64,000 nt of DNA, from the NCBI RefSeq assembly GCF_000189415.1, contig NC_015144.1, positions 501,501-565,500 on the forward strand, read 5' to 3'. Shown one piece after another: positions 1 through 64,000 of this stretch. Made by a program: the position numbers and the translations under genes. Below the pieces are notes generated by a model. The model had not been told where the DNA came from. It worked only from the letters and a program-made list of their open reading frames with translations, and did not search any database. This stretch comes from Weeksella virosa DSM 16922 (GTDB taxonomy: Bacteria; Bacteroidota; Bacteroidia; Flavobacteriales; Weeksellaceae). The stretch's first letter is position 1. Every line of letters starts with the position of its first letter.

Positions 1-206
1 TTCTCTAAGGTTGTTCCTCGGACGGTGCTCACCACATATTGTGCATCTGCCTCAACCTGCGGATTACCCTCTAAGTCTGTGCGTACAAAAACAAAACCCG
101 TATCTACGTCAGCTGGCTTGAAGGTTAATTTCACCTGTTTACCTGTGTGTAATCCTACACCTTCTAAAACCGCTTCTTTAGCTAAGGTTTTTTGATAATC
201 AGCCAT
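1..206 (-). CDS. lpxC: UDP-3-O-acyl-N-acetylglucosamine deacetylase, N-terminal part (cut by window edge)
   Basis: The reading frame starts at an ATG at 206 and runs off the left edge, so only about 68 residues are visible. They include GVGLHTGKQVKLTFKPA, the typical start of LpxC, the zinc deacetylase that commits UDP-acyl-GlcNAc to lipid A synthesis. In Bacteroidetes this gene is usually a fusion with fabZ, but the C-terminal half lies outside the window, so the fusion is only expected. It begins 4 bases after the lpxD stop codon on the same strand, which implies an lpxD-lpxC operon. The catalytic zinc ligands are not visible here. Confidence 0.9.
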   Translation of the reverse strand, partial: MADYQKTLAKEAVLEGVGLHTGKQVKLTFKPADVDTGFVFVRTDLEGNPQVEADAQYVVSTVRGTTLE

Positions 207-210
207 TTAA

Positions 211-1236
211 TTATTTATTTTTTTGTTTTTCTATTTCTTCTAATCTCTTTACAATTTCAGGAAATTTTCTGAAATATACGTATGATCGTCTAAAGTCACT
301 TGCTTTCATTGCAGGAGAGCCATATAATATTTCTCCGTCGGCAATGTTATCATTGATTCCTGCTTGCGCCTGAATTTGCAAGTTATTGCCTAATTGCAAA
401 TGCCCTGCTACCCCAACTTGTCCACCTATAATGCAATTTTTACCAATTTTGGTAGATCCTGCCACTCCGGTTTGTGAAGCGATTACAGTGTTTTCGCCAA
501 TTTTTACGTTGTGCGCTATTTGTATTAGGTTATCTAACTTCACACCTCGCTCGATAATCGTAGAACCCATTGTTGCTCGATCGATTGTCGTATTTGCTCC
601 AATTTCTACATTGTCATGGATGATTACATTTCCTATTTGTGGTACTTTTCGATACGATCCGTCAGCCATAGGTGTAAAACCAAACCCATCGGCTCCTATC
701 ACAACATTGCTGTGTAGGGTACAACCTTCACCTACAATACAATCGTTATAGATTTGTACTCCACTATGAATTATCGTATTGTCGCCAATGGTTACTTGAT
801 CACCGATTGTGCAGTTAGGATATATTTTTACATTGTTACCAATTTTTACATTTTGCCCTATCGATGTAAAACTCCCTATATAAACTTGTTCCCCAAGTTG
901 AGTGCTTTCTGGGATTTTAACAAAATCATCAATTCCGACTTTACTATTTTTGATGGTTTCGGAATAATAATGGAGAAGCTGTGTAAATGCTTCATATGCG
1001 TCCGCTACTCGGATGATCGTTGCCTCTATCGGTTTTTGCAAATGAAAATCTTTACCGAGGATAACGACACTTGCATGTGTAGAATAGACAAATTGTTCGT
1101 ATTTCGGATTACCCAAAAACGTAATATCACCTGCCTTGCCTTCTTCTATTTTAGCAATATTAGAAACAGTTGTATTTCGGTCTCCCTCAACTGTTCCGTC
1201 TATTATATTTGCAATCTGAGTTGCTGTGAATTTCAT
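211..1236 (-). CDS. lpxD: UDP-3-O-acylglucosamine N-acyltransferase LpxD
   Basis: LpxD adds the N-linked 3-hydroxyacyl chain to UDP-3-O-acylglucosamine in the cytoplasmic part of lipid A synthesis. The protein of 341 residues has the LpxD N-terminal domain (starting [14 protein letters not shown]) and then a long run of hexapeptide repeats (IGxNVxI type) from about residue 100 to 300, which form a left-handed beta helix. The [13 protein letters not shown] stretch contains the His expected in the catalytic site. The frame can be extended to a TTG at 1245, but I choose the ATG at 1236, because the TTG is part of a TAnnTTTG promoter element. It sits directly upstream of lpxC in an apparent operon. 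Confidence 0.95.
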
Positions 1237-1242
1237 AGTTTG

Positions 1243-1250
1243 CAAAAATA
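1243..1250 (-). promoter_or_regulatory. -7 promoter element of lpxD (TATTTTTG)
   Basis: The minus strand reads TATTTTTG, a full match to the Bacteroidetes -7 consensus TAnnTTTG, followed by only 6 bases (CAAACT) and then the lpxD ATG. Transcription would start at or next to the ATG, suggesting a leaderless mRNA. No good TTG -33 element was identified. Confidence 0.5.
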
Positions 1251-1309
1251 TTAATTTATTTCAGATTCTAAAATATATTTTAGACAAAAAAGATCTCTAT
1301 ATTCATCTA

Positions 1310-2530
1310 CTAACTTACTGAATAGAAATGATATCTTTTACTTTCTCTGCTCAAATACAAACTCACTAACTGATGTTCTACTTGAGTAATTTCTTTCATA
1401 GATCCATTTTTTTCGATTATTTTAATAGGCGAAATATATGGATCATACGGCAATACATCTAGCGTATTATAGCCCATCAAATAACTTGCGTCTTCTACAC
1501 CAAACTTATCTTCTATCCTTTTTTGTTCACGATCTAGATATGCTCTTTGTATTGGCTGATTCATCACGATTGCTTTAGGCAACTTCCTGTCTACTAACAT
1601 TAGGCACAATATACGCAATATTTCGTCTGGGTGGTTTGTCCACTCTTTTATAGAGCTCATCACATCATGATCATCTAGCTGCGTAAACATGGCTATTGCA
1701 TGTGGATTTTCTGCAAAATTAGTCTTTTGATGCTCCAAAAAATACGTCATAGCAGAGGTTGCGAAAAGTTTTTCACCTCGCCGCACCAAGTCTTTTGCTC
1801 GGCGTAGTGTCTGAATCAAAATTTGCTCAGCCGTAAAAGAAGTTTTGTGCATATACACCTGCCAATACATAAACATTCTGGCCATCAGAAACTTCTCGAT
1901 ACTGTACAAACCTTTGGCTTCGTACACCAATTCGTTCTCATGAACAGTCATCATCGAGATAATTCGATCGGGATTGATATTGCCCTCTACAACTCCAGTA
2001 TAAAAACTATCGCGCTTGAGATAATCTAATCGATCAATATCGAGTTGGCTCGAAACCAATTGTTTGAGAAATTTTTTGGGATATTCTCCTTTGAAGATTC
2101 GAATGGCAGTTGTTAAACTTCCGTTAAAAACACGATTCAATTCTTGCATCAAAACCAATGAAATTTCTTCATGTTTTGTATCTTCGATAATCGAATGCTC
2201 GAGCGAATGAGAAAAAGGTCCATGCCCCAAATCATGCAACAGAATCGCAAGATAAACGCCGGTCTCTTCATCAGCAGAAATCGGAACGTTTTTTGCTCGT
2301 AAAGTTGCCACTGCGTTTTGCATCAGATAAAGACATCCTAATGCATGATGCAAACGAGAATGCCGTGCACCAGGGTAAACCATTTGCGTAAGACCGGTTT
2401 GTGAAATGCGTCTTAATCTCTGAAAATAAGGATGTTGAATAACATCAAAAACAAGATCGTTCGGTAACCGAATAAAACCATGTACCGGATCGTTTACTAT
2501 TTTGAATTTATTCGTTTTTGAAGAATCCAA
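1310..2530 (-). CDS. HD-superfamily phosphohydrolase (dNTPase-like)
   Basis: A 406-residue cytoplasmic protein of the HD metal-dependent phosphohydrolase family related to dGTP triphosphohydrolases and SAMHD1-like enzymes. The metal-binding signature is visible as HSRLHHALG near residues 57-64, LLHDLGHGPFSHS near 97-109, and a later Asp in QLDIDRLDYLKRD. The conserved N-terminal segment KIVNDPVHGFI begins at residue 10, so the start must be close to it. The only plausible start is a TTG at 2530; no in-frame ATG precedes the domain. The true substrate is unknown. It lies between lpxD (same strand) and the divergent porX, an order I recall from other flavobacteria. Confidence 0.85.
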   Translation of the reverse strand: MDSSKTNKFKIVNDPVHGFIRLPNDLVFDVIQHPYFQRLRRISQTGLTQMVYPGARHSRLHHALGCLYLMQNAVATLRAKNVPISADEETGVYLAILLHDLGHGPFSHSLEHSIIEDTKHEEISLVLMQELNRVFNGSLTTAIRIFKGEYPKKFLKQLVSSQLDIDRLDYLKRDSFYTGVVEGNINPDRIISMMTVHENELVYEAKGLYSIEKFLMARMFMYWQVYMHKTSFTAEQILIQTLRRAKDLVRRGEKLFATSAMTYFLEHQKTNFAENPHAIAMFTQLDDHDVMSSIKEWTNHPDEILRILCLMLVDRKLPKAIVMNQPIQRAYLDREQKRIEDKFGVEDASYLMGYNTLDVLPYDPYISPIKIIEKNGSMKEITQVEHQLVSLYLSRESKRYHFYSVS

Positions 2531-2557
2531 AATGGATATATTTTAATAATTTAAACA

Positions 2558-2565
2558 CAAAAATA
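2558..2565 (-). promoter_or_regulatory. -7 promoter element of the HD hydrolase gene (TATTTTTG)
   Basis: TATTTTTG on the minus strand matches TAnnTTTG and lies 27 bases upstream of the TTG start at 2530. The position is right for a short leader. Confidence 0.4.
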
Positions 2566-2582
2566 CACAAAAACAGATAACT

Positions 2583-4139
2583 ATGGCGATAAAAATATTA
2601 TGGATAGATGACGAAATTGATTTATTGAAACCGCATGCACTTTTTTTAGAAAAAAAAGGCTACGAACCGACCATGATAAATAATGCAACGGATGCCTTGG
2701 AAGTTATCGAAAAAGAGAATTTCGATGCGGTACTTATCGACGAAAATATGCCAGGCTTGAGTGGATTAGAAGCATTGCCAAAAATAAAAGATATTCGCCC
2801 TCTTTTACCTGTTATCATGGTAACAAAAAGCGAAGAGGAACATATTATGGAGGACGCAATTGGCTCGCACATTGCAGACTACCTCATAAAACCTGTTAAT
2901 CCTAATCAAATATTATTAAGCCTAAAAAAAATCTTAGAAAGTAACAAAATCATCTCAGAAAAAACCATCATCAATTATCAACAAGAATTTCGAGATATAT
3001 CGATGAGCATCATAAATGCTAGAAATTTTGCAGATTGGGAAGATATTTACAAAAAAATCGTTTATTGGGAGCTAGAGCTAGAAAATATCAGCGATCAAGC
3101 ATTGATCCAAATTATCGAAAACCAAAAAGAAGAAGCCAATGCTGCATTCTTCAAATTTATCGAACGCAATTACGAAGATTGGCTATACAATGCAGAGGAT
3201 GCACCTATTTTATCTCACCAGGCTTTCAAAGAAGTCGTTCTACCCCATCTCGACCCTAATGAAAAAGTACTTTTGATAATGATAGATAACCTACGGTATG
3301 ACCAATGGAAAGTTATCGAGCCACTCTTTAATCGATACTACAATTCTACCCAAGAAGATTTGTATTCATCCATCTTGCCGTCTGCCACTCAATATGCAAG
3401 AAATGCATTTTTTGCAGGTTTAACCCCATTAGATATTCAGAAAAAATATCCAGAATATTGGTTGAACGATCATGAAGAGGGCAATAAAAATAGTAATGAA
3501 AAAGAATTTTTGTCTGATCAACTCAAACGATTAGGTAAAGGGAATTTGAGCATGAATTATTTTAAGATTTTGAATTCGGATTTCGAACGAAAAATTTCAG
3601 ATGATTTTAACAATTTCAAAAACAACAACCTCAATGTAATTGTGTATAACTTTATCGACATTCTTTCGCACGCCAAAACCGACAATAAGATCGTGAGCGA
3701 AATGATAAGAAACGACAAGACTTATCGTTCGATTACCAAGCACTGGTTCGAAAATTCTTATTTACTAGAAATCGTAAAAAAAGCCTCTACAGAAGGCATC
3801 AAAATAATCGTAACAACTGATCACGGGACCATTTACGTAAAAGAGCCAACCAAAGTAGTTGGCGACAAAGAATCGAGCACAAACTTACGTTACAAACTAG
3901 GTCGCCAATTACAATACGATCCGAAAGATGTTTTCGTGATAGATCAGCCCGAAAAATTCTTTTTACCTAAGGTAAATATTAGTTCGAAGTATATCTTTGC
4001 AAAGGAAAATTTATTTTTGACCTTTCCAAAAAATTACAATCATTTTGTTAATTATTATAAAGATACCTATCAGCATGGCGGTATTTCTCTAGAAGAAATG
4101 ATAATCCCGATTGCTGTACTAACACCTAAAAAACAATGA
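2583..4139 (+). CDS. porX: PorX, response regulator of the type IX secretion system with PglZ domain
   Basis: PorX controls expression of type IX secretion genes in Bacteroidetes. The 518 residues start with a CheY-like receiver domain (about 1-115): acidic pair IDDE, phospho-acceptor Asp53 in LIDENMPG, Thr in VTKSEE, and Lys in YLIKPV. The C-terminal half is a PglZ domain of the alkaline-phosphatase fold, with metal-site motifs MIDNLRYDQW near residue 235 and TTDHGTIYV near 412. Structural work on PorX homologues showed a zinc-dependent phosphodiesterase acting on short nucleotides. No sensor kinase (PorY) gene is adjacent. The gene overlaps tsaE by 4 bases. Its secretion-machine targets gldKLMN are about 46 kb away in this window. 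Confidence 0.95.
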   Translation: MAIKILWIDDEIDLLKPHALFLEKKGYEPTMINNATDALEVIEKENFDAVLIDENMPGLSGLEALPKIKDIRPLLPVIMVTKSEEEHIMEDAIGSHIADYLIKPVNPNQILLSLKKILESNKIISEKTIINYQQEFRDISMSIINARNFADWEDIYKKIVYWELELENISDQALIQIIENQKEEANAAFFKFIERNYEDWLYNAEDAPILSHQAFKEVVLPHLDPNEKVLLIMIDNLRYDQWKVIEPLFNRYYNSTQEDLYSSILPSATQYARNAFFAGLTPLDIQKKYPEYWLNDHEEGNKNSNEKEFLSDQLKRLGKGNLSMNYFKILNSDFERKISDDFNNFKNNNLNVIVYNFIDILSHAKTDNKIVSEMIRNDKTYRSITKHWFENSYLLEIVKKASTEGIKIIVTTDHGTIYVKEPTKVVGDKESSTNLRYKLGRQLQYDPKDVFVIDQPEKFFLPKVNISSKYIFAKENLFLTFPKNYNHFVNYYKDTYQHGGISLEEMIIPIAVLTPKKQ

Positions 4140-4549
4140 CATACCGTGTACCTACCCTAAAAGACTTACCACAAGTTGCGCAACTAGTTGCCCAAGAGCT
4201 AAGCCATAACATCATCTGTTTTCAGGGCGAAATGGGTGCTGGAAAAACAACTTTCATCAAAGCATTGGTCAAAGAACTGGGCAGCAATGACGATGTCACG
4301 AGCCCAACTTTTGCACTGGTTAATGAATATGTGACCCAAGATTACAAAAAAATTTTTCATTTCGATTTTTATAGAATTGAAGACGAAGAAGAAGCCTTGG
4401 ATATCGGGTTAGAAGATTATTTAGACAGCGGTAACATTTGTTTGATTGAATGGCCAAATAAAATCACTAATTTTGTACCCGACAACCATCAGACAATTAG
4501 CATCGAAATACTAGAAGACGGTAGTCGACAAATAACAGTGAATAAATAA
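4136..4549 (+). CDS. tsaE: tRNA threonylcarbamoyladenosine biosynthesis ATPase TsaE
   Basis: TsaE is the small ATPase that assists TsaB-TsaD in making N6-threonylcarbamoyladenosine (t6A37) on ANN-decoding tRNAs. The 137 residues contain the Walker A loop GEMGAGKTT at 31-39, the SPTFALVNEY segment and the LIEWPNKI motif typical of the family; the length is normal. The start overlaps the porX stop by 4 bases and the stop overlaps the ald ATG by one base, so translation of the three genes is probably coupled. Confidence 0.95.
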   Translation: MTYRVPTLKDLPQVAQLVAQELSHNIICFQGEMGAGKTTFIKALVKELGSNDDVTSPTFALVNEYVTQDYKKIFHFDFYRIEDEEEALDIGLEDYLDSGNICLIEWPNKITNFVPDNHQTISIEILEDGSRQITVNK

Positions 4550-5748
4550 TGGACGAGATTTTCACCCCATTTTCGAAAGAAGAGTTGATACCTCAACCCG
4601 AATTATTGGAAGTTCCGAACAAAAGAGAACGCTTTAGCATTGGCATTCCGTGTGAAGACAACAACCAAGAAAAACGAATCATCCTTACACCAGATGCAGT
4701 AGAAGTATTGGTAAACAATGGCCATCATATAACAATAGAAACAGGTGCAGGTGAAGGCGCACATTTCTCAGATAAAGAATATTCGGACGCAGGTGCAGAA
4801 ATTTGCTACGACACACAGGCGATTTTCGAGAAGCCTATCATTCTAAAAGTTGGTCCATTAACCGAAAAAGAACAAACCTGGATAAAGCCCAATACATTTT
4901 TAGTATCGAGTGTTTTACCCAACCTGCTCAACCAAGCCTATTTTCAGAACTTGGCCAAAAAAAAAGTAACTGCAGTAGGTTTCGAATATATTAAAGATGA
5001 ACAAGACGAACTCCCCGTAATGCGTTTGCTGAGCGAAATTGCAGGGACAACGTCTATTTTAGTTGGCAGTGAATTGATGTCCTCTGCTCATGGTGGAAAC
5101 GGAATTCTTATGGGAGGAATCACGGGAGTTCGACCAACCGAAGTCGTAATACTAGGCGCAGGAACAGTAGCCGAAAATGCTGCCCGAACTGCATTAGGAC
5201 TTGGAGCATCTGTAAGAGTTTTCGACAATTCGCTAACTCGACTTCGTCGATTACAAAAAAACATTGGACAAATGTTACCTACATCGACTATCGACCCAAA
5301 AGAATTAGGGAAAGCCCTCATGCGTTGCGATATAGCCATCGGTGCTCTACACGGGGAAACCCGGACACCTTGCGTTGTTAGCGAACTGATGGTAGAACGT
5401 ATGAAACCAGGCGCAGTCATTATCGACATCTCAATTGATAACGGGGGTTGTTTCGAGACCTCAGAAGTTACCTCTCATGATCGCCCAATTTTCACCAAAC
5501 ACGATGTAATACATTATTGCGTATCCAATATTACTTCGCGTGTTGCCCGCACTTCGACCAAAGCTTTGAGTAATTTTTTCTTGCCGTATATTTTGATGAT
5601 TTCTAATGAAGGGGGATTAGAAACACTTCTTCATCGAAATAAAACAATCCGAAACGGAATCTATATTTACAAAGGAAGGTTGGTAAAAAAAAGCTTAAGC
5701 GAACGCTTTGACCTTCCTTTTCATGATATTAATTTACTGATCTTATGA
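4549..5748 (+). CDS. ald: Alanine dehydrogenase
   Basis: A 399-residue protein of the alanine dehydrogenase / pyridine nucleotide transhydrogenase family, which interconverts L-alanine and pyruvate plus ammonia using NAD. The dinucleotide-binding segment VVILGAGTVAENAAR lies near residues 199-213. The substrate-domain segment around EKRIILTPDAVEVL (41-54) and the HGGNG loop (181-185) are also typical. The first 30 residues extend beyond classical alanine dehydrogenases; this looks like the Bacteroidetes form. It overlaps tsaE by one base upstream and the next gene by 4 bases, placing it in the porX operon. Confidence 0.9.
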   Translation: MDEIFTPFSKEELIPQPELLEVPNKRERFSIGIPCEDNNQEKRIILTPDAVEVLVNNGHHITIETGAGEGAHFSDKEYSDAGAEICYDTQAIFEKPIILKVGPLTEKEQTWIKPNTFLVSSVLPNLLNQAYFQNLAKKKVTAVGFEYIKDEQDELPVMRLLSEIAGTTSILVGSELMSSAHGGNGILMGGITGVRPTEVVILGAGTVAENAARTALGLGASVRVFDNSLTRLRRLQKNIGQMLPTSTIDPKELGKALMRCDIAIGALHGETRTPCVVSELMVERMKPGAVIIDISIDNGGCFETSEVTSHDRPIFTKHDVIHYCVSNITSRVARTSTKALSNFFLPYILMISNEGGLETLLHRNKTIRNGIYIYKGRLVKKSLSERFDLPFHDINLLIL

Positions 5749-6131
5749 GTTTTGCACAACGACTAAAATATTATTTAATCGGAATTGGTCTTGGTATAAT
5801 TGTAGTTTTTATTTTCTTTGGGAAAAGAACATTTCAATGCTCTTATTTTCCAAATGCACGCGCACTAGATGAAGCAAAATTCTATCCGATTAACTATTCT
5901 CCCGAGGTAGAAAGTTTTTTCAGATCACACAAAATCGACACTACATTCGTGAAAGATCAACTTTTCAGGCGAAGTACCATCACAAATTTTGGCACAGAAG
6001 AAGTTAAAGCAAAACCGTGCAGAATCTATCGTGCCAACTACGACAACGCTGATTTACAACGTAAATACGAATTTGTTTACAAAATTTGCAAAGATTTTAC
6101 CTATATCGAATCTATCAAAGAAGTAGATTAA
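5745..6131 (+). CDS. DUF4258-type membrane-anchored protein
   Basis: A 128-residue protein with one N-terminal transmembrane helix (about residues 10-26, LIGIGLGIIVVFIFF) and a small soluble domain after it. The pattern resembles DUF4258 proteins that often follow ald in flavobacteria; this is from memory, not from a search. The function is unknown. The ATG overlaps the ald stop by 4 bases, so it is the last gene of the porX-tsaE-ald transcription unit. Orientation of the soluble domain is probably extracytoplasmic, but the charge pattern near the helix does not settle this. Confidence 0.7.
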   Translation: MSFAQRLKYYLIGIGLGIIVVFIFFGKRTFQCSYFPNARALDEAKFYPINYSPEVESFFRSHKIDTTFVKDQLFRRSTITNFGTEEVKAKPCRIYRANYDNADLQRKYEFVYKICKDFTYIESIKEVD

Positions 6132-6288
6132 AAATACCCCCACAAGACTGTATTTCATCCTACCTATAATATCGAGGATAATAAAAAATTGAAACAGAAA
6201 AAGATTATGAAAATATTAGCATATTTCTATGCCAAATGGTACATTTTTTTCTATTTCATAACAAAACAAAAAAGATTGAATTACTACC

Positions 6289-6840
6289 ATGAAAAATAAT
6301 AAAAAAATTGCTTTTGGCACGTTGCTCTTAGGGGCTGTTAGCACAGGAGTTTATTTATGGAAAAATAGAAATAAAAATAAAAAAATTAATTTTAGAACCG
6401 TTCCTCGTTTTCAGCTAAACAAGTTCTTGGGGCGTTGGTATGAGATTGCTAGAATAGAAAACAACTCACTGATGACAAATTGTTTAGCAAGATATATACA
6501 AGAAGAAGACGGAAACCTGAAAGTAATTTATAGTGGTTTTGATAAAAAGAAAAAACGCTGGAAAAAAATCGAAGGAAAACTTAAAATCGAAAATGAGCAA
6601 ACAGGAAAACTAAAAGTTTCTTTCCATACCTTTCTCTATTCACCATATAATATTGTTGACATTGATGAGAACTACGAAAATGCTCTAATTGCAGGGAAAA
6701 ACCACGATTTTCTATGGTTGATTTCTCGAGAAAAAGAAATCTCTGATAAAACAAAATCTAGGTTCTTAGCCAAAGCAATCGATTTGGGGTATGATATTTC
6801 TAGATTATCTTGGACCTCTCAAGTACCGATAGAGAATTAA
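6289..6840 (+). CDS. Lipocalin family protein (Blc-like)
   Basis: A 183-residue lipocalin of the bacterial Blc type. The signature FLGRWYEIARIENN (GxW motif) lies near residue 46, and IAGKNHDFLWLISRE near 130 is the second conserved lipocalin segment. The N-terminus has a short hydrophobic helix (about 9-22, FGTLLLGAVSTGVYL) without a lipobox Cys, so it is an uncleaved anchor or a signal sequence rather than a lipoprotein as in E. coli Blc. Lipocalins of this group bind fatty acids or lysophospholipids in the envelope. It stands alone, 157 bases after the previous gene, and is followed by a strong hairpin terminator. Confidence 0.85.
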   Translation: MKNNKKIAFGTLLLGAVSTGVYLWKNRNKNKKINFRTVPRFQLNKFLGRWYEIARIENNSLMTNCLARYIQEEDGNLKVIYSGFDKKKKRWKKIEGKLKIENEQTGKLKVSFHTFLYSPYNIVDIDENYENALIAGKNHDFLWLISREKEISDKTKSRFLAKAIDLGYDISRLSWTSQVPIEN

Positions 6841-6860
6841 TGAATCATCCGACTAAAAAA

Positions 6861-6895
6861 ATAACCTTAGTTTTAGCTAAGGTTATCTTTTTTTT
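6861..6895 (+). terminator. Rho-independent terminator between lipocalin gene and coaD
   Basis: ATAACCTTAG and CTAAGGTTAT form a 10-bp stem with a 6-base loop, followed by a T-run. It ends the plus-strand lipocalin transcript. The upstream A-run means it may also act on the convergent coaD transcript. Confidence 0.85.
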
Positions 6896-6903
6896 ATAAA
6901 AAA

Positions 6904-7380
6904 CTATTTGGTTTCACATTTATACTTCACCGAAGATGGAACTAATTTTTTGTATTCGCCACCATTGATCATTACATCTCGAACGATACTAGAACTGATG
7001 TATGCTTTACCTGAGCTTGTGAGCAAGAAAACAGTCTCGACATCGTAATTGGAAATAGCTCGATTGGTGTGAGCAATTGCTTTCTCAAACTCGAAGTCGG
7101 CAGGATTTCTTAAACCGCGTAAAATATACCGTGCATCATTATTTAGACAAAAGTCAATGGTCAGCCCATCGTACGTTTGCACGGTAACATTCTCAAAACG
7201 TTCGACTGCTTTTTCTATAAATTTTTGGCGCTGTTCTAACGAAAACATATATTTTTTAGCCGAGTTAGTTCCTATTGCAACAATAATTTTATCGAAAAGC
7301 GGCACAGCACGTTGAATAATATCCATGTGTCCGATCGTGATAGGATCAAACGATCCTGGGAAAACTGCTATACGTTCCAT
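6904..7380 (-). CDS. coaD: Phosphopantetheine adenylyltransferase CoaD
   Basis: CoaD transfers AMP from ATP to 4'-phosphopantetheine, the penultimate step of coenzyme A synthesis. The 158-residue protein has normal length. It shows the nucleotidyltransferase motif FPGSFDPITIGHMD (T/HxGH) at residues 7-20 and the second motif ISSSIVRD near 127. The start lies 13 bases inside the end of ddl on the same strand, so the two are translated from one ddl-coaD message. Confidence 0.97.
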   Translation of the reverse strand: MERIAVFPGSFDPITIGHMDIIQRAVPLFDKIIVAIGTNSAKKYMFSLEQRQKFIEKAVERFENVTVQTYDGLTIDFCLNNDARYILRGLRNPADFEFEKAIAHTNRAISNYDVETVFLLTSSGKAYISSSIVRDVMINGGEYKKLVPSSVKYKCETK

Positions 7381-8357
7381 GGTTTGGGTCTATTAAGGGC
7401 AAAATCTAATTCGTTTTGCACAAGTTCTTGTAACGAAATTCCGGCATAAGCGGCCTGTTGCGGAAAAATACTCGCTGGTGACATTCCTGGTAAAGTATTG
7501 ATTTCTAATAAATATGGCTGATTATCGACAATAATATATTCTGCACGAGAAAAACCATTCATATTAAGAGAATCGTAAACTTTGGTGGCTATTGCTTTTA
7601 CACTTTCTTCTGTTTCTTGAGAAATTCTTGCTGGGGTAATTTCTTGAGATTTCCCGTCGTATTTTGCTTCATAATCAAAAAATTCATTGTCTGATACGAT
7701 TTCTGTAATGCCCAAGACGGTAGTTTTTCCTTTGTATTTCAAAACACCAACAGAAACTTCTAATCCATCCAAAAAAGCTTCGATCAACACCTCTTTATCT
7801 TCTGCAAAGGCCAATTCTAGCGCTTTTGGGATATCCTCTTCACGGTGAACCTTGGAAATTCCTAAACTCGAACCCGATTTATTCGGTTTCACAAAACATG
7901 GCAACCCTAGTTGTTCTACAATTTTTTTAGGCTCTACTTTTTCGCCCTGATACAAATAAACAGATTTTGCGTGCGGGATACCGTATTTACTGAGAACGGC
8001 AATACAGTCTTTTTTATTAAATGTAAGAGCAGATTGATAAGAGTCGCATCCGTTATACGGTAAGCCAATCAAATCAAAATAGGCTTGTAAATAACCATCT
8101 TCGCCTGGCGTCCCGTGAATAGTATTATAAACAAGATCGAATTTTTCTTTTTTACCATTTCTCTCGAATGAAAAATCGGCTTTGTTTATCGGGTATTTCT
8201 CCCCATCAATTTCTGCGTACCATGCATCCTTTAGGATTCTTACGCGGATTGGCTCGTATTTTTCGGTATTGATATTTTGATAAATCAACTCACAACTTTT
8301 TAGCGAGATTACCGACTCATCAGAATATCCACCTGCCACTACAGCAACTTTCAACAT
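7368..8357 (-). CDS. ddl: D-alanine--D-alanine ligase
   Basis: Ddl joins two D-alanines for the peptidoglycan stem peptide in the cytoplasm. The 329-residue ATP-grasp enzyme shows the N-terminal VVAGGYSDESVIS segment, the HGTPGEDG motif near residue 80, the CFVKPNKSGSSLGISKV ATP-binding segment and the metal-binding EINTLPGM motif near 288. Length is normal. It is the first gene of the ddl-coaD unit and is divergent from the PASTA-domain gene, which fits a shared cell-wall context. Confidence 0.96.
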   Translation of the reverse strand: MLKVAVVAGGYSDESVISLKSCELIYQNINTEKYEPIRVRILKDAWYAEIDGEKYPINKADFSFERNGKKEKFDLVYNTIHGTPGEDGYLQAYFDLIGLPYNGCDSYQSALTFNKKDCIAVLSKYGIPHAKSVYLYQGEKVEPKKIVEQLGLPCFVKPNKSGSSLGISKVHREEDIPKALELAFAEDKEVLIEAFLDGLEVSVGVLKYKGKTTVLGITEIVSDNEFFDYEAKYDGKSQEITPARISQETEESVKAIATKVYDSLNMNGFSRAEYIIVDNQPYLLEINTLPGMSPASIFPQQAAYAGISLQELVQNELDFALNRPKPWNV

Positions 8358-8374
8358 GATAAAATAAATTTTAC

Positions 8375-8382
8375 CAAATATA
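8375..8382 (-). promoter_or_regulatory. -7 promoter element of ddl (TATATTTG)
   Basis: TATATTTG on the minus strand matches TAnnTTTG and lies 17 bases upstream of the ddl ATG. It faces away from the PASTA-gene promoter at 8421-8428. Confidence 0.5.
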
Positions 8383-8420
8383 AAACTTTGGTCTAATATA
8401 CGATGACCTAATTTTTATTT

Positions 8421-8428
8421 TATATTTG
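8421..8428 (+). promoter_or_regulatory. -7 promoter element of the PASTA gene (TATATTTG)
   Basis: TATATTTG matches TAnnTTTG and lies 22 bases upstream of the ATG at 8451. It is divergent from the ddl element 38 bases away. Confidence 0.5.
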
Positions 8429-8450
8429 TAATTTGATTTATAATTCTTAA

Positions 8451-9410
8451 ATGAAATTAATAAACGTTATTCTGAGTTGGAAGTTTTGGCTAAACCTGAT
8501 TATTATTTTTGGTTTAGGATATGGATTATACCACACTGTTTTCAATATTTGGTTGTCATCTTACACCAATCACGGTGAAGCTATAGAAGTTCCCGATCTC
8601 TCTAAAATGAATATTAAGCAAGCTACGGCTGCATTAGAGGATTTGGGGTTGACCTATGAAATAGACTCGATAAAATACGATCCGAAAATGAAACCCTACA
8701 CAGTAATTGATTATTATCCTGCAAAGGGTTTTAAGGTAAAGGAAGGACGAAGAATTTTCATCAAATCGAACCCTAGAACTTATGCGCCAGTAGAATTACC
8801 CGATTTGATCGGAAAATCGAAACGATTAGCTTTCACACAACTCAATTTATCAGACCTGATTATCGAAAATATAATTTATGAACCCGATTTGGCAAAAAAT
8901 GCAGTTTTGCGCATTCTATACAATGGAAAAGAGATAAAACCTGGTACTATTTTGCCGCGTTTTGCAAAAATAGATCTTGTTCTAGGTCGTGGTTTGATGC
9001 ACAATGTTATGATGCCTAACTTGATCGGATTGGATTTATCAACGGTGCGTTCTATCCTGAATGAAAACTTTTTCGAGTTGGGACAAGTCAGATTTTTAGG
9101 TGGAGGAAATGATACGATTGCTGCTCGTGTAGTTTATCAATTTCCACTATCTCGTGACCGCTATGACCAAGGTTTACCGGTAGATATTTGGTTATCAGAC
9201 AAAACTAGCACTGAGATTTCGGCTGAAATAAAAATGCTCGATCGCCAGTTCAAAAACTTTATTGAAGATACAATTACGGGAAGTAAAGTCAACGAATATA
9301 TTGAGAGAAGCCAAGGTACTACACCAGCAGAACCAACCCCACCTGTTCCTCAACCAAAGCCGCAAGATCAATTACCTCCTAAAAAACCAGAAGGAATAGA
9401 AATAGAATAA
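8451..9410 (+). CDS. PASTA-domain membrane protein
   Basis: A 319-residue protein with a short cytoplasmic N-terminus, one transmembrane helix (about residues 12-33) and an extracytoplasmic part with three PASTA-type repeats (near 45-110, 115-180 and 185-250). The repeats are recognisable by VPDLSKMNIKQATAALEDLG, LPDLIGKSKRLAF and MPNLIGLDLSTVRSIL. The tail is rich in Pro, Glu and Lys. PASTA repeats in other bacteria bind peptidoglycan or its precursors; there is no kinase or penicillin-binding domain here. Its place between ddl and rluD is one I recall from other Bacteroidetes. The stop is one base before the rluD start, suggesting an operon. Confidence 0.9.
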   Translation: MKLINVILSWKFWLNLIIIFGLGYGLYHTVFNIWLSSYTNHGEAIEVPDLSKMNIKQATAALEDLGLTYEIDSIKYDPKMKPYTVIDYYPAKGFKVKEGRRIFIKSNPRTYAPVELPDLIGKSKRLAFTQLNLSDLIIENIIYEPDLAKNAVLRILYNGKEIKPGTILPRFAKIDLVLGRGLMHNVMMPNLIGLDLSTVRSILNENFFELGQVRFLGGGNDTIAARVVYQFPLSRDRYDQGLPVDIWLSDKTSTEISAEIKMLDRQFKNFIEDTITGSKVNEYIERSQGTTPAEPTPPVPQPKPQDQLPPKKPEGIEIE

Positions 9411-9411
9411 A

Positions 9412-10500
9412 ATGCAGCAAGAATTTGAAGATTTTCTTGAAGAAGATCACAATCAATTATACGAGCATTTCTCGATAACGGTTGATAAAGGTCAATCGTT
9501 ATTGCGTATTGATAAATTCTTAATGATAAGAATCGAGAATGCAACCCGAAATAAAATCCAGCAAGCTGCCGAAAACGGTAATATTTTGGTGAATAATTTA
9601 CCCGTGAAATCAAATTACAAAGTAAAACCAGGCGATTTTATTCAAATCATGTTGGAAAATCCACCACGTGAGCACAAAATCATTGCCGAAGATTTACCAC
9701 TGAATATAGTATTTGAGGACGATCAAGTTTTGGTTATCGATAAACCTGCAGGTATGGTTGTGCATCCTGGACACGGGAATTACAGTGGAACTTTAGTAAA
9801 TGCTCTAAAATTTCATTTTGACAATTTACCATCGATGTCTGCAGAATTAGAACGACCTGGTTTGGTTCATCGTATCGATAAAGATACGAGCGGTCTGTTG
9901 GTGATTGCCAAAACAGAGCAAGCGATGAATCATTTGGCATTACAATTTGCAAATCATACTACCACCCGAAAATACAATGCTTTGGTTTGGGGAAATGTTA
10001 CCGAAGATGAAGGTACTATTACCGGTCACATCGGTCGTCATTTGAAAGATCGTATGCAAATGGCGGTTTTCGAAGATGGATCACAAGGTAAACACGCCGT
10101 TACGCATTACAAAGTTTTGGAGCGTTTATCCTATGTTACTTTGGTCGAATGCCAATTGGAAACGGGAAGAACGCATCAAATCCGAACGCACTTTAAATAC
10201 ATTGGTCATCCTTTGTTTAATGATGAACGCTATGGTGGGAATAAAATTTTGAAAGGCACAACTTTTACCAAATACAAACAGTTTGTCGAAAATTGCTTTA
10301 ATATTTGTCCACGTCAAGCCCTACATGCACGCACGCTTGGATTTACGCATCCTACAACGGGCGAATTTATGGAGTTCGAAGCTACTTTGCCAAACGATAT
10401 GCAAAGCTTGATTGAGAAATGGCGCAATTATGCGATTCATTCTTCGCATACCGCTGAACCCGAAACACCCATCGATCGAAATGCAAAAGAAATGGATTAA
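9412..10500 (+). CDS. rluD: 23S rRNA pseudouridine synthase, RluD type
   Basis: A 362-residue RluA/RluD-family pseudouridine synthase that isomerises uridines in 23S rRNA helix 69 (the exact target is inferred from the family). It has an N-terminal S4 RNA-binding domain (about 28-90, LLRIDKFLMIRIENATRNKI). The catalytic domain contains HRIDKDTSGLLVIAK near residues 153-167; the Asp of RID (156) is the catalytic residue. ETGRTHQIRTH near 248 is the second family motif. It follows the PASTA gene by one base and ends overlapping the convergent cinA by 4 bases with no terminator between them. Confidence 0.92.
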   Translation: MQQEFEDFLEEDHNQLYEHFSITVDKGQSLLRIDKFLMIRIENATRNKIQQAAENGNILVNNLPVKSNYKVKPGDFIQIMLENPPREHKIIAEDLPLNIVFEDDQVLVIDKPAGMVVHPGHGNYSGTLVNALKFHFDNLPSMSAELERPGLVHRIDKDTSGLLVIAKTEQAMNHLALQFANHTTTRKYNALVWGNVTEDEGTITGHIGRHLKDRMQMAVFEDGSQGKHAVTHYKVLERLSYVTLVECQLETGRTHQIRTHFKYIGHPLFNDERYGGNKILKGTTFTKYKQFVENCFNICPRQALHARTLGFTHPTTGEFMEFEATLPNDMQSLIEKWRNYAIHSSHTAEPETPIDRNAKEMD

Positions 10501-11828
10501 GTTTTCTGTTTCTCTTGCTTGTTCTTTTGTACCTTTTTTTTCTGAGTTCGCTTTGGTTTAGCTATTTGATTATTGTTGTCTAATAAAAATCGAATGCTGA
10601 GCAACAAGGCATTTGTTGTAATGGTTTTTGTAAAATCTTCTCTATCCATATACGGATAAAAACAAGCTTGGGTAAGCGAATTTTCACCATCGGTAACGGC
10701 TATCCAAGCAGTGCCAACAGGCTTCCCATCCTCACCTTTTTTAGGACCTGCTACTCCAGTTGTAGCCACCGCTATACTCGATTTTAATTTCTTTTGTGCT
10801 CCTTTCGCCATCGCAATAGCAACTTCTTCAGAGACTACTGTTTTTTCTTCGACAAGGGTTTTACTTACCTGTAAAACTCTGATTTTCAAATCGGTTGCAT
10901 ACGCCACGACACCTCCTACAAAATAAACAGAACTACCGCTGACCGATGTTAACAATTGAGCAATAGCCCCACCGGTGCAGCTTTCTGCTGTAGAAATGGT
11001 TCTTTTCTGCTGTCTCAAAATCGCACCTAAACGCTCTTCTATCTTACCAGAGTAGGCGGTCAAGAGATAAGGTTTGATAATTTTTTTCAAGGACTGTAGA
11101 GAAGGTTGAAGCATTTTTTTTGCTTCTTGCTGTGTTGTTCCGATCGAAGTCAATCGTAAATCTATTGCTGCTCTACTTGGCAAGTATGCAACTTGTATGC
11201 TTTGGGGCAAATTGTTTTCCCATTTCTCTAGCAGAATTGCTAAATCGCTTTCGGTAATATTATGGATCATCACATCATGTTGATAAATAGCATCGGAATT
11301 ATATTTCTTCTGAAGTTTGGGTATGATTTTTTTTCGCATCAAAGCTTTCATTTCAAACGGCACTCCCGGTAAGTTAATCAGAACTTTATCATCTATTTCG
11401 GTCCATAAACATGGGGCTGTACCTTCAGTATTTTCTACAACTATCGATTTTTCAGGCACTAACCCTTGATGTTTATTGAGTTGGTTGAGCTCTGTTTTAT
11501 AGCCTCTTTTTTTGAATAATCGAGTTATATTTTTTAGTACTTTGGGGTCCGATTTCAATTCGCAATCCAACAACAAACATAGTGCTTGTTTTGTTTTGTC
11601 GTCACGCGTTGGGCCTAAACCTCCAGTAACCAAGACGACATCCGACTGTGTCAATGCACGCGTAAAAGCTTCTATAATGCGAACTGTTTCATCTTTTACC
11701 GATATTATCTCTTGTATATCGTACCCTAGTTTTGTAAGTGACTGGGCAATGAAAGTCGAGTTTGTATCAACTATTTGTCCCACTAATAATTCATCTCCTA
11801 TGGTTAATATACTAGCTTTTATATTCAT
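10497..11828 (-). CDS. cinA: CinA-family nicotinamide-nucleotide amidohydrolase
   Basis: A 443-residue two-domain CinA protein. The N-terminal MoaB/MogA-like domain (about 1-170) shows LTIGDELLVGQIVDTNS and VLVTGGLGPTRDD. The C-terminal PncC-like amidase domain (about 255-410) shows STAESCTGGAIAQLLTSV, VVAYATDLK and ATTGVAGPKKG. CinA proteins recycle pyridine nucleotides by deamidating nicotinamide mononucleotide, and the N-terminal domain can hydrolyse ADP-ribose. The last 25 residues are a very basic Lys/Gln-rich tail not usual in the family, making the protein longer than the common length of about 415. It overlaps the end of rluD by 4 bases. Confidence 0.93.
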   Translation of the reverse strand: MNIKASILTIGDELLVGQIVDTNSTFIAQSLTKLGYDIQEIISVKDETVRIIEAFTRALTQSDVVLVTGGLGPTRDDKTKQALCLLLDCELKSDPKVLKNITRLFKKRGYKTELNQLNKHQGLVPEKSIVVENTEGTAPCLWTEIDDKVLINLPGVPFEMKALMRKKIIPKLQKKYNSDAIYQHDVMIHNITESDLAILLEKWENNLPQSIQVAYLPSRAAIDLRLTSIGTTQQEAKKMLQPSLQSLKKIIKPYLLTAYSGKIEERLGAILRQQKRTISTAESCTGGAIAQLLTSVSGSSVYFVGGVVAYATDLKIRVLQVSKTLVEEKTVVSEEVAIAMAKGAQKKLKSSIAVATTGVAGPKKGEDGKPVGTAWIAVTDGENSLTQACFYPYMDREDFTKTITTNALLLSIRFLLDNNNQIAKPKRTQKKKVQKNKQEKQKT

Positions 11829-11903
11829 TGTTTTACTTTATTAATTGGTGGTTATTATTTTTTTCGAATTAGTCTCTATCCTTTCTTATGCTTTTTTTTT
11901 AAG

Positions 11904-11936
11904 ATACAAAAAAAGAGGAAAAATATATTTTCCTCT
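11904..11936 (-). terminator. Terminator downstream of lipA
   Basis: AGAGGAAAA and TTTTCCTCT form a 9-bp stem at 11914-11936. On the minus strand it is followed by a run of T. It lies 45 bases after the lipA stop, so it ends the lipA transcript. Confidence 0.75.
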
Positions 11937-11980
11937 CCTATTAGCTTTCTTCATTCATCGAAAAATAGCAAAATGATATT

Positions 11981-12850
11981 TTACAGAATATGCTTTTCTG
12001 CATGATATGACGATCTCACCAACGGGCCAGATTCCACATGCCGGAAACCTAAACCTCTTGCAAAATCTTCGTATTTTTTGAACTGCTCTGGTGTGATGAA
12101 TTCTTTCAGCGGCAGATGTTTTTTGGTAGGTTGCAAATATTGGCCAATTGTTATTACATCTACATTTGCATTCGCTACATCGTGTATGGTTTCGTACACC
12201 TCCTCTTCTGTTTCACCCAAACCAAGCATCAGACCTGTTTTGGTACGACGTTGACCTGCTTCTTTAGCATAGCGTAGCACTTCTAACGAGCGATCATATT
12301 TTGCTTGTATCCGAACTTCGCGAGTTAGACGACGAACAGTTTCCATATTATGCGACAAAACTTCTGGTGTAGCTTTTACAACTCTATCGATATGCTTTTC
12401 TATTCCTTGAAAATCTGGTATTAGGGTTTCCATCGTGGTACCTGGACTTATTCTTCTTACAGCCTGAATGGTTTCTGCCCAAATGATCGAGCCCATGTCC
12501 TTCAAATCATCACGATCTACAGAAGTGATTACTGCATGTTTTATTTTCATCAACTTTATCGAGCGAGCTACTTTTTCGGGTTCCGCCCAATCAACTTGCT
12601 CGGGACGACCTGTTTTTACTCCACAAAATCCACACGAACGGGTACATACATTTCCTAAAATCATAAACGTAGCTGTCCCTTCGCCCCAACATTCGCCCAT
12701 GTTTGGGCAGCTTCCACTCTGGCAAATTGTATTGAGTTTATATTTATCTACTAATCCTCTTAGCTCACGATGCTTCTTTCCGGTAGGTAACTTTACACGT
12801 AACCATTCGGGTTTTTTTACACGACCATCGGCTTGTACTTCTACATTCAT
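11981..12850 (-). CDS. lipA: Lipoyl synthase LipA
   Basis: LipA is a radical-SAM enzyme that inserts two sulfurs into octanoyl groups on lipoyl domains of 2-oxoacid dehydrogenases and the glycine cleavage H protein. The 289-residue protein has both cluster motifs: the auxiliary cluster Cys43, Cys48 and Cys54 (CQSGSCPNMGEC) and the radical-SAM Cys69, Cys73 and Cys76 (CTRSCGFC). The C-terminal RSSYHAE motif carries the conserved Ser that binds the auxiliary cluster. It is monocistronic with a terminator downstream. gcvT of the lipoate-dependent glycine cleavage system is also in this window, but far away. Confidence 0.97.
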   Translation of the reverse strand: MNVEVQADGRVKKPEWLRVKLPTGKKHRELRGLVDKYKLNTICQSGSCPNMGECWGEGTATFMILGNVCTRSCGFCGVKTGRPEQVDWAEPEKVARSIKLMKIKHAVITSVDRDDLKDMGSIIWAETIQAVRRISPGTTMETLIPDFQGIEKHIDRVVKATPEVLSHNMETVRRLTREVRIQAKYDRSLEVLRYAKEAGQRRTKTGLMLGLGETEEEVYETIHDVANANVDVITIGQYLQPTKKHLPLKEFITPEQFKKYEDFARGLGFRHVESGPLVRSSYHAEKHIL

Positions 12851-12987
12851 ATGCTTTTATTGATTGGCTAATTTACGACTATTTTTCTAAAAAATTCCCT
12901 CCTTCTTGGTAGATTTTTATGGCCCAAAATCCTCTGTACTTTCTGTTGTAAATCCTACTATTTTTTTTAAAAAAACAATAGACTATT

Positions 12988-12995
12988 TATTTTTG
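12988..12995 (+). promoter_or_regulatory. -7 promoter element of the NlpE-like gene (TATTTTTG)
   Basis: TATTTTTG matches TAnnTTTG and lies 62 bases upstream of the ATG at 13058. The surrounding DNA is very AT-rich, so chance matches are possible. Confidence 0.35.
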
Positions 12996-13057
12996 GAATA
13001 TTTTTTGATATTAATTGACCGTTAAATTAATTATTCATTTAATAAACAAAAAATAAG

Positions 13058-13510
13058 ATGAAAAATACTTTTTACGCAATTGCTTTTTTAGCTGTAGGCA
13101 TGATGAGTTGTGAACAAAAAAATCAATCAGAAACTCCTGTCGCTACTACAGAAAACACACAAGATAGTACTGTTGTTTCTGATGTACATAACTCTCGTAA
13201 TTCGGTTGATTGGCAAGGAACTTATGAAGGAACTTTACCTTGTGCAGATTGCCCAGGTATCAAAACAACAATTGTTCTTAACCAAGACGACTCTTTTACC
13301 ATGAAACAAGAATATCTAGAACGTGAGTCTGCTTCTGATGATAAAGGAAATTTTGTTTGGTCTGAAGATGGTGGAAAAATCCAACTGAAACTAAAAGACA
13401 ATGAAGTTTACAATTTCTTAGTGGGTGAAAACAAACTCATTATGCTGGACCAAGATGGTAACGAAGTTACTGGCGAATTAGCAGAGCAATATATTTTAAA
13501 TAAAAAATAA
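13058..13510 (+). CDS. NlpE-like copper resistance lipoprotein
   Basis: A 150-residue envelope lipoprotein. The signal peptide ends in a lipobox (VGMMSC, Cys18), followed by a Ser/Thr-rich linker. The mature part is an NlpE N-terminal-type domain (about 50-145) with the segment WQGTYEGTLPCADCPGIKT holding a CxxC pair. In E. coli NlpE this domain links outer-membrane sorting and surface contact to the Cpx response and affects copper tolerance; here only the domain is seen and the signalling role is inferred. It stands alone between lipA and galE and has its own terminator. Confidence 0.85.
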   Translation: MKNTFYAIAFLAVGMMSCEQKNQSETPVATTENTQDSTVVSDVHNSRNSVDWQGTYEGTLPCADCPGIKTTIVLNQDDSFTMKQEYLERESASDDKGNFVWSEDGGKIQLKLKDNEVYNFLVGENKLIMLDQDGNEVTGELAEQYILNKK

Positions 13511-13524
13511 TCATAATAAAAAAA

Positions 13525-13551
13525 AACCTCCTTTCAGGAGGTTTTTTTTTA
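13525..13551 (+). terminator. Terminator after the NlpE-like gene
   Basis: AACCTCCT and AGGAGGTT form an 8-bp stem with a short loop, followed by nine T. It lies 15 bases after the stop codon, and the upstream A-run could also serve convergent galE. Confidence 0.9.
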
Positions 13552-13574
13552 TTTCATCTGTACAAGATGAGATT

Positions 13575-14591
13575 TTAGTTACTCTTCAGATTTTCTTCCC
13601 ATTTCCATGCATTAAACAAGGATGTTTCGAGAGAAATTGTAGGTTCCCAGTCGAGTTCTTTTTTTGCCAAATGATTATCGGCATATGCCTCAATTATATC
13701 GCCTGCTCGACGATCTTTTATTTGATATGGAATAGTGATACCAGTAGCTTTTTCGAAAGCTGAAACAACTTCTAGAACTGTAGACCCACGTCCTGTACCA
13801 AGATTAAAGATTTCATAATTCTTTTTATTCTTCTTTTCTAATAATCGACGGATTGCTTTTACATGAGCATCGGCCAAATCGTTCACATCGATATAATCTC
13901 GGATAGGTGTTCCGTCTCGGGTAGGATAATCATTGCCCCAAACCGATAAAAAAGGACGAATTCCTGCAGCTGTCTGGGTTACATAAGGGACCAAGTTATT
14001 GGGTATGCCTTGTGGCAATTCGCCAATTTTAGCAGAAGGATGTGCTCCTACAGGGTTGAAGTAACGCAAAGCAATAACGGATTTATCATTAATAGCTACA
14101 AAATCTTCTAGTATTTCTTCTCCTATTTTTTTGGTATTACCATAAGGAGATTCTGTACGTTGAGTTGGTGTATTCTCATCAATCGGCATTTTATCAGCTT
14201 GTCCGTAAACGGTACAAGACGAACTAAAGATAAACGAATCGAGCTGAAAAGTCTCCATTGCTTCTAGAATATTCAACAGACCTACCAAATTATTTCGATA
14301 ATATTTCAATGGAAATTTTACCGATTCACCTACCGCTTTGTGTGCTGCGAAATGAATGATTCCGTCAATTTTATTATTTGCGAAAAAAGTGTGTACTTGT
14401 TCTTGATCTTTCAAATCGAAATTATAAAAATCGAACGTTTTATTGGTGATGCTTTCTATGCGTTGTTTCATTGTTTCTTCTGCATTCGATAAGTCATCTA
14501 TAACCACAACTTCATAACCTACCTCTAAGAGCTGTACCACGGTATGCGAACCTATGTAGCCGAGTCCACCGGTTACTAAAATTTTATTCAT
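13575..14591 (-). CDS. galE: UDP-glucose 4-epimerase
   Basis: GalE interconverts UDP-glucose and UDP-galactose with bound NAD, providing galactose units for surface polysaccharide or for galactose use. The 338-residue short-chain dehydrogenase-type protein has the NAD motif TGGLGYIGSHT at 7-17, a Ser-rich catalytic segment SSSCTVYG near 123 and YGNTKKIGEE near 150 with the catalytic Tyr-x3-Lys. Length is normal. It lies 51 bases downstream of the DegT-type aminotransferase on the same strand, probably one transcription unit. Confidence 0.95.
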   Translation of the reverse strand: MNKILVTGGLGYIGSHTVVQLLEVGYEVVVIDDLSNAEETMKQRIESITNKTFDFYNFDLKDQEQVHTFFANNKIDGIIHFAAHKAVGESVKFPLKYYRNNLVGLLNILEAMETFQLDSFIFSSSCTVYGQADKMPIDENTPTQRTESPYGNTKKIGEEILEDFVAINDKSVIALRYFNPVGAHPSAKIGELPQGIPNNLVPYVTQTAAGIRPFLSVWGNDYPTRDGTPIRDYIDVNDLADAHVKAIRRLLEKKNKKNYEIFNLGTGRGSTVLEVVSAFEKATGITIPYQIKDRRAGDIIEAYADNHLAKKELDWEPTISLETSLFNAWKWEENLKSN

Positions 14592-14642
14592 ATCGATTTT
14601 TTTGTAAATGATGAATGATAAACCATCTACTGACTGGTAAAA

Positions 14643-15758
14643 TTATTGTGCAAAAAATTCTTTTACACTTTCTGTAATATAGGTCAATTGTTCATCGGTC
14701 AATTCTGTATGCATTGGTAAAGAAATAACCTCATTGATTAATCTATTTGTATTCGGGAATTCTTCATCTGCATAACTCCCATTGTCATAAGCTTTTTGCT
14801 TACGCAACGGAACAGGATAATAGATCATAGCTGGGATTTCTTTTTCTGCTAAAAAAGCTTGTAAATCATTTCTTTTACCATTCATTACGCGTAAAGTGTA
14901 TTGATGAAATACGTGGGTTGAATCATCTGCAAGAACTGGCGTCAACAATTCATCTATTTCTTCGAAAGCTTTGTTATAAAAACTCGCTGCTTTTTGTCTT
15001 GCTGCATTATAGGAATCCAAATGAGGTAATTTCACTCCCAATACTGCTGCCTGAATACTGTCTAAACGAGAGTTAACACCAATTTCGTCATGGTAATAAC
15101 GTTTGTACATTCCATGATTCACGATTCCTCGCATTTTATGTGCAAGTTCGTCATTATTGGTAAAAATTGCTCCACCATCTCCATAGCATCCTAAGTTTTT
15201 CGATGGGAAAAAAGAGGTACAACCAATATCACCAATCGTTCCGGCCGATTTACCTTTATATTTGGCTCCAATTGCTTGCGCTGTATCTTCAATTACGTAC
15301 AAGTTATGTTCTTTTGCAATTTCTAATATTGCGTCCATATTGGCACATTGGCCGAAAAGATGAACCGGAATAATGGCTTTTGTTTTTGGAGTAATTGCAG
15401 CTTTTAATCGATCTGTGTCGATTGTAAAGGTTTCGTAATCAACATCCACCAACTTAGATTTTAATCCTAATAAATTAATAACTTCTACCGTTGCTGCAAA
15501 AGTGAAATCTGCAGTAATCACTTCGTCGTCTTGTTCTAAACCCAACGCCATCAAAGCTACTTGTAAAGCATCTGTCCCATTTCCACAAGGAATCACGTGC
15601 TTAACGCCTAAGTATTCTTCGAGCTTTGTCTGAAAATCTTTTACACTTGGACCATTGATAAAAGCAGCTGATTCTATAACATTCTGAATTGATGAATCTA
15701 CAGCCGATTTGATATTTTGATATTGACTTTGCAAGTCAACCATCTGAATTTTTTTCAT
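14643..15758 (-). CDS. DegT/DnrJ/EryC1/StrS-type sugar aminotransferase
   Basis: A 371-residue PLP-dependent aminotransferase of the family that aminates nucleotide-linked keto-sugars for lipopolysaccharide or capsule. CGNGTDALQVALMALGL marks the cofactor-binding region and TSFFPSKNLGCYGDGGA contains the PLP-binding Lys. The frame is open for a further 32 codons upstream, but MKKIQMVDLQSQY at 15758 is the normal family start, and the extension would run through a promoter and the 5' end of the divergent waaA. The sugar substrate cannot be told from the sequence. Neighbours galE and waaA support a role in surface glycans. Confidence 0.9.
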   Translation of the reverse strand: MKKIQMVDLQSQYQNIKSAVDSSIQNVIESAAFINGPSVKDFQTKLEEYLGVKHVIPCGNGTDALQVALMALGLEQDDEVITADFTFAATVEVINLLGLKSKLVDVDYETFTIDTDRLKAAITPKTKAIIPVHLFGQCANMDAILEIAKEHNLYVIEDTAQAIGAKYKGKSAGTIGDIGCTSFFPSKNLGCYGDGGAIFTNNDELAHKMRGIVNHGMYKRYYHDEIGVNSRLDSIQAAVLGVKLPHLDSYNAARQKAASFYNKAFEEIDELLTPVLADDSTHVFHQYTLRVMNGKRNDLQAFLAEKEIPAMIYYPVPLRKQKAYDNGSYADEEFPNTNRLINEVISLPMHTELTDEQLTYITESVKEFFAQ

Positions 15759-15784
15759 AAGAATCTGTTCTTCTTTAAACGAAA

Positions 15785-15792
15785 CAAATGTA
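15785..15792 (-). promoter_or_regulatory. -7 promoter element of the DegT-type gene (TACATTTG)
   Basis: TACATTTG on the minus strand matches TAnnTTTG and lies 26 bases upstream of the chosen start. It supports 15758 as the true start, because the longer frame would begin upstream of the promoter. Confidence 0.5.
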
Positions 15793-15814
15793 CAAAAACA
15801 TCTACATTTATCTG

Positions 15815-15822
15815 TAACTTTG
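15815..15822 (+). promoter_or_regulatory. -7 promoter element of waaA (TAACTTTG)
   Basis: TAACTTTG matches TAnnTTTG and is followed by only 6 bases (TACACA) before the waaA ATG. This is the same spacing as at lpxD and predicts a leaderless or nearly leaderless transcript. Confidence 0.5.
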
Positions 15823-15828
15823 TACACA

Positions 15829-17067
15829 ATGCAATTATTATATACTATATTCATCGAAGTCTATGGTTGGATACTTACAATAGCTTCATTATTTCATCCG
15901 AAAGCAAAACTTTGGGTAAATGGAAGGAAAAAATGGGAAGAAAAATTAGGCCATAAAATTTCTAGTATCGACCAAGTCATATGGATGCATTGTTCTTCGC
16001 TTGGCGAATTTGAGCAAGGGCGGCCTGTACTAGAGGCTTTACGAGATGAATATCCGAATCACACGCTGGCTTTATCTTTTTTTTCTCCTTCGGGCTACGA
16101 GGTCAGAAAAAACTACCAAGGTGCCGATTATATATTTTATCTACCGCTCGACTCCCCAAAAAACATGCGACGGTTGGTAGAACTTCTGCATCCCGAAATG
16201 CTAATTTTGGTGAAGTATGAATATTGGTATAATATGATTGAAGCTCTGGACAAGAAAAAAGTACCAATATATGTGATTTCTGCTATTTTCAGGAAACAGC
16301 AAAACTTTTTTTGGTTCGATGGAAAGAATTGGTTTGCGAAACAACTCCGTAAAATAACTCATTTTTTTGTACAAAATGAAGAGTCTAAACAATTATTGCA
16401 GCATATCTATATCGATCAGGTAACAATTTCTGGTGATACGCGCTTCGATCGTGTAAAAAATTTATTGTCTGAAAATTTTGATGATGAAAAAATTCTTCAT
16501 TTCAAAAATCAACATCACTTGATCGTCGTTGGAAGTTCTTGGCCAAAAGATGAAGAATTATTTCTCAACTATTTTACACAGAATCCTTTGCCTGGCAATT
16601 GGCGTCTTTTATTTGCACCGCACGAGGTAGACGAAAAATCTATCGAAAATCTACAGCAAAAATTTCCAGAAGCAGTACGTTATTCATCCTACCAAAAGGA
16701 AGAAACTTCATCCTCTATTTTGCTTGTAGATACCATCGGCCTGCTGAATAAAATCTATGCACTAGCCGATATTGTTTACATTGGAGGAGGTTTTGGTGCG
16801 GGAATTCACAATACTTTAGAAGCGGCAACGTATGGAAAACCGATTATTATTGGTCCGAAATACCAAAAATTTCAGGAAGCGGTGGATCAAATCGAAAATA
16901 AAAATATGATTTCTATCAGAAATCAAAAGCAATTTGATAAGATTCTGAGAAAATTAATGACCGATTCTGCATTACGAAACCAAATGGGCATCATATCTCG
17001 TAATTATATTAGTAACCAACCACTTGCTACAAAAATCATCCTACAAAAATTACGAGAAATGCAATAA
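15829..17067 (+). CDS. waaA: 3-deoxy-D-manno-octulosonic acid (Kdo) transferase WaaA
   Basis: WaaA transfers Kdo from CMP-Kdo to the lipid A precursor on the inner face of the cytoplasmic membrane. The 412 residues have an N-terminal membrane-associated helix and a two-domain glycosyltransferase (GT30) fold. Recognisable segments are WMHCSSLGEFEQGRPVLEAL near 48-67, VGSSWPKDEELF near 229 and GGGFGAGIHNTLEAATYGKP near 322-341. The frame begins at a TTG at 15820, but that TTG is part of the promoter element, so I use the ATG at 15829. It is divergent from the sugar aminotransferase gene with a 70-base shared region. Confidence 0.93.
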   Translation: MQLLYTIFIEVYGWILTIASLFHPKAKLWVNGRKKWEEKLGHKISSIDQVIWMHCSSLGEFEQGRPVLEALRDEYPNHTLALSFFSPSGYEVRKNYQGADYIFYLPLDSPKNMRRLVELLHPEMLILVKYEYWYNMIEALDKKKVPIYVISAIFRKQQNFFWFDGKNWFAKQLRKITHFFVQNEESKQLLQHIYIDQVTISGDTRFDRVKNLLSENFDDEKILHFKNQHHLIVVGSSWPKDEELFLNYFTQNPLPGNWRLLFAPHEVDEKSIENLQQKFPEAVRYSSYQKEETSSSILLVDTIGLLNKIYALADIVYIGGGFGAGIHNTLEAATYGKPIIIGPKYQKFQEAVDQIENKNMISIRNQKQFDKILRKLMTDSALRNQMGIISRNYISNQPLATKIILQKLREMQ

Positions 17068-17153
17068 ATTTTACCATTTCTTAATAAAAATTTAATTATA
17101 AAAATCAAATAGTTTCCCTAATATTTATCATTTTTTACATCTTAGAAACGCTG

Positions 17154-17161
17154 TAATTTTG
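17154..17161 (+). promoter_or_regulatory. -7 promoter element of the small outer-membrane protein gene (TAATTTTG)
   Basis: TAATTTTG matches TAnnTTTG and lies 24 bases before the ATG at 17186, giving a leader of roughly 18 bases. Confidence 0.5.
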
Positions 17162-17185
17162 CTGCAAGATTTAGATATAAAATTT

Positions 17186-17800
17186 ATGAAAAAATTAATC
17201 TTAGTAGCTTCTGTTTTAGCTATAGGAGCTAATGTACAAGCACAAGAAGTAGGTTCTTTTGGTTTTGAAAAAGGAAATGTAATCGTTGAAGGAAACTTAG
17301 GATTTAATTCTTCTAATGACAAAAACAAAGATGAAAAAATCAATAAATTTACCTTCACTCCGAAAGTAGGATACCTAGCTACAGACAAATTTGCAGTAGG
17401 TATTGCAGCTGGTATTGGTACAGACAAAACAAAACTTAATGGAGTACAAACAGAAAAAATCAATACCTATGATTTAGGAGTTTTCGGACGTTACTATTTC
17501 TTAGATTTAGGACAGCGTTTCAAAACATTTGCGGAAGTTGATTTTGGTTACACTAACGTGAAATACGAAAATTTAACTACAAAAGAAATCAAAGCTGATG
17601 GATTTAATTCTGGATTATCATTAGGGATGAACTATTTCTTGACCAACAAAATGGCCATTAACTTTGTTTTAGGTGATGTTATTTCGTACAACTCAGTTAA
17701 GGTTGACGGTGGGAAATCTGTTTCTAACTTCAATGGAAATATCAATGCTTTTGATAACTTCTTCGACACAGCTAAATTTGGTCTAACATACAAATTCTAA
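17186..17800 (+). CDS. Small outer-membrane beta-barrel protein
   Basis: A 204-residue protein starting with a cleavable signal peptide (MKKLILVASVLAIGANVQAQ, cut after the Ala-Gln-Ala region). The mature part alternates polar and aromatic residues in amphipathic strands such as KFTFTPKVGYLATDKFAVGIAA and ends in a Phe (KFGLTYKF), the usual C-terminal signal of barrels inserted by BamA. This matches the outer-membrane beta-barrel domain family seen in many Bacteroidetes. The function is unknown. A longer frame begins at 17159 inside the promoter element and was not used. It has its own promoter and terminator. Confidence 0.85.
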   Translation: MKKLILVASVLAIGANVQAQEVGSFGFEKGNVIVEGNLGFNSSNDKNKDEKINKFTFTPKVGYLATDKFAVGIAAGIGTDKTKLNGVQTEKINTYDLGVFGRYYFLDLGQRFKTFAEVDFGYTNVKYENLTTKEIKADGFNSGLSLGMNYFLTNKMAINFVLGDVISYNSVKVDGGKSVSNFNGNINAFDNFFDTAKFGLTYKF

Positions 17801-17829
17801 ACTATACATAATTTAGTTTTTTTTAAAAG

Positions 17830-17857
17830 AACCGCTAATTTTTAGCGGTTTTTTTAT
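17830..17857 (+). terminator. Terminator after the small outer-membrane protein gene
   Basis: AACCGCTAA and TTAGCGGTT form a 9-bp stem with a tiny loop, followed by a T-run, 30 bases after the stop codon. Confidence 0.9.
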
Positions 17858-17918
17858 TGTCTAATTTTCCCATCATCCTTTCTTTTTTATTTCTCCGAAA
17901 AAAGCTTAATTTTCAGCA

Positions 17919-20900
17919 ATGATACAAGTAGGAGATTTTAAACTATACAATGCCTCTGCTGGCGCAGGAAAAACCTATACATTAGTAAGAAATTTACTAA
18001 TAATTTTATTGCAAAATTCTCGTGATAATTGGTTCGAATATATTTTGGCAATCACCTTTACCAACAAGGCTGCAAATGAGATGAAAGAAAGAATTCTTCT
18101 CAACCTGAAAGAGTTGGCAGATCCTACTAAAAAGCAAAACGATTATATACAAGGAATTGCAAAGGATACAAAGCTTTCTATAGATGAAATTCAACAAAAA
18201 GCGCACAGAATCTTAACATCTATTTTGCATAACTATTCTAAGTTTTCTATCAGTACAATAGACAAATTCAATCTTCGATTAATCAAATCTTTTGCACAAG
18301 ATTTAGGTTTATCTATGAGTTTTGATGTTGAAATGGATGTCAAAACTTTGATAGAAGAAGCGGTAAATTTGGTGTATTCTAAAATCGGGAAAGACGAGGA
18401 ACTCACCGAATCTATTCTCGATATGTCGTTGAGCAATATGGAGGAGGACGCTTCGTGGAATATTCGATATTCACTAAAAAAACTTGCCGAAAATCTAGCA
18501 AGCGATATACACTTAGAAGAATTGAGCAAAATGAATATGCTTGGTTTACAAGATTTTGATAAGTTCCGTCTGCAATTGGCAAATAGACAAAAAGAGCTTT
18601 ACGAGGATTATCATACTATATATCTTGCATTTAACGAACTTCTAAAATCGCATAATTTATCGGTGGATGATTTTCCTCAAAAATCAAGAGGAATAGGAGG
18701 TTTTTTTAATAAATTCAACAAGTACAAAGACAAAAAAATTGTTAATCTAAATTCTTATTCTCAGAAAACTCTCGATGGAGAATATAACGAAAAACATCCA
18801 CTTATTGTTCCTGTAATAGGAGAACTCAATGTTTTGTATCAAGCAGTAACACAGCTTAATCAGAAAAATATTTTGTACAATGCTTTGCAAAAAAACATCC
18901 AAGCTTTGAGCCTCAATAACGAGATTAGAAAAGCCTTAGAAGAAATCAAGAAAGAAAACAATCTGCTATTGATCAATGAATTCAACACATTAATTAGCGA
19001 ACATATTCAGAATCAACCTAGCCCGTTTATTTATGAAAAAATAGGAAGCAAGTTCAAACATTATTTTATTGATGAGTTTCAGGACACCTCGACTTTGCAA
19101 TGGAAAAACATGTATCCTTTGATCGAAAATGCATATGCACAGAACGATACAATTATGCTGGTAGGCGACGTAAAGCAATCGATTTATCGTTGGCGAGGAG
19201 GAAACCCTAATCTGATGATCAATATCAAAGAGCAAATTCCATCCATAAAAATAGAGAATCTAGACACGAATTGGCGCAGCTACGAAAATATTATTTTATT
19301 CAACAATTCATTGTACCAATCTATTTCGAAAAATCTAAGTTCTAACTCACATCAAGCCATTTATCAAGCAGGCAGCAATCAATTGACAAACCCCAAAAAA
19401 GGAGGTTATGTATTGGTAGAGTTTTTAGAGGAGACTGCTGAAAAGAAAATGAATGAAGTTCATCTAGACCGAGTTTTAGAAACAGTAGAACGCATAAAAA
19501 AGGATGGATTCCTGTACAGCGACATTGCGATTCTTGTACGCAAAAACGATAAAGGAACTCTAGTTGCCGAACATTTGGCAAAAGCCAACATCCCGATAAT
19601 TTCTAATGAAGCCTTGTTGCTGAAAAATGCAGCAGTAATTCAATTCATAGAATGCTTATTACAGATTGCTCACCAGCCACTCAATAAACAACAAATTGCG
19701 AAAAGTTTCTTACTTGCTTATCAGATGAATTTACTCCAACAGGTCGATTTCACAGAGCTGATAAGCGATGCAATCCAAGATAGTCCCGAAAGTTTTTTGA
19801 TCGTTTATCAACGGTTAGGATATGATTTGCGTTTTTTGTTTGATGAAAATTTATCGTTGTATGATTTGATTGAGCAATTACTCAACATTTTTCCGTTCGA
19901 GTCGTCTACCGATGCCTATAGAATTGCATTTCTAGATGAAGTTTTGAGCTTCACATCTAAAAACGAAACCACGATTGCCAATTTCTTAGCGCATTGGAAT
20001 ATAAAAAAAGAAAAATTGAGTTTACAAACTCCAAAAGGAGTCGATGCTTTACAAATCATGACGATTCATAAATCAAAAGGCTTAGAATTTCCAGTTGTTA
20101 TTTATCCATTTATAGAAGACAAAATAAACTACAACTCTGATATTTGGATTCCCTTAGAAAAAGAAGAAGATCAACCATTCGAATCTTTTTATGTTACTAT
20201 AACTTCTGATCTAAAAATCATAGAAAATCGAGAAATAAAAACAATTATCGAAGAAGAAAATCATCTCAATGAACTCGATAATCTAAACGTTTTGTATGTT
20301 GCCACTACACGAGCGAAAGAGCAATTGTATCTTTTTGCAAATTTACCAAAGGATAATGGAAAAGAAGAAAAACCAGCAATCAATAGTTGGCTCTATAAAT
20401 TTGTACGAGAACAACAACCCAAAAATGAATCTAATCGGTTCGAGCTTTTTGGTGAAGCCATTCGTGTTTCGGGACAAGAAGAAATTCTGAAAGAAGGAAT
20501 CGACATTCCGTATTATCAACAAAACTGGACCAATCATTTAGCAATCAGCACCAACTCAGAAAAAACGAAACAAGAAAGAGAAAGGACAGCTTTTGCAAAT
20601 GCAATACACTCTATCCTATCGAAAATCTTTCTGCAAGAAGATGCAGAAAAAGCAATAGAAGTTGAGATGCACTCTACTTTACTAAATAAAGAAGAAAAAA
20701 CCAAAGTAGAAAAGTTAATTTATCAGATTATTAATCATCCTCAGCTAGCAGAGTTTTATAACAACCCAAAATCTGTTATCTTGAATGAGCGAGATTTCAT
20801 TGCCGAAGATGGACAGATTTTCCGTGCAGATCGAGTAGTGATCCATCAAAAGAATTTGAGCATAATTGATTATAAAACCGGGAGTCCTCAACTAAAACAT

Positions 20901-21020
20901 CAATCCCAAATTGATCATTATGCTAATTTTTTCAACCAATTAGGCTATACAAGCATAAAGAAAATACTGGTCTATATCGATAGTCAGGGCCAAACAATTA
21001 GCATAGACGAAGTAAACTGA
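17919..21020 (+). CDS. UvrD/AddA/RecB-type helicase-nuclease
   Basis: A 1033-residue superfamily 1A helicase with a C-terminal nuclease, as in AddA or RecB, enzymes that process double-strand DNA ends for recombination. Walker A is NASAGAGKTYTL near residues 9-20. Walker B is FIDEFQDTSTLQW near 383, motif III VGDVKQSIYRWRGG near 415, motif V MTIHKSKGLEFPVVIYPF near 714 and motif VI LYVATTRAKEQLYLF near 790. The tail has a PD-(D/E)xK core seen as FRADRV and IIDYKTGSP near 970-990. The usual AddB-type partner gene is not adjacent. The stop overlaps the uvrC start by one base (TGATG). Confidence 0.9.
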   Translation: MIQVGDFKLYNASAGAGKTYTLVRNLLIILLQNSRDNWFEYILAITFTNKAANEMKERILLNLKELADPTKKQNDYIQGIAKDTKLSIDEIQQKAHRILTSILHNYSKFSISTIDKFNLRLIKSFAQDLGLSMSFDVEMDVKTLIEEAVNLVYSKIGKDEELTESILDMSLSNMEEDASWNIRYSLKKLAENLASDIHLEELSKMNMLGLQDFDKFRLQLANRQKELYEDYHTIYLAFNELLKSHNLSVDDFPQKSRGIGGFFNKFNKYKDKKIVNLNSYSQKTLDGEYNEKHPLIVPVIGELNVLYQAVTQLNQKNILYNALQKNIQALSLNNEIRKALEEIKKENNLLLINEFNTLISEHIQNQPSPFIYEKIGSKFKHYFIDEFQDTSTLQWKNMYPLIENAYAQNDTIMLVGDVKQSIYRWRGGNPNLMINIKEQIPSIKIENLDTNWRSYENIILFNNSLYQSISKNLSSNSHQAIYQAGSNQLTNPKKGGYVLVEFLEETAEKKMNEVHLDRVLETVERIKKDGFLYSDIAILVRKNDKGTLVAEHLAKANIPIISNEALLLKNAAVIQFIECLLQIAHQPLNKQQIAKSFLLAYQMNLLQQVDFTELISDAIQDSPESFLIVYQRLGYDLRFLFDENLSLYDLIEQLLNIFPFESSTDAYRIAFLDEVLSFTSKNETTIANFLAHWNIKKEKLSLQTPKGVDALQIMTIHKSKGLEFPVVIYPFIEDKINYNSDIWIPLEKEEDQPFESFYVTITSDLKIIENREIKTIIEEENHLNELDNLNVLYVATTRAKEQLYLFANLPKDNGKEEKPAINSWLYKFVREQQPKNESNRFELFGEAIRVSGQEEILKEGIDIPYYQQNWTNHLAISTNSEKTKQERERTAFANAIHSILSKIFLQEDAEKAIEVEMHSTLLNKEEKTKVEKLIYQIINHPQLAEFYNNPKSVILNERDFIAEDGQIFRADRVVIHQKNLSIIDYKTGSPQLKHQSQIDHYANFFNQLGYTSIKKILVYIDSQGQTISIDEVN

Positions 21021-22831
21021 TGAACGAGCAACTAAAAATACAACTATCCGCCTTACCCGAAACACCTGGTGTTTATCAATACTATAATAAAAAAGGAAAT
21101 TTACTATACGTTGGCAAAGCCAAAAACCTAAAGAAAAGAGTAAATTCTTATTTCAATAAAACCCACGATTCTGGTAGGATACGATTATTGGTAAAAAAAA
21201 TAGACCGGATAGAAACCATCAATGTAGCAACAGAGTACGATGCCCTATTGTTAGAGAATACGTTGATCAAAAAAAATAAACCGCGCTACAATATAATGTT
21301 GCGTGACGACAAAACTTATCCTTGGATTTGTATCAAAAAAGAGCCTTTTCCACGGATAATAAGCACACGGAAATTGGTGAAAGATGGGTCAGAATATTTC
21401 GGTCCATATTCGAGTATTCGGGTGATGCGCACCTTGTTAGAACTTATTCGAGAATTGTACTTCATCCGAACTTGTTCGTATGACCTGAGTGAAGATAACA
21501 TAGAAAAAGGAAAATACAAAGTATGTTTAGAATACCATATTGATCGGTGCAAAGGACCATGCGAAGGATTGCAAACCGAAGCCGACTACGATATGCAAAT
21601 TCAGGCGATACGGAATATTATCCGTGGCGATTATGCCGAAGGTAAACGGTATCTTACCGATTTGATGGAAAAATTTGCAGCAGATTTGCAATTTGAACAA
21701 GCACAAAACATCAAAGAAAAATTAGAAGCTCTCAGCTCTTACCAAACAAAATCCACGGTAGTTCATCCTTCTATCACTCGAGTAGATGTTTTTTCGATTA
21801 TTTCGGATGCTGATTATGCATATATAAATTTTTTACGGATTCATAACGGAGCTATTATACAATCGCATACCGAAGAATGGAAAAAGAAGCTAGAAGAAAC
21901 CGATGAAGAATTGTTAACGACTGCAATAATAGAATTTGGTGAGCGTTTTGATTTGCAATCGAAAGAGATCTATGTGCCGTTCGCGTTAGATCTAGAAATA
22001 CCGAATGTAAAAATTACGGTTCCGAAAATAGGCGACAAAAAGCATATTGTAGACTTATCCGAAAGAAATGCTAAATTGTATCGATTGGAACAACTTAAAC
22101 GCACAAAATTAGTAGATCCTGATCGACATACAAATCGAATCATGAAACAGATGAAAGTAGATTTACGCCTCCTAAGAGAACCTCGACATATAGAAGGTTT
22201 TGACAACTCGAATATCCAGGGAACAAATCCTGTTTCGGCCTGTGTAGTTTTTAGAGATGGTAAACCAAGCAAGAAAGATTACAGAATTTTCAATGTAGAA
22301 ACAGTCGACGGACCAAATGATTTTGCAACAATGGAGGAAGTAATTTACCGTCGATATTCTCGCTTACTCAACGAAGGAGAAGCATTGCCGGATTTGATTT
22401 TGATTGATGGCGGAAAAGGACAACTTTCGTCTGCACTGAAAAGTATCGATCGATTGGGCTTACGCGGAAAGGTGAGCGTCATTGGGATTGCGAAACGATT
22501 AGAAGAAATATTTTATCCGAATGATCCTTACCCTTTGTATTTGGATAAAACTTCGGAAACCCTCAAAATTCTACAACAAGTGCGTGATGAGGCACACCGT
22601 TTTGGGGTTAGCCGCCACCGCAATAGAAGAAGTAAAAGCGCATTCAAAACCGAGTTGGATGAAATCCCAGGTATTGGTAAAAAAACAATTGAAAAATTAT
22701 TAAGAAATTTCGGATCGGTAGAGCGTATTAAATCAGCAAGTTTAGCTAATTTAGAAGAAGTTATAGGACAGTCGAAAGCTATAATTATAAAAAATTATTT
22801 TAGTAATGAAGAAGATACTCGTAGACAGTGA
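21020..22831 (+). CDS. uvrC: Excinuclease ABC subunit C
   Basis: UvrC makes both incisions in nucleotide excision repair after UvrA-UvrB find a lesion. The 603 residues show the GIY-YIG nuclease domain at the N-terminus (GVYQYYNKKGNLLYVGKAKN), a UVR segment near 200-235, the RNase H-like UvrC domain (HIEGFDNSNIQGTNPVSA near 391) and C-terminal helix-hairpin-helix motifs (LDEIPGIGKKTIEKLLRNFG near 550). Length is normal. The start overlaps the preceding helicase-nuclease gene by one base, so DNA repair genes form an operon. The end overlaps the next frame if that gene starts at 22806. Confidence 0.97.
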   Translation: MNEQLKIQLSALPETPGVYQYYNKKGNLLYVGKAKNLKKRVNSYFNKTHDSGRIRLLVKKIDRIETINVATEYDALLLENTLIKKNKPRYNIMLRDDKTYPWICIKKEPFPRIISTRKLVKDGSEYFGPYSSIRVMRTLLELIRELYFIRTCSYDLSEDNIEKGKYKVCLEYHIDRCKGPCEGLQTEADYDMQIQAIRNIIRGDYAEGKRYLTDLMEKFAADLQFEQAQNIKEKLEALSSYQTKSTVVHPSITRVDVFSIISDADYAYINFLRIHNGAIIQSHTEEWKKKLEETDEELLTTAIIEFGERFDLQSKEIYVPFALDLEIPNVKITVPKIGDKKHIVDLSERNAKLYRLEQLKRTKLVDPDRHTNRIMKQMKVDLRLLREPRHIEGFDNSNIQGTNPVSACVVFRDGKPSKKDYRIFNVETVDGPNDFATMEEVIYRRYSRLLNEGEALPDLILIDGGKGQLSSALKSIDRLGLRGKVSVIGIAKRLEEIFYPNDPYPLYLDKTSETLKILQQVRDEAHRFGVSRHRNRRSKSAFKTELDEIPGIGKKTIEKLLRNFGSVERIKSASLANLEEVIGQSKAIIIKNYFSNEEDTRRQ

Positions 22832-23225
22832 TTTGCCATCATTGATGAATAATTATCGCTTACAAACGATATTGGCTTTGGTGCCAAATTTATTTTTCAT
22901 TCTTACGATAACCAGCTATTTAGCTATTTATTATTCGCTATTTAGCTATATCGGAGACTCGAAAGGTTTGGCTTATGGGCTTTTGGGAAATTTATTGATT
23001 TTTATTGTATTGGCTTTTTTCAGTTTTTTCACAGGTTTAATTTCTTTTATTTATTATATTCTTCATGTAGTTAAAAACCCAAATTTGCAAGAGCATGACA
23101 ATCGTTTGTTGTGGATTATTGGAGTTGTTTTTGGGATGGGGCTCGGGACACTAATATATTGGTGGACACAAATAAAAAAGAAAGATCCAAAACCTTTGAT
23201 CGACATTTATTCTGACAATTTATAA
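22806..23225 (+). CDS. Small integral membrane protein of unknown function
   Basis: A protein of up to 139 residues with three hydrophobic helices (about 22-46, 58-83 and 100-118) and short charged ends; it is a cytoplasmic-membrane protein that I do not assign to a family. The longest frame starts at 22806 and overlaps uvrC by 26 bases. An internal ATG at 22845 lies 14 bases after the uvrC stop and gives a 126-residue protein beginning MNNYRLQ; either start is possible. It is probably co-transcribed with uvrC and ends before a bidirectional terminator. Confidence 0.7.
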   Translation: MKKILVDSDLPSLMNNYRLQTILALVPNLFFILTITSYLAIYYSLFSYIGDSKGLAYGLLGNLLIFIVLAFFSFFTGLISFIYYILHVVKNPNLQEHDNRLLWIIGVVFGMGLGTLIYWWTQIKKKDPKPLIDIYSDNL

Positions 23226-23342
23226 CCTTTCTTTTGCTGCTATCAACAAAATTAGATTCTCTGAAAAAAGGTGAATAGTCCAATGCATATTTAGTATTTG
23301 GGTAAAATGATGTAAAAAATATATATTACGTAGGATGATAAA

Positions 23343-23376
23343 AAAATTCCTCCGAGCTGTTGGCTCAGAGGAATTT
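23343..23376. terminator. Bidirectional terminator between the uvrC operon and the susD operon
   Basis: AATTCCTCCGAGC pairs with GGCTCAGAGGAATT around a short loop (one G-T pair), flanked by A-run and T-rich sides. Genes converge on it from both directions. Confidence 0.7.
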
Positions 23377-23407
23377 TGTGTTTATGGTTTTAATCTTTAT
23401 TAGAAGA

Positions 23408-24853
23408 TTAGTTACCCCATCCTGGATATTGTTGATCTTTAAGTATTGGATTAATATTTAAAGAGTAAGATGGAATTGGTAATACAAATAATTTATCACC
23501 TGTGGCAACATTACAATTTGCATTACAGTTTGTTGCTTTAACAATTGGTAAGTTATTACGTTTCAAGTCAAAGAAACGTTGTCCTTCACCAACAAATTCT
23601 TTACGTTTTTCTGTTAAAACAGCTGCTAATGCATCACCTGAATATGTAGTACCTCCACGCTCTGTTGCAAAAGTGTTAACCTCTGCTAAAGCTGTAGCGC
23701 CTTGCCCAGATTTTGCCATTGCTTCCCATTTGATGAATTTAGCTTCTGTTAAACGCAATGTTTTAACATTGGCAATGTTTTGATCTGTAACAATATAATT
23801 TTTATATTTCTTGATGAAATAACCTGGGTTTGGTGCATCATCATCGCGTGTATCTTTTAGAAATAAATTTCTACGTACATCATCAGCTCCGAATAAATCT
23901 ACCAAATTAGAACGTACCAAAATAGATTTTCTGGTATTTTCTTCAGTACCTACGTTATATGGATCATATAAAACTCCCATAGAATAGTTTACACCTGGGT
24001 TTGCCAAAACGCTATTCCCTATTTCGAAAACAGTTTCTGCTTGATTATCTACTTTATCCGAATAAAAATATTCTTGTAATTGATCAGCTGTTACTAATGA
24101 AAATACTCCTGGTGCTTTATTCAACGCATCATCTGCATACGAGATTGCATTTGCATAATCGCCTACTGTTAAGTAAGCTTTTGCTAACAATAATCGAGCA
24201 GCTGTTGATGATAAGAACGATTTGTTTACCGGCGTTTCATTTTCTGCTACGATTCCTGCTTTCAAATCACTAATGATTTGCGCATAGGTATCTGCAACAG
24301 AAGAACGTCCGTAAAATGCAAATGGATCGAACTCTCCTGTATATAGAGGGATACCGTATTCTTGGTTTTTACCTGAAGTTGGGTTTTCTCCCCATCCTTG
24401 TGCTAAATAAAAGAATGCCATTCCTCTAGCTGTATAAGCCTGAGCTTTCATAGCTTTAACATTGTCAGTTTCTTCTATTTTTGCATTGATAATAAAGTTT
24501 GCTTGGGCAACGATATCGTATAGCTCGTTGTAGATCGCATTCTGATCTCCTGCAGCAGCAGACCAATTCATGTTATGGAATGTTAAGAAATACCCACTAT
24601 TAGTACTACTTACGAATAAATCATCCGATGCTAAGTTCCCTAAATTAGGGATATAAGAATTAAAAGATTCTGCTACAGCAAACTGTGTATACATTCCTTT
24701 TAATACAAATTCCATCGTAGATTCATCCTTGATAGGATTTACCCCTGCTTCAATACCAACCCCATCTTCTGGAAATTGCACCAAGTCATCACTACTACAA
24801 GAAAATGCAGTAATAGCGAATGCTGTTAATAATATATATTTAATTTTTTTCAT
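23408..24853 (-). CDS. SusD/RagB-family outer-membrane lipoprotein (pair 1)
   Basis: A 481-residue surface lipoprotein of the SusD/RagB family. These bind a nutrient and form the lid over the partner SusC channel. The signal peptide ends in a lipobox (TAFSCSS, Cys19). The helix-rich TPR-like core includes YTARGMAFFYLAQGWGE near 137 and AARLLLAKAYLTVGDYANAI near 217. The C-terminal WEAMAKSGQ..RFFDLKRNN region and the final PGWGN are typical. It follows the susC-type gene by 13 bases. The substrate is unknown because no hydrolase is next to it. Confidence 0.93.
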   Translation of the reverse strand: MKKIKYILLTAFAITAFSCSSDDLVQFPEDGVGIEAGVNPIKDESTMEFVLKGMYTQFAVAESFNSYIPNLGNLASDDLFVSSTNSGYFLTFHNMNWSAAAGDQNAIYNELYDIVAQANFIINAKIEETDNVKAMKAQAYTARGMAFFYLAQGWGENPTSGKNQEYGIPLYTGEFDPFAFYGRSSVADTYAQIISDLKAGIVAENETPVNKSFLSSTAARLLLAKAYLTVGDYANAISYADDALNKAPGVFSLVTADQLQEYFYSDKVDNQAETVFEIGNSVLANPGVNYSMGVLYDPYNVGTEENTRKSILVRSNLVDLFGADDVRRNLFLKDTRDDDAPNPGYFIKKYKNYIVTDQNIANVKTLRLTEAKFIKWEAMAKSGQGATALAEVNTFATERGGTTYSGDALAAVLTEKRKEFVGEGQRFFDLKRNNLPIVKATNCNANCNVATGDKLFVLPIPSYSLNINPILKDQQYPGWGN

Positions 24854-24866
24854 TTTAAATTAATTT

Positions 24867-27800
24867 TTAGAAGTCAATAGATACACCAAATGAGATACTC
24901 TTCATGATTGGAGAAGTATAATCAAATACCCCTTTTCCTTGCCATCCGTATGAGAATGCATTTGAGTTTGATTCTGGATCAAAAGCTAATGTATCATCAA
25001 ATACCCATGTAACTAAATTATTACCTCTCAAGTATACGGTTAAATTATCTATACCAGAATCTTTTAATAAGTCTCCGAAACTATAAGATAATTTTACTTC
25101 TTTCAGACGAATGAAATCTCCGTCTTTTAAAAAGCGAGTAGACGCTAAACGAGAGTTTGGATTATTAGAACCCCATTTCTGGATTGGGTTACTTGCATTT
25201 CTATTTTCTGGTGTCCAAGAATCATATAATGCTGATGCCAATTGGTTGTAAGTTACAGATGCTCCATCTCCTAAAGAGTAAGATTGCCATGAGTCGAATA
25301 CTTGGTAATCGAATGCTCCTGAGAAGAATACGCTTAATGAGATATTTTTCCAAGACATGTCAGAACGTAAACCTGCCATCCATGTTGGGAATGGTGTTGT
25401 TCCTTGGAAATATTGTTTAGCTTTACCTCTATCATTGGTTGTTTCTGTTTCTGTTTCGTCTGTAAACCATAATGCATCACCATTTGTAGGGTCTACTCCT
25501 GCCCATCCGTAAGTGTAGTATTCACCAAACTTACGTCCTTCTTGGATTGCTTTCATACCTCCTGCTAGATATCTAGCATTTGGATCTTTCATTTTCCCAA
25601 TTTCAGATACATTGTAAGATGCGTTAGCGGTTAAGCTCCACAAGAATTCTCCTGAATTGAATGGTCTTACTGTTAAGATCCCTTCTACCCCTTTATTTTC
25701 AATTTCTCCAATATTAGTCCATGATGTATTTACAGGGCTCGGAGTTTCATATGGTATTTGTAATGGAAAAATTGCATCGCTAGTTAATTTACGGTAATAA
25801 TCAAATGATCCGCTTACTACATTGTTTGCAAATGCATAATCTAAACCAATATTTAATTGTTTAGTGGTCTCCCATTTAAGGTCTGGGTTACCTACGTTAC
25901 TTACAACAAATCCTTTTCCATTGTCTCCGTAATCAGAAGATACTCCCAAGAAAGATACTCCATTATAAGAAGTTCCCCATTGATCGGCATATGGAATGTT
26001 ACCAATTTCACCGTAGTTTGCACGTAATGTTAAGTTTGTAACTGCAGGTGAATTGATATCTTGTGTAAAGTTATATCCTGCTCCAGCTGACCAGAACCAA
26101 CCGCCTCTATTGTTTTCTCCTAGAGTAGAGTTATTATCGTTACGTACTTGTCCTGATATTGTTAATCGGTTACTTAGCACATAGTTCAGACGAGCAAAAT
26201 ATGAGTATTGCACCCATTTTTCAAATTCTCCTGTTGCAGCAATAATTGTCCCTGCATTATTCATCAATGGTTTTGCAATCAAAAAGTCTGTACCATGAGC
26301 AAAAGCACGTCTCATAGTGTGTTCTTGATATTCCATCCCTACATATGCTTGTAAGTCGTGAATATCATTAAATACTTTTTTGTAGCTTAGGGTGTTTGTC
26401 CAGTTCCAATCAAAGAATTTCGAATCGCTCGTATACAAACGTCCATTTACTGAAACTCCGTCTCCATAAAATGGGTTATACCATTGATTTTCATTTAACA
26501 TTTGGTATTGTCCACCCCACTGAGAGTCGAACGCTACACTAGGAGTTATTTGATAAGTTCCATTAACAGAAGCTAAAAAAGTATCTACATTACCTTTGAT
26601 ATGGCTATGTTTAAGTACTGCTGCTGGGTTGTGACCACCTGCACCACCTAAACTTAGGTTATAATCACCGTTAGCTAAATAAACTGGAGATGTTGGTCTT
26701 ACTGTCCATTGTGTTAACCATGGATTAGAAAAAGCACCTCCATCTAAATAGGTTTTATTTTCTACAGTAGTAAAGTTAACATTTGCACCTAATTTGAATT
26801 TATCAGAAGCTTTATGATCAACGGCTAATGAAGCACTTAAACGATCAAATGCCGAATAAATTGTTAACGGATTATTGTCATAATATGAGAAACCTGCTCT
26901 AAATGATGTATTATCACTACCTCCCGTTACGCTGAAATTATAAGTTTTTACTGTTGACACATCACGTTGTACAGCATCTCTCCAGCTTGTATTCGTCTTA
27001 CCATCCCATCGCACATAATTCTTAAAGAACTCATACCCTTCTTCGCGTGTTGAAGCTAGACCACTGTTGTATCTTAATAATCCACCCCATTGTACAAACT
27101 CTTCTGCATTCATGAACTTATTTTCATTATAAGCTTCGTCTTGTACAGAGAATTCAGATGAAATATTAAATCTTGTTTTTTGATTGAATTTACCTCTCTT
27201 TGTTGTAACAACTATAACCCCATTTGCTCCACGAGCTCCATATAAAGCTGTTGCTGAAGCATCTTTAAGAACTGTTACATTTTCGATTTGGTTAGGATCT
27301 ATAGAAGACAGTGGGTTGAATGATGTCATCAAACTACCATTATCTGCACCTTTACCTACTACAACACCATCGATTACATATAATGGGTTTGTAGTCCCTA
27401 TGAAAGACCCTGCACCACGTATTGCTATAATATTTGCAGAACCTGGTTGTCCTCCTCCTGTAGAGAAGTTAAGACCGGCAACACGACCGTTTAACACCTC
27501 ATCAACAGATGCTACTGGTGTGTTTTCAAAAACTTCACTCTTAACTGTTTCGTATGATCCAATTTTTTGTGCCGGATCTAACTGAATACCGCCAATGATA
27601 TTTACCGTCGATAATTCGATTTGTTTCGCCTCTGAAGTTCTTATCACTCCTAAATTGGCAGAAGTTACTTTTACTTCTTTCCCATTTACAATTAGTGTAT
27701 CCCCTACTTGAGCATCGATATCGAAGTTACCATCCATATCCGTATAGGTTGTTTTATCTGTACCTTTTACAGAAACCTCTACGTCAGATTCAGGGAAACC

Positions 27801-27896
27801 GTTACCATCGTTTACTGTACCTGTTACTTGTGCGTACAAAGCAGAACCGATTAGGAATGCTCCTACGAAGTAAAGGCTTTTTAAATTTCTCCTCAT
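24867..27896 (-). CDS. SusC/RagA-family TonB-dependent outer-membrane transporter (pair 1)
   Basis: A 1009-residue TonB-linked channel. Order: signal peptide (MRRNLKSLYFVGAFLIGSA, cut near ALYAQ), a CarboxypepD_reg-like domain (about 24-95), plug domain with the family segments NVTVLKDASATALYGARGANGVIVVTT near 207-233, and a 22-strand barrel ending in SFGVSIDF. It takes up substrates captured by the SusD lipoprotein encoded 13 bases downstream. The length is in the usual range of 950-1100. No TonB-interacting STN domain or sigma/anti-sigma genes are present, so regulation by a surface-signalling sigma factor is not indicated. Confidence 0.95.
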   Translation of the reverse strand: MRRNLKSLYFVGAFLIGSALYAQVTGTVNDGNGFPESDVEVSVKGTDKTTYTDMDGNFDIDAQVGDTLIVNGKEVKVTSANLGVIRTSEAKQIELSTVNIIGGIQLDPAQKIGSYETVKSEVFENTPVASVDEVLNGRVAGLNFSTGGGQPGSANIIAIRGAGSFIGTTNPLYVIDGVVVGKGADNGSLMTSFNPLSSIDPNQIENVTVLKDASATALYGARGANGVIVVTTKRGKFNQKTRFNISSEFSVQDEAYNENKFMNAEEFVQWGGLLRYNSGLASTREEGYEFFKNYVRWDGKTNTSWRDAVQRDVSTVKTYNFSVTGGSDNTSFRAGFSYYDNNPLTIYSAFDRLSASLAVDHKASDKFKLGANVNFTTVENKTYLDGGAFSNPWLTQWTVRPTSPVYLANGDYNLSLGGAGGHNPAAVLKHSHIKGNVDTFLASVNGTYQITPSVAFDSQWGGQYQMLNENQWYNPFYGDGVSVNGRLYTSDSKFFDWNWTNTLSYKKVFNDIHDLQAYVGMEYQEHTMRRAFAHGTDFLIAKPLMNNAGTIIAATGEFEKWVQYSYFARLNYVLSNRLTISGQVRNDNNSTLGENNRGGWFWSAGAGYNFTQDINSPAVTNLTLRANYGEIGNIPYADQWGTSYNGVSFLGVSSDYGDNGKGFVVSNVGNPDLKWETTKQLNIGLDYAFANNVVSGSFDYYRKLTSDAIFPLQIPYETPSPVNTSWTNIGEIENKGVEGILTVRPFNSGEFLWSLTANASYNVSEIGKMKDPNARYLAGGMKAIQEGRKFGEYYTYGWAGVDPTNGDALWFTDETETETTNDRGKAKQYFQGTTPFPTWMAGLRSDMSWKNISLSVFFSGAFDYQVFDSWQSYSLGDGASVTYNQLASALYDSWTPENRNASNPIQKWGSNNPNSRLASTRFLKDGDFIRLKEVKLSYSFGDLLKDSGIDNLTVYLRGNNLVTWVFDDTLAFDPESNSNAFSYGWQGKGVFDYTSPIMKSISFGVSIDF

Positions 27897-27923
27897 TTAG
27901 TTTTTTTTAAAAAAATTCGCTGT

Positions 27924-27950
27924 CAAATATAACTTAAATTTAACTTACAA
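27924..27950 (-). promoter_or_regulatory. Promoter of the pair-1 susC (TTG-16-TATATTTG)
   Basis: On the minus strand a TTG at 27950-27948 is followed after 16 bases by TATATTTG at 27931-27924, 27 bases upstream of the ATG. It matches the Bacteroidetes TTG / TAnnTTTG promoter with a slightly short spacer, and it abuts the terminator of the preceding susD gene. Confidence 0.5.
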
Positions 27951-27988
27951 AAAAAAAAGGTATGTTAAAATGAATATTTAACACACCT
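27950..27988 (-). terminator. Terminator after the pair-2 susD gene
   Basis: On the minus strand AAGGTGTGTTAAA pairs with TTTAACATACCTT (one wobble) around a 7-base loop and is followed by about ten T. It separates the two susCD pairs into distinct transcription units. Confidence 0.75.
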
Positions 27989-28025
27989 TTTTTATGAATC
28001 CTTTTAAAAAAACTTAAAAATTTTA

Positions 28026-29462
28026 TTAATACTTATCCCAGAAGAGTTTTGTTGTTAACTCATCACCTCCTATTGCAGCCGAAGCAGCTGAATTGTTTGC
28101 ACCATTAAGATTTCTCTCTGCTGTAGGATATGTAAATCTTGTTGGCAAAGGTAATCCTGATGTTGCTGCAATATTCATTGTAGGAGCATCTAAACGTCGA
28201 ACAACTGTCCATGCATCGAATCCTTTATTATACATAGCTAAATAAAATTGTTTACCAATTTTTTCTTTCCATGTTCCCGAGGCCGATGAGTAGGCTACCG
28301 ATGGTTGAGCTAAATAAGCTGCTGCATCTGCAGAGTCAACTCCCCAGAATTCCATAGATGCTAAAATTGCATCATTATAATGCGACTCTATAGATCCTCC
28401 GACTGCATAGCCTCTTGCGGCACTTTCGGCAAGCAGGAACTTAACTTCAGCATAATCTAATAGATTTCCTGGATAATCTTTACGATGCAAAAGATCTGAA
28501 ATTTGTGTATGAGTTGCATAAGGGGTTGCTAAACCATAAACACCTCCTACAAAAACTCCAGAACCTAGATTTTCTCTAAAATATTTAGGTCTCCTAGGGT
28601 CATTTAATTCATTCATTTGGTCAACAATAGTGTTTGCTGCTACAAAATCTGCTCGTCCAGAGTTTACTAAATCGTCCCACAGTGGGTTTACGTATGGTTC
28701 TGATCCTGGGTAAACCAATGTGAAATTATCATCATTTGATGTCATTATACCGAAAGCTACAGCTTCTTGAACAGTACTTTGTGCCAATGCGTTATCTGCA
28801 TCTGAAATCTGCACTGCTGCTTTGAGTAATAATGATGCTCCAAATTTCTTCCATTTACTCATGTTTCCTTTGTAGACAATATCATTTGATCCAAATCCAC
28901 TGCCAGAAACTTCTATGCCCGAAACACTAGCTTTTAATCTATTAATCAGATCTGTGTAGATTGTTTTTGCATCATCATATTTTGGCGTAATGTTATCACC
29001 TCCCTGTAAAGCTTCTGTATAAGGAACATCTCCGAAGGTATCTACCAATACCATCCAGGCCTGAACCTGAAGTATGTCTACTATTGCCAATTGATTTGCT
29101 TTTTCAGAGGCACTTAAAGAAGCGTTTTCTTCTATAAGCTTTTTGGCAGATTTCAAGTCGAATAGTACATCTGTGTTTAATCTTGTCCATAATCGCCCAT
29201 TGATATTACGCGTTTCTAAGTCATAGTTCGATTCTTCTACATATTGCGTTTCGTTCCATTGTTGCGACCATAGCCTGAATACGTTCAGATTCACATTGGT
29301 ATTGAGCATTTGGTAAAAATAACTTGTAACGGCGTTGGTAACAAAGTATTCTGCTGGGACGTCACTTGGGTTGATCGGATCCACGTTCAAGCTATCGTAG
29401 TAATCATCTGAACATGATTGTATTGCTAAGACTGTAGCTAAGGCTAATATTATTTTTTTCAT
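28026..29462 (-). CDS. SusD/RagB-family nutrient-binding outer-membrane lipoprotein (pair 2)
   Basis: A 478-residue lipoprotein with signal peptide and lipobox (AIQSCSD, Cys17). It resembles the second SusD-like subfamily: VDPINPSDVPAEYF after the lipid anchor, QAWMVLVDTFGDVPYTEAL near 133-151, KWKKFGASLLLKAAVQISD near 204 and LAMYNKGFDAWTVVRRL near 405. It is clearly different from pair 1, so the two loci are unlikely to be a recent duplication. It lies 11 bases downstream of the pair-2 susC. It should bind nutrient at the cell surface and hand it to that channel. Confidence 0.93.
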   Translation of the reverse strand: MKKIILALATVLAIQSCSDDYYDSLNVDPINPSDVPAEYFVTNAVTSYFYQMLNTNVNLNVFRLWSQQWNETQYVEESNYDLETRNINGRLWTRLNTDVLFDLKSAKKLIEENASLSASEKANQLAIVDILQVQAWMVLVDTFGDVPYTEALQGGDNITPKYDDAKTIYTDLINRLKASVSGIEVSGSGFGSNDIVYKGNMSKWKKFGASLLLKAAVQISDADNALAQSTVQEAVAFGIMTSNDDNFTLVYPGSEPYVNPLWDDLVNSGRADFVAANTIVDQMNELNDPRRPKYFRENLGSGVFVGGVYGLATPYATHTQISDLLHRKDYPGNLLDYAEVKFLLAESAARGYAVGGSIESHYNDAILASMEFWGVDSADAAAYLAQPSVAYSSASGTWKEKIGKQFYLAMYNKGFDAWTVVRRLDAPTMNIAATSGLPLPTRFTYPTAERNLNGANNSAASAAIGGDELTTKLFWDKY

Positions 29463-29473
29463 TTTACTAACTT

Positions 29474-32400
29474 TTAAAATTGTACTTTAAGATTTAGACC
29501 AATCTCTCTATAGGTTGGGTGTGCTCCTGATTGATATCCTTGAATATTACCTGCACTTAATCCGGCTTCTGGATCAGCGTATGGTACATTTTTATGGATA
29601 ATCCATAAGTTACGTCCTACTGCCGATAAAGAAAGCTTTTGAATAAATGTATTTCTCAAGAATTTTTCTGGTAAATCATACGATAGTGTAACGTTTCTCA
29701 GTTTTACGAAAGATGCATCGTAAATATGTTCTTCTCTTACACCTCCAAGATATCCCCAAGGGTTATTATTACCATCAGAAGCATCCACTCGAATGGTATT
29801 TGGATTACCATTCTGATCAACACCTGGCAAGATTATTCCACCACCATTTTGTAACGAGTTACGAATTGGGTTGCCTAAATCGTTTAATCCTGTTGTGAAA
29901 TTGTTGTACAACCCTGTTGCATATCCGTAGAACGTGTCTAAAGAGAAGACATCGCCACCTTTTTGGACATCAATCAGGAATCCTAAACTAAGGTTTTTAT
30001 ATGTAAATGTGTTTTTCACACCTCCTGTCCAATCCGGATTCATATTACCCAATATAGTAGTTGATGGCGAAAGGACATAGTATCCATTTGCATCTACTAT
30101 TCTATTTCCTGCATCGTCGTAGGTATATCCTCTACCTCTAATAATACCTACTGCCTCACCTATTTGAGCTCCAATGGTTACACCTCCCTGAACAGCTGCT
30201 AATTGATAGTACTCAATATCACCATTGAATCTTAACATTTCGTTCTGGTTTTTTGCAAAGTTCACAGTCATTTTCCAGCTAAAGTCTGCCGTTCTGATTG
30301 GCTCTAAACCTAAACGTACCTCAATACCTTCGTTTTTAATGTCACCCATATTTGTCCATTGACGAGATGCACCTGTTGAGGTCGACACATCTACATCGGT
30401 AATCAAATCATAAGTTTTTCTATTATAGTACGAAACATCGAAATTAACTCGGTTTCTGAAGAAGCCCATCTCTAGACCAACTTCATACTCCTCCATTATT
30501 TCTGGTTTCAGGTTGGCATATCTATTAGCCGATGGATTGGAAGCTGATCCTACAGATCCGAAACTTGCATTCACATCATAGGTATTCCATAATCTATATG
30601 GTGCTGTATCGTTACCAACTTGAGCATAATTCAATCGGATTTTTCCAAAATTAACAGCAGATGATTTCATTAATTCTGAGAATACAAAACTCAAAGATCC
30701 TGAAGGATACCAATATCTATTGCCATTGGTCGATTGAGACCATAATGATGATGATCTATCTGTACGGATTGATCCTTCTAGGAATAACATATTACGATAA
30801 CCCAAACTAGCTCTCAAATATTCACCGTCTACCATTTTCTTATATCTTGATTGTGAAACATCTGCAACAGTTAAAGGGTTTACAGAGTTCAAAAGCGAAT
30901 ATAATCTAGGTATTTTCAATCCTCCATTGGTTTGTGCGGCAAAAGCCTCATAATTTTGCACTCTCAGATTCCATCCTAAATCCGCATTTAAGTTCAAATC
31001 ATCCGTAAGATTTTTATTCACATTAAAGATTACATCATAGTTACCTTCCGATACATCAAAATTCCGTATAGTATACGACCCTGGTGAACCGGCTGATCCT
31101 ATTGCCAATCTTTCTTCTCTTTTTTCTGTGTAGTTATCAAAGCCATATCGCCCTAAAACGCTTAACCAATCGGTTAATTCATAATTTACGGTAACACCAC
31201 CATTATAACGCTTACGATCATCATTTTGGAAGTTTTCATACCGTGTAAAGAAATAGTTGTCAGAGTATAAAGGCTTCAAATAACTACTATTTGCAGGATC
31301 AATCGATGCTAAGTTCCAAGTAGCATTTTCTTTCTTCAACCAATATGCCTTTCTAAGGTCCTCTAAATCCACATTCACTTGCCACCATTGACGAAACTGT
31401 TGCATTGGATTCCACCCATCATAACCAGTACCAACTCTACCTTTAGCAGAATTGTCTACAAAGTTCATTTTTGCGCTAACCGTTAATCTGTCTGTGATGT
31501 TGTACGACCCAGTAAAATCTATTGAGTTTCTTAGCAATTTACTGTTTACTAAACCAAATTCGTCTTGAAAATTAGTAAAACCTACCCGAAAATTTCCTTC
31601 GTCGTTAGAACCAAAAAAGGATGCAGAATTTTGGAAGGTTGTGATGCTTTTCCAAATTGCATTAGGATCATTTTTTGCAGCTACCCAAGGCGTTTTTTGC
31701 CCAAAAGTTGGCATTCCTTCCCAGAAAGCTGTCCATTGATAAACCATCAAATTTGGATCGAAAGCTGCTCCGTATGATGCATCATCACCATACATAACAT
31801 ATAAATCACTAGGATTAGAACCTGCTGGCCCAGCATTGAAGTATGGATTAACAGGGCTACTCCCGTTATTCGTGTACCCTGCTCCGTATTGTTTCTGATA
31901 TTCAGGTAATGTTGATTTGTCGACTGTACCAACGGTAATAGACGAATTGAATTCTGCTCCTATTCCTCTTTTTTTAGTCCCTTTTTTTGTGGTAATCATC
32001 ACCACACCATTCATCCCTCGAGAACCATATAACGCAGCAGCAGCAGCCCCTTTCAGGACATTGATAGTTTCAATATCATTCGGATTGATGTCTGCGGCAG
32101 CATTCGCATAATCGAATCCTCCTCGACCAGTTTGCTGACCTGCGGTATTCAAGGTAGAGTTATTTATTGGCACACCGTCTACAACAATTAATGCTTGGTT
32201 ATCACCAATCAAAGTACTCGTACCACGAATTACCATATTGGTAGATCCTCCTCTAGATCCAGATCCTTTGATATCCAAACCAGCAATTTCACCTGACAAG
32301 GCATCTGCAAAGTTGGATACCGGCGACTGATTTACAACATCCCCACTAATCTCTTGCGTTGCGTAACCAAGCGATCTTTTCTCTCGTGTAATCCCAAGAG

Positions 32401-32732
32401 CTGTTACCACAGCCCCCTCCAGCTCGATAGCTTCTGTTTGTACTGGTTTCAAAGAAACTGCATACGAAGTACTATTACCTACAACAAAGGTTTGCATAGG
32501 TAAACCAAAAGATTCTACCGTAATCGTTTCTCCTTCGTTTGCTTCTATACTAAATTTACCATGCTCATCAGTATACACCTCTGCTCCTGCAGAAGACTTA
32601 ACTATGGCATCGACTACAGGAAAACCGTCTTTGTCAGTTACAGTTCCTGTTACTGTTTTCACTTGTGCAAACAATGCAGAGCTCACTATAAAAGACCCCC
32701 ACAAAGAACAAGCTTCTTAAATTTCTCCTCAT
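29474..32732 (-). CDS. SusC/RagA-family TonB-dependent transporter (pair 2), frameshift in the signal peptide
   Basis: The main frame encodes 1076 residues with CarboxypepD_reg-like domain, plug (NDIETINVLKGAAAAALYGSRG near 205) and a barrel ending EIGLNLKVQF. This frame lacks a proper start: it opens with a TTG at 32704 in the middle of a signal peptide. An ATG at 32732 in another frame encodes MRRNLRSLFFVG, almost the same as the start of the pair-1 SusC (MRRNLKSLYFVG). The two frames join if one base is removed from the five-C run (plus strand) at 32696-32700, giving an intact signal peptide SFIVSSALFAQ. As read, translation from the ATG stops after about 32 codons. The gene is either mutated or phase-off, or the sequence has an indel error. 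Confidence 0.85.
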
Positions 32733-32753
32733 CTGTTAATTATTTTTAAAAAC

Positions 32754-32768
32754 TTAACTCTAAGTTAA
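32754..32768. repeat. Small inverted repeat at the pair-2 susC promoter
   Basis: TTAACT-cta-AGTTAA, 6-bp arms with a 3-base centre, directly touching the minus-strand -7 element and covering the expected transcription start. It could be an operator or start-site hairpin. Confidence 0.4.
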
Positions 32769-32776
32769 CAAATTTA
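32769..32776 (-). promoter_or_regulatory. -7 promoter element of the pair-2 susC (TAAATTTG)
   Basis: TAAATTTG on the minus strand matches TAnnTTTG, 36 bases upstream of the ATG at 32732. This also favours 32732 over the TTG at 32704 as the real start. Confidence 0.5.
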
Positions 32777-32805
32777 TTATATATACAAGAAATATATTCC
32801 AAATA

Positions 32806-32813
32806 TTTTTGTT
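32806..32813 (+). promoter_or_regulatory. -7 promoter element of rnhB (TATTTTTG)
   Basis: TATTTTTG matches TAnnTTTG and lies 22 bases upstream of the rnhB ATG, back to back with the susC promoter 29 bases away. Confidence 0.45.
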
Positions 32814-32835
32814 AAAACTTTAAAAATTTAACTGA

Positions 32836-33435
32836 ATGCTTAGAAAGTTAACAAATATGGATTATGAATGTGGATGTGATGAAGCCGGAAGAGGATGTCT
32901 TGCTGGCCCTGTGATTGCAGCAGCTGTAGTTTTCCCGAATGAGTTTTTCGATTCAACTATAATCGATTCTAAACTCCTAACTAAAATAAAACGCAACAAT
33001 CTAAGAGAGCTTATAAACACAAATGTTCTGACGGCAGAAATTGGGTTTGTCGACAACCAAGAAATCGATGAACTTAATATTCTTAACGCAAGTTTCGAAG
33101 CTATGCATCGGGCTATTAACAAACTGAGTATAGAGCCTGATTTTATTATTGTGGATGGAAACCGATTCAAACCCTACAAAAACATTCCGCACGAATGCAT
33201 CGTAAAAGGTGATGCCAAATATATTTCGATTGCAGCCGCTTCTATTTTAGCCAAAACCTATCGCGATGAATATATGCAGAAAATACACAAAGAATACCCC
33301 ATGTATCATTGGGATAAAAACAAGGGGTATCCTACCAAACAACATCGAGAAGCTATCCGAGAGTTTGGGGTTTCACCTTATCATAGAACGTCTTTTCGGT
33401 TGTTCGACGAGCAACTTTCACTTGATCTTGAATAA
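32836..33435 (+). CDS. rnhB: Ribonuclease HII
   Basis: RNase HII cleaves RNA in RNA-DNA hybrids and single ribonucleotides misincorporated in DNA. The 199 residues show the acidic catalytic motif CGCDEAGRGCLAGPV near 12-26 (Asp and Glu of DEAGRG), DSKLL near 43, the third Asp in IIVDGNRF near 105 and the final Asp in TYRDEYM near 140. Length is normal. The ATG at 32836 is used; a second in-frame ATG at 32857 is possible. A hairpin terminator follows directly. Confidence 0.95.
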   Translation: MLRKLTNMDYECGCDEAGRGCLAGPVIAAAVVFPNEFFDSTIIDSKLLTKIKRNNLRELINTNVLTAEIGFVDNQEIDELNILNASFEAMHRAINKLSIEPDFIIVDGNRFKPYKNIPHECIVKGDAKYISIAAASILAKTYRDEYMQKIHKEYPMYHWDKNKGYPTKQHREAIREFGVSPYHRTSFRLFDEQLSLDLE

Positions 33436-33437
33436 TA

Positions 33438-33466
33438 AAAAAAGCTCTGAACATGCAGAGCTTTTT
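33438..33466 (+). terminator. Terminator after rnhB
   Basis: AAAAGCTCTG and CAGAGCTTTT form a 10-bp stem around a 6-base loop, followed by T, 3 bases after the stop codon. Confidence 0.85.
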
Positions 33467-33544
33467 ATCCTAACATTCCGATACAATATATTCGGCATAA
33501 ATTATTTTCTAAATTACATAGATAAAACAGAAATCATTTAAACC

Positions 33545-34621
33545 TTATACAAAAGGTGCTTTAACCACTTCTGCTAAAATGTTTTTGTCACGAATTTTTA
33601 TACGAATTGTTGTCCCGATTTTAGCAAAGTCTATGTGAACATACGCCAAACCAATCCCTTGTTTCAGCATAGGAGATTGTGTCCCAGAAGTTACTTCACC
33701 AACTGTATTTTCGTTATCATCCACTACTTTATAACCCTGACGCGGAATTCCTCTTTCCAACATCTTGAAAGCTACCAACTTCCGGTCCACTCCTTGTTCT
33801 TTCTGTTTCTTCAATGCATCAGAACCAATAAAGTTTGTATCTAATTTGGTTACCCAACCCAGACCTGCTTCGTAAGGTGATGTTGTTTCATTTATATCAT
33901 TACCATACAGACAATATCCTTTCTCTAGACGTAGCGTATCTCTTGCTGCTAATCCACAAGGAATAATCCCAAAACCCTCTCCTGCTTCTAGCACCTTTTC
34001 CCAAATAGTGTCGGCAGCCTCATTACTAAAATATACTTCAAAACCTCCAGAACCGGTGTAGCCTGTTGCCGAGATTAACACATTGTCTATCCCTGCAAAT
34101 TTCCCGACCACGAAATGATAGAACGGAATCGATGATAAATCTACATCGGTCAACGATTGCATAGCCTCGATTGCTTTCGGACCTTGAATCGCCAACAAAG
34201 ATCGATTATCCGATTCATTCACCAACTCAACATCAAACGTATTGTACTTGTTCATCCAATCCCAATCTTTGCCTGCATTCGAAGCATTTACCACGACCAT
34301 CCAATGATCAGCAGCCAAACGATAAATAATTAGATCATCTACAATCCCGCCTTCTTCGTTTGTCATCGCATTGTATTGTGCTTGTCCGTCTGCAATTTTA
34401 CTCACATCATTCGACAGAATATGTTGAAGGTAATCGATAGACTTTTCTCCTTTTACAAAAATTTGCCCCATATGAGACACATCAAAAACACCGACCTTTT
34501 CACGAACGGCAAAATGTTCTTGGTTTACACCCGAATACTGAACAGGCATTTCGAATCCTGCATAAGGAACCATTTTTGCCCCCAAATCTTTATGCTTTTG
34601 ATTAAGCGCCGTTTTTTTCAT
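33545..34621 (-). CDS. gcvT: Aminomethyltransferase, glycine cleavage T protein
   Basis: GcvT moves the methylene group from the lipoamide-bound aminomethyl intermediate of the H protein to tetrahydrofolate, releasing ammonia. The 358-residue protein has the folate-binding domain motifs VPYAGFEMPVQYSG near 18, VGVFDVSHMGQIFVKG near 44 (Asp and His conserved), ISATGYTGSGGFEVYF near 187 and AARDTLRLEKGYCLYGND near 228. Length is normal. It has its own promoter; other glycine cleavage genes are not in the window. Confidence 0.96.
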   Translation of the reverse strand: MKKTALNQKHKDLGAKMVPYAGFEMPVQYSGVNQEHFAVREKVGVFDVSHMGQIFVKGEKSIDYLQHILSNDVSKIADGQAQYNAMTNEEGGIVDDLIIYRLAADHWMVVVNASNAGKDWDWMNKYNTFDVELVNESDNRSLLAIQGPKAIEAMQSLTDVDLSSIPFYHFVVGKFAGIDNVLISATGYTGSGGFEVYFSNEAADTIWEKVLEAGEGFGIIPCGLAARDTLRLEKGYCLYGNDINETTSPYEAGLGWVTKLDTNFIGSDALKKQKEQGVDRKLVAFKMLERGIPRQGYKVVDDNENTVGEVTSGTQSPMLKQGIGLAYVHIDFAKIGTTIRIKIRDKNILAEVVKAPFV

Positions 34622-34646
34622 TTCTTATTTATTTATAATATTTATC

Positions 34647-34654
34647 CAAAAATA
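34647..34654 (-). promoter_or_regulatory. -7 promoter element of gcvT (TATTTTTG)
   Basis: TATTTTTG on the minus strand matches TAnnTTTG, 25 bases before the ATG. Confidence 0.4.
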
Positions 34655-34678
34655 ATAAATTAAAAAAAGATTTTAGAC

Positions 34679-34707
34679 TTGTGTTTTGTCTTGATGGATT
34701 AAATTTG
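34679..34707 (+). promoter_or_regulatory. Promoter of the YiiX-like lipoprotein gene (TTG-18-TAAATTTG)
   Basis: TTG at 34679-34681 and TAAATTTG at 34700-34707 with an 18-base spacer match the Bacteroidetes housekeeping promoter at both elements. The ATG lies 23 bases downstream. Confidence 0.65.
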
Positions 34708-34730
34708 TAGAAATAGTTTATTTCTCGTAT

Positions 34731-35423
34731 ATGAAACTTAAAAATATTTTATTCGGAGGAGTTATATTCGCCTTATGTTTTGGTTGTAGTACACAAAAAA
34801 TTGGTCCAACAAATCAAAAAGAAAATTCTTCTATTAACCCCAAACAACTTCACATGAACGATTTACAAAACGGAGATTTGATTTTTGTCGGAGCACATAC
34901 CGAAGAGCTTTCGGGAGCAATAAGTCGAGTTACAAAAATTTCTACAACCATAAATTATGACCATGTTGGTTTGATAGAAAAAGACAGAAATTTGTTTTAC
35001 GTTCTTCATGCAGCTACAGAAGGCGGTTCTCAGAGAGAAAGTTTGGATGAGTTTTACACTAATCAGACACAGAAAAAAAACCAAATCGCAATTTATAGAT
35101 TAAAAAAAGAATATCAATACAGCATACCAAATGCAATCCAGACAGCCAAAACAATGTTAGGTAAACCATATAATTGGCTTTATATTCAAGATGAAAATAG
35201 CTTGTATTGCTCAGATTATATCGAAAGAGCTTTTCGACAAGATAGTATTTTCGAATTGATTCCGATGAATTTCAAGAATCCAAACACAGGAGAAATAGAT
35301 GATTTTTGGGTTCGTTTTTATGCCAAAAAAGGCAAAGAAGTCCCGCAAGACGAACCTGGGACCAATCCCAACCAAATTGCCACATCAGAAAAGTTGGATT
35401 TTGTAGGATTACTTGTATTATAA
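34731..35423 (+). CDS. YiiX/YebB-like NlpC/P60-family cysteine hydrolase lipoprotein
   Basis: A 230-residue envelope lipoprotein with lipobox LCFGCST (Cys19). The mature part is a permuted NlpC/P60 papain-like domain of the YiiX type: LQNGDLIFVGAHTEELS near 44, a His in NYDHVGLIEK near 83, and the Cys in LYCSDYIERAF near 162. YiiX-like enzymes are predicted amidases or peptidases of the envelope; the substrate is unknown. It sits 29 bases before a tiny membrane-protein gene and is divergent from gcvT. Confidence 0.8.
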   Translation: MKLKNILFGGVIFALCFGCSTQKIGPTNQKENSSINPKQLHMNDLQNGDLIFVGAHTEELSGAISRVTKISTTINYDHVGLIEKDRNLFYVLHAATEGGSQRESLDEFYTNQTQKKNQIAIYRLKKEYQYSIPNAIQTAKTMLGKPYNWLYIQDENSLYCSDYIERAFRQDSIFELIPMNFKNPNTGEIDDFWVRFYAKKGKEVPQDEPGTNPNQIATSEKLDFVGLLVL

Positions 35424-35452
35424 AAATCAAAAATTTTTAATATTTTTAGAAC

Positions 35453-35620
35453 ATGAAACAAACCCTTTTCTTGGCGGCTATCTTTTTCGTAATTTTCTTA
35501 GGACTGAAGATGGTGTTCGACTACAACAATTTCACCACTCAACTCCTACATTCGGCCATTGCAACGAGTGTTTTTATTGTTTTTCGATTGGTTTTTCGTA
35601 ATAAGAAAACAAAAGCCTAA
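35453..35620 (+). CDS. Very small membrane protein (55 residues)
   Basis: An ATG at 35453 opens a 55-residue frame ending TAA at 35620. It has two hydrophobic stretches (about 4-20 and 34-48), a polar middle (DYNNFTTQ) and a basic tail (FRNKKTKA), as expected for a two-pass membrane protein with the tail inside. It starts 29 bases after the YiiX-like gene and overlaps the convergent peroxiredoxin stop by 4 bases. I cannot assign a family. The hydrophobic pattern and the tight packing support it as real. Confidence 0.6.
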   Translation: MKQTLFLAAIFFVIFLGLKMVFDYNNFTTQLLHSAIATSVFIVFRLVFRNKKTKA

Positions 35621-36075
35621 TTTTTTTTCTGTTCGTTTCTCAGCGCTTCAAGCGCCTGATCTATATGCACTTGAGGATTTTTCGCATCGCGAATATGAGC
35701 AATTAAACGTCCTTTTTTATTAAACACAAATGTTTCTCGTGGGTAAAAAAATAGCCATCTTTTCTTGAGACCAAAACGCTTATATAGCAAACCTTTTTTG
35801 TCTGATAGAAGTGGAAATTTTAGTCGATGTTTTTCGGCAAATTTCTCATGCGTTTTCGGCGATTGATTATTAATGCCAAGTATCAATGCATCCAAATCGG
35901 CAAATTTTTCATGAAAATCTCTAAAAACACAAACCTCTTTGGTGCAAACAGGGGTGAAATCTTTAGGATAGAAAAATAGCACCATATTTTTTTTGTACAG
36001 AAACTCGTCCGAATTGAACCAATTTCGCTTATTATCTTCTAAAGAAAAAGACGGGATATGTGTTCCTATTTTCAT
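35617..36075 (-). CDS. Peroxiredoxin (Bcp/AhpC-TSA family)
   Basis: A 152-residue thiol peroxidase that reduces hydrogen or organic peroxides. The active site is seen as FFYPKDFTPVCTKEVC, with the peroxidatic Cys in PVCT and a second Cys five residues later, the Bcp/PrxQ arrangement for an atypical two-Cys mechanism. The frame extends 14 codons upstream into the end of queD. I use MKIGTHIPSFSL at 36075, one base after the queD stop, which is the normal family start. It is the last gene of a birA-idi-queD-peroxiredoxin unit. Confidence 0.9.
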   Translation of the reverse strand: MKIGTHIPSFSLEDNKRNWFNSDEFLYKKNMVLFFYPKDFTPVCTKEVCVFRDFHEKFADLDALILGINNQSPKTHEKFAEKHRLKFPLLSDKKGLLYKRFGLKKRWLFFYPRETFVFNKKGRLIAHIRDAKNPQVHIDQALEALRNEQKKN

Positions 36076-36076
36076 A

Positions 36077-36487
36077 TTAATCGCCTGAGTATTCGACAAA
36101 ATTTCTTGGCGTTTCAAACAAAGTAACTTTCAGATCTAAATGATTTTCGAGTTTTGCACGAATTCGATTATAAATTATAATAACAATATTTTCTGCAGTG
36201 GGATTGAGGTTTTGAAAATCAACAATATCAAGATTGAGATTTTTATGATCCAAATAATCCTCGACTTCTACTTCGATTATTTTTCTCAAATCATCCAAAT
36301 TCATCACAAAACCTGTATCGGGATCAATGTCGCCTCGCACACTCACAATCAGCTCATAATTATGCCCATGATAATTAGGATTGGAGCATTTACCGAAAAT
36401 TTCTCGATTTTTTTCATCTGTCCACTTCGGGTTGTATAAACGATGAGCAGCATTAAAATGCGCTTTTCTATTGACTGTGACTTTCAT
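36077..36487 (-). CDS. queD: 6-carboxytetrahydropterin synthase (QueD / PTPS family)
   Basis: A 136-residue member of the 6-pyruvoyl-tetrahydropterin synthase family; in bacteria it normally makes 6-carboxy-tetrahydropterin from dihydroneopterin triphosphate for queuosine. Zinc ligands are visible in HFNAAHRLYNP (His near 16) and NYHGHNYELIVSV (His pair near 40-42), the Cys in FGKCSNPN is the catalytic one, and MNLDDLRKIIE and HKNLN are family segments. It is packed between idi (3 bases upstream) and the peroxiredoxin gene. Other queuosine genes are not in the window. Confidence 0.92.
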   Translation of the reverse strand: MKVTVNRKAHFNAAHRLYNPKWTDEKNREIFGKCSNPNYHGHNYELIVSVRGDIDPDTGFVMNLDDLRKIIEVEVEDYLDHKNLNLDIVDFQNLNPTAENIVIIIYNRIRAKLENHLDLKVTLFETPRNFVEYSGD

Positions 36488-36490
36488 GAT

Positions 36491-37018
36491 TTATTGTTCG
36501 TCTTTTTTATGTAAATACGAAACATATTGCTCGAAAATAATTTTGAACCAAGCTGTAAAACGTTCGGGGCTTTGTTTCATTTCCATTGCCAAATCTTCGA
36601 GCGTAATCCATCGATAATCCATCACTTCTTCAGGGTTGAGTGTCGGCTCGCCATCATAATACCCTATAAAAACATGGTCGAGTTCGTGTTCCGTTAAACC
36701 ATTGTCAAACTGTGCTTTGTATATAAAATTAAAAGCATATGTCAACGCTGTATCAAAACCCATTTCCTCTTGCAGACGTCTATGTGCTGCTTCTTCGTAC
36801 GTTTCGTTCTCGCGCGGGTGACTACAACACGTATTCGTCCACAAGCCTGGCGAATGATATTTATCGGCTGCCCGTTGTTGCAACATCAATTCACCTTTCT
36901 TATTGAATATAAAAACCGAAAATGCACGATGCAAAAGCCCTGCTATATGTGCTTGTTGTTTTTCCATTAACCCCACTACTTGATCTTCGGGATTAACCAA
37001 TACTACCATTTCTTCCAT
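36491..37018 (-). CDS. idi: Isopentenyl-diphosphate delta-isomerase, type 1
   Basis: Idi interconverts isopentenyl and dimethylallyl diphosphate for isoprenoid synthesis. The 175-residue Nudix-fold protein shows the catalytic Cys in LWTNTCCSHPR near 77-87, metal-binding His/Glu residues, the Nudix-like stretch EEAAHRRLQEEMGF near 95-108, and HELDHVFIG with a conserved Glu and His. The frame extends 13 codons upstream into the end of birA; I prefer the ATG at 37018 (MEEMVVLVN), 17 bases after the birA stop. Confidence 0.92.
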   Translation of the reverse strand: MEEMVVLVNPEDQVVGLMEKQQAHIAGLLHRAFSVFIFNKKGELMLQQRAADKYHSPGLWTNTCCSHPRENETYEEAAHRRLQEEMGFDTALTYAFNFIYKAQFDNGLTEHELDHVFIGYYDGEPTLNPEEVMDYRWITLEDLAMEMKQSPERFTAWFKIIFEQYVSYLHKKDEQ

Positions 37019-37034
37019 AACCACAAAGGTAGGA

Positions 37035-37763
37035 TTATTCTCCATAAAGCAACTCAATTTCTTTGTGCAAGAAAGATTTTAGCTCGTTATTTTCTAATTC
37101 TATCCACAATTTACCATCGGAATCTGTTTTTCTTATCCATCCTAGAAAAACTTTATCGGCGGCTCTAAAAGTCGATAAAACATCTTTTCGGTATAAATAG
37201 GTTTGGTAGGTTTGATGTATATCATCGAAATTTTTTTCTTGGATTTGATAAAACCGCGCTTGAAAATCTGCCATTAAGTCAGCCAACAAAGCCAAAAGGT
37301 CATACGTTCTGTCTGTTAATAATTTTAATGAACTTGCTTTATGATTACTCTCAAAACGAGTCTGATTCACATTAAGCCCGACCCCAACTACGGTGTACAT
37401 TTGTTGATCTCGTTGAAAAGATTCGATTAATACTCCTACCAATTTTTTATCGTTCGCAATCACATCATTTGGCCATTTCACCCATACCTGAGGCAAGTAT
37501 GGAACAAGAAAATCACGCAAAACATTCGCAACCCATTCATTGAGAAAAATAAGCTCTGGATATGAAAGATCGGTTGTGATCGAAAAACTAAACGTAAGGT
37601 TTTCCCCAGCATTCGTTTTCCAAGTACTCCCAGCATAACCTTTTCCTTGTGTTTGGTCTTTTGCATAGATGACAACCCAGTCCTTGGCATTTTTTTTGGT
37701 TAAATCTAGAAGATAAGAATTGGTACTGGGCAAAGTATCGAAAATATGTAGTTCGTACGACAT
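37035..37763 (-). CDS. birA: Biotin--[acetyl-CoA carboxylase] ligase
   Basis: BirA activates biotin as biotinyl-AMP and attaches it to the biotin carrier protein of acetyl-CoA carboxylase. The 242 residues contain only catalytic and C-terminal domains: DTLPSTNSYLLDL near 9-21, QGKGYAGSTWKTNAGENL near 39 (the biotin/ATP loop), VWVKWPNDVIANDKKLVGVL near 97-116 with the active Lys. There is no N-terminal DNA-binding domain, so it should not act as a repressor of biotin genes. It is the first gene of the idi-queD-peroxiredoxin unit and is divergent from rsfS. Confidence 0.92.
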   Translation of the reverse strand: MSYELHIFDTLPSTNSYLLDLTKKNAKDWVVIYAKDQTQGKGYAGSTWKTNAGENLTFSFSITTDLSYPELIFLNEWVANVLRDFLVPYLPQVWVKWPNDVIANDKKLVGVLIESFQRDQQMYTVVGVGLNVNQTRFESNHKASSLKLLTDRTYDLLALLADLMADFQARFYQIQEKNFDDIHQTYQTYLYRKDVLSTFRAADKVFLGWIRKTDSDGKLWIELENNELKSFLHKEIELLYGE

Positions 37764-37832
37764 AAAGAAATTAGAATTGTTTTATGAGGTTAAAGTTATT
37801 TTAAATTCTTTTAATCTTACGCTAATTATCAC

Positions 37833-37840
37833 TAAATTTG
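37833..37840 (+). promoter_or_regulatory. -7 promoter element of the rsfS-ftsH unit (TAAATTTG)
   Basis: TAAATTTG matches TAnnTTTG and lies 22 bases upstream of the rsfS ATG. Confidence 0.5.
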
Positions 37841-37862
37841 AAACTTTATATTAAAAATAATA

Positions 37863-38225
37863 ATGATAGACAATCAGTATACGAAAGATTTACTCGATAG
37901 TATTGTAGACGGAATATCTAAAGTAAAAGGTGAAGATATTACCATTTTAGATTTACGTGAAATAGAAAACTCATTTTGCGAATATTTTGTTATTTGCAAC
38001 GGAAACTCTAACACCCAAGTAAATGCCATTGCCGAATCGGTAGAACGATTAGTGAAAACCGAAATGCACGAAAGACCCTTTCATGTAGAAGGTACACAAA
38101 ATGCTCAATGGATTCTCATTGATTACACCAACGTAATTGTACACATATTCCAAAAAGATGTACGGGAATATTATGATATAGAAAGTCTTTGGGGCGACGC
38201 AGTGGAAACACGCATAGAACTGTAA
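37863..38225 (+). CDS. rsfS: Ribosome silencing factor RsfS
   Basis: RsfS binds ribosomal protein L14 and blocks subunit joining when nutrients are short. The 120-residue protein matches the family in length and shows ILDLREIENSFCEYFVICNGNS near 24-45, HVEGTQNAQWILIDY near 79 and VIVHIFQKDVREYYDIESLWGDA near 95-117 (given here as landmarks). It is 28 bases upstream of ftsH; rsfS-ftsH is a common pair in Bacteroidetes as I recall. Confidence 0.95.
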   Translation: MIDNQYTKDLLDSIVDGISKVKGEDITILDLREIENSFCEYFVICNGNSNTQVNAIAESVERLVKTEMHERPFHVEGTQNAQWILIDYTNVIVHIFQKDVREYYDIESLWGDAVETRIEL

Positions 38226-38253
38226 GCAAAACATTAACTAAGAACTTGTCACA

Positions 38254-40266
38254 TTGAAAAACAAAAATACAAAACCAAGTGGAGGATTTAATCCTATGTG
38301 GATTTATGGAGTTATTGGGTTGATTTTAATTGGTTTTTTCTTTTACACACCCAATTCTCTCGGAGCTTCCTCAAAAAGTATCGACCATAACACTTTTTTC
38401 AAATACCTTAAAGAAGGCTACATAGAGCAAGTAGATCTTGGGTTAGACGATAACTCGGTAAAAGTATATTTATCGAAGGAAGCTTTAGAGTCCGAAAACT
38501 TTAAGCAACTAAAAAAATCACAAGACAACAACCTTTCCCTAATGGGGAAATCCCCAGATTTTATCTTTAATGTTGCTGATCCTGGGAATTTCGAAAAAGA
38601 ATTCAACACCACTCTCAGCGAAAACCCTACCCTAAAAACCAAGCTAAAAACCATTGTTCCTAATGCACTTAGCGGAACCATCTTTACCATAGTATTATGG
38701 GTAGGATTATTAGGTTTAATGTACTACTTTCTGTTTAGAAGAATGGGAGGCGGCGCAGGCGGTGGCGGACAAATCTTCAACATCGGGAAGTCGAAAGCCA
38801 AACTATTCGATGAAAATGATCAAGTAAAAACCACTTTTAAAGATGTTGCGGGATTAGAAGGAGCAAAAGAAGAAATAGAAGAAATTGTTGATTTCTTAAA
38901 AAACCCAACCAAATTCACCAAATTAGGAGGTAAAATACCAAAAGGAGCTCTTTTAGTCGGCCCTCCAGGAACCGGAAAAACCCTACTAGCAAAAGCCGTT
39001 GCTGGTGAAGCTAAAGTTCCGTTTTTCTCTCTTTCTGGATCAGATTTCGTCGAAATGTTTGTAGGAGTTGGTGCATCCCGTGTTCGCGATTTGTTTGCCA
39101 ATGCCAAAGCAAAATCACCTTCAATTATCTTTATAGACGAGATCGATGCCATTGGTCGTGCACGTGGAAAAAACAATTTCACTGGATCAAATGACGAACG
39201 AGAGAATACATTAAACCAACTGCTAACCGAAATGGATGGTTTCGGCACCGAATCGAATGTGATTGTAATAGCGGCAACCAACCGTGCCGATATACTAGAT
39301 AAAGCATTGATGCGCCCTGGACGTTTCGACCGTATAATCCATGTAGATTTACCCGAACTTAATGAGCGTGAAGCCATTTTTAGAGTACATTTGCGCCCTC
39401 TAAAATTAGGAGAAGATGTCGATGTAAAATTTTTAGCCAAACAGACTCCAGGTTTCAGCGGTGCAGATATATTTAATGTTTGTAACGAAGCAGCTCTTGT
39501 TGCCGCAAGAAAAGGGAAAGATGTTGTAGAGAAACAAGATTTCTTAGATGCAGTTGATAGAATTATAGGCGGTTTAGAAAAGAAAAGCAAAGTCATTAAA
39601 CCAAGCGAAAAGAAACGTATTGCCTACCACGAAGCAGGTCACGCTACAATCGGGTGGCTGGTAGAGCATGCTGCTCCTTTGGTAAAAGTTACCATTGTAC
39701 CACGCGGACGTTCTTTGGGTGCTGCATGGTATTTACCAGAAGAAAGGCAGATTACAACAACCGAACAACTCTTAGACGAAATTTGTATGACGATGGGTGG
39801 ACGTGCTGCCGAAGAAGTAATCTTTGGAAATATCTCAACAGGTGCCTTGAGCGACTTAGAAAAAGTTACCAAACAAGCCTCTGCTATGGTAAGCATTTAT
39901 GGTCTGAATGAGAAAATTGGTAACATTTCTTATTACGACTCGAGCGGACAAAATGAGTATGGTTTCTCTAAACCTTATAGTGAAGAAACAGCGAAGTTGA
40001 TTGATAAAGAGGTATCGAACATCATCGAAACCCAGTACGAACGCGCAAAACAAATACTTCGAGTGAACAAAGAAAAACTTGACGAATTAGCCGAAAAATT
40101 AATCGAAAAGGAAGTTATTTTCCGAGAAGATTTAGAAGCTATATTTGGAGAACGCCCTTTTGGGGAAACTGATACCATTATCGAAAAAACCAAAGAAGAG
40201 CGAAAAAAGGAAGAAGAAGAGTCGAAAGAAGACTCACAGTCTAGAGAAGAAAAAATCGCTGAATAA
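38254..40266 (+). CDS. ftsH: ATP-dependent zinc metalloprotease FtsH
   Basis: FtsH is the membrane-bound AAA+ protease that removes damaged membrane proteins and controls regulators such as LpxC. The 670 residues have a transmembrane helix near 14-32, a periplasmic part, a second helix near 143-161, Walker A GPPGTGKT near 236, Walker [16 protein letters not shown] near 290, the second region of homology, and the zinc site HEAGH near 459. The acidic, Lys/Glu/Ser-rich tail is long. The best start is a TTG at 38254; the next ATG at 38296 would cut into the first helix. A terminator hairpin spans the stop codon. Confidence 0.96.
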
Positions 40267-40279
40267 CAGCGATTTTTTT
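40251..40279 (+). terminator. Terminator overlapping the ftsH stop codon
   Basis: AATCGCTG and CAGCGATT form an 8-bp stem whose 5-base loop and arms include the ftsH stop codon, followed by seven T. Confidence 0.85.
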
Positions 40280-40338
40280 GTAACTTTAGATTTTATTGTT
40301 AATTTCGTTCATGATACATATAAAACCAGCACTAGCTG

Positions 40339-40929
40339 ATGTGGAAAGCAATCAAAAAATTCATACAAAAACTCAATCAAACCCCTGTTAACGAAGAAGA
40401 AAATGAGCCTGTTGAATTAGTTTTCAAAAAGGAAATATCGGTGGATGAGTTATTTGCCACAAACTTCAATGCTGGTGGCGGACATTTTCTGTATTGCAGT
40501 AACCCAACTGAAACCATCGAAAATCTAAAACAAATCATTCAATACGAACGTATTAGGCATTTTGTATGCATTGACGAGTCTTTGCAGAATATGCTAGATC
40601 AGCTACAAATCAGCTATCAAATACATCCTACCGAAAACTCTCGTTTCAATTTTCTTAAATGCGAGTATTTGATTGGGTACGATGGAAGTATTATGCTATC
40701 ATCGGACCAAACAGCAGGACGAAAAATAGAAGATTTCCCAGACAATTTTATCATCTATGCAACTCCCGATCAATTAGTACACAATATTAGTGAGGCTTTA
40801 CACCGTATACGATCGAACAAATCAGATCGACTGCCTAATAATATTACATGTATTCGTGGAGAAAATATGCATAATTTCGATTCGATACCGAATGCTAAAA
40901 ACATATATTTGTTGTTGGTAGAAGAATAA
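40339..40929 (+). CDS. LUD-domain protein (LutC/YkgG-like)
   Basis: A 196-residue soluble protein of the LUD (lactate utilisation) family. The C-terminal half carries the pattern LIGYDGSIMLSSDQTAGRK near 115-133 and FIIYATPDQLVHNI near 138-151, as in LutC-type proteins, where a similar region precedes the DLTxSDxAI-like segment. There are no lutA or lutB iron-sulfur partner genes nearby, so lactate oxidation is doubtful. It lies between ftsH and cdsA, an order I recall from other flavobacteria. The stop is 2 bases before the cdsA ATG. Confidence 0.75.
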   Translation: MWKAIKKFIQKLNQTPVNEEENEPVELVFKKEISVDELFATNFNAGGGHFLYCSNPTETIENLKQIIQYERIRHFVCIDESLQNMLDQLQISYQIHPTENSRFNFLKCEYLIGYDGSIMLSSDQTAGRKIEDFPDNFIIYATPDQLVHNISEALHRIRSNKSDRLPNNITCIRGENMHNFDSIPNAKNIYLLLVEE

Positions 40930-40931
40930 CT

Positions 40932-41789
40932 ATGAAAAATTTTTTTCCGCGTCTGATTTCGGGTATCGTATATGCTGCAATTATCGTAGTGGGAACCACT
41001 TGGCACCCTTATAGTTTGATAGCTCTGATGGGGTTATTTTGCATCCTATGTTTGATTGAATATTGTAAAATCACACAACTCAAAGATCGCCTGTATCAAG
41101 GGATGATTTTGATTGGTTTTGGTATTGTTTTTTTCTTATTTGCACGTGACTTTCTATCGGCTTCTAATACGTTGTATGAAACTGATACATTCCCGTTTTT
41201 CCTCAATACTATGGCTTTTGCCGGACCGGTTTTGTTTCTATTTTCTATCCTACTATTTTTTTTCAGTCCGCAAGAACTCAACAATGATTTTTCCAAAGCT
41301 ACCATCGGAATTACCTACCTTGTAGTACCGTTTGCTTTGAGTCTAACGCTTCCGTCTTTTGGCCTGAGTTTGGGTAAAACCACCATGCATTATGAAGTGC
41401 TTTTCGTATTTATTCTCTTATGGATTAGTGATTCGATGGCCTACATCGTCGGGAGTCTATTGGGCAAACATCCGATGGCACCCAAAATCTCGCAAGCAAA
41501 AAGTTGGGAAGGCTTCGCAGGAGGATTTGTTTCTACAATCCTAGCAGGATATTTTATAGCACAATGGTCACCTGTTCCGTTGCAGGGCAATTGGTTGATT
41601 GTAGGAGTTATTGTTGCGATTGCTGCACCTTTGGGAGATTTGACTGAATCGAAACTCAAAAGAACTTTCCAAGTAAAAGATAGTGGCAACATGATTCCTG
41701 GGCATGGAGGTTTTTTAGATCGACTAGATAGTTATATCTTTGTCTTACCTATAATCTATACATATTTACTATTAATTAATACTTTATGA
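40932..41789 (+). CDS. cdsA: Phosphatidate cytidylyltransferase
   Basis: CdsA makes CDP-diacylglycerol from phosphatidate and CTP, the branch point of bacterial phospholipid synthesis. The 285-residue protein is highly hydrophobic with about eight transmembrane helices. The C-terminal signature is complete: WISDSMAYIVGSLLGKHP near 156-173, KISQAKSWEGFAGG near 178-191, GDLTESKLKRTFQVKDSGN near 234-252 and PGHGGFLDRLDS near 255-266. It overlaps psd by 4 bases, fitting a phospholipid gene pair. Confidence 0.95.
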   Translation: MKNFFPRLISGIVYAAIIVVGTTWHPYSLIALMGLFCILCLIEYCKITQLKDRLYQGMILIGFGIVFFLFARDFLSASNTLYETDTFPFFLNTMAFAGPVLFLFSILLFFFSPQELNNDFSKATIGITYLVVPFALSLTLPSFGLSLGKTTMHYEVLFVFILLWISDSMAYIVGSLLGKHPMAPKISQAKSWEGFAGGFVSTILAGYFIAQWSPVPLQGNWLIVGVIVAIAAPLGDLTESKLKRTFQVKDSGNMIPGHGGFLDRLDSYIFVLPIIYTYLLLINTL

Positions 41790-42439
41790 AACTACATCGA
41801 GAAGGCAGAGTTATTCTTAGTATAGGTTTATTACTCTTTGCTATCCTTAGCTATTTGTTTATTCGTTTTATACCTTCGCCTTTCGGCTATGTGATGGCGT
41901 TGGCTCTATGGGTTTTATATGGTTTTATGATTTGGTTTTTTCGCAATCCAGACCGAAGTCATACCGCAGACGAAAAAAGCGTTATTGCGCCTGTAGATGG
42001 CAAAGTTGTAGTGATAGAAAAAGTTTTTGAGTCGGAGTTTCTGAAAGAAGAATGCTTACAAGTTTCTATTTTTATGTCGCCGCTCAATGTGCATATAACG
42101 CGCTATCCGGTAGATGGAAAAGTAATCTACTCACAATATCATTCTGGTAAATTTTTGGTAGCATATAATCCAAAATCATCAGAACTAAACGAACGCACAA
42201 CTGTTGTGGTAGAAACTAAAGATGCCCAAAAAATACTTTTCAGACAGGTAGCTGGAGCAGTTGCTAGACGAATTGTATTGTATGCCAAAAAAGACGATAC
42301 GGCTGTTGCTGGAAAAGAATATGGATTCATCAAATTTGGATCTCGTGTAGATTTGTTCTTGCCCTTAGACACCGAATTGCATGTGAAATTGGGTGACATT
42401 ACCAAAGGTGGCGTACAAACAATTGCGACCCTTCGATAA
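41786..42439 (+). CDS. psd: Phosphatidylserine decarboxylase family protein
   Basis: Psd converts phosphatidylserine to phosphatidylethanolamine in the membrane. The 217-residue protein is the short form: two N-terminal helices (about 10-50), a core with VIAPVDGKVVVIEKV near 65-79 and MSPLNVHITRYPVDG near 92-106. The self-cleavage region is IKFGSRVDLFLP near 182-193, where cleavage at Gly-Ser produces the pyruvoyl group. It overlaps the cdsA stop by 4 bases. Together with CdsA it supplies the main zwitterionic phospholipid. Confidence 0.92.
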   Translation: MKLHREGRVILSIGLLLFAILSYLFIRFIPSPFGYVMALALWVLYGFMIWFFRNPDRSHTADEKSVIAPVDGKVVVIEKVFESEFLKEECLQVSIFMSPLNVHITRYPVDGKVIYSQYHSGKFLVAYNPKSSELNERTTVVVETKDAQKILFRQVAGAVARRIVLYAKKDDTAVAGKEYGFIKFGSRVDLFLPLDTELHVKLGDITKGGVQTIATLR

Positions 42440-42479
42440 AAATCCCACAATTCATATACTTTCTAAACAAAGGTTTCGC

Positions 42480-42487
42480 TAAATTTG
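42480..42487 (+). promoter_or_regulatory. -7 promoter element of the small lipoprotein gene (TAAATTTG)
   Basis: TAAATTTG matches TAnnTTTG, 34 bases upstream of the ATG at 42522. Confidence 0.5.
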
Positions 42488-42521
42488 CAATTAATCATAA
42501 TATCCAGAAAAATATAATAAC

Positions 42522-42761
42522 ATGAAAAAAATAGTTTTCTTAGCTTCTTTTATGGTTTTGGCCATTTCTTGTAATAAAAAACCAGGAGGTAACCATGCAA
42601 TTCTTCCGGTTACGCATCCACCAGTAGAGGTACCTTCGCACGAAGATCACCCGGTAACGCATAAAGAAGCAACTACAGAAGAAGCCCCAAAGAAAGATAG
42701 TGTGGAAGCTACAGCAACAGAAACTGTAGAAAAGAAAGACACTGTAGAGGCTAAAAAATAA
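42522..42761 (+). CDS. Small lipoprotein with a low-complexity Glu/Thr/Lys-rich body
   Basis: A 79-residue protein with a clear signal peptide and lipobox (MVLAISCNKK, Cys17). The mature 62 residues are disordered-looking: His/Pro-rich first (ILPVTHPPVEVPSHEDHP), then Glu/Thr/Ala/Lys repeats with EKKDTVEAKK at the end. No domain is recognisable. The His-rich part could bind metal, but that is speculative. It has its own promoter and is convergent with the glycosyltransferase gene one base away. Confidence 0.75.
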   Translation: MKKIVFLASFMVLAISCNKKPGGNHAILPVTHPPVEVPSHEDHPVTHKEATTEEAPKKDSVEATATETVEKKDTVEAKK

Positions 42762-42762
42762 T

Positions 42763-43824
42763 CTACTCGCGAAGGTAAATTTCGTTTTCTCCGATCAGAT
42801 AACGATCCGTTGCAATGTAGAAATGCAATGTAGATGAACTGAATTTCTCTAAATACATAATAATTTCTTGATAAGAAAACAACCGTGTATCGAATACATA
42901 ATGTCCCTGATTTTTTAAATCTTGTGACTGAAAGTTTTTCGGCAAGAAATTCAGTTCATTCACAGCTATTTTCGCCGCTATTTTCTTTTTTACTTCCTTT
43001 TTCATCCCGAAAATAGCAATCCTATATTTTACCCAAACTCCTATCTTGAGGAAAGTTTTAGAAAAAATATTCGTATAATATTTATCAATAAAAAGATTCA
43101 TCGCCTGAAAGAATATTCGATAATATTGGGCATCCTTTCTTGTGCTTTCTCCTTTATAATGAATCGCGACAGTATCACCTTTGTAATAGTTTTCGTAGCC
43201 TAAACGCTCGATTGAATAGCTAAGATCAATATCTTCTCCGTACATAAAATATCGCTCATCAAACCCCTTGGCTTCGAGGTAAGTCGATCGTGATAAAAAC
43301 ATAAAAGCACCTACCAAAACGGTTGTTTTCCCAACATCATCAGCTCTTAATTGCACATTATAATAAGATGATTTTTTTGCAAAATTTAAATTCGGAAAAA
43401 ACTTTACCAAGGCATTGAACGGAGTGGGTAAATTCCTTTTGCTTTCTGGATGAAATCGTCCGTGTGCATCGATTAGCTTCACACCAAGTGCGCCGATATT
43501 TTTTGTTTTTTGGTAGAATGGTATAATTTGATCGAATAGATTTTCTGGGATAATTGTATCCGGATTCAAAATCAAAACATAGTGACCTTTTGCTTTTTCT
43601 ACGCCAAAATTATTGGCTTTGGCAAAACCCAAATTTTCTTGTAATGGATAAAATTTCACTCCAGGAAAAAAGATTCGTAGGCTCTCTACCACTTTTTCTG
43701 GCGAATGATTATCAATTACCAAAATTTCACCCTTTCGTCCTGCCAAAGCTTTCTGGCAGGATTGTAAACATTGGTCTAAAAATGGAGTAGCATTGTAACT
43801 AACAATCACAATCGAGATTTCCAT
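42763..43824 (-). CDS. Glycosyltransferase family 2
   Basis: A 353-residue GT2 enzyme with the GT-A nucleotide-sugar domain at the N-terminus: ISIVIVSYNATPFLDQCLQS near 3-22, EILVIDNHSPEKV near 34 and the DxD-like LILNPDTIIPE near 88-98. The later segment FDERYFMYGEDIDLSYSIERLG near 193-214 resembles rhamnosyl- or galactofuranosyl-type transferases. It likely builds O-antigen or another surface glycan; the exact sugar is unknown. It follows recR by 3 bases on the same strand. Confidence 0.9.
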   Translation of the reverse strand: MEISIVIVSYNATPFLDQCLQSCQKALAGRKGEILVIDNHSPEKVVESLRIFFPGVKFYPLQENLGFAKANNFGVEKAKGHYVLILNPDTIIPENLFDQIIPFYQKTKNIGALGVKLIDAHGRFHPESKRNLPTPFNALVKFFPNLNFAKKSSYYNVQLRADDVGKTTVLVGAFMFLSRSTYLEAKGFDERYFMYGEDIDLSYSIERLGYENYYKGDTVAIHYKGESTRKDAQYYRIFFQAMNLFIDKYYTNIFSKTFLKIGVWVKYRIAIFGMKKEVKKKIAAKIAVNELNFLPKNFQSQDLKNQGHYVFDTRLFSYQEIIMYLEKFSSSTLHFYIATDRYLIGENEIYLRE

Positions 43825-43827
43825 TAC

Positions 43828-44445
43828 TTATAATTTGGTTTCTGAATAGGGAATTCTATTTTCGATAGAACGAATCAGCGTTGCTTCATCGGCATACTCC
43901 AACTCATCTCCTACCCCAATTCCTCTTGCTATTGTAGTGTAAAATAAAGGAAAATCTTTTAACTGTTTGAATAAATAAAAAACAGTTGTATCTCCTTCCA
44001 TCGTAGAACTTAAGGCAAAAATAATCTCTTTGGTCGATTCTTCAGCCGCTCTTTTTACCAGTGAATCGATTTTTAGCTGAGAAGGCCCAATTCCTTCCAT
44101 AGGAGAAATACGCCCTCCCAAAACATGGTAAACTCCTCGATATTGACCCGTATTTTCGATCGCCATCACATCTCGCACATCTTCTACCACACAAATGATA
44201 CTATGATCGCGCAAAGGATTGCTACAAATTTCGCAAATTGGTGTATCCGATAACGTATGACAAGTTTCGCAATATTGTATATCCTCAACCAAATGTGTGA
44301 GCGCTTCTGCCAATCGAAGTGTCTGTGTATGTGGCCTGTTGAGCATATGCAAGACCAGGCGCAAAGCAGTTCTTTTACCAATACCAGGCAGTTGAGACAT
44401 CTCATTAACCGCTCGCTCTAAAACTTTACTGGGATAATTGCTCAT
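43828..44445 (-). CDS. recR: Recombination mediator protein RecR
   Basis: RecR with RecO and RecF loads RecA at single-stranded gaps. The 205-residue protein shows the helix-hairpin-helix [17 protein letters not shown] near 17-33, a Cys4 zinc finger [16 protein letters not shown] near 55-70 and a Toprim domain ([17 protein letters not shown] near 78-94, [15 protein letters not shown]). The frame is open for 22 more codons upstream, but [15 protein letters not shown] at 44445 is the standard start, and the extension would overlap the divergent symporter gene. Confidence 0.95.
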
Positions 44446-44463
44446 CTTGATGTTTACTTGTGC

Positions 44464-44471
44464 CAAAAATA
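44464..44471 (-). promoter_or_regulatory. -7 promoter element of recR (TATTTTTG)
   Basis: TATTTTTG on the minus strand matches TAnnTTTG, 18 bases upstream of the recR ATG. One base separates it from the divergent symporter element. Confidence 0.5.
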
Positions 44472-44472
44472 C

Positions 44473-44480
44473 TAAATTTG
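44473..44480 (+). promoter_or_regulatory. -7 promoter element of the symporter gene (TAAATTTG)
   Basis: TAAATTTG matches TAnnTTTG, 18 bases upstream of the ATG at 44499, back to back with the recR element. Confidence 0.5.
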
Positions 44481-44498
44481 GGCATATTTCTATAGCTA

Positions 44499-46034
44499 AT
44501 GAATACAACATTTATCCTTATCTGTGTAATTGTCTATTTTTTGGGACTTTTAGTAATTTCCTATTACACAAGTCGAAACTCTGATAATCAGTCGTTTTTC
44601 ATCGGAAACAAAAAAAGTAAATGGTGGCTAGTTGCCTTCGGAATGATCGGGACATCACTCAGCGGTGTTACCTTTATTTCAGTGCCTGGTACAGTGGGGA
44701 AACTCACAGGTACAGAATATATCTACGGCGGTTTCGAATATTATATGATGGTAATAGGTTTTTTCTTAGGTTATTTTATTGTTGCCTTGGTTCTTTTACC
44801 CTTGTACTATCGGATGAATCTAACTTCTATCTATACCTATTTAGGAAAAAGATTCAATGTTGAAGCACATAAAATTGGATCGATATTTTTCATCATCTCT
44901 CGAGGCATCGGTGCTACGGCTCGTCTATATCTCGTAGTCAATGTCTTGCAAATATTTCTATTAGGTCAATTAGGCATACCTTTTTGGTTAACTACTTTTA
45001 TACTTTTGGTAATGATTTTGCTCTACACTTTCGAGGGTGGAGTGAAAACAATTGTGATTACCGATACATTGCAAACTACTTTTATGATTGTGAGTCTCAT
45101 TATTTGTATTGTTTACATCCTAAACAATCTAGACCTATCTGTTAATCAAGCTTTTAACCAATTAAAAGAACAAAACTATACGCATTTTATCAATACCGAT
45201 ATCAACTCAAAAACTTATTTTCTCAAAACATTACTCGGCGGGATTTTCATTACCATTGCCATGACAGGCCTGGACCAAGAAATGATGCAAAAAAACATCT
45301 CTGTTGACAATCTACACAACTCGAAAAAAAATATGCTAACCTTTGCCGGAACCTTACTTTTCGTCAACATAGCCTTCTTGTTTTTAGGTGGATTACTTTA
45401 TATTTACTCGATGCAAAACGGAGGTTTCTATACCGAAAACGGTTTTTTCTTACATCAAGGTGGAGAAAATGTCATGGGCGACGACCTCTTCCCTGCGCTT
45501 TCATTACAAGGATATTTCCCGTTATTTTTATCCGTAATTTTCATAATCGGCCTAATTTCGGCACTCTTCCCATCTGCAGATGGTGCGCTAACAGCTATAA
45601 CAAGCTCTTTTTGTGTAGATTTATTAAAACTAAACGAAGATACAAGCAAAACCGAAAAACAAAAGAAAAGCACCCGACTAAAAGTTCATCTTACATTTAC
45701 CATAATCTTCTTTCTACTGATCTTAATTTTCAAAGCCATCAACGATAAATCGATTGTTTATCTCATCATGGAAGTTGCCGGCTATACGTATGGTCCTCTA
45801 CTGGGTCTTTTTGCTTTCGGGATTCTCACGAAACGAAGCATACATATAAAATGGGGAATTTTAGGAGTAACCCTATTAGCACCCATTCTCAGCTATTGTA
45901 TCAATTATTGGGTAACACATAATTCGGATTATAAAATTGGCGTAGAACTCATTATCCTTAACGGATTCCTCACCTTTCTCGGCTTGTATTTATTGAGTAA
46001 TAAACGTCAAGAAACCCAAACAATCGTAAAATAA
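44499..46034 (+). CDS. Sodium:solute symporter (SSS family)
   Basis: A 511-residue integral membrane protein with about 13 transmembrane helices and the SSS-family pattern: [17 protein letters not shown] near 50-66 in the first helix region, [19 protein letters not shown] near 137-155, [16 protein letters not shown] near 173-188 and the sodium-site region [18 protein letters not shown] near 355-372. Substrates in this family range from sugars to proline and sialic acid; the sequence does not let me choose. It is divergent from recR. Confidence 0.9.
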
Positions 46035-46203
46035 TTTTCATAGAAATTAATTAGAATGATATATTCGGTAGGATGAAATATAAAAACACAAAGAAGTTAA
46101 CCATTCATCTTACCGATTTTATTTTGGATGCCATAAAAAAAAAGGAGAAATATTTGATCGAAGAGCTCGGTAAAGAAATTTTGTTTTTTTGTACCTTTAG
46201 ACC

Positions 46204-46443
46204 ATGAATAAACAACTAAAAATGATTTGGGATTTTCGCGGACCCGAAGCAGAAAAAATTGCCGAACATCACGTGATTCATCTCAACGAATATTTGGCAA
46301 AAGAAAAACTAGAAGGCTTTGCAAACCTAGATAAACAGACAGATTTACACACAATAGCTTTTGTCGTAGTCGACGAAAGTCAGATGATGAAAGTTCGTGA
46401 TGAGCTTCGTCCTCATCGGGCAGTTTGGTACGAGCAAGTATAA
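46204..46443 (+). CDS. Conserved-looking small protein of unknown function
   Basis: A 79-residue soluble protein with no signal peptide, beginning MNKQLKMIWDFRGPEAEKIA and ending RDELRPHRAVWYEQV. The composition is ordinary for a folded protein: an N-terminal strand, a His-rich helix (EHHVIHLNEYLAKEK), a strand IAFVVVDES and an amphipathic end. I recall similar small proteins next to flavobacterial transketolase genes, but cannot verify this. No function can be assigned. It lies 86 bases upstream of the transketolase N-terminal half. Confidence 0.75.
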   Translation: MNKQLKMIWDFRGPEAEKIAEHHVIHLNEYLAKEKLEGFANLDKQTDLHTIAFVVVDESQMMKVRDELRPHRAVWYEQV

Positions 46444-46529
46444 TATCCTACCCAAAACATCTTACTGAAAACAATGAGTGAGCTGACAAAAAGTTCAATT
46501 AATTTTACATAAGCATTAACAAACAAAAC

Positions 46530-47375
46530 ATGACACTTCAAGAATTACAAACACAAGTTGTACAAGTACGTCGAGACATTCTTCGCATGGTACATGCCGT
46601 AAACAGCGGTCACCCAGGCGGATCTTTAGGATGTGCAGAATTTTTGGTTGCCTTATACGGTAAACAAATGAATTATTCTACCAAATTTGATATGGATGGA
46701 AAAAATGAAGATCTTTTCTTCTTATCAAACGGACATATTTCGCCAGTACTTTACAGCGTTTTGGCGCGTAACGGTTTTTTTTCGGTAGAAGAATTGGCCA
46801 CCTTCAGAAAATTAAATTCGCGTTTGCAAGGTCATCCTACTACCCACGATCATTTACCAGGAGTCCGTATTGCATCGGGATCTTTGGGACAAGGATTGTC
46901 GGTTGCTTTGGGCGCTGCACAGGCTAAGAAACTAAACAAAGACAACCATCTTATCTATACACTTCACGGTGATGGAGAATTACAAGAGGGACAAATTTGG
47001 GAGGCTTTTATGTATGCTGCCGGAAAAAATGTAGACAATATTATTGCCACAATCGATTACAACGGTCGCCAGATAGATGGAGACACCGACCAAGTTATGC
47101 CTTTAGGAGATTTACAAGCGAAATTAGAAGCTTTCGGATGGGTAGTGTTCAACCAAGAAGAAGGTAATGATTTAGAAAAAATATTACAAACCTTAGAGCA
47201 AGCAAAAGCCGCAACCGGAAAAGGAAAACCGGTGGCAATTCTATTGCATACCGAAATGGGGAATGGTGTTGATTATATGATGGGGACACATGCATGGCAT
47301 GGGAAAGCACCGAATGACGAACAATTAGAAAGCGCATTGCAACAAAACCCAGTCACCCCATTAGGGGATTATTAA
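46530..47375 (+). CDS. Transketolase, N-terminal subunit
   Basis: The 281-residue thiamine-diphosphate-binding half of a split transketolase of the non-oxidative pentose phosphate pathway. Landmarks are VNSGHPGGSLGCAEFLVALYG near 24-44 (given in part), SNGHISPVLYSVL near 69, PTTHDHLPGVRIASGSLGQG near 104 and the diphosphate-binding HGDGELQEGQIWEAFM near 145-160. The partner half is encoded at 48850, not directly next to it as usual: a gene for an exported protein lies between. All three are on the same strand with gaps below 30 bases. Confidence 0.94.
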   Translation: MTLQELQTQVVQVRRDILRMVHAVNSGHPGGSLGCAEFLVALYGKQMNYSTKFDMDGKNEDLFFLSNGHISPVLYSVLARNGFFSVEELATFRKLNSRLQGHPTTHDHLPGVRIASGSLGQGLSVALGAAQAKKLNKDNHLIYTLHGDGELQEGQIWEAFMYAAGKNVDNIIATIDYNGRQIDGDTDQVMPLGDLQAKLEAFGWVVFNQEEGNDLEKILQTLEQAKAATGKGKPVAILLHTEMGNGVDYMMGTHAWHGKAPNDEQLESALQQNPVTPLGDY

Positions 47376-47404
47376 GCATCATAAAAAACAACCCAAACAA
47401 GCGT

Positions 47405-48823
47405 ATGAGAAAAATTCTTTTCATCTTCGGTTTAGTTGCCACGAATTGTCTGGTTTTCGGACAAAACAAAAACTCTATAGAATTTACAAAACTTCTTACC
47501 TATCAGCAACAAAAGGTTACTGATGTAAATATTAAGATTACGGTAATGACTGACAAAACCAATCACAATAACTTTATTGGTTTCACTCCTAATTACTTCA
47601 GCAATGCGGTATTGAACAAAGGTCGATTGATTCTTGTAGACACACCACCGTTGATGAATACCTTAGAAGTATCAGAAAATTTTAATTTCTATTCGAGCAG
47701 TAACATCGAATCATTTAGTCAGTTATTTATTTCACCCAAAACTTTAGAAAGTTTAGACTCTAAACAAACTTTTAACGGCAAAAGTTGTCAAGAGTATATG
47801 GCTACTATAGAAGGAGAAGCATCAGATTTTTTAGGACAATCGGTCTATTTTTGTATCGATGAGAGCAGTCCTTATAAAAACGTGCAATCTCTCTTCCCGA
47901 ATGTTGATAAAGATGGTTTGTTGGTTGCTTTTGGTATGAATAGTTCCGAGAATCCTTTGGTTTTAAGTTCTGAAAAAACAATCAGCGTGAAAGTTGATTT
48001 TGATTTTGAGAAGAATTTGGAGAAATTCAATACTATTTTAGCAGACTATAAAATCAAAGAAGATTCTATCAATAACATCGAATGGAGCTATGAAGATTTA
48101 GATTCTGCCGCTTATGAACCAAATTTCGTGTATTATACGCCGATTTGTTCGTACTATCAAGATGATTTAGAAAGTAAAACTCAACCTTTTTTAGTTCGCT
48201 ATGCAACTGAAATTTGTGGGATGATGACCGATTCTAATTATGATGGTGTAGAGGATTATGACAAAGAAACGATTGATAAATATGTACAAAGTCGAATCAA
48301 ATCCTATCCAAAAGATCTAAAGAAAGCGAAGCTTATTTCATCGAAAGAAGTGAAAGAACTAAAAGCCGAAATGAAACGTTTGTGGGACGAATCGAAAGAT
48401 TATAAAACCACACTTACGGATACTTCTGATTACGATGCAGCGTATGCAGCCGTTGATAGTGCAGCAGCTTATGCTTATGAAGAGATTAGACCGTACGAAT
48501 CATCATACAAACAACAATCGATAAAAGACATGAGTTTGGCGATAGACTATGTAGACTCATCGATGCTAAAAGCTATTCCGGACTATTGTACCAATGTTCG
48601 AGAAGGCGTTCCTAATTTCGACAATGCGCAAGTGAAAGATCTTTTACTAAACTATGCTGGACAAGTGTGCGATTTGTACATCTCAGAATATAGCGGCAAC
48701 GTTTACATGAAAGGCACAATCGACGCTTTACGTAGAAGTATGCTAGAATTACACAAAACATACCCTAACTTAAACAATAAAGACAAACAAAAACTAACCG
48801 ATTATTTAGATCGATTAGATTAA
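47405..48823 (+). CDS. Exported protein of unknown function between the transketolase halves
   Basis: A 472-residue protein with a cleavable signal peptide (MRKILFIFGLVATNCLVFG, cut before QNKN) and no lipobox, so it is periplasmic or outer-membrane associated. Residues about 20-210 look beta-rich; 215-330 are acidic with charged helices (KKAKLISSKEVKELKAEMK); 330-470 are helical and rich in Asp, Ser and Tyr (TSDYDAAYAAVDSAAAYAY). Cys residues occur in pairs along the chain (e.g. near 131, 147, 247, 270), which could form disulfides. I recognise no family. It starts 29 bases after the transketolase N-half and ends 26 bases before the C-half, so it is almost certainly co-transcribed with them. 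Confidence 0.85.
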   Translation: MRKILFIFGLVATNCLVFGQNKNSIEFTKLLTYQQQKVTDVNIKITVMTDKTNHNNFIGFTPNYFSNAVLNKGRLILVDTPPLMNTLEVSENFNFYSSSNIESFSQLFISPKTLESLDSKQTFNGKSCQEYMATIEGEASDFLGQSVYFCIDESSPYKNVQSLFPNVDKDGLLVAFGMNSSENPLVLSSEKTISVKVDFDFEKNLEKFNTILADYKIKEDSINNIEWSYEDLDSAAYEPNFVYYTPICSYYQDDLESKTQPFLVRYATEICGMMTDSNYDGVEDYDKETIDKYVQSRIKSYPKDLKKAKLISSKEVKELKAEMKRLWDESKDYKTTLTDTSDYDAAYAAVDSAAAYAYEEIRPYESSYKQQSIKDMSLAIDYVDSSMLKAIPDYCTNVREGVPNFDNAQVKDLLLNYAGQVCDLYISEYSGNVYMKGTIDALRRSMLELHKTYPNLNNKDKQKLTDYLDRLD

Positions 48824-48849
48824 TAACTAAATAAAAACAAACACATAAA

Positions 48850-49794
48850 ATGATCAATTTAGAGTTTTCTGAAAAGAAAGATACCCGAAGTGGATTTGGC
48901 GACGGACTTACCGAGCTAGGCCGCAATAACCCGAATGTTGTTGCCCTTTGTGCTGACTTGGTAGGCTCGCTAAAAATGGACCAATTCATCAAAGAAAATC
49001 CGGATAGATTTTTCCAGATAGGGATTGCAGAAGCCAATATGATGGGCATTGCAGCCGGTCTTACGATTGGCGGGAAGATTCCATTTACCGGTACTTTTGC
49101 CGAATTTTCGACGGCGCGTGTGTACGATCAAATTCGTCAATCGATAGCTTATTCTAATAAGAATGTAAAAATTTGTGCCTCTCACGCAGGACTAACTTTG
49201 GGTGAAGACGGTGCAACGCATCAAACGTTAGAAGATATTGGTTTGATGAAAATGTTGCCCGGAATGGTTGTTATCAATCCGTGCGATTATAACCAAACCA
49301 AAGCTGCAACCTTGGCAATTGCCGAGTACGAAGGACCAGTTTATCTACGCTTTGGTCGACCTGCTGTACCCGTTTTCACGCCAGCTGATCAGAAATTCGA
49401 GATCGGAAAAGGTATTTTGATGCACGAAGGAAAAGACGTCACGATCGTTGCGACTGGACATTTGGTATGGGAAGCAATGGTTGCTATTGATGCTTTAGAA
49501 AAAGAAGGAATTTCTTGCGAGTTAATCAACATCCATACAATAAAACCATTGGATGAAGAGATAATTCTGAATTCGGTGAAGAAAACTGATCGAATAGTGA
49601 CAGCAGAAGAGCATAACTATTTAGGAGGTTTGGGCGAATCTGTTGCCGGACTTTTAGCAAGAAAACACCCGACCAAACAAGCTTTTGTAGCGGTAAACGA
49701 TACTTTTGGCGAAAGTGGTACTCCTGCCGAATTGATGAAAAAATATGAAATCGATTCGAATGCAGTGATCGAAAAAGTGAAAAGTTTATTCTAA
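48850..49794 (+). CDS. Transketolase, C-terminal subunit
   Basis: The 314-residue pyrimidine-binding and C-terminal half of the split transketolase. It shows GFGDGLTELGRNNPNVVALCADL near 14-36 (in part), FQIGIAEANMMGIAAGLTIGG near 58 with the catalytic Glu, the ASHAGLTLGEDGATHQTLED segment near 110-129, and the C-terminal DVTIVATGHLVWEAMVA domain. It forms one enzyme with the product of 46530-47375, transferring two-carbon units between sugar phosphates. It ends the operon before a strong terminator. Confidence 0.94.
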   Translation: MINLEFSEKKDTRSGFGDGLTELGRNNPNVVALCADLVGSLKMDQFIKENPDRFFQIGIAEANMMGIAAGLTIGGKIPFTGTFAEFSTARVYDQIRQSIAYSNKNVKICASHAGLTLGEDGATHQTLEDIGLMKMLPGMVVINPCDYNQTKAATLAIAEYEGPVYLRFGRPAVPVFTPADQKFEIGKGILMHEGKDVTIVATGHLVWEAMVAIDALEKEGISCELINIHTIKPLDEEIILNSVKKTDRIVTAEEHNYLGGLGESVAGLLARKHPTKQAFVAVNDTFGESGTPAELMKKYEIDSNAVIEKVKSLF

Positions 49795-49815
49795 CTTCTC
49801 ATCGCTTATAAAGAA

Positions 49816-49845
49816 TAAAAAGCCTGCAGTATGCAGGTTTTTTTT
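49816..49845 (+). terminator. Terminator of the transketolase operon
   Basis: CCTGCA and TGCAGG with a 3-base loop, flanked by an A-run and followed by eight T, 20 bases after the stop codon. Confidence 0.85.
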
Positions 49846-49939
49846 GATGAATATATCGATACACAAACAATATTAAAGAATGTAGAAAGTGAATTTCGTG
49901 CACTCTAAAAATACGCATTGGTATAGATAATGATTTACA
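49846..49939. other. Intergenic stretch with no recognised feature
   Basis: AT-rich DNA between the transketolase terminator and the decayed RHS-like fragment. I see no gene, RNA or repeat in it. Confidence 0.5.
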
Positions 49940-50178
49940 TAAATAAATGCTCTGTCAAAAATAATATATTCATTTATTATCAATGACCCAGTTTATTTTA
50001 CACCCTCAAAGAAATTACCACCCGATAAGGCAGAACCTACTCCGCCACTAAGCGCACCAAAGGTAACAATTCCGGCGGTGTTTTCGGCAAAGTGAGAAGA
50101 GAGAGTTGTGTGCATACTTTGAGATTTCTGATAACGTGGATTAAAGATGAAAATCGGAATTTCGAACACTTTAAAAAC
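49940..50178 (-). pseudogene. Decayed fragment resembling an RHS/YD-repeat protein C-terminal region
   Basis: On the minus strand the frame from 50178 to a TAA at 49993 encodes 61 residues, with no start codon near its head. It includes FGALSGGVGSALSGGNFFEGVK, quoted here only to its first 20 as FGALSGGVGSALSGGNFFEG. That pattern is characteristic of the region after the hydrophobic core in RHS-type toxins and related Bacteroidetes repeat proteins, where it usually continues as a Lys-Thr-Gly. Here the TAA interrupts exactly between the Lys and a following Thr-Gly, so the old frame seems to continue to about 49940. It is a remnant, not a working gene. Identification is by pattern memory only. 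Confidence 0.4.
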
Positions 50179-50201
50179 CTAATTGGTATAATATTAATAA
50201 T

Positions 50202-50423
50202 CTAACAGAACATAAAATTTGGATCTGCCCACTGATTGACAGATGCAACTTCAACGTATAGGTGTATTGTTTTTATTCCATCTTTCACAAAAAGGCGATA
50301 ACCAGAAAGATCATATTTATCGGTTCCCATAGTGATCTTACCCGTACTATAAACACTCATGGTTTTAGAGTCATATAGTCCAGCAAAAACATATCGCTGA
50401 ACACCCGATTGATTAGGTACCAT
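50202..50423 (-). CDS. Short hypothetical protein, possibly part of a degraded region
   Basis: A 73-residue frame starting at an ATG at 50423. The sequence (MVPNQSGVQRYVFAGLYDSK at the start, ending QWADPNFMFC) is not low-complexity and alternates hydrophobic and polar residues as in a small beta-rich domain. There is no signal peptide. I recognise no family. It lies between the gldN terminator and the RHS-like remnant on the same strand, so it may itself be a remnant of an accessory gene. Confidence 0.45.
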   Translation of the reverse strand: MVPNQSGVQRYVFAGLYDSKTMSVYSTGKITMGTDKYDLSGYRLFVKDGIKTIHLYVEVASVNQWADPNFMFC

Positions 50424-50452
50424 ATTGATTTCAATTATTCTCCCTTACCTAA

Positions 50453-50491
50453 TAAAAAAATCGTGAACGCTAACCGTTCACGATTTTTTTT
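50453..50491 (-). terminator. Terminator of the gldKLMN operon
   Basis: TCGTGAACG and CGTTCACGA form a perfect 9-bp stem with a 5-base loop, flanked by A-run and T-run on both sides. It lies 25 bases beyond the gldN stop codon and can work on either strand. Confidence 0.9.
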
Positions 50492-50515
50492 ATAGATGAA
50501 TACTTTATTATTTCA

Positions 50516-51418
50516 TTAATAATGCCACATATCGGCTTCTGATTGTAGAATACTCTCTCTGATTCGATCATTTTCTTCTAGCTGACCTTTGGCATCTTTT
50601 GGTATATAATCCTCGATCGGACGGTTACCATAAGCGGTTTGAGCTTTGTAGATTACCGATGAAAATCGGCGTGCATTCAACATATCATCGTACGAAATAC
50701 TTGATGAAGAGTTGTTTGGGTTAAACACTTTATAGTTGGCTAAAACATCACGTGCTCCAGGATAATAAATCCAGAAAAGATCCACAAACTCACCATCGTT
50801 GAATTCGGTTCCTAAAGTTTGTGCATCCGGTCCCATAATCGACAGGCCTAATAAACGATAGCGCATTTCGCCCAAACGTTTATCGATGTACCACATACCT
50901 TTTACTTTGATCATTTTGATGTCTTGTGTATCGATATTGAATCGGAAGATCCCTCCTTCGTCTGGTGTTTCACCTGCTTCTACTTGTTGACGGTAGAAAT
51001 CGGTTGTATCCACTTTCTCCGCACGCGCCATAATTTGATCATACGTCATTTTTTGTTTGAAGAATTCATCATCATACACTTCGGTAATTTTACCACTTCT
51101 GATTCCTTCTACCAACGCATCATACAAAGAAGCTGATTCTTGTACCAAACCGTCAGTTTGTCTATAATAGGGTTGATTGAGACGCTCGTTAAGATCAATA
51201 ACTTCCCAAACCACTTTCGACCATATTACATCTTTTTCTTCTGTATACCCATATTCTAATGGTTTTACTGCTAAACTAATAGAGTCACCTGCAGCATCAA
51301 CTTTCACCAAATCGGCACGTTGCTTTCTCAATTCTTCTGGGCTTTTCGCATTCAATATACTTTGTGCATATGTTGCGACAGAGAGAAAACTCATGATGCC
51401 AAACAAAAGATTCTTCAT
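50516..51418 (-). CDS. gldN: Gliding motility / type IX secretion protein GldN (PorN)
   Basis: GldN is a periplasmic component that forms a ring with the lipoprotein GldK at the outer membrane and contacts GldM in the type IX secretion machine. The 300 residues start with a signal peptide (LSVATYAQS region). Typical family segments are DVIWSKVVWEVIDLNERLNQ near 58-77, GGIFRFNIDTQDIKMIKVKG near 154 and DLFWIYYPGARDVLANYKVFN near 211 (in part). It is 13 bases after gldM, the last gene of gldK-gldL-gldM-gldN, and is followed by a terminator. Confidence 0.96.
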   Translation of the reverse strand: MKNLLFGIMSFLSVATYAQSILNAKSPEELRKQRADLVKVDAAGDSISLAVKPLEYGYTEEKDVIWSKVVWEVIDLNERLNQPYYRQTDGLVQESASLYDALVEGIRSGKITEVYDDEFFKQKMTYDQIMARAEKVDTTDFYRQQVEAGETPDEGGIFRFNIDTQDIKMIKVKGMWYIDKRLGEMRYRLLGLSIMGPDAQTLGTEFNDGEFVDLFWIYYPGARDVLANYKVFNPNNSSSSISYDDMLNARRFSSVIYKAQTAYGNRPIEDYIPKDAKGQLEENDRIRESILQSEADMWHY

Positions 51419-51431
51419 ATCTATATCTATT

Positions 51432-52991
51432 TTATCTTACCTCAATCGTCACTGAAGATGCTTCTCCAGACTGACCTGAGTTTGTTTTATACTTAATATC
51501 GAATACGCCTACCACGTCTCCTTTTTGTGCTTTACTTAGTGCAGCTGCTGCTCCACTCATCTTGTTTCCTGAAACTCTAACAGTTGGTTGCCCCGGAACT
51601 TTTACGTTGAACGAAGTTACCTCACCCGTGATCGGGAACAAGAAATCTGGCCAATCTATACGTACAGTTTGCCCAGCAAGACCATTGGCTGGAATGGCTT
51701 GTGAAGTTTGTCCTAAAATATGACCACGTGCTGGCGGAACAGGTTTGATTCTGAATGTTTCTCTTACCGAAATTGTTCTACCCGAACTTGCTTTGGCCGA
51801 TGCTGTGAACACTACTTCGCTTCCACCTGCAGGGGTATAGTTCCATTTGTTGGCTCCTGCACCCGATAAGCTACCCGAAGAGGCTGTAAGGCTTACTGCA
51901 CTGTTGGCTCCATTGATGGTTGCAGAAATTGGGTTACTTACTCCACGGTAAACTACACGTAAATTATCGGCAACAATAGAACCTCCTGTTGGATCCTTCT
52001 CTATAACTTCTTTGAATTTCACATCAGAAGTTTGCGCAACTACTTGGTAGGTAGATGGAACAATTTGTACGGTTTTGTTTTCTCCATCTGCATCCCTATA
52101 CGTTAAAGAACCCGTTAGTTTATGAATTCCGATAGAACCGGTATTCAATTTCAGAGTTGCTTTTCCGTTCACGATTTGTGCGTTTCCTGCACTAGTTGCG
52201 ACACTACCTGTAAGGCTATTGTCATAGGCTCCTAATACAACGTTCAGAGCAACGTCTGATCCTTGTTCTACTATTCCAGGAGATAAGAAAAGTCCTTCGA
52301 ATGCGTTGAGTTCGATTTTCTCTTTCAATTTACCTGATAATAGATCGCGAACGATGTTTCCCTCTAGTGTACGAGCATCTACTTGTAATTTAGTAAAGTT
52401 TGTCAATGCAGCAACCATCGGCTGGTCATAGAATTTTTCATTCAACCAATTCTGTTTTTTACTTTTCGATTCGGTATTGAAAAATGAAAGTATACTGTTT
52501 CTTGATGATTGATCATTCCCTACATATCCTAAAAGAAATTTCTGAAATTCGTTGATTCTTTTTACCAACTCTTGACCTTTTTGGTTTCCATTATCTGCTT
52601 TTCCTCCTTTGAAAAGTAGAGATACGATAGGTTCTGTATTCTGTAATGAGTTGTAATCGGTATCTTCTGCACCTGCTATGTAATCGGTACCGATTAATTC
52701 TTTTTTCAGACTATCGATAAAGTTTACAAATTCATTAGTTTTTGCTTTTACCAAACCGGCTTTTTCATCGGTAACTTGGTAGGCTGGGTCTTCTTCTGCT
52801 TTTTTCTTAATTTGTTGATAGAAGGTTGCGTTGTTATCAGCGGTTAATTTTGCCGATTCTTCAAGGGTAATATTGATACTCTCAAAAGACCGCAACACCT
52901 CACGATCCACATTCATCGCCATCATTGCAATGAATACAAGATACATTAGGTTGATCATCTTCTGACGACCAGTTAGTCTTTTTCCTGCCAT
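51432..52991 (-). CDS. gldM: Gliding motility / type IX secretion protein GldM (PorM)
   Basis: GldM and GldL form the inner-membrane motor that powers type IX secretion and gliding. The 519 residues have one transmembrane helix near 13-27 (INLMYLVFIAMMAMNV) and a long periplasmic part folding into a row of domains that reach GldN at the outer membrane. The Gly/Ser-rich middle (SGSLSGAGANKWNYTPAGG) and the C-terminal PVPPARGHILGQTSQAIPA region are characteristic. It lies between gldL (50 bases upstream) and gldN (13 bases downstream). Confidence 0.96.
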   Translation of the reverse strand: MAGKRLTGRQKMINLMYLVFIAMMAMNVDREVLRSFESINITLEESAKLTADNNATFYQQIKKKAEEDPAYQVTDEKAGLVKAKTNEFVNFIDSLKKELIGTDYIAGAEDTDYNSLQNTEPIVSLLFKGGKADNGNQKGQELVKRINEFQKFLLGYVGNDQSSRNSILSFFNTESKSKKQNWLNEKFYDQPMVAALTNFTKLQVDARTLEGNIVRDLLSGKLKEKIELNAFEGLFLSPGIVEQGSDVALNVVLGAYDNSLTGSVATSAGNAQIVNGKATLKLNTGSIGIHKLTGSLTYRDADGENKTVQIVPSTYQVVAQTSDVKFKEVIEKDPTGGSIVADNLRVVYRGVSNPISATINGANSAVSLTASSGSLSGAGANKWNYTPAGGSEVVFTASAKASSGRTISVRETFRIKPVPPARGHILGQTSQAIPANGLAGQTVRIDWPDFLFPITGEVTSFNVKVPGQPTVRVSGNKMSGAAAALSKAQKGDVVGVFDIKYKTNSGQSGEASSVTIEVR

Positions 52992-53041
52992 TTTATTTTA
53001 TCGTAGTGTTAATAATAAGTTGTTTATGATTGGGTAGGATA

Positions 53042-53719
53042 TTATTGATTTACGCGCATTGCGTTCAACATACCTCCGTAAACTTTGTTCAATGCATTGA
53101 TGTTTTCTGATAACGATTGCATTTCTTTCAGGAATTGCTCTGAGCTACCAGAAGATTTTTGCATCTCTTCGATAAACTGCTTATTAAGTTCTACTTGTTT
53201 TCTGCTATTCTCGATTTGTTGCGCATATAAGGTATTCAAAGAACTAATGTTTTCTGACGCCTTCAACATTTCTGCTCCATATTTTTCGGTAGAAGCAACG
53301 GCAGAAGTTGTAGTATTTAGCTCACTTACAGCCGATCCAAATTTATCCAATGATGTACGTAAGCGTTCGAAAACTTCTTTATCTAATTTTGCTTCAGCCA
53401 AAACTTTATCCAGCTCTGCTGTCAAATTATTTCCTGCTCCTACAACTGCTTGTGCAGAGCGATTTACTCTGGCTTTTCCATCTACCAGTTCTGGGTAAAC
53501 AACTTCCCAATCATACTCTCCAGAAGGTTTATCAAAAAATGCAGCATACATAAAGACGAGTGCTTCTGCCACTAATCCGATTGATAAGATAATATTGGCA
53601 CTAATCCCTAGAGGACTTGTATGCGTGATTTTACATAGTGCCCCAATAATTACTACTGCGGCGAAAAAGTTATAAAGAAAATTTGTTAATCTTTCTTGTT
53701 TTGTAGCTTGTGCTGCCAT
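53042..53719 (-). CDS. gldL: Gliding motility / type IX secretion protein GldL (PorL)
   Basis: GldL is the cytoplasmic-membrane stator-like partner of GldM; the complex uses the proton gradient. The 225-residue protein has two N-terminal transmembrane helices (about 12-30 and 37-60: FFAAVVIIGALCKITH and LGLVAEALVFMYAAFF-like), followed by a long cytoplasmic helical tail with Ser/Glu/Asn-rich coiled coil from about 95 to the end. A conserved Glu (VAEAL) sits in the second helix, the position proposed to carry protons. It is the second gene of the operon. Confidence 0.95.
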   Translation of the reverse strand: MAAQATKQERLTNFLYNFFAAVVIIGALCKITHTSPLGISANIILSIGLVAEALVFMYAAFFDKPSGEYDWEVVYPELVDGKARVNRSAQAVVGAGNNLTAELDKVLAEAKLDKEVFERLRTSLDKFGSAVSELNTTTSAVASTEKYGAEMLKASENISSLNTLYAQQIENSRKQVELNKQFIEEMQKSSGSSEQFLKEMQSLSENINALNKVYGGMLNAMRVNQ

Positions 53720-53762
53720 AATTGTGTTCTGTATTAAATTCTTATTTAGAGTATAGGTTTTC

Positions 53763-55226
53763 TTATTTCTTTCTTGTTCTAAAGTTTACTTTAGCTCCTT
53801 CTGGGAAAGGTTGTATTGTACGGAATCCGATATACGAGCGTGCAGAATCTTTATGTTCCCAATCGCGTGCAGAAACCATTAGTAAATACCCAATATCTTT
53901 CCACGATCCTCCACGTACGGCAATATTATTGTCACCATTTCGCCCGATACTTGGATTTAGTGTAGATGACATCTGATAAAATGATCTATTATACGGTGAT
54001 AAAGTCCACTCGGCAACATTCCCCGCCATATCATACAAACCATAACCGTTTGGCTTAAAGGTTTTTACTGGAGCCGTATACATATAGCCTGTTTTTTTAC
54101 CTTCGGTGATTTCCATATAGTCTCCACGTTTTGGTTTGAAGTTGGCTAAATAACATCCTCTATCGTCTGTCAGATAAGGACCTCCCCATGGGTATGGTGC
54201 ATTTTGCAATCCTCCACGTGCTGCATATTCCCACTCGATTTCCGTAGGCAAACGATAATCGATTACTTTTTTAGCTTTTCCTCGTTTAGCCTTTCTGCTC
54301 AAAAAGTCATTATGTCTTTTGGTACGGTAGGCCGAAAAAGCCATTGCTTGATTCCAATTGACTCCAACTACTGGATAAGAAGCATATGCTTCGTGCCAAA
54401 AGTAGTTTTGATGCATCGGATCGTTGTATGAATAATTGAAGTCTCTTACCCAAACCGTAGTATCTGGATATACATTTACCACTTCTTCTCTACGGAAATC
54501 TATACGATATGCTCCTTGTTTTTTAGCCGCTGCTTCTTGGTCTACCCATACATAACTGTAATTTAGCTTACGGGTATCGATCAAACGCTCACCATTGAAA
54601 CGCTCTTCTGGTGGATAATATAGGCCTTCCATTACTTCTGCATAATCCACATCTGGGTATTCGTATTTTTCCCACACCAAAGGTATGTCCCAATTCAACT
54701 TTCTTGCATCGGCATTTGTAGTTGCACTGCCTTCACGACCAGTAGAATTCATTTGTAGATACTCATCATACGGTGTTCCTTGTCCGTCTTGCGACCCAGA
54801 TACAAAGCTATAACTTGCAATTCCACCACCGGTATTTCCGCCAGGATTCGTTGCATTAAACCCTAATTGTTCTGCTCTTTCCGCCAAGCGTGTCCGTGCA
54901 ATTGAATCCTTTACATAACCAACAAAAATCTGATATTGCGAATTGGTAATCTCGGTATCGTCCATAAAGAAACCTGTTACAGAAACTGTACGCACCGGAG
55001 CATCGTTCTCAAATGTAAAATCGTAATCTGTTTGTCCTAACACAAATGATCCTCCTGGAATGGGCACCATCCCTTTCGGACGTTCTGGGCTCCATGCTGA
55101 AGATTGTTTAGAAACGATTTGACCATCGTTATTACCACTTCTTCCCATTTTTTTCAACTTATTACATGATGTAAAAGTTGCTGCTGACAATGATAATAAC
55201 ATGGTTGTTACCAAAATTCTTCTCAT
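53763..55226 (-). CDS. gldK: Gliding motility / type IX secretion lipoprotein GldK (PorK)
   Basis: GldK is the outer-membrane lipoprotein that makes a periplasmic ring with GldN. The 487 residues have a lipobox (ATFTSCNK, Cys20 from the chosen start) and a formylglycine-generating-enzyme-like (SUMF1) domain: PIPGGSFVLGQTDYDF near 55, PVVGVNWNQAMAFSAYRTKRH near 303 (in part), RLPTEIEWEYAARGG near 336 and IAVRGGSWKDIGY near 442. It probably lacks enzyme activity and serves structurally, as in the family. A TTG at 55250 would add eight residues; MRRILVTT at 55226 is the normal start. Confidence 0.96.
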   Translation of the reverse strand: MRRILVTTMLLSLSAATFTSCNKLKKMGRSGNNDGQIVSKQSSAWSPERPKGMVPIPGGSFVLGQTDYDFTFENDAPVRTVSVTGFFMDDTEITNSQYQIFVGYVKDSIARTRLAERAEQLGFNATNPGGNTGGGIASYSFVSGSQDGQGTPYDEYLQMNSTGREGSATTNADARKLNWDIPLVWEKYEYPDVDYAEVMEGLYYPPEERFNGERLIDTRKLNYSYVWVDQEAAAKKQGAYRIDFRREEVVNVYPDTTVWVRDFNYSYNDPMHQNYFWHEAYASYPVVGVNWNQAMAFSAYRTKRHNDFLSRKAKRGKAKKVIDYRLPTEIEWEYAARGGLQNAPYPWGGPYLTDDRGCYLANFKPKRGDYMEITEGKKTGYMYTAPVKTFKPNGYGLYDMAGNVAEWTLSPYNRSFYQMSSTLNPSIGRNGDNNIAVRGGSWKDIGYLLMVSARDWEHKDSARSYIGFRTIQPFPEGAKVNFRTRKK

Positions 55227-55332
55227 TCTACTTTGTTTTATTTTAAGCAAGTGTAAAACTATTAATTATTTATTATTTACAAAAAAATTTATTGCAATAG
55301 TACTAACGTTTAGTTTAATAGATTATTATCTT

Positions 55333-56472
55333 TTAATAAAATTTTTTAAAAGATTTCCAAAATCTATCAGGCACTTCGCCACGAACTGCTTGCATATAAT
55401 CTTTTTTATGACAAGGTACCCGATGTATGCCATCTTCGGCCGTATCATTTAACCGTTTTATTTCTATCCACCACTGATTGGTATATAGATTATGGTAAAA
55501 AACTAAATCCTGTTCTACAGTAGGAACGTGAATTTTCTCGAAATAGTGTTCATCATCAAAACTAACTTTTTCGGGTTGATGATTTTGCCCATCTATAAAA
55601 TACCAAATCATTTGCGAGAATAATAAATGATCGGGCAATCTGAATTTTTCTATATAATTATAGATATAGAGCGATTGCAGGCTATGACTGCTCCCCGCAT
55701 AGCGGGTCAAGGCACATATTTCTCGAGCATTGAAACCGTTCGGTATCGGGCGAGGAGTCGAGAAAAAATCACTTGCCTGAATGGATGATAAGTCGATGGC
55801 CAGCAAATCCGACTCTCTTAAAAAAGGTTCTACTCGACGAATTTTTTTCATTAAATCTCCCAAACGAATCACATCAAAATTAAGATGCTCGATAAGATTT
55901 AGCTCTTCCTGTGCAACATAATAAGCCTGATGCCCAAAATGGGTATACTCGAACAAATTATGGGGTGGTTGACTGATTATTTTACTCAAAATATTTTCGC
56001 TATTGAGTATCTCAGTATCATCACCTAATCTAAATTTTGCATCGACAAGGCTCAGATTTACATTGTTCCTAATCCCATCAAATGAACGGTATTGGAAGTA
56101 AGTGAATTCTGGCAAATTACCGATGACTATAACAACAAATCCTTTTTTTAGCAGTCGCTGATGAACTTGATGAAAGGCGAAACAACTGTCCTCGAAAGTT
56201 GCTCCTGGCTCTATATCTCCAAAATCTACCAAAATAGAATCCCAATCTCCTTTTTTTAGTTGGTAGAATTCTTTGCGAATTAGCGTAAAATCGACATCGT
56301 AATCGTCGGTTTTTTCCTTTACACCAAAAAGGGCAATTTTTGTCTTGTTTTCTTCTTTCTCATCTTCAAAGTCATAATAAAAGTGTACATAATGTCCTAC
56401 GCTATAGGGACTTTGAGAAAAAGCAAAACTCTGTAATTCTTCGTTTACCGGATTTAGAAATTCTTCGAACAT
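55333..56472 (-). CDS. Arginase-fold (formimidoylglutamase-like) protein with degenerate metal site
   Basis: A 379-residue soluble protein resembling the arginase/agmatinase/formimidoylglutamase fold. The canonical metal motifs are at the right places but altered: the GGDHS region reads VIVIGNLPEFTY near 134, the DAHxD region reads LSLVDAKFRLGDD near 157, and the DxD region reads LAIDLSSIQASD near 227. So most manganese ligands are missing and ureohydrolase activity is unlikely. I recall comparable proteins labelled formimidoylglutamase next to gldK and topA in flavobacteria. It overlaps topA by one base and lies 106 bases upstream of gldK on the same strand. Confidence 0.65.
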   Translation of the reverse strand: MFEEFLNPVNEELQSFAFSQSPYSVGHYVHFYYDFEDEKEENKTKIALFGVKEKTDDYDVDFTLIRKEFYQLKKGDWDSILVDFGDIEPGATFEDSCFAFHQVHQRLLKKGFVVIVIGNLPEFTYFQYRSFDGIRNNVNLSLVDAKFRLGDDTEILNSENILSKIISQPPHNLFEYTHFGHQAYYVAQEELNLIEHLNFDVIRLGDLMKKIRRVEPFLRESDLLAIDLSSIQASDFFSTPRPIPNGFNAREICALTRYAGSSHSLQSLYIYNYIEKFRLPDHLLFSQMIWYFIDGQNHQPEKVSFDDEHYFEKIHVPTVEQDLVFYHNLYTNQWWIEIKRLNDTAEDGIHRVPCHKKDYMQAVRGEVPDRFWKSFKKFY

Positions 56473-58982
56473 TATTTCTTTTTAATGCTTTTCTGAGTCG
56501 TTGTTTTTGTTTTCTTAGCTGCAGTTTTTGTTTTGGTTTTATCAGAGCCTAACAGCTTCTTCACTTCATCCAACGTTAGCTCTACTACTGGTGTATCTTT
56601 GCTCAACTCTACTTTATTCTTACCATGAATCAGATTGAATCTTCCCCAACGGGCTTTTTCTATTCTAATTTCTTCTTCTACCCATTCGCGAACTACTCGC
56701 TCGCTTTCTTTTTGCTTTTTGGCCTCGATAAGCTCCTCAATATCAGCTTGCGAAAGATGATCAAAATCGTACTTCTTAGGCACATTGATAAACCATTCTT
56801 GCCATTTGATAAAGGGTCCAAAACGCCCTACTCCTTTGGTAACATCTTGCCCTTCGTATTGTGCAATTGGCGCATCGGCTTGTAGCTTTTCTTCTACCAA
56901 CTCAGCTGCGCGTTCGAATGTTATATCCATCGGATCTTCTTCTTTCGGGATCGACACATATTTGGTATCGAATTTTACATACGGGCCAAATCGCCCAATA
57001 TTCACCTCCAAATCATACCCTTTATAATTCCCCAATTTCTTTGGCAACTCGAAAAGCTTCAGGGCTTCTTCTAAGGTTACTTGATGAATAGATTGCGTTT
57101 TTAGTAAACTCGCAAATTTTGGTTTTTCTTCATCTTCGGCTTCTCCTATCTGGATCATCGGACCGAATCGTCCTATTCTTGCATATACTTTTTTACCCGA
57201 AACAGGATCTATACCCAACTCTCGTTCCCCGGTTGCTCTGTCTGCATTCTCTTTTACATCTTCTACTTGCGTATGAAATTTCTGATAGAATTGCTCGATC
57301 ATTTTTGTCCATTGCTGTTTTCCTTCGGCAATTTTATCAAAACTCTCTTCTACATGCGCTGTAAAATCATAATCCAACACTTTCGAAAAATAATCTACCA
57401 AGAAATCGTTTACGACAATTCCGATATCGGTCGGTATCAGTTTTCGTCGATCCGCTCCATATACTTCGGTTTTTACTTCGGTTGTTATTGTGTCATTTTC
57501 CAGTTGTATAACGCGGTAATTCCTGTTTTTCCCCTCGATTTCACCTACCTCAACATATCCTCTATTTTGGATTGTCGAAATAGTCGGCGCATAAGTTGAC
57601 GGTCGTCCGATACCTAATTCTTCTAACTTTTTCACCAAAGAGGCTTCGGTGTATCTTGCCGGCGCACGCGTAAATTTTTCTTGCCCTTGGATTATAGAAA
57701 CGTCTAATTTTTCTCCTTTAGATACTTTTGGTAGGATAGATTTATCGTCTTCAATATCTTCGTCATCTAAACTTTCTTGATAAACTTTCAGGAAACCATC
57801 GAATACAATTATTTCTCCTTTGGCCTGGAATATTTGTTGATTTTTAGAGTTTTCTATATCAATTATTGTTCGTTCTAAATCGGCATTGGCCATTTGAGAA
57901 GCGACTGTTCGTTTCCAAATCAGATCATATAATTTCTTCATCGAAGCATCGGCCTGAATAGTTTGATTCTCGAAATTGGTCGGACGGATAGCCTCATGAG
58001 CTTCTTGTGCCGAAGTATTTTTATTGGTATATTTTCTTTTATAGGCGTATTTTTCTCCGAATAGCGTTTGAATAGTTTTTTTGATAGCCGACAAAGCATC
58101 TTCGGATAAATTCACGCTGTCGGTTCTCATATAAGTAATATATCCCGACTCGTACAATTGCTGGGCAACTCTCATTGTTCGCGAAACCGAAAAACCTAAT
58201 TTTCTTGATGCTTCTTGTTGTAATGTAGAGGTTGTAAAAGGGGCAGAAGGTGATCTTTTTGCTGGTTTCTTCTGTAAATCTTTTACCGAATAGCTTGCTC
58301 CTACACAACTTTCTATAAATTCTTTTGCTTGATCAAAACTATCGAATTCTTGGGTTAGGCTGGCCGGTAATGTTTTGTTTTCTTCTGTCCTGAAAGTGGC
58401 AACAAAACAGAAAGTGGCTACCGGCTGAAAGTCTTGAATTTCTTTTTCACGCTCCACGATTAATCTTACCGAAACCGACTGTACACGCCCAGCAGAAAGT
58501 CCTGGTTTTATTTTTCGCCATAGAACAGGCGACATTTCAAACCCAACCAGTCGATCGAGTACACGGCGTGCTTGTTGTGCATTGACCAAGTTGATATCTA
58601 TCGATCTTGGGTTTTCGATTGCATGTTGGATTGCTTTTTTGGTAATTTCGTTGAAAACGATACGCTTGGTTTCTTTTTTGTCTAATCCTAATTCATTATA
58701 CAAATGCCATGCAATCGCTTCCCCTTCACGATCCTCATCCGATGCCAACCAGACAACTTTTGCCTTGTCTGATAAGCTTTTGAGCTTTTTAACTACTTCT
58801 TTTTTATCGGGCGTAACCTCGTAGTTGGGCTGAAAGTCATTGTCAATTTCTATTCCCATTCCTTTTTTAGGAAGGTCGACAACATGACCAAAACTTGACT
58901 CTACAATAAAATCATTCCCCAAGAAACCTTGAATGGTTTTTGCTTTGGCGGGAGACTCCACTATTACGAGATTTTTTGACAT
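56472..58982 (-). CDS. topA: DNA topoisomerase I
   Basis: TopA relaxes negative supercoils by single-strand passage. The 836 residues show the Toprim domain VESPAKAKTIQGFLG near 8-22 with Glu and DEDREGEAIAWHL near 81-93, and the catalytic Tyr in ESGYITYMRTDSVNLS near 273-288. The C-terminus has no Cys zinc fingers; instead it carries three repeats of the IGRFGPxIxxG type (near 610, 680 and 735), and ends in a Lys/Thr-rich DNA-binding tail of about 30 residues. The stop overlaps the next gene's start by one base, linking it to the gldK-side gene. Confidence 0.97.
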   Translation of the reverse strand: MSKNLVIVESPAKAKTIQGFLGNDFIVESSFGHVVDLPKKGMGIEIDNDFQPNYEVTPDKKEVVKKLKSLSDKAKVVWLASDEDREGEAIAWHLYNELGLDKKETKRIVFNEITKKAIQHAIENPRSIDINLVNAQQARRVLDRLVGFEMSPVLWRKIKPGLSAGRVQSVSVRLIVEREKEIQDFQPVATFCFVATFRTEENKTLPASLTQEFDSFDQAKEFIESCVGASYSVKDLQKKPAKRSPSAPFTTSTLQQEASRKLGFSVSRTMRVAQQLYESGYITYMRTDSVNLSEDALSAIKKTIQTLFGEKYAYKRKYTNKNTSAQEAHEAIRPTNFENQTIQADASMKKLYDLIWKRTVASQMANADLERTIIDIENSKNQQIFQAKGEIIVFDGFLKVYQESLDDEDIEDDKSILPKVSKGEKLDVSIIQGQEKFTRAPARYTEASLVKKLEELGIGRPSTYAPTISTIQNRGYVEVGEIEGKNRNYRVIQLENDTITTEVKTEVYGADRRKLIPTDIGIVVNDFLVDYFSKVLDYDFTAHVEESFDKIAEGKQQWTKMIEQFYQKFHTQVEDVKENADRATGERELGIDPVSGKKVYARIGRFGPMIQIGEAEDEEKPKFASLLKTQSIHQVTLEEALKLFELPKKLGNYKGYDLEVNIGRFGPYVKFDTKYVSIPKEEDPMDITFERAAELVEEKLQADAPIAQYEGQDVTKGVGRFGPFIKWQEWFINVPKKYDFDHLSQADIEELIEAKKQKESERVVREWVEEEIRIEKARWGRFNLIHGKNKVELSKDTPVVELTLDEVKKLLGSDKTKTKTAAKKTKTTTQKSIKKK

Positions 58983-59002
58983 AGGATTGAGATATTTTTT
59001 TG

Positions 59003-59034
59003 CAAAAGTAACGACAAAAAAATAAACAGACCAA
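59003..59034 (-). promoter_or_regulatory. Promoter of topA (TTG-21-TACTTTTG)
   Basis: On the minus strand a TTG at 59034-59032 is followed after 21 bases by TACTTTTG at 59010-59003, matching both Bacteroidetes elements. The ATG is 20 bases downstream. Confidence 0.6.
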
Positions 59035-59067
59035 AAACTTATTTTTAGCTTGTTATCTAACTCCTTT

Positions 59068-59874
59068 TTATTGGTATGGATTTTTTATTTCGGTTTCGAA
59101 AAAATTTGCGTTTTCTATGATTTCAAAACCTATAATTTTTTTGTATAATACATACATAATAATATAAATCAGTGGATAGGCTGCTAATAAACCAACAATG
59201 CAAACTAAAAAACCTACAATTAAGATTAAGACCATTAAAAATAACATCCCAATGAATCCTGAAAAGTTTTTAGTGGTTACTCGGAAACTTGCTTTGATTG
59301 CCTGTAATGCATCTAGATTAGTAAACAAAGCAAAAGGAACACTTAACATCATTAATGCCGACAAAACAAAACCTGGCACGAAGCACAAACTAAACCCGAT
59401 GTACATAAAAACAATAGACAACATGCTCAACGTAAATGATTTGAGAAATAGTCCATTTTTGTATGCGTAGAAAATATCGCCAAAAGCAATTACTTGTTTC
59501 TGATCTCTTTTATATGCCAAATAAACAACACCAAACATGATAGGATACAATAATGAAGCGAGAAGAAAATTTGCTATCACAGTCAATTTGTAATTAGTCT
59601 GATTGAATTGATCTACAAAAGCTTCCTGCAAAGATTCCAAATCGAGACGATCACTTTCTAACAATATTTGTATTTCGGTTTGGTCGACGGGAAAAATCAT
59701 TCCGAGAACCATTGTCACTATAGTAGATAAAAAGAAATAGAGCAAGGTTGCAAAAACAGCATATAGAGCAACTTTACCAAATAGTTCCCACGCTTCGTTT
59801 AGAACATCACTTATACTGAAACGTGTTTTATCGGGTGTCAGCCCGTTTAATCTTTGTTGTACTTCTTGATTCAT
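59068..59874 (-). CDS. Multi-pass membrane protein of unknown function
   Basis: A 268-residue protein with a 30-residue soluble N-terminus (SISDVLNEAWELFGK) and about five to six transmembrane segments (near 37-60, 105-125, 150-175, 172-190 and 200-245). The overall look, an amphipathic start helix then repeated hydrophobic segments with Gly/Phe-rich turns, resembles the DUF975 / glycerophosphodiesterase membrane-domain group, but I cannot assign it firmly. It has its own promoter and stands between topA and the divergent miaB. Confidence 0.8.
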   Translation of the reverse strand: MNQEVQQRLNGLTPDKTRFSISDVLNEAWELFGKVALYAVFATLLYFFLSTIVTMVLGMIFPVDQTEIQILLESDRLDLESLQEAFVDQFNQTNYKLTVIANFLLASLLYPIMFGVVYLAYKRDQKQVIAFGDIFYAYKNGLFLKSFTLSMLSIVFMYIGFSLCFVPGFVLSALMMLSVPFALFTNLDALQAIKASFRVTTKNFSGFIGMLFLMVLILIVGFLVCIVGLLAAYPLIYIIMYVLYKKIIGFEIIENANFFETEIKNPYQ

Positions 59875-59895
59875 TTTTCTATTTTTAAATCATAT

Positions 59896-59925
59896 CAAAT
59901 CTAATAAATGTTAATATCAATGCAA
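59896..59925 (-). promoter_or_regulatory. Promoter of the multi-pass membrane protein gene (TTG-19-TAGATTTG)
   Basis: On the minus strand TTG at 59925-59923 and TAGATTTG at 59903-59896 are separated by 19 bases, matching the Bacteroidetes consensus and spacing. The ATG is 21 bases downstream. Confidence 0.65.
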
Positions 59926-59962
59926 AAAAAAAATATACTGCCAATGTGTCACCATTATTTTA

Positions 59963-59970
59963 TATTTTTG
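59963..59970 (+). promoter_or_regulatory. -7 promoter element of miaB (TATTTTTG)
   Basis: TATTTTTG matches TAnnTTTG and lies 23 bases before the ATG at 59994. Confidence 0.5.
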
Positions 59971-59993
59971 CAAATTAATAGACTTCAAAAGAA

Positions 59994-61442
59994 ATGCAAG
60001 CAAACGAAAAATATATAGACGAATCGAGACAAGGAGAAGCTCTAATGACATTGCCTACAAGAAATGCGAGCAAGAAATTATTTTTAGAAAGCTATGGTTG
60101 TCAGATGAACTTTTCCGACAGCGAGATTGTTGCCTCTATTCTCACCGAAGAAGGCTATCAGACTACAAATCAGGTCAATGAAGCAGATCTTATATTGCTT
60201 AACACTTGCTCTATACGCGACAAGGCAGAGCAAACTGTGCGTAATCGTCTCAACGCACTCAATGCCATCAAAAAACAAAATCCCAGTCTAAAAATCGGTG
60301 TACTTGGCTGTATGGCCGAACGCCTGAAACATAAATTTTTAGAAGAAGAACATTTGGTAGATATTGTTGTTGGCCCCGATGCTTATCGTGATTTACCAAA
60401 TTTACTTACTGAAGTAGAAGACGGACGAGATGCAATCAATGTACAATTATCGAAAGAAGAAACTTATGCTGAAATTTCACCTATTCGTCTGGGCGGAAAC
60501 GGTGTAACTGCTTTTGTTACCATTACACGCGGTTGCGATAACATGTGTACTTTCTGTGTAGTTCCTTTTACGCGCGGGAGAGAACGTTCTCGCGACCCAC
60601 ATTCTATTTTGCGAGAAATACAAGAATTGCATGAAGCGGGCTACAAAGAAGTTACGCTGTTAGGACAAAATGTAGACTCTTATTTATGGTACGGAGGAGG
60701 ACCGAAAAAAGATTTCAAGAATGCAACTGAAATCCAGAAAGCAACAGCAGTAGATTTTGCACAATTGCTCGATATGGTAGCTATGCAATTCCCTTCGATT
60801 AGAATTCGATTCTCAACCTCGAATCCGCAAGATATGAAGGACAATGTATTAGAGACAATGGCCAAACATCACAACATTTGCAAATACATCCATTTACCTG
60901 TACAATCTGGCTCTACAACGGTTTTAGAAAGGATGAATCGTCAACATACTCGAGAGCAATATTTTGAATTGATTGATAAAATCAGAAAAATAATTCCGGA
61001 TTGTGCCCTATCGCATGATATGATTGCTGGTTTCTGCGGAGAAACAGAAGAAGAGCATCAAGACACATTATCATTGATGGAATATGTAAAATACGATTTC
61101 GGATATATGTTTGCCTATTCTGATCGCCCAGGCACACCTGCGCATAAAAAAATGGCAGATGACGTACCTGCGGAAACCAAAAAAAGACGTTTGCAAGAAA
61201 TCATTTCTCTTCAGCAACAACATTCTGCAGAACGCATGAAAGCTTATGTCGGCAAAACGCATGAAGTCTTGATCGAAGGAAACTCGAAAAAGGATGAAAA
61301 TTATTGGTTCGGTAGAAATACACAAAATGCTGTTATTGTTTTTCCGAAAATTGAAGGAACCAGCGTTGGCGATTTTGTACAAGTATACGTACACGATTGC
61401 ACTACCGCTACCCTATTAGGAGAAATGCAAAATCAAAACTAA
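59994..61442 (+). CDS. miaB: tRNA-2-methylthio-N6-dimethylallyladenosine synthase MiaB
   Basis: MiaB adds the 2-methylthio group to i6A37 of tRNAs reading UNN codons. The 482 residues contain the N-terminal methylthiotransferase domain with three cluster Cys ([13 protein letters not shown] near 29-41, [12 protein letters not shown] near 69, [11 protein letters not shown] near 104), the radical-SAM motif [19 protein letters not shown] near 178-196, and a C-terminal TRAM domain ([11 protein letters not shown] near 420). It has an extended N-terminus of about 25 residues. It is followed 59 bases later by the sigma-54-type activator gene on the same strand. Confidence 0.96.
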
Positions 61443-61501
61443 TTATCTTAGCAAACCATCAAGAAGATTAAAACAAACAATAAACCTCAAAAACACTATT
61501 C

Positions 61502-62761
61502 ATGGATTCTCTGCAAACCATCAAACAACGTTTTGGTATTATCGGGAATAATATTGCACTAAACAGAGCGCTAGAAAAATCGATACAAGTTGCCCCAACC
61601 GATATTTCGGTCTTGGTGATTGGTGAGAGTGGCGTTGGAAAAGAATTCATCCCAAAAATAATCCACAACCAATCGGCCCGAAAACACAACCAATACATTG
61701 CAGTAAACTGTGGTGCAATCCCAGAAGGAACGATAGACTCTGAACTATTCGGACACGAAAAAGGTGCTTTTACAGGTGCTACCCAAACACGAAAAGGTTA
61801 TTTTGAAGTCGCCGATGGAGGAACCATTTTTCTGGATGAAGTGGGCGAATTACCACTATCTACACAAGTCCGTTTATTACGCGTTTTAGAAACAGGAGAA
61901 TTCATGAAAGTAGGTTCATCTGAAATGCAAAAAACCAACGTGCGAATTGTTGCAGCAACCAATGTAAAACTACAACAAGCCATAGAAAAGGGAAAATTTA
62001 GAGAAGATTTGTATTATCGATTAAACACCGTTCAGGTCGATATGCCTCCTCTGCGAGAACGGAAAGAAGATATTGTCTTACTGTTCAGAAAATTCGCTTC
62101 AGATTTTGCTCTAAAATACAGAATGCCTCATCTAGAACTTTCTCCAGAAGCAGCAAATTATATTACCAATTATTATTGGCCAGGAAATATTCGACAGTTG
62201 AGAAATTTTGCAGAACAAGTTTCGGTGGTAGAAAAAGAACGTGTGCTTTCGCTAGAAAAAACAATGAGCTATTTACCACAAAACACTTTACCAGTTTTGA
62301 TGAACCAACAGAAAGAAAGCCAACAAACAGATTTTCGAGAACGAGATTTGCTCTACAAGGTTTTGTTTGATATGAAAAAAGATCTGAATGACTTACGTGC
62401 ATTAACCCTGGATCTTATCAACCAAAAAGACAGCAATGGATTTTCGGGTAATACACAAGAACTGATAAACAAAGTTTATCAGAATAACCCGAGCGAAACC
62501 TTCAACAATCAATTAGGGATCATAACTTCGCCTTCCCAAAACGAAGTTGAAGCTCATCCGTACGAATATACCGATAGCGACGATTTTTACGAAATTCAGT
62601 CGATAGAAGAAGAACCCGTAAATTTATCGATTCAAGACACCGAAAAAGAACTCATCAAATTGGCTTTGGAGAAATACAACGGAAAACGCAAATTAGCTGC
62701 TGATGAATTGGGCATTTCTGAGAGGACATTATACCGAAAAATCAAACAATACAACTTATAA
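61502..62761 (+). CDS. Sigma-54-interacting transcriptional activator (AAA+ and Fis domains, no receiver)
   Basis: A 419-residue activator with an AAA+ domain from about residue 13: Walker A GESGVGKEFIPKII near 40-53, the sigma-54-contact loop FGHEKGAFTGATQTRKG near 83-99, Walker B GGTIFLDEVGELPLS near 103-117 and the sensor LRERKEDIVLLF near 183. The middle region (270-360) is polar and unconserved. The C-terminus is a Fis-type helix-turn-helix (KRKLAADELGISERTLYRKI near 395). There is no N-terminal regulatory domain, so activity is set by abundance or by another protein. Target genes are unknown. It overlaps lptE by one base. Confidence 0.92.
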   Translation: MDSLQTIKQRFGIIGNNIALNRALEKSIQVAPTDISVLVIGESGVGKEFIPKIIHNQSARKHNQYIAVNCGAIPEGTIDSELFGHEKGAFTGATQTRKGYFEVADGGTIFLDEVGELPLSTQVRLLRVLETGEFMKVGSSEMQKTNVRIVAATNVKLQQAIEKGKFREDLYYRLNTVQVDMPPLRERKEDIVLLFRKFASDFALKYRMPHLELSPEAANYITNYYWPGNIRQLRNFAEQVSVVEKERVLSLEKTMSYLPQNTLPVLMNQQKESQQTDFRERDLLYKVLFDMKKDLNDLRALTLDLINQKDSNGFSGNTQELINKVYQNNPSETFNNQLGIITSPSQNEVEAHPYEYTDSDDFYEIQSIEEEPVNLSIQDTEKELIKLALEKYNGKRKLAADELGISERTLYRKIKQYNL

Positions 62762-63279
62762 TGATGAAGCAAAAACATTTCCTTTTTGTCGGATTCTGTC
62801 TCCTGAGTCTATTACTCAGCGCTTGTTACACTCTTTCGGGATCATCGATTAGCCGAGACTGGGACACTATTTACGTTGCAACCTTCCCCAACCGTGCTCC
62901 TTTGCAAAACCCTAATCTCTCGCAAGAATTTACGATAGAATTACAAGATATTTTCAGGAATAGAACCAAACTAAATCTTACCGATAATGAAGATGCCGAC
63001 CTAATTATTGAAGGAGAAATCAACAATTATCAGGTAGCTTCTACCCAAATACAATCGACCACACAAGGCGAACAAGCTGCAAAAAGTAGATTGACAATTG
63101 GGGTTTCTGTACGATATATTAATAATAAGGACGAATCGAAAAGCTTCAATAAATCTTATTCTGATTTTGAAGAATTTGACGGCACACAAACACTATCTGA
63201 GGTAGAAGACGCTCTTGTTCCCGAAATTGTAAACCGTTTGAAGCAACAAATTTTTAACGATATTGCAATGGATTGGTAA
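62761..63279 (+). CDS. lptE: LptE-family lipopolysaccharide-assembly lipoprotein
   Basis: LptE plugs and folds the outer-membrane LptD barrel that places lipopolysaccharide on the cell surface. The 172-residue lipoprotein has lipobox LLLSACYTL (Cys22), then SGSSISRDWDTIYVATFPNR and LSQEFTIELQDIFRNRTKL, the conserved N-terminal pattern of the Bacteroidetes LptE group, then DADLIIEGEINNYQV and a C-terminal helix ending IVNRLKQQIFNDIAMDW. The start overlaps the activator stop by one base, and its own stop overlaps the next ATG by one base, giving a tightly coupled cluster. Confidence 0.88.
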   Translation: MMKQKHFLFVGFCLLSLLLSACYTLSGSSISRDWDTIYVATFPNRAPLQNPNLSQEFTIELQDIFRNRTKLNLTDNEDADLIIEGEINNYQVASTQIQSTTQGEQAAKSRLTIGVSVRYINNKDESKSFNKSYSDFEEFDGTQTLSEVEDALVPEIVNRLKQQIFNDIAMDW

Positions 63280-64000
63280 TGATGGAAACGCGACTTACTT
63301 TTTTATTAAAAAATCCGTTAGAGAGTTCTATTGATGACTTTTCTATGCTAAAAAAAAGTATAGAGAAATATCCATATTTTTATCAAATTAGAGCGATACA
63401 ACTTTATGCACTAAAAAAAGAAAACCATCCTTCGTACGAAGATTTTTTACATCTCACTTCGCTGTATAGCCACAATCGAGCGGAATTGTATCATTATCTC
63501 CATACCCAAAAAAAGGGAGAAGAGCCGAATATTCCGACCGTCGTGAAACCTATTTTGGTTACGAAAGCAATTGCGAGCGAACCGATTGATTTGGTAGAAG
63601 AAATCGAGGATGAGGAAATCATCGAACCGAATACATTAGAAAATATTATAGAAAATGTTGTGCACCCTACCGAAAAACAAGAAGATGGCAAAGAATTAGC
63701 AGAACCTCACCCGAAAGAAATAATTTCTCCAGAAGAAGAGTTTGTAGACAAAATAAAAGAAGAAACACAGCCCAGCGAATCGGTCGGAACGGAAAATAAA
63801 GCGTTTGAAAACACAACCTCAGAAATAGTTGCGAATACAGTTGCTGAACAAAACATCAATCATCCTAGCAAAAAAAGTGAAAAAGCAACACAGACTGATG
63901 AAATGGCTTCGACATCTTTGGTCACCGAAAAGCATACTTTCTCTGATTGGTTAAAAATGGGGTCGACAAAAACAGAAAAAAAGGAAGAAGAAAAAGCAAC
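63279..64000 (+). CDS. Uncharacterised protein following lptE (cut by window edge)
   Basis: The frame opens at ATG 63279 (or the next codon, 63282), overlapping the lptE stop by one base, and is still open at the window end after 240 codons. Residues 1-75 look like a folded helical start (LKKSIEKYPYFYQIRAIQLY, LHLTSLYSHNRAELYHYLH). The rest is a low-complexity Glu/Lys/Thr/Pro-rich stretch with blocks such as DLVEEIEDEEIIEPN, ending near TFSDWLKMGSTKTEKKEEE. There is no signal peptide, so it is cytoplasmic. The function is unknown; its coupling to lptE suggests an envelope-related role. Confidence 0.75.
   Translation, partial: MMETRLTFLLKNPLESSIDDFSMLKKSIEKYPYFYQIRAIQLYALKKENHPSYEDFLHLTSLYSHNRAELYHYLHTQKKGEEPNIPTVVKPILVTKAIASEPIDLVEEIEDEEIIEPNTLENIIENVVHPTEKQEDGKELAEPHPKEIISPEEEFVDKIKEETQPSESVGTENKAFENTTSEIVANTVAEQNINHPSKKSEKATQTDEMASTSLVTEKHTFSDWLKMGSTKTEKKEEEKA

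Follow-up and report, generated by a model that had tools for sequence, protein, structure and literature searches.

A frame break at a short G run in the signal peptide of a SusC/RagA-type receptor gene in the published genome of Weeksella virosa DSM 16922

The susC1 locus

The chromosome of W. virosa DSM 16922 is a single molecule of 2,272,954 bases. The stretch analysed here, referred to as the window, covers 64,000 nucleotides of it (NC_015144.1, positions 501,501 to 565,500), and positions within it are counted from its first letter. Two neighbouring pairs of susC- and susD-like genes are located on the minus strand of the window, and one of them, susC1/susD1, lies next to the divergent rnhB gene (Table 1).

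Table 1. Genes and sequence features at the susC1 locus (positions within the window)
Feature	Position	Strand	Basis or remark
susC1, SusC/RagA-type TonB-dependent receptor	29474..32704	-	TIGR04056, Plug, nearest solved BT_2264 (5fq6); 1076 codons from TTG, without complete in-frame signal peptide
susD1, SusD-like partner, frame intact	28026..29462	-	SusD-like_2, PF12771
susC2, neighbouring SusC, with a susC1-type signal peptide that is intact	24867..27896	-	TIGR04056
susD2, partner of susC2	23408..24853	-	
rnhB (ribonuclease HII), divergent neighbour marking the locus in other genera	32836..33435	+	
Run of five G at which the frame changes (C on the plus strand)	32696..32700	-	Sequence; W. massiliensis orthologue with four G
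Frame led by the ATG and closed by TGA after 32 codons; its first 12 residues are of SusC signal-peptide type	32634..32732	-	

The susC1 product matches the TIGR04056 family with 533 bits (cut-off 368), the TIGR04057 signature with 58 (cut-off 46) and the Plug domain PF07715 with 73 bits. After a gap of 11 bases it is followed by susD1, which encodes a putative SusD-like lipoprotein (387 bits to PF12771). In the TIGR04056 and Plug matches and in its adjoining SusD-like partner, susC1 resembles the known SusC/RagA receptors with SusD-type lids, but this allele lacks a usable in-frame signal peptide. The closest solved sequence is BT_2264 (E 2e-104), and oligopeptide ligands are referred to for the Bt2261-64 structures in a 2021 paper (PMC7782687). 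A role of susC1 in oligopeptide uptake is therefore plausible and, judged from this relationship, a fair guess, which is in keeping with the description of W. virosa as non-saccharolytic (PMC12390210). Besides susC1, other SusC genes are present in the W. virosa genome. For susC2 and susD2, the ORF comparison with the syntenic stretch of W. massiliensis gave no relative of at least 50% identity. That stretch carries a SusC whose N-terminus is nearly identical to that of susC2.

The reading frame is lost within the signal peptide

Translation from the susC1 ATG (32732-32730, minus strand) yields the N-terminal half of a SusC signal peptide, with 10 of the first 12 residues identical to those of susC2 (ATG 27896), then leaves the SusC frame at the run of five G and closes at the TGA at 32636-32634. 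The SusC frame, on the other hand, is limited upstream by a TAA at 32719 and stays open from there down to 29474. Its earliest start codon is the TTG at 32704, and its earliest ATG (32497) lies far into the protein. The frame that follows the run is not open by chance, since it encodes SusC. The first-pass annotation had described precisely this arrangement, a signal peptide like that of the neighbouring SusC that goes out of frame at the run, with the rest of the protein intact in another frame; our data confirm both parts, and the frame break is a real feature of the published sequence. Judged against 79 relatives, susC1 has no in-frame N-terminal export signal, as the frame changes within it. 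Runs of five G or C are uncommon but not rare in the window (n = 6), and another one is found in frame within susC1 itself (32413-32417). Directly upstream of the susC1 start, at 32751-32766, there is a palindrome (AACTTA-GAGT-TAAGTT) that is partly retained in W. massiliensis.

Rearrangements as a source of the break were also considered and rejected. The shared 5′ ends of susC1 and susC2 are 72% alike over 54 bases only, which does not fit a shufflon or inverting segment between the two genes, and none of the three inverted-repeat pairs in 23300-33500 joins the two susC starts. Along susC1, identity to W. massiliensis declines gradually and shows no abrupt change at the run, which speaks against a recombination junction at this position.

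Related loci carry the signal peptide in frame

The start of susC1 adjoins rnhB also in W. massiliensis, Empedobacter, Chishuiella and Moheibacter. The W. massiliensis orthologue, with a protein 77% identical to that of W. virosa, carries four G at the homologous place and its frame is whole. The alignment of the two genes is colinear on either side of the run and differs by one base at the run itself. Other members of the susC1 locus have G or C runs of at most three within their first 75 bases. To survey the locus more widely, a 17-base pattern from the shared susC start was searched in 148 genomes of the family. It was found at 18 sites in 16 of these genomes, and all 18 proved to be SusC starts by translation; 15 adjoin rnhB and thus represent susC1, and three are susC2. 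In all 15 rnhB-linked loci found in this way, the signal peptide is in frame. At one of them the susC1 relative is only 351 codons long and the neighbouring rnhB is split into two matching pieces, both of which are probably assembly errors. Inspection by eye of 80 SusC relatives from named genomes revealed an ATG-led basic signal peptide in 79, the remaining one being cut by a contig end. Viral contigs contained no match to a 22-base pattern taken from the sequence preceding the susC1 run.

The first 16 bases, ATGAGGAGAAATTTAA, are identical between susC1 (32717-32732) and susC2 (27881-27896). The same 16 bases occur unchanged, synonymous positions included, in three genomes of the genus Weeksella and 13 genomes of one other genus. 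There may be constraint here on more than the protein. Elsewhere in the pair (28029-32698), synonymous sites are saturated in comparison with W. massiliensis (pS 0.72 for susC1 and 0.75 for susD1), whereas 45 further gene pairs within the window have a median pS of 0.42 and reach 0.63 at most. This suggests that either W. virosa or W. massiliensis has exchanged its susC1/susD1 pair with a more distantly related allele. The susC1 barrel is highly divergent between species.

The remainder of susC1 shows no decay

No stop was found in the 1076-codon susC1 frame. About 5.2% of random substitutions in susC1 would give a stop, and some 56 neutral changes would have produced one with a 95% chance. 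Counting lineage-specific changes with two agreeing outgroups gave 53 for W. virosa and 51 for W. massiliensis (chi-square 0.04), and the same relative-rate test with three outgroups gave 28 and 26. Neither further lesions nor faster change, as seen in pseudogenes with decay, were thus observed: the remainder of susC1 is intact and has been under selection until recently. Together with the in-frame relatives, the absence of decay in the mature protein indicates that the break is either recent or an error. Of the readings offered by the first-pass annotation, which had argued that a disrupted gene would usually show more decay, this bears out a recent lesion without decay.

An early pseudogene, decaying in a host-associated species without further need of the transporter, would be in line with the 56 pseudogenes reported for the W. 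virosa genome (PMC3072086) and with the further SusC genes of this genome, next to which susC1 may be dispensable. However, a second lesion and an excess of lineage-specific change are both missing in susC1, and the frame of its partner susD1 is intact, making this explanation extremely improbable.

Sequencing error or mutation

Sequence data of the 454 type are prone to run-length errors. A consensus error would mean that the cells carry an intact susC1 and that the finished sequence is one base too long in a short G run. The assembly backbone of the W. virosa genome consists of 454 data, and susC1 is otherwise whole, as expected for such an error. On the other hand, the genome report gives 2,107x Illumina coverage in addition to 64x 454 coverage, with polishing, and puts the error rate below 1 in 100,000 (PMC3072086).

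As a control, frame breaks were sought in two blocks of W. virosa compared with W. massiliensis, one of 264 kb (201 orthologous ORFs) and one of 200 kb (149). Among these 350 ORFs, with 384,434 coding bases, two broken genes were found: susC1 and a metallo-beta-lactamase-fold/rhodanese gene outside the window, at about 468,930 (468,927-468,932). The latter has six C where W. massiliensis, in which the gene is whole, reads CCTCC. The 200 kb block with its 149 ORFs yielded no frame break. All two-frame flags of the first block were aligned, and all except the rhodanese gene turned out to lie upstream of start codons. In the second block, three two-frame and two N-terminal cases from the comparison of W. 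massiliensis with W. virosa were aligned, again all upstream of starts. The two-frame cases 100059 and 92718, the remaining N- and C-terminal flags and everything flagged in the reverse direction were judged by position, without alignment. In the reverse direction, no clear break in W. massiliensis was apparent from the flags among the 200 and 149 ORFs; one of these flags is an N-terminal difference of 68 residues. A third candidate break, at a run of six G, was discarded as two overlapping genes.

Both breaks fall on G/C runs of five to six bases. In the orthologous coding DNA there are 62 G/C runs of at least five bases and 3,557 A/T runs, the latter being 57 times commoner, so that two of 62 G/C runs are broken and none of 3,557 A/T runs. 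If all runs broke alike, the chance of both breaks falling on G/C would be about 3 in 10,000, an arithmetic value from the run counts with n = 2. We regard this bias as a mild surprise. Since base-neutral run-length errors should have struck mostly A/T runs, the distribution leans towards real slippage. The density of two breaks in 384,434 coding bases is nevertheless below the published error ceiling and compatible with it, and for this reason and because of the small number of breaks, error keeps a minority share of the weight, about a fifth. Sequencing error had been listed as an option by the first-pass annotation; sequencing depth, polishing and the G/C bias of the breaks make it less likely, and we regard it as unlikely without setting it aside.

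Bypass of the frame break

SusC1 might still be made if translation started at the TTG at 32704 or if ribosomes slipped by +1 on GGG-G. This TTG belongs to the open frame; the sequence context upstream of it outscores that of 82 among 119 internal start-like codons, and six of 38 presumed real starts score below it. In the ATG frame, a GGG codon is followed by a G, as read from the sequence, so that a +1 slip would re-pair. However, a product initiated at TTG would be devoid of the basic N-terminal part present in the 79 readable relatives, and its context score of -2.4 compares with a median of 2.1 for the presumed real starts and with 4.0 for the ATG. A signal peptide working from this TTG had been named in advance as an observation that would speak against a disrupted gene; with its poor context and missing basic end, the TTG is a weak substitute. 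The predicted RNA fold around the run is not stronger than that of shuffled sequences (z -0.65). W. massiliensis does not have such an arrangement, so there is no conserved recoding signal, and the combination of a conserved slippery site and a stimulator that defines programmed ribosomal frameshifting was not found. Production of SusC1 by either route is accordingly very unlikely.

The run does not resemble a phase-variable switch

In a contingency locus, the length of the run would change often and switch SusC on and off, the published sequence representing the off state. A surface transporter with a break near its 5′ end and an intact remainder would suit such a system. There are also precedents: inlA is inactivated by an A7/A6 change in a 5′ run (PMC2831843), and a meningococcal poly-C run differs between strains as C5 and C6 (PMC5084427). 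However, the run at susC1 has five bases, whereas the hypermutable runs of contingency loci usually have at least eight G or C, and no G8 or C8 is present in the whole W. virosa genome. In meningococci, runs of at least eight are predominantly those that vary in most genomes (PMC5084427). The run is also not kept across relatives, being shorter and in frame in W. massiliensis and no longer than three at the other loci. Genome-wide, the 42 overlapping matches to six G correspond to 38 separate runs. Of G/C runs of at least six, 37 were examined by frame (a 38th was left out as a repeat of another), and only one of them breaks a gene. Both mutS and mutL are intact and of full length, which gives no indication of a mutator, and such a background was rejected as an explanation. 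A run of six G within mutL (1512324-1512329) is in frame. The first-pass annotation's option of a phase-off state thus finds little in its favour; we consider it improbable, and the sequence comparisons do not support the run as an evolved switch.

Short runs can be polymorphic, as the meningococcal C5/C6 run and inlA illustrate, so a rare reversion of susC1 is possible. For inlA, the change from A6 to A7 was measured at a rate near 5.5 in 10 million (PMC2831843). In W. virosa, which is devoid of long G/C runs, those of five to six bases could conceivably act as slow on/off sites, including the one in the susC1 signal peptide, given that two of the 62 such runs are off and none of the A/T runs. 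We put this forward as a speculation with a slim chance of being correct.

Discussion

The published sequence of susC1 contains a frame break within the signal peptide, followed by an intact and recently selected remainder, and related loci are in frame. We consider it probable that the break reflects a real, recent and rarely reversible +1 slippage in the G run, leaving the type-strain stock used for sequencing with a null or almost null allele that is possibly restricted to it. That the cells carry the extra base, that it arose by slippage and that it abolishes function is what we infer from these observations. A point against real slippage is that short runs slip rarely and that the mismatch-repair genes are intact.

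According to this explanation, +1 slippage in the short G run would add one base where susC1 encodes its signal peptide. Translation initiated at the ATG would then go out of frame within the hydrophobic core of this peptide and terminate after 32 codons. The SusC barrel would not be exported, and the SusD partner would be left without its channel. The short run may revert on rare occasions, and nothing marks it as an evolved switch. Most likely, the lesion of susC1 is an ordinary loss-of-function mutation rather than a genetic switch.

Several known systems share some of these properties. In Listeria inlA, a short run close to the start changes in length by one base, which leads to a very short product with the rest of the gene intact, as in susC1. 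There, the run is a poly(A) of six to seven bases that is polymorphic between strains and whose reversion has been measured, whereas susC1 carries G5 in one genome (PMC2831843). G/C runs were generally under-represented in the survey of the same paper. The phase-variable genes of Neisseria and Campylobacter likewise have a G/C run in a surface-protein gene, but the susC1 run is limited to five bases in a genome free of runs of at least eight, and it is known here from one W. virosa genome, whereas a 2025 review gives six assembly entries for the species (PMC12390210). The reversibly silenced genes of Staphylococcus aureus (SARM) resemble susC1 in having a homopolymer frameshift in an otherwise intact gene and revert at low frequency. 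Most of them are deletions in poly(A) tracts whose reversion has been tested, in contrast to a G run known from sequence alone (PMC6819657). Literature searches on the W. virosa genome and proteome, on homopolymer phase variation of SusC and on invertible SusC returned nothing on susC1 among the matches listed.

In the reference genome of this clinical species, susC1 appears intact to a gene finder, with a TTG start and 1076 codons, but export of its product most likely fails in the stock that was sequenced. Experiments on uptake or on the cell surface that use the type strain may therefore overlook SusC1. Additionally, should the preference of the two breaks for G/C runs extend to the whole genome, short G/C runs would be the fragile sites of this AT-rich genome.
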